Shown here: positions 1-13,701 of the stretch, one piece after another | Position numbering within the stretch: the stretch's first letter is position 1 | How the letters are laid out: each line of letters starts with the position of its first letter | Assembly: GCA_029824495.1 (NCBI GenBank) | Contig: JALGXY010000206.1 | Location: forward strand, 1-13,701 | DNA: 13,701 nt | Direction: 5' to 3' | From: Fimbriimonadia bacterium | GTDB taxonomy: Bacteria; Armatimonadota; Fimbriimonadia; Fimbriimonadales; Fimbriimonadaceae | The notes under the pieces: generated by a model | Database searches by the model: none | The model's input: the letters and a program-made list of their open reading frames with translations, nothing else | What the model was told of the DNA's origin: nothing | Made by a program: the position numbers and the translations under genes

Positions 1-1
1 A

Positions 2-1435
2 GGCTTCCAGGCGTTTACCGCCTTGACACCTGAAGACCGAAAGAACAGGCTTGGTTCAGCAGGAATCTGGGCTGTGTCGTTTGCTCTCTTCTTGACCTGG
101 CATCAGGCGACCGGAGACCAGGTTGAGATCCTGAAGGGCGTGGTTGCCATGAAGCCCCGCACGATCGCGGTGACCGTCCTGCTTGCCATCGCGGCAATCT
201 CGGCAATGGTGACGACTCAGCGTGCGGCACAAAAGCGAGGAGCCGCCCGCAAAGTGGTCGTCCAGGTCGCGCTGCTGGTCGGCTGTCTTATCTTCAGCAT
301 CCCCTTCGCCTGGATGCTCAGCACCAGCTTTAAAGAGAGCGAAGACATCTCCCTGGCAGATGGCATTCGCTGGATCCCTCAGGTCAATGTCACCCACGAC
401 TACATGGATGAGGAGAAGCCGCTCGTCTCGGCAGACTTGAGAGGCCGGGGTGTCAAAGCACAGATCATCGAGGTCCAGGCCGACGGTCAGGTTCTGCTGG
501 AGGTCGAGCGCCCTTACGGTCTTCGAGGAAGACGGTTTGAGTCAGCTCAGAGCGAGATCACTCCGATCCCTCGTGCAGCTCCTGTTGTCACTCTCGATTC
601 GGATGGCGAAACGGTTACCGGTTTTGTTGCCCGCGAACTCGACAACGGCTCACGCGAGGTCGAAATCATGTCGCCCGAAGCTCGAAAGGGCGAACGAGTC
701 GTAGCGGCAGCCGGGAAGGCAGAGCAGGTTCAGCGCACGGGATTCCGCTGGCAGAACTATCCAGAAGCGTTGGAGTTTCTTCCCGAGGAGACCAAGTACG
801 GACTGGTCTACCTTAAGAACACGGTCATTCTGGTTGTCATGTCGGTGATCGGCACAATTCTGAGCTGTTCACTCGTCGCCTACGGCTTCTCACGCTTGAA
901 ATTCCCAGGCAATGACCTGCTGTTCGGGCTGATGCTGGCGACAATGATGCTGCCGGCGGCTGTGACGATGCTGCCCACCTTCCTGATCTTCCGTCAGCTT
1001 GGCTGGATCGACACTCTGCTGCCGATCTGGGTGCCGACCTTCTTTGCTCAGGCCTTCAATGTGTTCCTGCTCCGGCAGTTCTTCCGCACGATCCCGATGG
1101 AGCTGGAAGACGCAGCCAAGATCGACGGCTGCAGCTATCTGAAAACCTACTGGACTGTGATGATGCCGCAGATCAAACCGGCGCTCGCCGCGATTTCGAT
1201 CTGGACATTCATGGGAGCCTGGAACAACTTTATGGGTCCGCTGATCTACGTCAGCTCACCCGAGAATATGCCGATTGCCTACGCTCTGCAGCTCTTCAGT
1301 GGAGAGCGCGGCGGCGAGTACGGGCTGATGATGGCGTTCGGCGCGATGGCGACTGTACCAGTTGTCCTGCTCTTCTTCGTGGCCCAGAAGTGGTTTATCG
1401 AAGGCGTGCAGCTCAGCGGCCTTGGTGGGCGCTAG
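2..1435 (+). CDS. MalG-type carbohydrate ABC transporter permease, 5' end uncertain
   Basis: Inner-membrane permease subunit of a binding-protein-dependent (CUT1-like) sugar importer. The frame is open to the left edge of the window. TTG at 23 and ATG at 149 (AAGGG about 11 bases upstream) are internal candidate starts, but coding character continues upstream of both. Numbering from the TTG, there are hydrophobic segments at about 46-64 and 76-99, then TSFK and GIRWIPQ (114-120), then an insert to about residue 240, then FRWQNYPEAL and the remaining membrane segments. The cytoplasmic EAA loop that contacts the ATPase is clear: EDAAKIDGCS at about 363-372, followed by MPQIKPAL. The end, GVQLSGLGGR, matches the usual family terminus. 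In ordinary MalG-like permeases WIP is followed within a few residues by NY, so the insert is extra. The ATPase, MalF-like partner and binding protein are not in the window. The family call is secure; the start is not. Confidence 0.9.
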   Translation, partial: GFQAFTALTPEDRKNRLGSAGIWAVSFALFLTWHQATGDQVEILKGVVAMKPRTIAVTVLLAIAAISAMVTTQRAAQKRGAARKVVVQVALLVGCLIFSIPFAWMLSTSFKESEDISLADGIRWIPQVNVTHDYMDEEKPLVSADLRGRGVKAQIIEVQADGQVLLEVERPYGLRGRRFESAQSEITPIPRAAPVVTLDSDGETVTGFVARELDNGSREVEIMSPEARKGERVVAAAGKAEQVQRTGFRWQNYPEALEFLPEETKYGLVYLKNTVILVVMSVIGTILSCSLVAYGFSRLKFPGNDLLFGLMLATMMLPAAVTMLPTFLIFRQLGWIDTLLPIWVPTFFAQAFNVFLLRQFFRTIPMELEDAAKIDGCSYLKTYWTVMMPQIKPALAAISIWTFMGAWNNFMGPLIYVSSPENMPIAYALQLFSGERGGEYGLMMAFGAMATVPVVLLFFVAQKWFIEGVQLSGLGGR

Positions 1436-1444
1436 ACAGGAGAT

Positions 1445-1474
1445 TCTCCAGCTCGGCCTAGGCCGAGCTGGAGA
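1445..1474. terminator. Perfect 30-bp palindrome between convergent genes, likely bidirectional terminator
   Basis: Each arm is TCTCCAGCTCGGCCT in the 5' to 3' sense of its own strand, meeting at a central CCTAGG. Symmetry is perfect over 15+15 bases. It lies between the stop of the plus-strand permease (1435) and the stop of the minus-strand permease (1481), where a bidirectional terminator is expected. No T-tract follows on either strand, so intrinsic termination would be atypical. It could instead protect 3' ends from exonuclease or block transcripts from colliding. A protein-binding palindrome is the alternative. Confidence 0.6.
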
Positions 1475-1480
1475 GATCGA

Positions 1481-2251
1481 TCAGGCTTCGTCGTCGCGCG
1501 GATAGAACTCCATCGCCGTGAAGACCCTCATGCCGATGAAGATCGTCAAAGCAGCGATGCCGGCCAGCACCGTCCAGCCGAGCCAAGGCTTGATCGGATC
1601 GAACCCGAGGTTTCCTGAGAGCGCGGAAAGGAACCCGCTCGCACCCGACTTGGCGTGGTCTGCGGCAGCGTTCATGTACGACTGCACCGACAGGTAGTTG
1701 AGCCCCTGAGAAGTGTTCTGCACAAATGGCTCGAAGCCAAAAGCGTAGATCAATGAGACGATCAACGCCTTTTTCATCACCATGCTGATCAGGACAAAGA
1801 TGCCGGTATAGGCGGCGGCTCCCAGCCCAAGGATTGCGAGATCCTTGACGATGACAGCACTGAAGGTATCTTTTATTCCAACCAGAACAAGGGCGCCAGC
1901 CAGGCAGGCGAGCACAGAAGCCGAAGCTGCAGCGGTCATCGCTGCCAGAGTTCTGCCCAGAGACATCTTCCAGCGTTCAGCGCTTCTTGTCAGCAGCAGA
2001 ATAACGGTCTTCTGCTCGATCTCCTGTAGGATCACCGACATGCTGAAAATTGCAGCGGTTAGGGCGGCCATGCGGAAGATCAGAATATCGGCGAGCTGAC
2101 CATACGCTTCGAGATTGGTCATCGCGGAGTCTCGGCTCATGTACTTCCAGGCGGCAGCTACGATTGCTGTGAAGATCGTGATGACAATCCAAAGTACGAG
2201 CCGGTTTGGCCGCATCAGATCGCGCAGCGCAGATGTGTAGAAGATCTTCAT
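1481..2251 (-). CDS. ABC-2 type transporter permease (module B)
   Basis: Integral membrane protein of 256 residues and the last gene of the four-gene ABC operon. About six membrane segments can be read: roughly 18-35, 56-75, 100-125, 137-157, 162-178 and 225-245. After segment 2 comes the family's cytoplasmic elbow, EIEQKTVILLLTRSAERW (77-94), equivalent to the 'E-x-x-x-T-x-x-x-L-L-x-R-P' stretch where ABC-2 permeases meet their ATPase. Here the usual Pro after Arg is Ser. The ATG overlaps the stop of the upstream ATPase as ATGA, with GGAG five bases before the start, so the two are translationally coupled. It presumably pairs with that ATPase. The substrate cannot be told from sequence. Confidence 0.9.
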   Translation of the reverse strand: MKIFYTSALRDLMRPNRLVLWIVITIFTAIVAAAWKYMSRDSAMTNLEAYGQLADILIFRMAALTAAIFSMSVILQEIEQKTVILLLTRSAERWKMSLGRTLAAMTAAASASVLACLAGALVLVGIKDTFSAVIVKDLAILGLGAAAYTGIFVLISMVMKKALIVSLIYAFGFEPFVQNTSQGLNYLSVQSYMNAAADHAKSGASGFLSALSGNLGFDPIKPWLGWTVLAGIAALTIFIGMRVFTAMEFYPRDDEA

Positions 2252-3189
2252 GGGGTCTCCACCAGGTAGGCGAACACCGCCTCCAAGCTGTTGTCGGGGC
2301 TCTCAACACCGTAGATTTTCAAGCCGTGCTCAATCGAGAGGCCTGGGATCATGGAGTAGAGCAGATCGGGCTGTTTTGTCTTGATCTCAACACTGGCGCC
2401 ATCAGGCCGCATTTCGGCGCTGATCACCTGATCGAGCTTCACCAGATGCCCGGCGGCTTCGCGAGGCTGGTCCGTCATGATCCGGATCCGGTGGGGATGC
2501 CGATCGATCAGCTCCCGGATCGTTCTGAGGTCACCTGAGGCCATCAATCGGCCACGGTGCATCAAGAGAATCGAACGTGTCATCTGCTCGACTTCGAACA
2601 GGATGTGACTGCTCACCAGAATCGCTCGGCCTTCGTTGGCCAGTTTTTCAAGGACCTGCATGAACTCACGGCGCCCGATTGGGTCGAGGCCGTTCAGCGG
2701 TTCGTCAAGCACGATCACTTTCGGGTCGTGAACCATCGCGGCCGCGAGCTTGATCCGCTGGCGCATGCCTTTAGAGCAGCCAGCCAGCTTCTTGTCAGCG
2801 CGCTCGTGCATGCCAACCTGGTCGATCAGCACCTGAGCTCTTTCGGAGGCAGCAGCTCTTGACATACCCTGCATTTCTGCCATTCGAACCACGAACTGCC
2901 GACCTGTGAGATGTTCTGGAAAGTTGTCGAACTCTGAGCAGAAGCCGAGAAGCTCGTACACTTTGGGATTGGCAAACGGGATGTGCCCGAAGACCTCAAC
3001 CTCGCCCGTTGTCGGCCGAAGCTGGCCAGTAATCAGCTTCATCAGCGTCGACTTTCCGGCACCGTTCTGGCCCAGCAGCGCCGTAACGCCCGGCCTGATT
3101 TCGCAGGTGATATCGTTGACGCCGATCACCTCGCCATACCAACGACTGGCGTTCTTGATCGTGATCATTGTCTCGTTTGAAGTTGTCAT
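2248..3189 (-). CDS. ABC transporter ATP-binding protein (module B)
   Basis: Cytoplasmic ATPase of an ABC-2 exporter, 313 residues. Walker A GQNGAGKST is at 40-48; the signature is a degenerate SKGMRQR at 139-145; Walker B VIVLDEP is at 158-164; the D-loop is NGLDP and the switch His is in SSHIL (H195). The Q-loop position reads GFCSEFD, with Glu in place of Gln, a common variation among exporter ATPases of this kind. About 100 residues follow the nucleotide-binding domain, the usual C-terminal extension. The reading frame extends 20 codons further upstream, but I chose ATG 3189. It overlaps the upstream stop as TAATG, has GGAGG about nine bases before it, and gives a normal N-terminus. An upstream start would lie inside the preceding gene. 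Confidence 0.93.
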   Translation of the reverse strand: MTTSNETMITIKNASRWYGEVIGVNDITCEIRPGVTALLGQNGAGKSTLMKLITGQLRPTTGEVEVFGHIPFANPKVYELLGFCSEFDNFPEHLTGRQFVVRMAEMQGMSRAAASERAQVLIDQVGMHERADKKLAGCSKGMRQRIKLAAAMVHDPKVIVLDEPLNGLDPIGRREFMQVLEKLANEGRAILVSSHILFEVEQMTRSILLMHRGRLMASGDLRTIRELIDRHPHRIRIMTDQPREAAGHLVKLDQVISAEMRPDGASVEIKTKQPDLLYSMIPGLSIEHGLKIYGVESPDNSLEAVFAYLVETP

Positions 3190-4145
3190 TACTTCACCAC
3201 CTCCACGGCTCGAATCCTTCGCCAGGCAATAAACAGCGCCAGCGCACACAGACCAATGAACATCGATATCACCAAGAATTCTGGCGGCCGAGGAATCGTG
3301 TCAAACCCTGCGGCGTCGCTCGGCAGAATGCCGAATTTCGGGCTGCCGTCCGTGTTCAGGATCAATTTGGTTATCGCTCGAATGACCCCATCGACCGACA
3401 TGTATGAGCCGATTTCAGCCATGCGTCGAACGCCGCCAGGAGCATCAGACTCCAGAGCAATGATCGACATGACTTTGGCCGCCAAGAAGGTCATCAGATA
3501 GAGCCCGGCATAGGTGACCGATGCGTGTTTGACCTCTTTGAACAAGGAGCTGATGCCGACCACCATGCTGGCGTGAAAGGCCGCAATGGTGGGGAACAGT
3601 ATGAGAATTCTCGCTATCAGCCAGGGGTCATCAGAGATGAAGCCGAGCGACTGATAGTTGAGAGCACAGTAGGCGTAGAAGATCAGTGCTGGGATGATCA
3701 TGGCGAAGCAGAGCGGCATAAAGACCGACATCCACTTGCCCTTCAGATAGTCGAGCTTGGTACATGGCCTGCTGAGATAGATCAGAAGCGAGTTTGTCCG
3801 GTTGTCGCTCGCTATCGCTGCTGAACCGACCGACAGTGTCAACAGCATCCACATCAGGTTTGCCGATGAGACACCATGAAGGAACTGGTCATTCCAGACG
3901 ATTCGGTTAAAGATCTCATCCGACAGCATCCCGGCACCTTCCGCGCCAGAGACCTGCCCCATGATGTAGAGGAACGCGAGCTGCGCCAGGTAGTACCAGC
4001 CGCCCAGTGACGTCAGCACCCAATAGGGCTTCTTCTTGATCGCCTCTTTGAACGCTCGGAAAGCGATGACTCGCCACCGATGTCTCGGCTCTTCCAGCGG
4101 ACCGTCGTAATGTCTGTAACTCAGATCAGCAATGCCATCACTCAT
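3189..4145 (-). CDS. ABC-2 type transporter permease (module A)
   Basis: Integral membrane protein of 318 residues. The N-terminal cytoplasmic stretch contains YRHYDGPLEEPRHRW (10-24), a Tyr-Asp-Gly motif often seen ahead of the first membrane segment in ABC-2 permeases. Hydrophobic segments lie near 42-63, 96-112, 139-161, 176-200, 206-228 and 290-310. The ATPase-contact elbow NRTNSLLIYLSRPCTKLDY (115-133) is well conserved. Start choice: an in-frame ATG ten codons upstream lies inside the preceding ATPase gene. ATG 4145 overlaps that gene by eight bases (ATGAGTGA) and has GGAGG about nine bases upstream, so it is preferred. It differs clearly in sequence from the module B permease, so this is not a recent tandem duplication. 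Confidence 0.9.
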   Translation of the reverse strand: MSDGIADLSYRHYDGPLEEPRHRWRVIAFRAFKEAIKKKPYWVLTSLGGWYYLAQLAFLYIMGQVSGAEGAGMLSDEIFNRIVWNDQFLHGVSSANLMWMLLTLSVGSAAIASDNRTNSLLIYLSRPCTKLDYLKGKWMSVFMPLCFAMIIPALIFYAYCALNYQSLGFISDDPWLIARILILFPTIAAFHASMVVGISSLFKEVKHASVTYAGLYLMTFLAAKVMSIIALESDAPGGVRRMAEIGSYMSVDGVIRAITKLILNTDGSPKFGILPSDAAGFDTIPRPPEFLVISMFIGLCALALFIAWRRIRAVEVVK

Positions 4146-5058
4146 TGTCAATCGCCTCCAGGAATGCCTCTTCAAGTGATCGCTCAGCCTCGCCGAGCTG
4201 TCTCACCTGTGCGCCGATCTTCTCGGCCGATTCGAACACCGCTCTTGCGGTCTCATCAAGTGTTCCCGAACCGCGAACACGCATCTTCGCACCGCTGTGT
4301 CGTTCAATCTGCAGGCCAGACTCTGAAATCAGCTCCGCAAATCCTGGCGTGGCCTCTCGCAGCTCAATATCCATCGGCTGCCCTTCGATCGATTTCAGGT
4401 CACGGATGGTGCCTTCAGCTCTGAGCTGCCCATTAGTCAGCACCACGACGTAGTCGCAGGTGCGTTCGATGTCCCGCAGCAGGTGGCTGCAGACCAGAAC
4501 GCTGATGCCCTTCTCGTTGGCAACCTCTCGAACCATCTTCAGCATCTCCTCGCGGCCATGCGGATCGAGTCCGTTTGTTGGTTCATCGAGCAGAAGCAGT
4601 TTCGGCCCGTGTACGAGCGCCTGAGCAAATTTGATTCTCTGCTTCATGCCGGTCGAGTAGGTGTCGACTTCGCGGTAGCGCGCCTCACCAAGTCCGGTGT
4701 ATTCCAGAACTTCGTGGGCGCGTCTCAACGCCTGCCGTGCGGGCAGACCGGAGAGCTCTCCGGCGTAGGCGACATATTGGACCGCCGACATCCGGGGAAT
4801 ATGGCAGTCCTGCTCCGGCATATAGCCGACGAGCTGGCGGATACGGGCGTCATCATCGACCATTGACATGCCGAGGATGCTCGCGCTGCCAGCGGCAGGT
4901 GTCACAAATCCCAGCAGAGTCTTGATCAGAGTGGTTTTGCCGGCACCGTTGGGTCCGAGCAGACCGACAGCGCCTTCAGGAATATCGACGCTGAAATTCT
5001 TCAGCGCTTCAAATTTCCCGTAGCGGACGGTCATTCCTTCAATCGTGGCAATAGACAC
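4138..5058 (-). CDS. ABC transporter ATP-binding protein (module A), first gene of operon
   Basis: ABC exporter ATPase of 306 residues. Walker A GPNGAGKTT is at 35-43; GYMPEQD (78-84) is the Q-loop region; the signature STGMKQR is at 135-141; Walker B LLLLDEP is at 154-160; NGLDP is at 162-166; the switch His is H192 in CSHLL. A C-terminal extension of about 90 residues follows. The start is GTG at 5058, needed to supply the first beta strand (SIATIEGMTVRYG); AAGG lies upstream at a rather long spacing. The next in-frame ATG is eight codons in and would cut that strand. It is the promoter-proximal gene of the minus-strand operon and is divergent from ndk. Its partner is the overlapping module A permease. 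Confidence 0.93.
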   Translation of the reverse strand: MSIATIEGMTVRYGKFEALKNFSVDIPEGAVGLLGPNGAGKTTLIKTLLGFVTPAAGSASILGMSMVDDDARIRQLVGYMPEQDCHIPRMSAVQYVAYAGELSGLPARQALRRAHEVLEYTGLGEARYREVDTYSTGMKQRIKFAQALVHGPKLLLLDEPTNGLDPHGREEMLKMVREVANEKGISVLVCSHLLRDIERTCDYVVVLTNGQLRAEGTIRDLKSIEGQPMDIELREATPGFAELISESGLQIERHSGAKMRVRGSGTLDETARAVFESAEKIGAQVRQLGEAERSLEEAFLEAIDNE

Positions 5059-5166
5059 AGGCTTGTCGCACCTTACTTACAGACGCCATCTTGGGGTTCA
5101 AAGGGCCTGGGGACCTCGGCCAAATGACCGGAGTTGGTCTGGGGGCAGTGGTAGCCTCGAAATCTC
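5059..5166. promoter_or_regulatory. Divergent intergenic region between ABC operon and ndk
   Basis: These 108 bases must hold promoters for both directions. On the minus strand TTGAAC (5101-5096) is followed after 16 bases by TAAGTA (5079-5074), which would give a leader of roughly ten bases before the GTG. The -10 match is poor. On the plus strand I find no convincing -10 box and only a weak ribosome binding site before ndk. No riboswitch-like fold or strong operator palindrome is evident by eye. Confidence 0.3.
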
Positions 5167-5580
5167 ATGTCAGAAACGACATTGGTTCTTATCAAGCCAG
5201 GCGCGGTAGATCGTGGCCTGATCGGCGAAGTTGTCCGACGCATCGAAGCACGCGGACTCCGACTGGCTGGCCTGAAGCTGATTCAGCCAGAGCGAGCAAC
5301 GGTCGAAGAGCACTATGCCGAACACAAAGGCAAACCGTTCTATGACGGCATCTGCACCAGCCTCTCTACAGCTCCGATCGTGGCGATGGCGGTTAAGGGC
5401 GAAAACGCTGTCCTGGCGATCCGCACCATGATGGGCGCTACAAAGCCTGTCGAAGCAGCTCCCGGAACTGTCCGCGGCGACCTCGGCCTGACGATCGAAG
5501 ACAACGTCTGCCATTCAGCTGCAACTTCCGACGACGCCCAGCGAGAGCTCGGCATCTGGTTCCCCGAAGGCCTTCTCTAA
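5167..5580 (+). CDS. ndk: Nucleoside diphosphate kinase with variant active-site loop
   Basis: Cytoplasmic enzyme that transfers the gamma phosphate between nucleoside triphosphates and diphosphates through a phospho-histidine. At 137 residues it is normal family length. By position against the human enzyme I see K10, Y50, R86, T92, R103, N113, catalytic H116 and E127 all retained. PGTVRGDLGL (99-108) and LVLIKPGAVDRGLIGEV (6-22) are typical. The odd part is the loop after the histidine: NVCHSAAT in place of the usual N-x-x-H-G-S-D-S. The serine two residues after His is therefore Ala, and the Asp is Ala. It is a single-gene unit followed by a strong terminator. The ATG has only a poor Shine-Dalgarno. 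Activity is likely but the loop change could alter rate. Confidence 0.95.
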   Translation: MSETTLVLIKPGAVDRGLIGEVVRRIEARGLRLAGLKLIQPERATVEEHYAEHKGKPFYDGICTSLSTAPIVAMAVKGENAVLAIRTMMGATKPVEAAPGTVRGDLGLTIEDNVCHSAATSDDAQRELGIWFPEGLL

Positions 5581-5603
5581 GGTCAGCTTGCGCCCCCAAA
5601 AAG

Positions 5604-5634
5604 ACAGCCAAGGCGATTTAGCCTTGGCTGTTCT
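5604..5634. terminator. Bidirectional Rho-independent terminator after ndk
   Basis: A perfect 11-bp stem, ACAGCCAAGGC (5604-5614) with GCCTTGGCTGT (5621-5631), closes a GATTTA loop. On the plus strand it is followed by the T-rich TCTCTTTTA. On the minus strand the stem is followed by TCTTTTT, so it can also stop the convergent gene ending at 5655. This is the clearest terminator in the window. Confidence 0.9.
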
Positions 5635-5654
5635 CTTTTACCAAAAGGCTAAAT

Positions 5655-6119
5655 TTAGATCTGGGCGTCGAATCGAACCCTCACCGGCTGCCCTTCGTGT
5701 TCAAACTTAAACTCGATGACGACGATCGGGCTCGTCCAGCGCCAGCGAGTGCTGACTACGATATCGGGCGTTGAAACGATGGATCCGTTCCATTCGATCT
5801 GATCGAGCCCGCCCTGTTTTCCTGCTTCGATCAGCAGCGAAGATCCAGAGATTGTGAACAGCCGACCTTCTGCTTGAAACAGATACTCGAAGACGATGTT
5901 CAGGCCGTCAAGCCGCGCATCTGCCTTGGTGACCGGCCCCACGCGGAGACAATTGATCGAGACTCGGTGGCGGCTGGCCGGGATCGGGCGCAACAGGCTG
6001 CGGATCAGTTCGATAGGGCGCTGGCCTTTGGCCCACCAGAGGAGCTTTGCGAGCAGGTTCATTGGCCGTATGGCGTCCCCAAGCTGAAAAGGCCACTGCT
6101 CTGGTTTTTCTGCAGACAT
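5655..6119 (-). CDS. Hypothetical protein, 154 residues, beta-rich
   Basis: Not recognised. It starts MSAEKPEQWPFQLGD and continues with a basic, partly amphipathic helical stretch (LLAKLLWWAKGQRPIELIRSL, roughly 22-42). The remaining two thirds alternates polar and hydrophobic residues in strand-like runs, for example VSINCLRVGPVT, LNIVFEYLFQAEG, PIVVIEFKFEHEG and PVRVRFDAQI. There is no signal peptide, no clear membrane span and no catalytic motif. The frame is open for 35 more codons upstream, but that part runs through a 24-bp palindrome and reads as non-coding (SSPQAWGEGRN), so ATG 6119 is chosen; only a weak GGAGA lies about 12 bases upstream. A lipid-binding or scaffold role is possible but unsupported. 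It stands alone, 342 bases after the polymerase gene on the same strand. Confidence 0.65.
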   Translation of the reverse strand: MSAEKPEQWPFQLGDAIRPMNLLAKLLWWAKGQRPIELIRSLLRPIPASRHRVSINCLRVGPVTKADARLDGLNIVFEYLFQAEGRLFTISGSSLLIEAGKQGGLDQIEWNGSIVSTPDIVVSTRWRWTSPIVVIEFKFEHEGQPVRVRFDAQI

Positions 6120-6136
6120 TGTCAAGTGGTTTCTCC

Positions 6137-6160
6137 CCTCTCCCCAAGCTTGGGGAGAGG
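6137..6160. repeat. REP-like perfect palindrome 1
   Basis: Perfect 24-bp inverted repeat with arm CCTCTCCCCAAG meeting its complement at a central HindIII-type AAGCTT. Adjacent bases add further C-rich and G-rich partial symmetry. Pyrimidine-rich arms of the CCTCTCCCC type are typical of extragenic palindromes in many bacterial genomes. Confidence 0.75.
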
Positions 6161-6282
6161 AGGGTCCGCCAATGAGGCCAACATTAAGTTGGGCTCGACG
6201 TGGATGGGTGAGGGGGCTAGACAAAAGACAGCTTTAGACCCTATCATCGCCGCTTGCGCCGATGATCCTCCCCCTCTTTTAT

Positions 6283-6306
6283 TCTCCCCCTAGGCCTAGG
6301 GGGAGA
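6283..6306. repeat. REP-like perfect palindrome 2
   Basis: Perfect 24-bp inverted repeat with arm TCTCCCCCTAGG. Its CTCCCC stretch resembles palindrome 1, but the centre is AGGCCT. It contains CCTAGG twice; the same hexamer sits at the centre of the 1445-1474 palindrome. Confidence 0.75.
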
Positions 6307-6370
6307 GGACTGAAACTGAAACTCTGTGGTGCCGGCGACCACGTCTGCTCATCTGCCCTCCTCCCCCTAA

Positions 6371-6404
6371 CCCCCTCCTCCCTTTTGACAAAAGGAGGAG
6401 GGGG
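6371..6404. repeat. REP-like hairpin 3 with short loop
   Basis: Left arm CCCCCTCCTCCCTTTT (6371-6386) and right arm AAAAGGAGGAGGGGG (6390-6404) pair along 15 bases, with one bulged C and a GAC loop. It is the hairpin nearest the polymerase stop (58 bases away) and could act as its transcript 3' end. No T-tract follows on the minus strand. Confidence 0.7.
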
Positions 6405-6461
6405 AATCTACGACTCCGCTTCCTCCCTCGCAGGGGTTGGAGGGTTAAAGGAACGACAAGA

Positions 6462-7739
6462 TCAATCTTCCTTCTTCTTGAACTTGTTGTCGCCTTTGCC
6501 TTCGCTGAACAGCTCAGTCTTCTGGAAGGCGATCTTCTCTTTTGCTGCGTCTTTGACGCCTTCCAGGCCCGCAACAAAGATCGAGTTTTTGCCGAACTTA
6601 TCGTTCATGTGGTCGATCGCCTCGTTGAGGTGAGTTCGAGTCGGCTTCTCATCAAAGAGGCTTGGCGTGACCTCGTCCGGTTTTGAGAGTGCTCCAAACG
6701 TGACCCCGACACCCTTCGGTTTCTCGAAGTCGCGCTTCTTCCAGTGCTCAAGGATCTGTTCGGTGATCTCAACCGTGTCGTTGGTCGGCTCAATCCTGAA
6801 TCCGGTCTTCCAGGACTTTTCAAACCCAGTCACGTGGAGGTTGATGAAGCCAGAAACCATCCCTCTCCGGCGCATTCTGGCGGCGGCCTTATGCGTCAGA
6901 CGCAGCAGAATATCCCGGCAGCCTTTGTCGTTTCTCAGGGAAGGAGGAAGCACATGGGAGTGGCCCAACGACTTGCCTTCATTCCGCTCGTCGGGCAGTT
7001 CGTAGCCTCGCAGCAGGTGCCACCAGCGCTCCCCAATGATGCTCCCGAATCCAGTGCGAAGCCTCTTGGCATCCGCCTCGATCAGATCATCTGAAGAGAA
7101 GATCCCGTTCGCTTTCAATCGGATCGCCAGCTTCTTGTTTATTCCTGTGAAGAATGTGAGGTCTTTTCCTCGAAAGGCATCTGGGAGGTCGCTTGCCTCG
7201 AGAACAACCAGGCCATCCGGTTTCTGAAGCTCTGTGCCGAGCTTTGCGATAAAAGCATTTGGCCCGATTCCTATTGAACAGTTCATCGACGGAGCGATGC
7301 TCTCCCACAGAACCTGTTTCATCCGCTTGGCGATCTTGATTGCGTCCTCTTTGTGGGTCTCGTTTCCGATCAGCCTGAACCGCATCTCGTCGATGCTGCA
7401 GACCTTCTCGATCGGCAGAACTCCTTCCAGCAGGTCAATGATCTCGTCGTGCATATGCACATAGAGGTCGTGGCGTGCATCGATCAAGATCAGGCCGGGA
7501 CACATGTCTTTGGCTTCACCGATCTGGGTGCCGGTCTTGACGCCGAACGCTTTGGCTTCGTAGCTGGCGGCGATCACAAACGAGGTGTCGGCCATAACCG
7601 GGCAGACAGCAACAGGTTTCCCTCTCAATTCGGGGCGGTCAGCCTGCTCTACAGAGGCAAAATAGGAATTCAGGTCAAGATAGAGGCTCCGAAGCGGTCG
7701 GTCCTCCTGCACCTGAAACGGCAGTGAAGCGTCTGCCAT
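6462..7739 (-). CDS. dinB: Y-family DNA polymerase (DinB-like translesion polymerase)
   Basis: Low-fidelity lesion-bypass polymerase of 425 residues, longer than E. coli Pol IV. The palm motif YLDLNSYFASVEQ (20-32) gives metal ligand D22 and steric-gate F27. SIDEM (115-119) supplies the other two catalytic acidic residues, D117 and E118. CSIGIGPNAFIAKLGTELQKPDG is the conserved finger/palm element that follows. A helix-hairpin-helix-type thumb (INKKLAIRLKANGI) and little-finger domain come next. The SIDEMRFRL version, with ADTSFVIAASYEAKAFGVKTGT, points to a DinB-like subgroup distinct from canonical Pol IV (SIDEAYLD). A possible clamp-binding stretch is TPSLFDE or the near-terminal QKTELF; neither is a clean match. 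The tail is lysine-rich. No LexA-type box is visible upstream, and the ATG has no clear Shine-Dalgarno. Confidence 0.92.
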   Translation of the reverse strand: MADASLPFQVQEDRPLRSLYLDLNSYFASVEQADRPELRGKPVAVCPVMADTSFVIAASYEAKAFGVKTGTQIGEAKDMCPGLILIDARHDLYVHMHDEIIDLLEGVLPIEKVCSIDEMRFRLIGNETHKEDAIKIAKRMKQVLWESIAPSMNCSIGIGPNAFIAKLGTELQKPDGLVVLEASDLPDAFRGKDLTFFTGINKKLAIRLKANGIFSSDDLIEADAKRLRTGFGSIIGERWWHLLRGYELPDERNEGKSLGHSHVLPPSLRNDKGCRDILLRLTHKAAARMRRRGMVSGFINLHVTGFEKSWKTGFRIEPTNDTVEITEQILEHWKKRDFEKPKGVGVTFGALSKPDEVTPSLFDEKPTRTHLNEAIDHMNDKFGKNSIFVAGLEGVKDAAKEKIAFQKTELFSEGKGDNKFKKKED

Positions 7740-7800
7740 AAGTTGATTATGGCGGAGCTGGTATCCGCAGAATTCTCTATAATCTCGCAGGAGCCGACTT
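7740..7800. promoter_or_regulatory. Compact 61-bp divergent promoter region
   Basis: This region lies between the polymerase (minus) and CPBP protease (plus) starts. A perfect TATAAT sits at 7778-7783 on the plus strand with no good -35 at 16-18 bases. It is so close to the start that the transcript would be almost leaderless. Read on the minus strand, the same A/T island gives TATAGA (7780-7775), 36 bases before the polymerase ATG. Both promoters may share this core. No GAAC-N4-GTTC or other SOS-box palindrome is seen. Confidence 0.35.
7789..7793 (+). promoter_or_regulatory. Ribosome binding site deciding a TTG start
   Basis: AGGAG followed by seven bases and then TTG at 7801. There is no ATG in this frame until well into the first membrane segment, so this site fixes the TTG as the start. 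Confidence 0.75.
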
Positions 7801-9219
7801 TTGGATCAGCAGACACCGCCGCCAATTCAACCACCAGAGCAGGACAGCCCCCGAGTGCTTCCTCCTCGGCGGAACCCTGCTGGCTGGATTCTGCTCTCCT
7901 GCGTGTTTGGGCTGATGTTCTTCAGCAGCATCGGCAGCATTGCACAGGCGTATTTGGAGGAAGCTGACGGGGCGCGCATCGAACAGGATGCTGACGAAGA
8001 CTCTTCAGCATTCGAAGTCAATCTTCAGGTGAAGGTGGTGCTGGCTCTTCAGTCGATGGGCGAAGCTGGTGCTGGGCAGTTTGATAGCCTTGTCGATCAG
8101 CAGTTTTCCGATGCGGCAGAGTACGCGGCAGGCGAAAGTGGCGTAACGGCTCGAATTGCAGAGGCTGCGTTGATCTTTGAGACCGGCGAAGAGATTCCGG
8201 AAGAGCTGCTCGATGATCTGAACAACAGCGAAGAGGATGCGCTGGTCGATCTGGGGGTCATCTACAGTTCAGAGAGCCTGGAACCTGACGAAGTCGCAGG
8301 CCTCGTTGATGATCTTCCTGCCGGCATTGCCGGTGAGTTGGCTTCCGCCCACGCTTACGAGAAAGCAGGTGATTCTGGACCATCAGACAAGCTGGCACAA
8401 CCGGGGCAGTATCTGCTCTTTTTTGCCGGATCGGGTGCCATGGCGTTCTGCATCTTGGCTGGGATCCCGCTGGCGCTTCTCGGCATCTGGGGCCTGGTTT
8501 CAAAGAGGTGGAAGGGGCAGCCAAGCGCCTACTATCTTACGGATCTCATCGATGCAGACAACTACCTGACAAAGGCTGGCCTGATCATGGTCGCTTTCCT
8601 CGGATTCAGCGTTGTTCTAGAGGTGGTGGGGATGACTCTTTCGATCGATCCTCTGGCATCCAACGCGGCGTTTACAGTATTCGGCATTGGGGCAGTGTTG
8701 GCGGTGATGACATCCGGCAAGGGACCGAAGCTCAAAAAGGTCCTCTTGGGGGCAGATCATTCATCGGCGAAGCTGGTCGGCTGGGGCTTCTTAGGATTCC
8801 TAGGGAATCTGCCCTTAGCCCTGCTGATGGCCGTAGTTGGGCAGAAGATCTTTGCGTTTCTGCCGGAACCGAGCCACCCTCTTGCAGAAGAGGTGAGCCA
8901 AGGCGGGACAGGGGTTCTGCTGGGCGCGCTATTGGTCGGCTCGATCCTCGCCCCCTTCCTCGAAGAGATGGTGTTCCGCGGTGCGATTCTCAAGTCTCTA
9001 GAACGCGTGACCGGCCGGTTCTGGCTGTCGCTTGTGATCCAGGCCGCGGTCTTCGCAATGATCCATCCGCAGGGCCCGGCACTGTGGCTCTCGCTGGCCA
9101 CGATCGGTGCATCGGCCGGTGTTCTGGTGCGTCAGACCGGAGCGCTGCTGCCGGCGATCATTCTGCACGCCCTGCACAACGGGCTTCTGCTGTTTGTTGC
9201 CTCGACCCTGCTTAGCTGA
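7801..9219 (+). CDS. CPBP-family intramembrane metalloprotease with large acidic external domain
   Basis: Membrane protein of 472 residues. The C-terminal half carries the three CPBP (CAAX protease / Abi, Rce1-like) motifs: EEMVFRG at 388-394, FAMIH ending at H422, and HALHN at 456-460. The two Glu and the His/Asn residues form the glutamate-type active site inside the membrane. The N-terminus is proline-rich (TPPPIQPPEQDSP) and presumably cytoplasmic, followed by one membrane segment (28-50). A strongly acidic, helix-rich region of about 150 residues (53-200) precedes the remaining segments; it is mostly extracytoplasmic by prediction and not part of the standard family. The TTG start is set by AGGAG seven bases upstream. 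The gene overlaps the next by one base (TGATG) and heads the plus-strand operon. The substrate is unknown. Confidence 0.88.
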   Translation: MDQQTPPPIQPPEQDSPRVLPPRRNPAGWILLSCVFGLMFFSSIGSIAQAYLEEADGARIEQDADEDSSAFEVNLQVKVVLALQSMGEAGAGQFDSLVDQQFSDAAEYAAGESGVTARIAEAALIFETGEEIPEELLDDLNNSEEDALVDLGVIYSSESLEPDEVAGLVDDLPAGIAGELASAHAYEKAGDSGPSDKLAQPGQYLLFFAGSGAMAFCILAGIPLALLGIWGLVSKRWKGQPSAYYLTDLIDADNYLTKAGLIMVAFLGFSVVLEVVGMTLSIDPLASNAAFTVFGIGAVLAVMTSGKGPKLKKVLLGADHSSAKLVGWGFLGFLGNLPLALLMAVVGQKIFAFLPEPSHPLAEEVSQGGTGVLLGALLVGSILAPFLEEMVFRGAILKSLERVTGRFWLSLVIQAAVFAMIHPQGPALWLSLATIGASAGVLVRQTGALLPAIILHALHNGLLLFVASTLLS

Positions 9220-10325
9220 TGAGAATCTACGTCGACCACGCTGCCAGTACACCGATGTTCGCCGAGGCGAAGTCGGCGGTAGAGCAACAGCTCTCAGCGA
9301 CAGGCAACCCGAGCAGTCTGCATGCAGATGGGCGTCAGGTCAAAGACAGAATCGATCGAGCGAGGGAGCAGTGCAGCCAGGCTGCAGGCTGCCTGTTCGG
9401 CGAGTTCTACTTCACATCAGGCGGGACCGAATCGGTGGTTTTGGCTCTGGCCGGATCTGCACTGAATTCACCAAATGGTCGAAATCGCGTCCTGCTGGGT
9501 GCAGCTGATCACCACTCTGTTGTTGAGTCGCAAGCAATGCTGAACAAGCTTGGGATGCAGGTTCAATTTGTTCCAGCCAACCGTGACGGGTCCCTCGATC
9601 TGAACGCGCTCGAATCTATGATCGGAGATGACGTCCGGCTGGTGTCGGTGCTGGCGACCAACAACGAAACTGGCGCTGTAACCGATGTGAATCAGGCGGC
9701 AGAGATAGCTCACAAGTCAGGTGCACTTCTGCTCTGCGATGCAGTCCAGGCCTGGCCACAGGTCTTGCCGGAAGCAGATCTGATCGTTGTCTCTGCACAC
9801 AAGATGGGCGGCCCTGTTGGTGTGGGCGGCTTGATCACCCAGAACGGCACAAAGCTGGAGCCGCTTGCGGCGGGTGGCGGCCAGGAGCGTGAGCTGAGAG
9901 GCGGGACGGAAAACGCCATGGGAATTGTCGGGTTCGGTGCTGCTGCGGCCGAGGCAGCACTCAGAGCTGATGAGATCAGTTCAGTCAAACGGTCGGCCGC
10001 GGAGCATTTTCGAGATCGTCTCGACGGCGCCGCATTCACTCTCGACCAGGCCTCACCAGCGGGAATCGTCCATTTTCGGTATCCGGGTATCTCCGCAGAG
10101 TCGCTCCTGATCCGGCTGGACCATGAAGGGGTGAGCGCCAGCTCTGGCGCTGCCTGCAGCAGCGGCAGCATCGAACCGAGCCACGTGCTGATGGCAGCTG
10201 GATTGTCTGAAGAAGAAGCCGCCGAAGGGCTTCGGGTCTCCTTTGGCTGGTGTTCAACAGTCGGTGAGGCCGAGAAGGCTGCTCAGATCATCAGCTCTAG
10301 TGCCGCACAGATCAGGCAGGTTTAA
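9219..10325 (+). CDS. Cysteine desulfurase (NifS/IscS-like, PLP-dependent)
   Basis: Cytoplasmic enzyme, 368 residues, that takes sulfur from L-cysteine as a persulfide for Fe-S clusters or thiolated tRNA/cofactors. The N-terminus IYVDHAASTPM (3-13) is typical. FTSGGTES (65-72) and DHHSVVES (97-104) line the cofactor site. D174 and Q177 in CDAVQ contact PLP. K195 in VSAHKMGGPVG forms the Schiff base. The catalytic cysteine is C313 in SSGAACSSGS, with the long flexible-loop signature of the NifS/IscS class rather than the SufS class. GGGQERELRGGTEN (219-232) is the conserved substrate-binding stretch. ATG overlaps the protease stop, so the two are translationally coupled. No IscU scaffold, IscR or thiolase (MnmA) gene adjoins it, so the sulfur acceptor cannot be told here. 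Confidence 0.94.
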   Translation: MRIYVDHAASTPMFAEAKSAVEQQLSATGNPSSLHADGRQVKDRIDRAREQCSQAAGCLFGEFYFTSGGTESVVLALAGSALNSPNGRNRVLLGAADHHSVVESQAMLNKLGMQVQFVPANRDGSLDLNALESMIGDDVRLVSVLATNNETGAVTDVNQAAEIAHKSGALLLCDAVQAWPQVLPEADLIVVSAHKMGGPVGVGGLITQNGTKLEPLAAGGGQERELRGGTENAMGIVGFGAAAAEAALRADEISSVKRSAAEHFRDRLDGAAFTLDQASPAGIVHFRYPGISAESLLIRLDHEGVSASSGAACSSGSIEPSHVLMAAGLSEEEAAEGLRVSFGWCSTVGEAEKAAQIISSSAAQIRQV

Positions 10326-10356
10326 CCCCGCCCTGTCAGGTACAACCGAGACCTTC

Positions 10357-11784
10357 ATGAGCCTTCTTTCTGATCAGCTCACACCGCGAGAAATCGTCAA
10401 AGAGCTCGACAAGTTCATCATCGGTCAGGCTGCCGCCAAGAAAGCGGTCGCTATCGCACTCCGAAACCGATGGCGACGCCAGCAGCTTCCGCCATCCGAG
10501 CGAGCCGAAGTTCTGCCAAAGAACATCCTGATGATGGGGCCGACCGGCGTCGGAAAAACTGAGATTGCCCGGCGACTCGCCTCGTTGGCCCGAGCCCCCT
10601 TCGTAAAGGTTGAGGCCACGAAGTTCACTGAGGTCGGCTATGTTGGGCGTGACGTCGAATCGATGATCAGAGACTTGGCGGCCGCATCGGTCCGGCTGGT
10701 CGAGGCAGAACAGCTTGAGAAGATGCGGGTCGAGGCTGAATCGGCCGCTTATGATCGGCTGGCATCCCTTCTGGCAGACAAAGAGGAGGAACGGCTCGGG
10801 ATTGTACGTCGTGGTGGATTTGCCCAAGCGATTGAAGCTTTCGGCGATGTCCCCGGCCTGACCGACGAGCAGCGGATGACACTGATCGAGCAGGACGCTC
10901 AAGCCCAAGAGGCCGAAGAAGGAGAATCCCGCGAAGATCTGATCGCTCGAATGAAGCAGGAGCTGATGGATGGTCAGCACCGCAAGACGCTCGTCTCTGT
11001 CGCATTCGAAGAGCAGGGAAGCTCATTTATGCAGGTCTTTGGCCCGCAAGGCATGGAGGAGATGGGAATCGACTCAAACATGTTCAACAATCAGCTCGGC
11101 GGAGGTACGAAGTACATCTCCCGCGAGGCGGCTGTTGAGGACGCTTTTGAGATCCTGGTCGAATCGGAAGCAAAGCGCCGCATGGATGAGCCATCGATCC
11201 ACAAAGAGGCTGTGCATCGCGCCGAACAGACAGGCATCATTTTCCTGGACGAGATCGACAAGATCGCGATCAAGTCTGGCGGCGGCGGCGGACCTGAGGT
11301 CTCACGTGAAGGCGTCCAGAGAGACCTGCTTCCCGTCATCGAAGGGTCGACTGTTCCGAGCAAGTACGGGCCGATCAACACGGATCACATCCTGTTCATT
11401 GCAGCAGGCGCGTTTCACGTCAGCAATCCCGATGACCTGATTCCTGAACTGCAGGGCCGCCTGCCGATCCGTGTGACGCTCGACAGTCTGGGCGAGGACG
11501 ATTTCGCGAGAATCCTGACCGAGCCGAAGAGCTCGCTGATGAAGCAGTACCAGAAGCTGATGGCTGTCGACGGAGTTGAGCTGAGTTTCACGAAAGAGGC
11601 TCTCGATGAGGTCGCCCACGTGGCTCAGGAGCTCAACAACAGCACTGAGAATATCGGCGCAAGGCGACTGCACACAGTGATGGAGCTTCTGCTCGAGAAG
11701 CTGATGTTTGACGCGCCTGAAAACGCTGAGCCGCAGGTTGAAATTGGTGTCGAACACGTAAGACGTGAATTGAAGTCGTCATAG
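10357..11784 (+). CDS. hslU: HslU AAA+ unfoldase lacking the HslV-docking C-terminal tail
   Basis: ATP-dependent unfoldase subunit of the HslUV (ClpYQ) protease, 475 residues. TPREIVKELDKFIIGQ (9-24) starts the N domain. Walker A GPTGVGKT is at 61-68; the pore-loop motif GYVG is at 94-97; an acidic, helical I domain spans about 110-230; Walker B IIFLDE is at 294-299. GRLPIRV holds the arginine finger, and IGARRLHTVMELLLEKL is sensor 2. The protein ends VEHVRRELKSS. Family members normally continue about a dozen more residues to a tail such as EDLSRFIL, which inserts into HslV; that tail is absent and neither other frame restores it. The ATG at 10357 is chosen because MSLLSDQLTPREIV is the family N-terminus; a longer frame overlaps the desulfurase. 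hslV, usually adjacent, is not here. The gene lies 31 bases after the desulfurase, likely in the same operon. Confidence 0.96.
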   Translation: MSLLSDQLTPREIVKELDKFIIGQAAAKKAVAIALRNRWRRQQLPPSERAEVLPKNILMMGPTGVGKTEIARRLASLARAPFVKVEATKFTEVGYVGRDVESMIRDLAAASVRLVEAEQLEKMRVEAESAAYDRLASLLADKEEERLGIVRRGGFAQAIEAFGDVPGLTDEQRMTLIEQDAQAQEAEEGESREDLIARMKQELMDGQHRKTLVSVAFEEQGSSFMQVFGPQGMEEMGIDSNMFNNQLGGGTKYISREAAVEDAFEILVESEAKRRMDEPSIHKEAVHRAEQTGIIFLDEIDKIAIKSGGGGGPEVSREGVQRDLLPVIEGSTVPSKYGPINTDHILFIAAGAFHVSNPDDLIPELQGRLPIRVTLDSLGEDDFARILTEPKSSLMKQYQKLMAVDGVELSFTKEALDEVAHVAQELNNSTENIGARRLHTVMELLLEKLMFDAPENAEPQVEIGVEHVRRELKSS

Positions 11785-11823
11785 AAAAGGACTCCTGAAT
11801 TCCGGTAAGAGTCGAGGTTAGGA

Positions 11824-12459
11824 ATGAGCAGAGAATCTGGTCCTGAACCGAGAAAGGTCTCCTGGATCATCAAGATCTTGGTGCTCGCTCACCTGTTCGC
11901 CATCATCACCTGGTCGATGCCTTGGCCTCCTGCCCCATATCTTCGAGGAGATCTCAAACCGACATTCAAACACGTCGCCCAGAATCCATCGGACTGGCTG
12001 CTGACCGCAAACGCGAAAGTCAAGAATCAGGGTTACGTTGATCGATATCTCACATTCACCGGTCTCTGGCAGGCGTGGGATATGTTCGCTCCAAACCCGT
12101 CAAGCCTCGATCGCTGGGTCGACGCAGAAGTTCAGTATGCGGACGGCTCGACCGAGATCATCGCCTATCCGAGAATGTACGATATCCCGCTCCCCCGCAA
12201 GTACATCATGGAGCGGCACCGCAAGTATCTGGAGCGTGTTGTTGATCGGAGGTGGCAGGATCGATGGCCGGCCTTTGGACAGAGATTGGCTTACTGGGCG
12301 TACACCGACCCAAAAAATCCGCCGTTGTGGGTGACGGTCAGGGTTCATGAGCGCTGGATCGAGCCGATGGGAACGCCGACGCCAGACGGCTACAGCATGT
12401 ACATCGCTTACGGCTACGAGGTTCAGATCGACAAGCTTAAGGAGGATAAACAGTTTTGA
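11824..12459 (+). CDS. Membrane-anchored protein, partner of HTTM protein
   Basis: Protein of 211 residues with one hydrophobic segment (about 13-31, WIIKILVLAHLFAIITW) and a soluble C-terminal part that is probably extracytoplasmic. LWQAWDMFAPNP (81-92), followed by W-x-x-A-x-V-x-Y-A-D-G, matches the Trp-rich 'W-x-M-F-A-P' signature I associate with small proteins encoded beside, or fused to, HTTM / vitamin-K-carboxylase-like membrane proteins. No catalytic residues are recognisable. GAGG six bases before the ATG is a good binding site. The gene follows hslU by 39 bases and overlaps the HTTM gene by four, so the two products are probably made together and may form a complex. Its biochemical role is unknown. 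Confidence 0.75.
   Translation: MSRESGPEPRKVSWIIKILVLAHLFAIITWSMPWPPAPYLRGDLKPTFKHVAQNPSDWLLTANAKVKNQGYVDRYLTFTGLWQAWDMFAPNPSSLDRWVDAEVQYADGSTEIIAYPRMYDIPLPRKYIMERHRKYLERVVDRRWQDRWPAFGQRLAYWAYTDPKNPPLWVTVRVHERWIEPMGTPTPDGYSMYIAYGYEVQIDKLKEDKQF
12439..12445 (+). promoter_or_regulatory. Strong ribosome binding site for the HTTM gene TTG start
   Basis: AAGGAGG lies inside the last codons of the upstream gene, ten bases before TTG 12456. It supports the TTG, which overlaps the upstream stop as TTGA. The next in-frame ATG is 17 codons later, shortly before the first membrane segment. Confidence 0.75.
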
Positions 12460-13415
12460 GCATCCTCAAGCGCGCCAAAGAGAATTGGGTTCGGTTTGAA
12501 GAGTGGATGTTTGGCTGGGGGTCTGTCCACACGATGGCCCTCTACAGAATTCTGTTCGGCGGGCTGATGCTCACCAATTTCTTGATGCTCTCGGTCTCTT
12601 ACGAGGACTGGTTCACTGACAAGGGTTTCTTTCCAGCGGAGTTTCAGCACGGAGCAGGCAGCGAGGACTGGCCGAGGATAAACCTGCTGCTCTGGTTTCC
12701 GGGTGAAACGAGCACTCTCATCGTCTTTTGGGGCACCGTCGCAGCCGCGCTGTTCACCATGCTGGGACTCGGCACAAGAGTGGCGACAGCCGCTCTCTTC
12801 ATTGGAATGGTGACCCTGCACTGCCGAAACTGGGGAATTCTTCACAGTGGAGACAGCCTCGCTAGAGTCTGTGCTTTCAGCTTGATGCTCGCTCCTGCAG
12901 GGCGGGCTTACTCGCTCGATCGCTGGCTGCAGGTGAAGAGAGGTGACAACAGTCCACCTAAGCTGATGTCGATGTGGCCACAGCGAGTGCTGGCAATCCA
13001 GCTAGCCGTTGTCTATTTCATGACCTTTTGGCAGAAAATGCAGGGCAGCTACTGGCTCGACGGAACGGCGACCTACATCTCAGGGAGCCTGCGCGAGTTC
13101 GAAAAGTTTCCAGTTCCTGAATTCGTGATGCAGCAGCCGATGGTGGCGATCAATACGTACTACACACTTGCCATTGAGCTTGCGCTGGGTGTGCTGATCT
13201 TCTTTAAGCCGCTGCGCAAGTGGCTGTTGATCGGCGGCCTCCTGCTTCATGCTGGCATTGAGTATTCGATGAATATTCCCCTGTTCGCCTTCATAATTAC
13301 AGCGGTCTACGTCGTCTATTACGAGGGTGAGGAGACCAAGGCCTGGGTGGACCGAATGATCATGCGATTTACAAAACGTGCAAATCCAGAGGAGACCGGT
13401 GCGTCGGCGGCTTAA
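12456..13415 (+). CDS. HTTM-domain integral membrane protein (vitamin K carboxylase-like fold)
   Basis: Multi-pass membrane protein of 319 residues. HTTM (horizontally transferred transmembrane) proteins share the membrane part of vitamin K-dependent gamma-carboxylase. Typical signs are ALYRILFGGLML in segment 1 (28-39), NWGILHSGDSLAR (125-137) before a segment ending in APAGRAYSLDRW (146-157), and FWQKMQGSYWLDGTA (191-205). Roughly seven to eight hydrophobic segments can be counted. Only the membrane core is present, with no luminal carboxylase domain, so I do not claim carboxylation. The TTG start has a strong AAGGAGG. The gene is coupled to the upstream partner gene and overlaps the next start by 17 bases. 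Most bacterial HTTM proteins have no known function; lipid or small-molecule modification in the membrane is a common guess only. Confidence 0.85.
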   Translation: MSILKRAKENWVRFEEWMFGWGSVHTMALYRILFGGLMLTNFLMLSVSYEDWFTDKGFFPAEFQHGAGSEDWPRINLLLWFPGETSTLIVFWGTVAAALFTMLGLGTRVATAALFIGMVTLHCRNWGILHSGDSLARVCAFSLMLAPAGRAYSLDRWLQVKRGDNSPPKLMSMWPQRVLAIQLAVVYFMTFWQKMQGSYWLDGTATYISGSLREFEKFPVPEFVMQQPMVAINTYYTLAIELALGVLIFFKPLRKWLLIGGLLLHAGIEYSMNIPLFAFIITAVYVVYYEGEETKAWVDRMIMRFTKRANPEETGASAA

Positions 13416-13701
13416 AGACTTTCTGCCTTCTGGAAAGGCAAAAACTCCTGGGTTTGGCATCTCGCAGGGGTTCTATTACACTGTCCTGGCTGATGCGCCC
13501 ACACTTCCTCCTCTGCTGACGGTCATCAACCCGAAAGGGGATGGCGGCGCTGTCGAGGGATTTGCACTGCCCTGGAGCCGCAATCAAGATAAGGCCCATG
13601 TGGCCCAAGTCCTCTCCCAGCCGATGATTCGGGGCACGTATCTGCTCACCTCTCCTGATCGCAAGACCGCGTTGATGATGAAAGTTCTCTCGAAAGAGGA
13701 G
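13399..13701 (+). CDS. Hypothetical protein, 3' end beyond window
   Basis: An open frame of 101 codons runs without a stop to the right edge, starting at GTG 13399 with GAGGAG four bases upstream. It overlaps the end of the HTTM gene by 17 bases, the same tight packing as the other junctions of this operon. The translated start is basic (MRRRLKDFLPSGKAK), followed by strand-like GFYYTVLADAPTLPPLLTV and a mixed-charge stretch ending SPDRKTALMMKVLSKEE. There is no signal peptide, membrane segment or motif I recognise. No other plus-strand frame stays open here, and the space is too long to be left empty in so compact an operon, so I think it is real. Confidence 0.6.
   Translation, partial: MRRRLKDFLPSGKAKTPGFGISQGFYYTVLADAPTLPPLLTVINPKGDGGAVEGFALPWSRNQDKAHVAQVLSQPMIRGTYLLTSPDRKTALMMKVLSKEE

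Follow-up and report, generated by a model that had tools for sequence, protein, structure and literature searches.

The window, i.e., the entire 13,701-nucleotide stretch of Fimbriimonadia bacterium DNA analyzed here, carries on its forward strand an hslU gene (10357..11784) that encodes a 475-aa protein. Membership of this protein in the HslU family is clear from its TIGR00390 score (541.1 bits against a curated cut-off of 362.45), from a confidently predicted structure with the HslU fold (mean pLDDT 86.3) and from the PDB matches listed for it, all 50 of which are HslU or HslU-HslV/ClpY-ClpQ entries. The Walker A (GPTGVGKTE, 10537..10563), substrate-gripping GYVG pore loop (10636..10647), Walker B (IIFLDE, 11236..11253) and sensor 1 motifs are intact, and so are the putative arginine finger, which we take to be the R of LQGRLP (11458..11460), and GARR (11656..11667), presumably sensor 2. 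When the motif sequences of the window protein were used as queries, Walker A was found to be identical in 59/61 HslU sequences from genomes without a detected HslV and in 32/32 from genomes with HslV, and the GYVG loop was present in all 61 and all 32. The predicted fold looks intact, and so do the ATPase motifs, as the earlier note on this DNA had stated; the enzyme is presumably active. Upstream of hslU, on the same strand, are genes for a CPBP (Rce1-like) membrane protease (7801..9219) and a class V aminotransferase resembling cysteine desulfurases (9219..10325). The downstream region (11824-13415) encodes a 211-aa protein that matches no Pfam family and, after it, an HTTM-domain protein; the beginning of the window (23-1435) encodes an ABC-type permease with approximately 280 residues ahead of its Pfam transport domain (residues 286-458).

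The feature of the HslU family that the window protein lacks is the C-terminal tail that activates HslV. After the last predicted helix (residues 465-472; with the truncated end ...KSS, 11749..11781, forward strand) the protein ends in ...VEHVRRELKSS at a TAG codon (11782-11784). The TIGR00390 match stops at position 430 of the 441-position profile, and in the alignment the C-terminus is 11 residues shorter than in relatives that possess HslV, close to the "about a dozen" missing residues estimated in the earlier note. Read in each of the three forward frames, the stop codon and the intergenic gap that occupy the expected place of the tail (11782..11823, forward strand) give nothing resembling it, and a frameshift hiding the tail was rejected; both alternative frames close soon, as had been claimed, although one of them stays open for 15 codons rather than "a few". 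In the sister genome (G001), hslU has an early stop of its own, 6 residues short of the usual end, which makes a single assembly error an improbable source of the stop in the window.

We found no hslV in the metagenome-assembled genome that contains the window (G000; 2.22 Mb, 476 contigs, 77% complete), where the top HslV hit scored 21.7 bits, the cut-off being 157.75, and none in G001 (92% complete). Because the window genome is 77% complete, the evidential weight on the absence of HslV comes from its relatives. Among 85 Fimbriimonadaceae genomes, HslU was detected in 78 (E 1e-60) and HslV scored above the cut-off in 16, all of which also carry HslU, which leaves 62 genomes with HslU and without HslV. 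Six of these (G008, G011, G044, G076, G093, and G096) are one-contig assemblies of 97-99% completeness. A divergent HslV hidden in these genomes is rejected by a PF00227 search (E 1e-5), which yielded no more than two matches per genome in the six (at least one in each) and two in the window genome; from their length and HslV score, all are read as 20S-type, and the two in the window genome as 20S beta- and alpha-type subunits.

In a phylum-wide sample of 206 genomes (at least 90% complete, plus the window genome), HslV was not found in 51/64 HslU-encoding Fimbriimonadaceae compared to 4/118 HslU-encoding genomes outside the family. Four other outsiders (G112, G128, G151, and G162) show the reverse combination, HslV without HslU, so that genes can be expected to go undetected at a rate of a few per cent. 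The HslU-only outsiders have canonical or near-canonical tails (DLSRYIL in G035, DLARYIL in G165, DLSRFIL in G102, and DLSRLML in G101), so most of them are probably assembly misses; the last two (L345 and L346, respectively) belong to a single genus of another family, with HslU present and no HslV found, and are perhaps a younger case. Because HslV is nearly universal in HslU-encoding genomes outside the family, we consider hslV to have been lost rather than gained. HslU itself was not found in 7/85 Fimbriimonadaceae genomes and accordingly does not appear to be indispensable in this family. The incompleteness and fragmentation of the window genome could suggest an artefact, with hslV missed by or absent from the assemblies, or with the stop codon being a sequencing error; the one-contig relatives, the low miss rate outside the family, the separate stop in the sister genome and the lack of a tail in the other frames make this extremely improbable.

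The HslU C-terminus was read in 92 genomes, 76 from Fimbriimonadaceae and 16 from other members of its order (in G042 and G062, HslU is split by contig ends and contributes no tail). All 31 of the 31 HslV-encoding genomes in the family and order have the tail D[LM][SC][RK][YF]IL, whereas the tail is non-canonical in 59 of the 61 genomes without a detected HslV; the two exceptions, G041 (75% complete) and G035, are most simply explained as assembly misses of hslV. On an RpoB tree (74 of 101 genomes; a quick search without bootstrap, with 15 of 71 inner branches weak), HslV presence and tail state agree in 69/69 genomes for which both traits are available, with eight changes in each trait (seven for HslV after removal of five genomes less than 85% complete). 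The strongly supported branches provide only four independent contrasts, all four concordant (sign test, p = 0.125), and the number of hslV losses is therefore approximate. A second, adjacent HslU copy in G091 was excluded from the tail counts on the tree and from the site comparison below. Among the best 80 HslU loci of named genomes, 74 tails are canonical or close to it, and the six odd ones (L170-L175) come from Armatimonadetes or Chthonomonas records. Among the 92 tails, outright truncation was seen only in the window genome and its sister, which share a genus. The comparison with relatives that the earlier note had proposed bore out the tail loss in this genus; elsewhere, the general phenomenon is a tail rewritten at unchanged length, and the truncation seen in the window is special to its genus.

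The rewriting follows a pattern. In orphan HslU, i.e., HslU from genomes without a detected HslV, the position of the aromatic anchor (Phe441 in E. coli, PMC4106860) accepts almost any residue, and the preceding D, L and S vary too. In 59/61 HslV-less genomes, the protein still ends in L, V, I or M, the exceptions being the window genome and its sister, with Ser in both, and 56 of the 59 non-canonical tails stop at the same alignment column, the other three belonging to these two genomes and to G099 (one residue short). Columns that are conserved in the presence of HslV but variable in its absence comprise seven of the nine tail columns compared to seven columns in the rest of HslU, and seven of the 14 sites shifted between the two groups fall in the tail (G041 and G035 were grouped with the HslV-encoding genomes in this comparison and in the dN/dS and residue counts below). 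A larger protein database, from which we took the 120 proteins nearest to the window HslU out of 7998 and which overlaps the genomes already counted, gives a similar picture: 33 ends are canonical or near-canonical and 87, including that of the window, are non-canonical; without the window, 86/119 are non-canonical, 85 of these 86 ending in L, I, V or M. The distance from sensor 2 to the end is exactly 53 residues in 111/120 of these proteins, 42 in the window protein and 44 in P0112, which is encoded on a 1.8-kb contig. Among positions outside the tail, mapped by alignment, the one that we take to be equivalent to E. coli Ile56 is looser too, being Ile in 31/33 sequences with HslV and in 38/59 without, the Phe310 equivalent is kept in 33/33 and 59/59, and the Pro315 equivalent in 33/33 and 57/59, respectively. 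In free HslU, Ile56 is described as being close to Phe441 (PMC4106860).

The orphan HslU bodies are under purifying selection. For pairs with a body pN below 0.17, to which the window genome and its sister were added, body dN/dS ranges from 0.008 to 0.22 in close HslV-less pairs with unsaturated silent sites, and is 0.10 for the window genome versus its sister; in many other HslV-less pairs the silent sites are saturated. The tail is more relaxed, with a median pN of 0.16 in 53 HslV-less pairs versus 0.05 in 10 pairs with HslV; amino acid changes in the tail are nevertheless rarer than silent ones in most pairs, and all tail changes in G020/G054/G056 are silent. These observations bear on the possibility that HslU, after the loss of hslV, is a disappearing relic that survives only by chance. 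Its relaxed tail, the seven family genomes in which HslU was not found, the further truncation in the window's genus and the open frame without a Walker A region in G075 are in line with such decay, but HslU is retained in 62 family genomes that lack a detected HslV, nearly all of the 60 sequences read from them have intact motifs, the dN/dS of HslU is far below 1, and both the length and the last residue of the tail are constrained, so that chance survival seems distinctly improbable. The G075 frame (L167) is either a broken gene or an assembly fault. Two Fimbriimonadaceae genomes, G047 and G009, encode an HslV-like protein below the cut-off and no HslU, and both copies are aberrant. In the G047 protein (L168, approximately 6001-6513; 1.3e-24), the STTV start of HslV is aligned to APTI, with Pro in place of the first Thr; the first Thr of HslV is catalytic and, by this alignment, seems to have been lost. 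The G009 frame (L054, 1501-1875, minus strand) is badly diverged, and the sister genomes G091 and G092 possess both hslU and hslV.

The gene order around hslU was compared for 77 loci, 60 of them from genomes without HslV and 17 from genomes with it. The earlier note had proposed that a cysteine desulfurase gene replaces hslV beside hslU; this did not hold, as hslU and hslV are unlinked in HslV-encoding relatives as well, some of which also have the desulfurase-like neighbor. In the 31 genomes of the family and order that encode HslV, the two genes lie 140 kb or more from each other or on separate contigs; separate draft contigs are not proof of distance, which is established by G019, G082, and G063 (one or two contigs) and by G029. 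G091 departs from this by carrying a second hslV-hslU pair, adjacent, on contig C89 (L092), with a different tail, EQQDLSKYIL; this pair is either foreign or a contaminant. Elsewhere in the phylum, hslU and hslV can adjoin, e.g., in G154 and G186. Where they are unlinked, either gene can be lost on its own. The desulfurase-like gene lies near hslU in 18 genomes without and five with HslV and was rejected as a substitute for hslV. A tblastn search with the desulfurase gave no match in the flanks (up to 1.5 kb) of 16 hslU loci from the order outside the family, and its link to hslU may therefore be family-specific. The CPBP protease, which had been mentioned as a loose candidate for a peptidase working with HslU, was rejected too: it recurs sparsely, in eight of the 77 neighborhoods (seven without and one with HslV), with no tie to HslV loss seen.

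In the 77 neighborhoods, the genes restricted to HslV-less genomes are not widespread, and the widespread ones are not restricted to such genomes. A new neighbor marking the loss of HslV was rejected on these grounds: the commonest cluster downstream of hslU (function unassigned) is found in four genomes with and 21 without HslV, and the clusters exclusive to HslV-less genomes (e.g., 4, 8, 11, 12, 15, and 16) are clade-limited. Cluster 4, to which the gene at 11824 belongs, occurs near hslU in 11 genomes without and none with HslV, and cluster 5, the HTTM-domain protein, in 11 genomes, one of them with HslV. The exclusive clusters would fit a scenario in which another, unrecognized peptidase or adaptor works with HslU and docks independently of the tail; retention under selection demands some function, and the constraint on the tail persists in most orphans. 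The clade-limited distribution may nevertheless reflect descent, and the CPBP and desulfurase neighbors are shared with HslV-encoding genomes, which leaves this scenario unlikely.

Alternatively, orphan HslU could have been re-targeted to a different compartmental protease, for which the 20S proteasome is the obvious candidate. PF00227 matches are present in 81/85 Fimbriimonadaceae genomes, and every genome that encodes HslV has one or more of them in addition to HslV; armatimonadete subunits have been placed among bacterial proteasomes (PMC5666114). An ARC/Mpa-like ATPase was detected in 80/85 of the family genomes, in all cases below the TIGR03689 curated cut-off. Of 20 ARC-like C-termini (L323-L342), 17 end in two residues from L/I/V/M, the penultimate residue of HslU is one of these four in 51/61 HslV-less genomes, similar to the ARC-like tails, and in G022 a proteasome-beta-like gene is located 2.6 kb from hslU. 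However, 20S-type and ARC-like genes occur in HslV-encoding genomes too, and in G071, G072, and G073, from the same genus as G022, hslU and the proteasome-beta-like gene are on separate contigs. The likeness of the tails is weak evidence because canonical HslU also ends in aliphatic residues (-IL). The C-terminal motif of ATPases that activate the 20S proteasome is HbYX; its penultimate Tyr is found in 0/20 ARC-like C-termini and in 1/61 orphan HslU, the window protein ends in ...LKSS instead, and gain of HbYX by orphan HslU was accordingly rejected. The window HslU has no docking tail at all, and an ARC-like gene was not found in its 77% complete genome. Furthermore, the interfaces of HslU and proteasomal unfoldases are reported to differ (PMC5666114). 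There is slight support for the 20S proteasome as a partner, and re-targeting appears unlikely; we would likewise give little credence to a tail converted from a key to the HslV pocket into one that fits a different ring, with the 20S proteasome as the most tempting partner, which would produce a hybrid HslU-20S machine or a new HslU-client machine.

Persistence of HslU as an HslV-independent unfoldase or chaperone after the loss of hslV, with the tail changes set out below, appears to be the probable scenario as a whole. Under this scenario, hslV, already unlinked from hslU in Fimbriimonadaceae, would have been lost several times, and HslU would have been retained for a second, HslV-independent job, most likely that of a stand-alone ATP-driven unfoldase or remodeling chaperone; the HslU ring of the window would no longer feed HslV. 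After each loss, the residues that fit the HslV pocket (the aromatic anchor and D-L-S) would be free to vary, and the length and aliphatic last residue would be kept, probably for packing into the inter-subunit cleft of HslU; the window's genus would have given up these as well. That orphan tails lost what is specific to HslV but retained what serves self-packing is suggested by the reports that activation of Leishmania major HslV by an HslU peptide requires five of its last six residues (PMC6429459) and that the tail of free HslU is buried in the inter-subunit cleft (PMC4106860, PMC6429459). A chaperone-like activity of HslU without HslV has been reported as well (PMC5666114). The stand-alone role itself is inferred from the conservation of HslU in the absence of HslV. 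The observation from which this work started, a tail-less HslU with no hslV beside it, is confirmed. Its interpretation is partly supported: an HslV-independent function is the best reading of the loss of the tail and the absence of hslV, and neither the CPBP protease as a partner nor the replacement of hslV by the desulfurase gene was supported.

The absence of HslV with retention of HslU is wider than could be seen from the window, being family-wide, and it points to a separate task for HslU in Fimbriimonadaceae. HslU is usually viewed as one half of HslUV; here, a natural experiment is available in which HslV has seemingly vanished several times and HslU is conserved nonetheless, in part in one-contig genomes. 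An HslV-independent function of HslU thereby becomes a directly testable question, and the orphan tails provide natural variants that separate docking to HslV from the role of the tail within the ring. Annotation as "HslUV protease ATPase", which some of the nearest proteins have received, need not imply membership in a protease.

No report of orphan HslU was found in the open-access literature at the level of titles and the beginnings of abstracts. Three known systems are the closest. By profile, motifs and fold, the window protein is of the same family as HslU (ClpY) of HslUV; it differs in that no HslV was found and in that the tail is missing, or, in the relatives, rewritten. Yeast is not known to have ClpP. 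Mitochondrial ClpX, according to PMC7077987, activates ALA synthase via partial unfolding, i.e., a protease-type AAA+ unfoldase remodels a client without degrading it; the likeness is one of working mode only, ClpX being another AAA+ protein. A link between HslU and the desulfurase resembling that of ClpX and ALA synthase is only a thought suggested by this analogy. Trypanosomatid HslU1 is comparable in that the Trypanosoma brucei protein reportedly fails to activate HslV from the same species (PMC4106860), although for Leishmania both HslUs have been argued to partner HslV (PMC6429459). In contrast to the situation in Fimbriimonadaceae, HslV and a second HslU coexist in trypanosomatids, and HslU1 is described as retaining a conserved Phe (PMC4106860).
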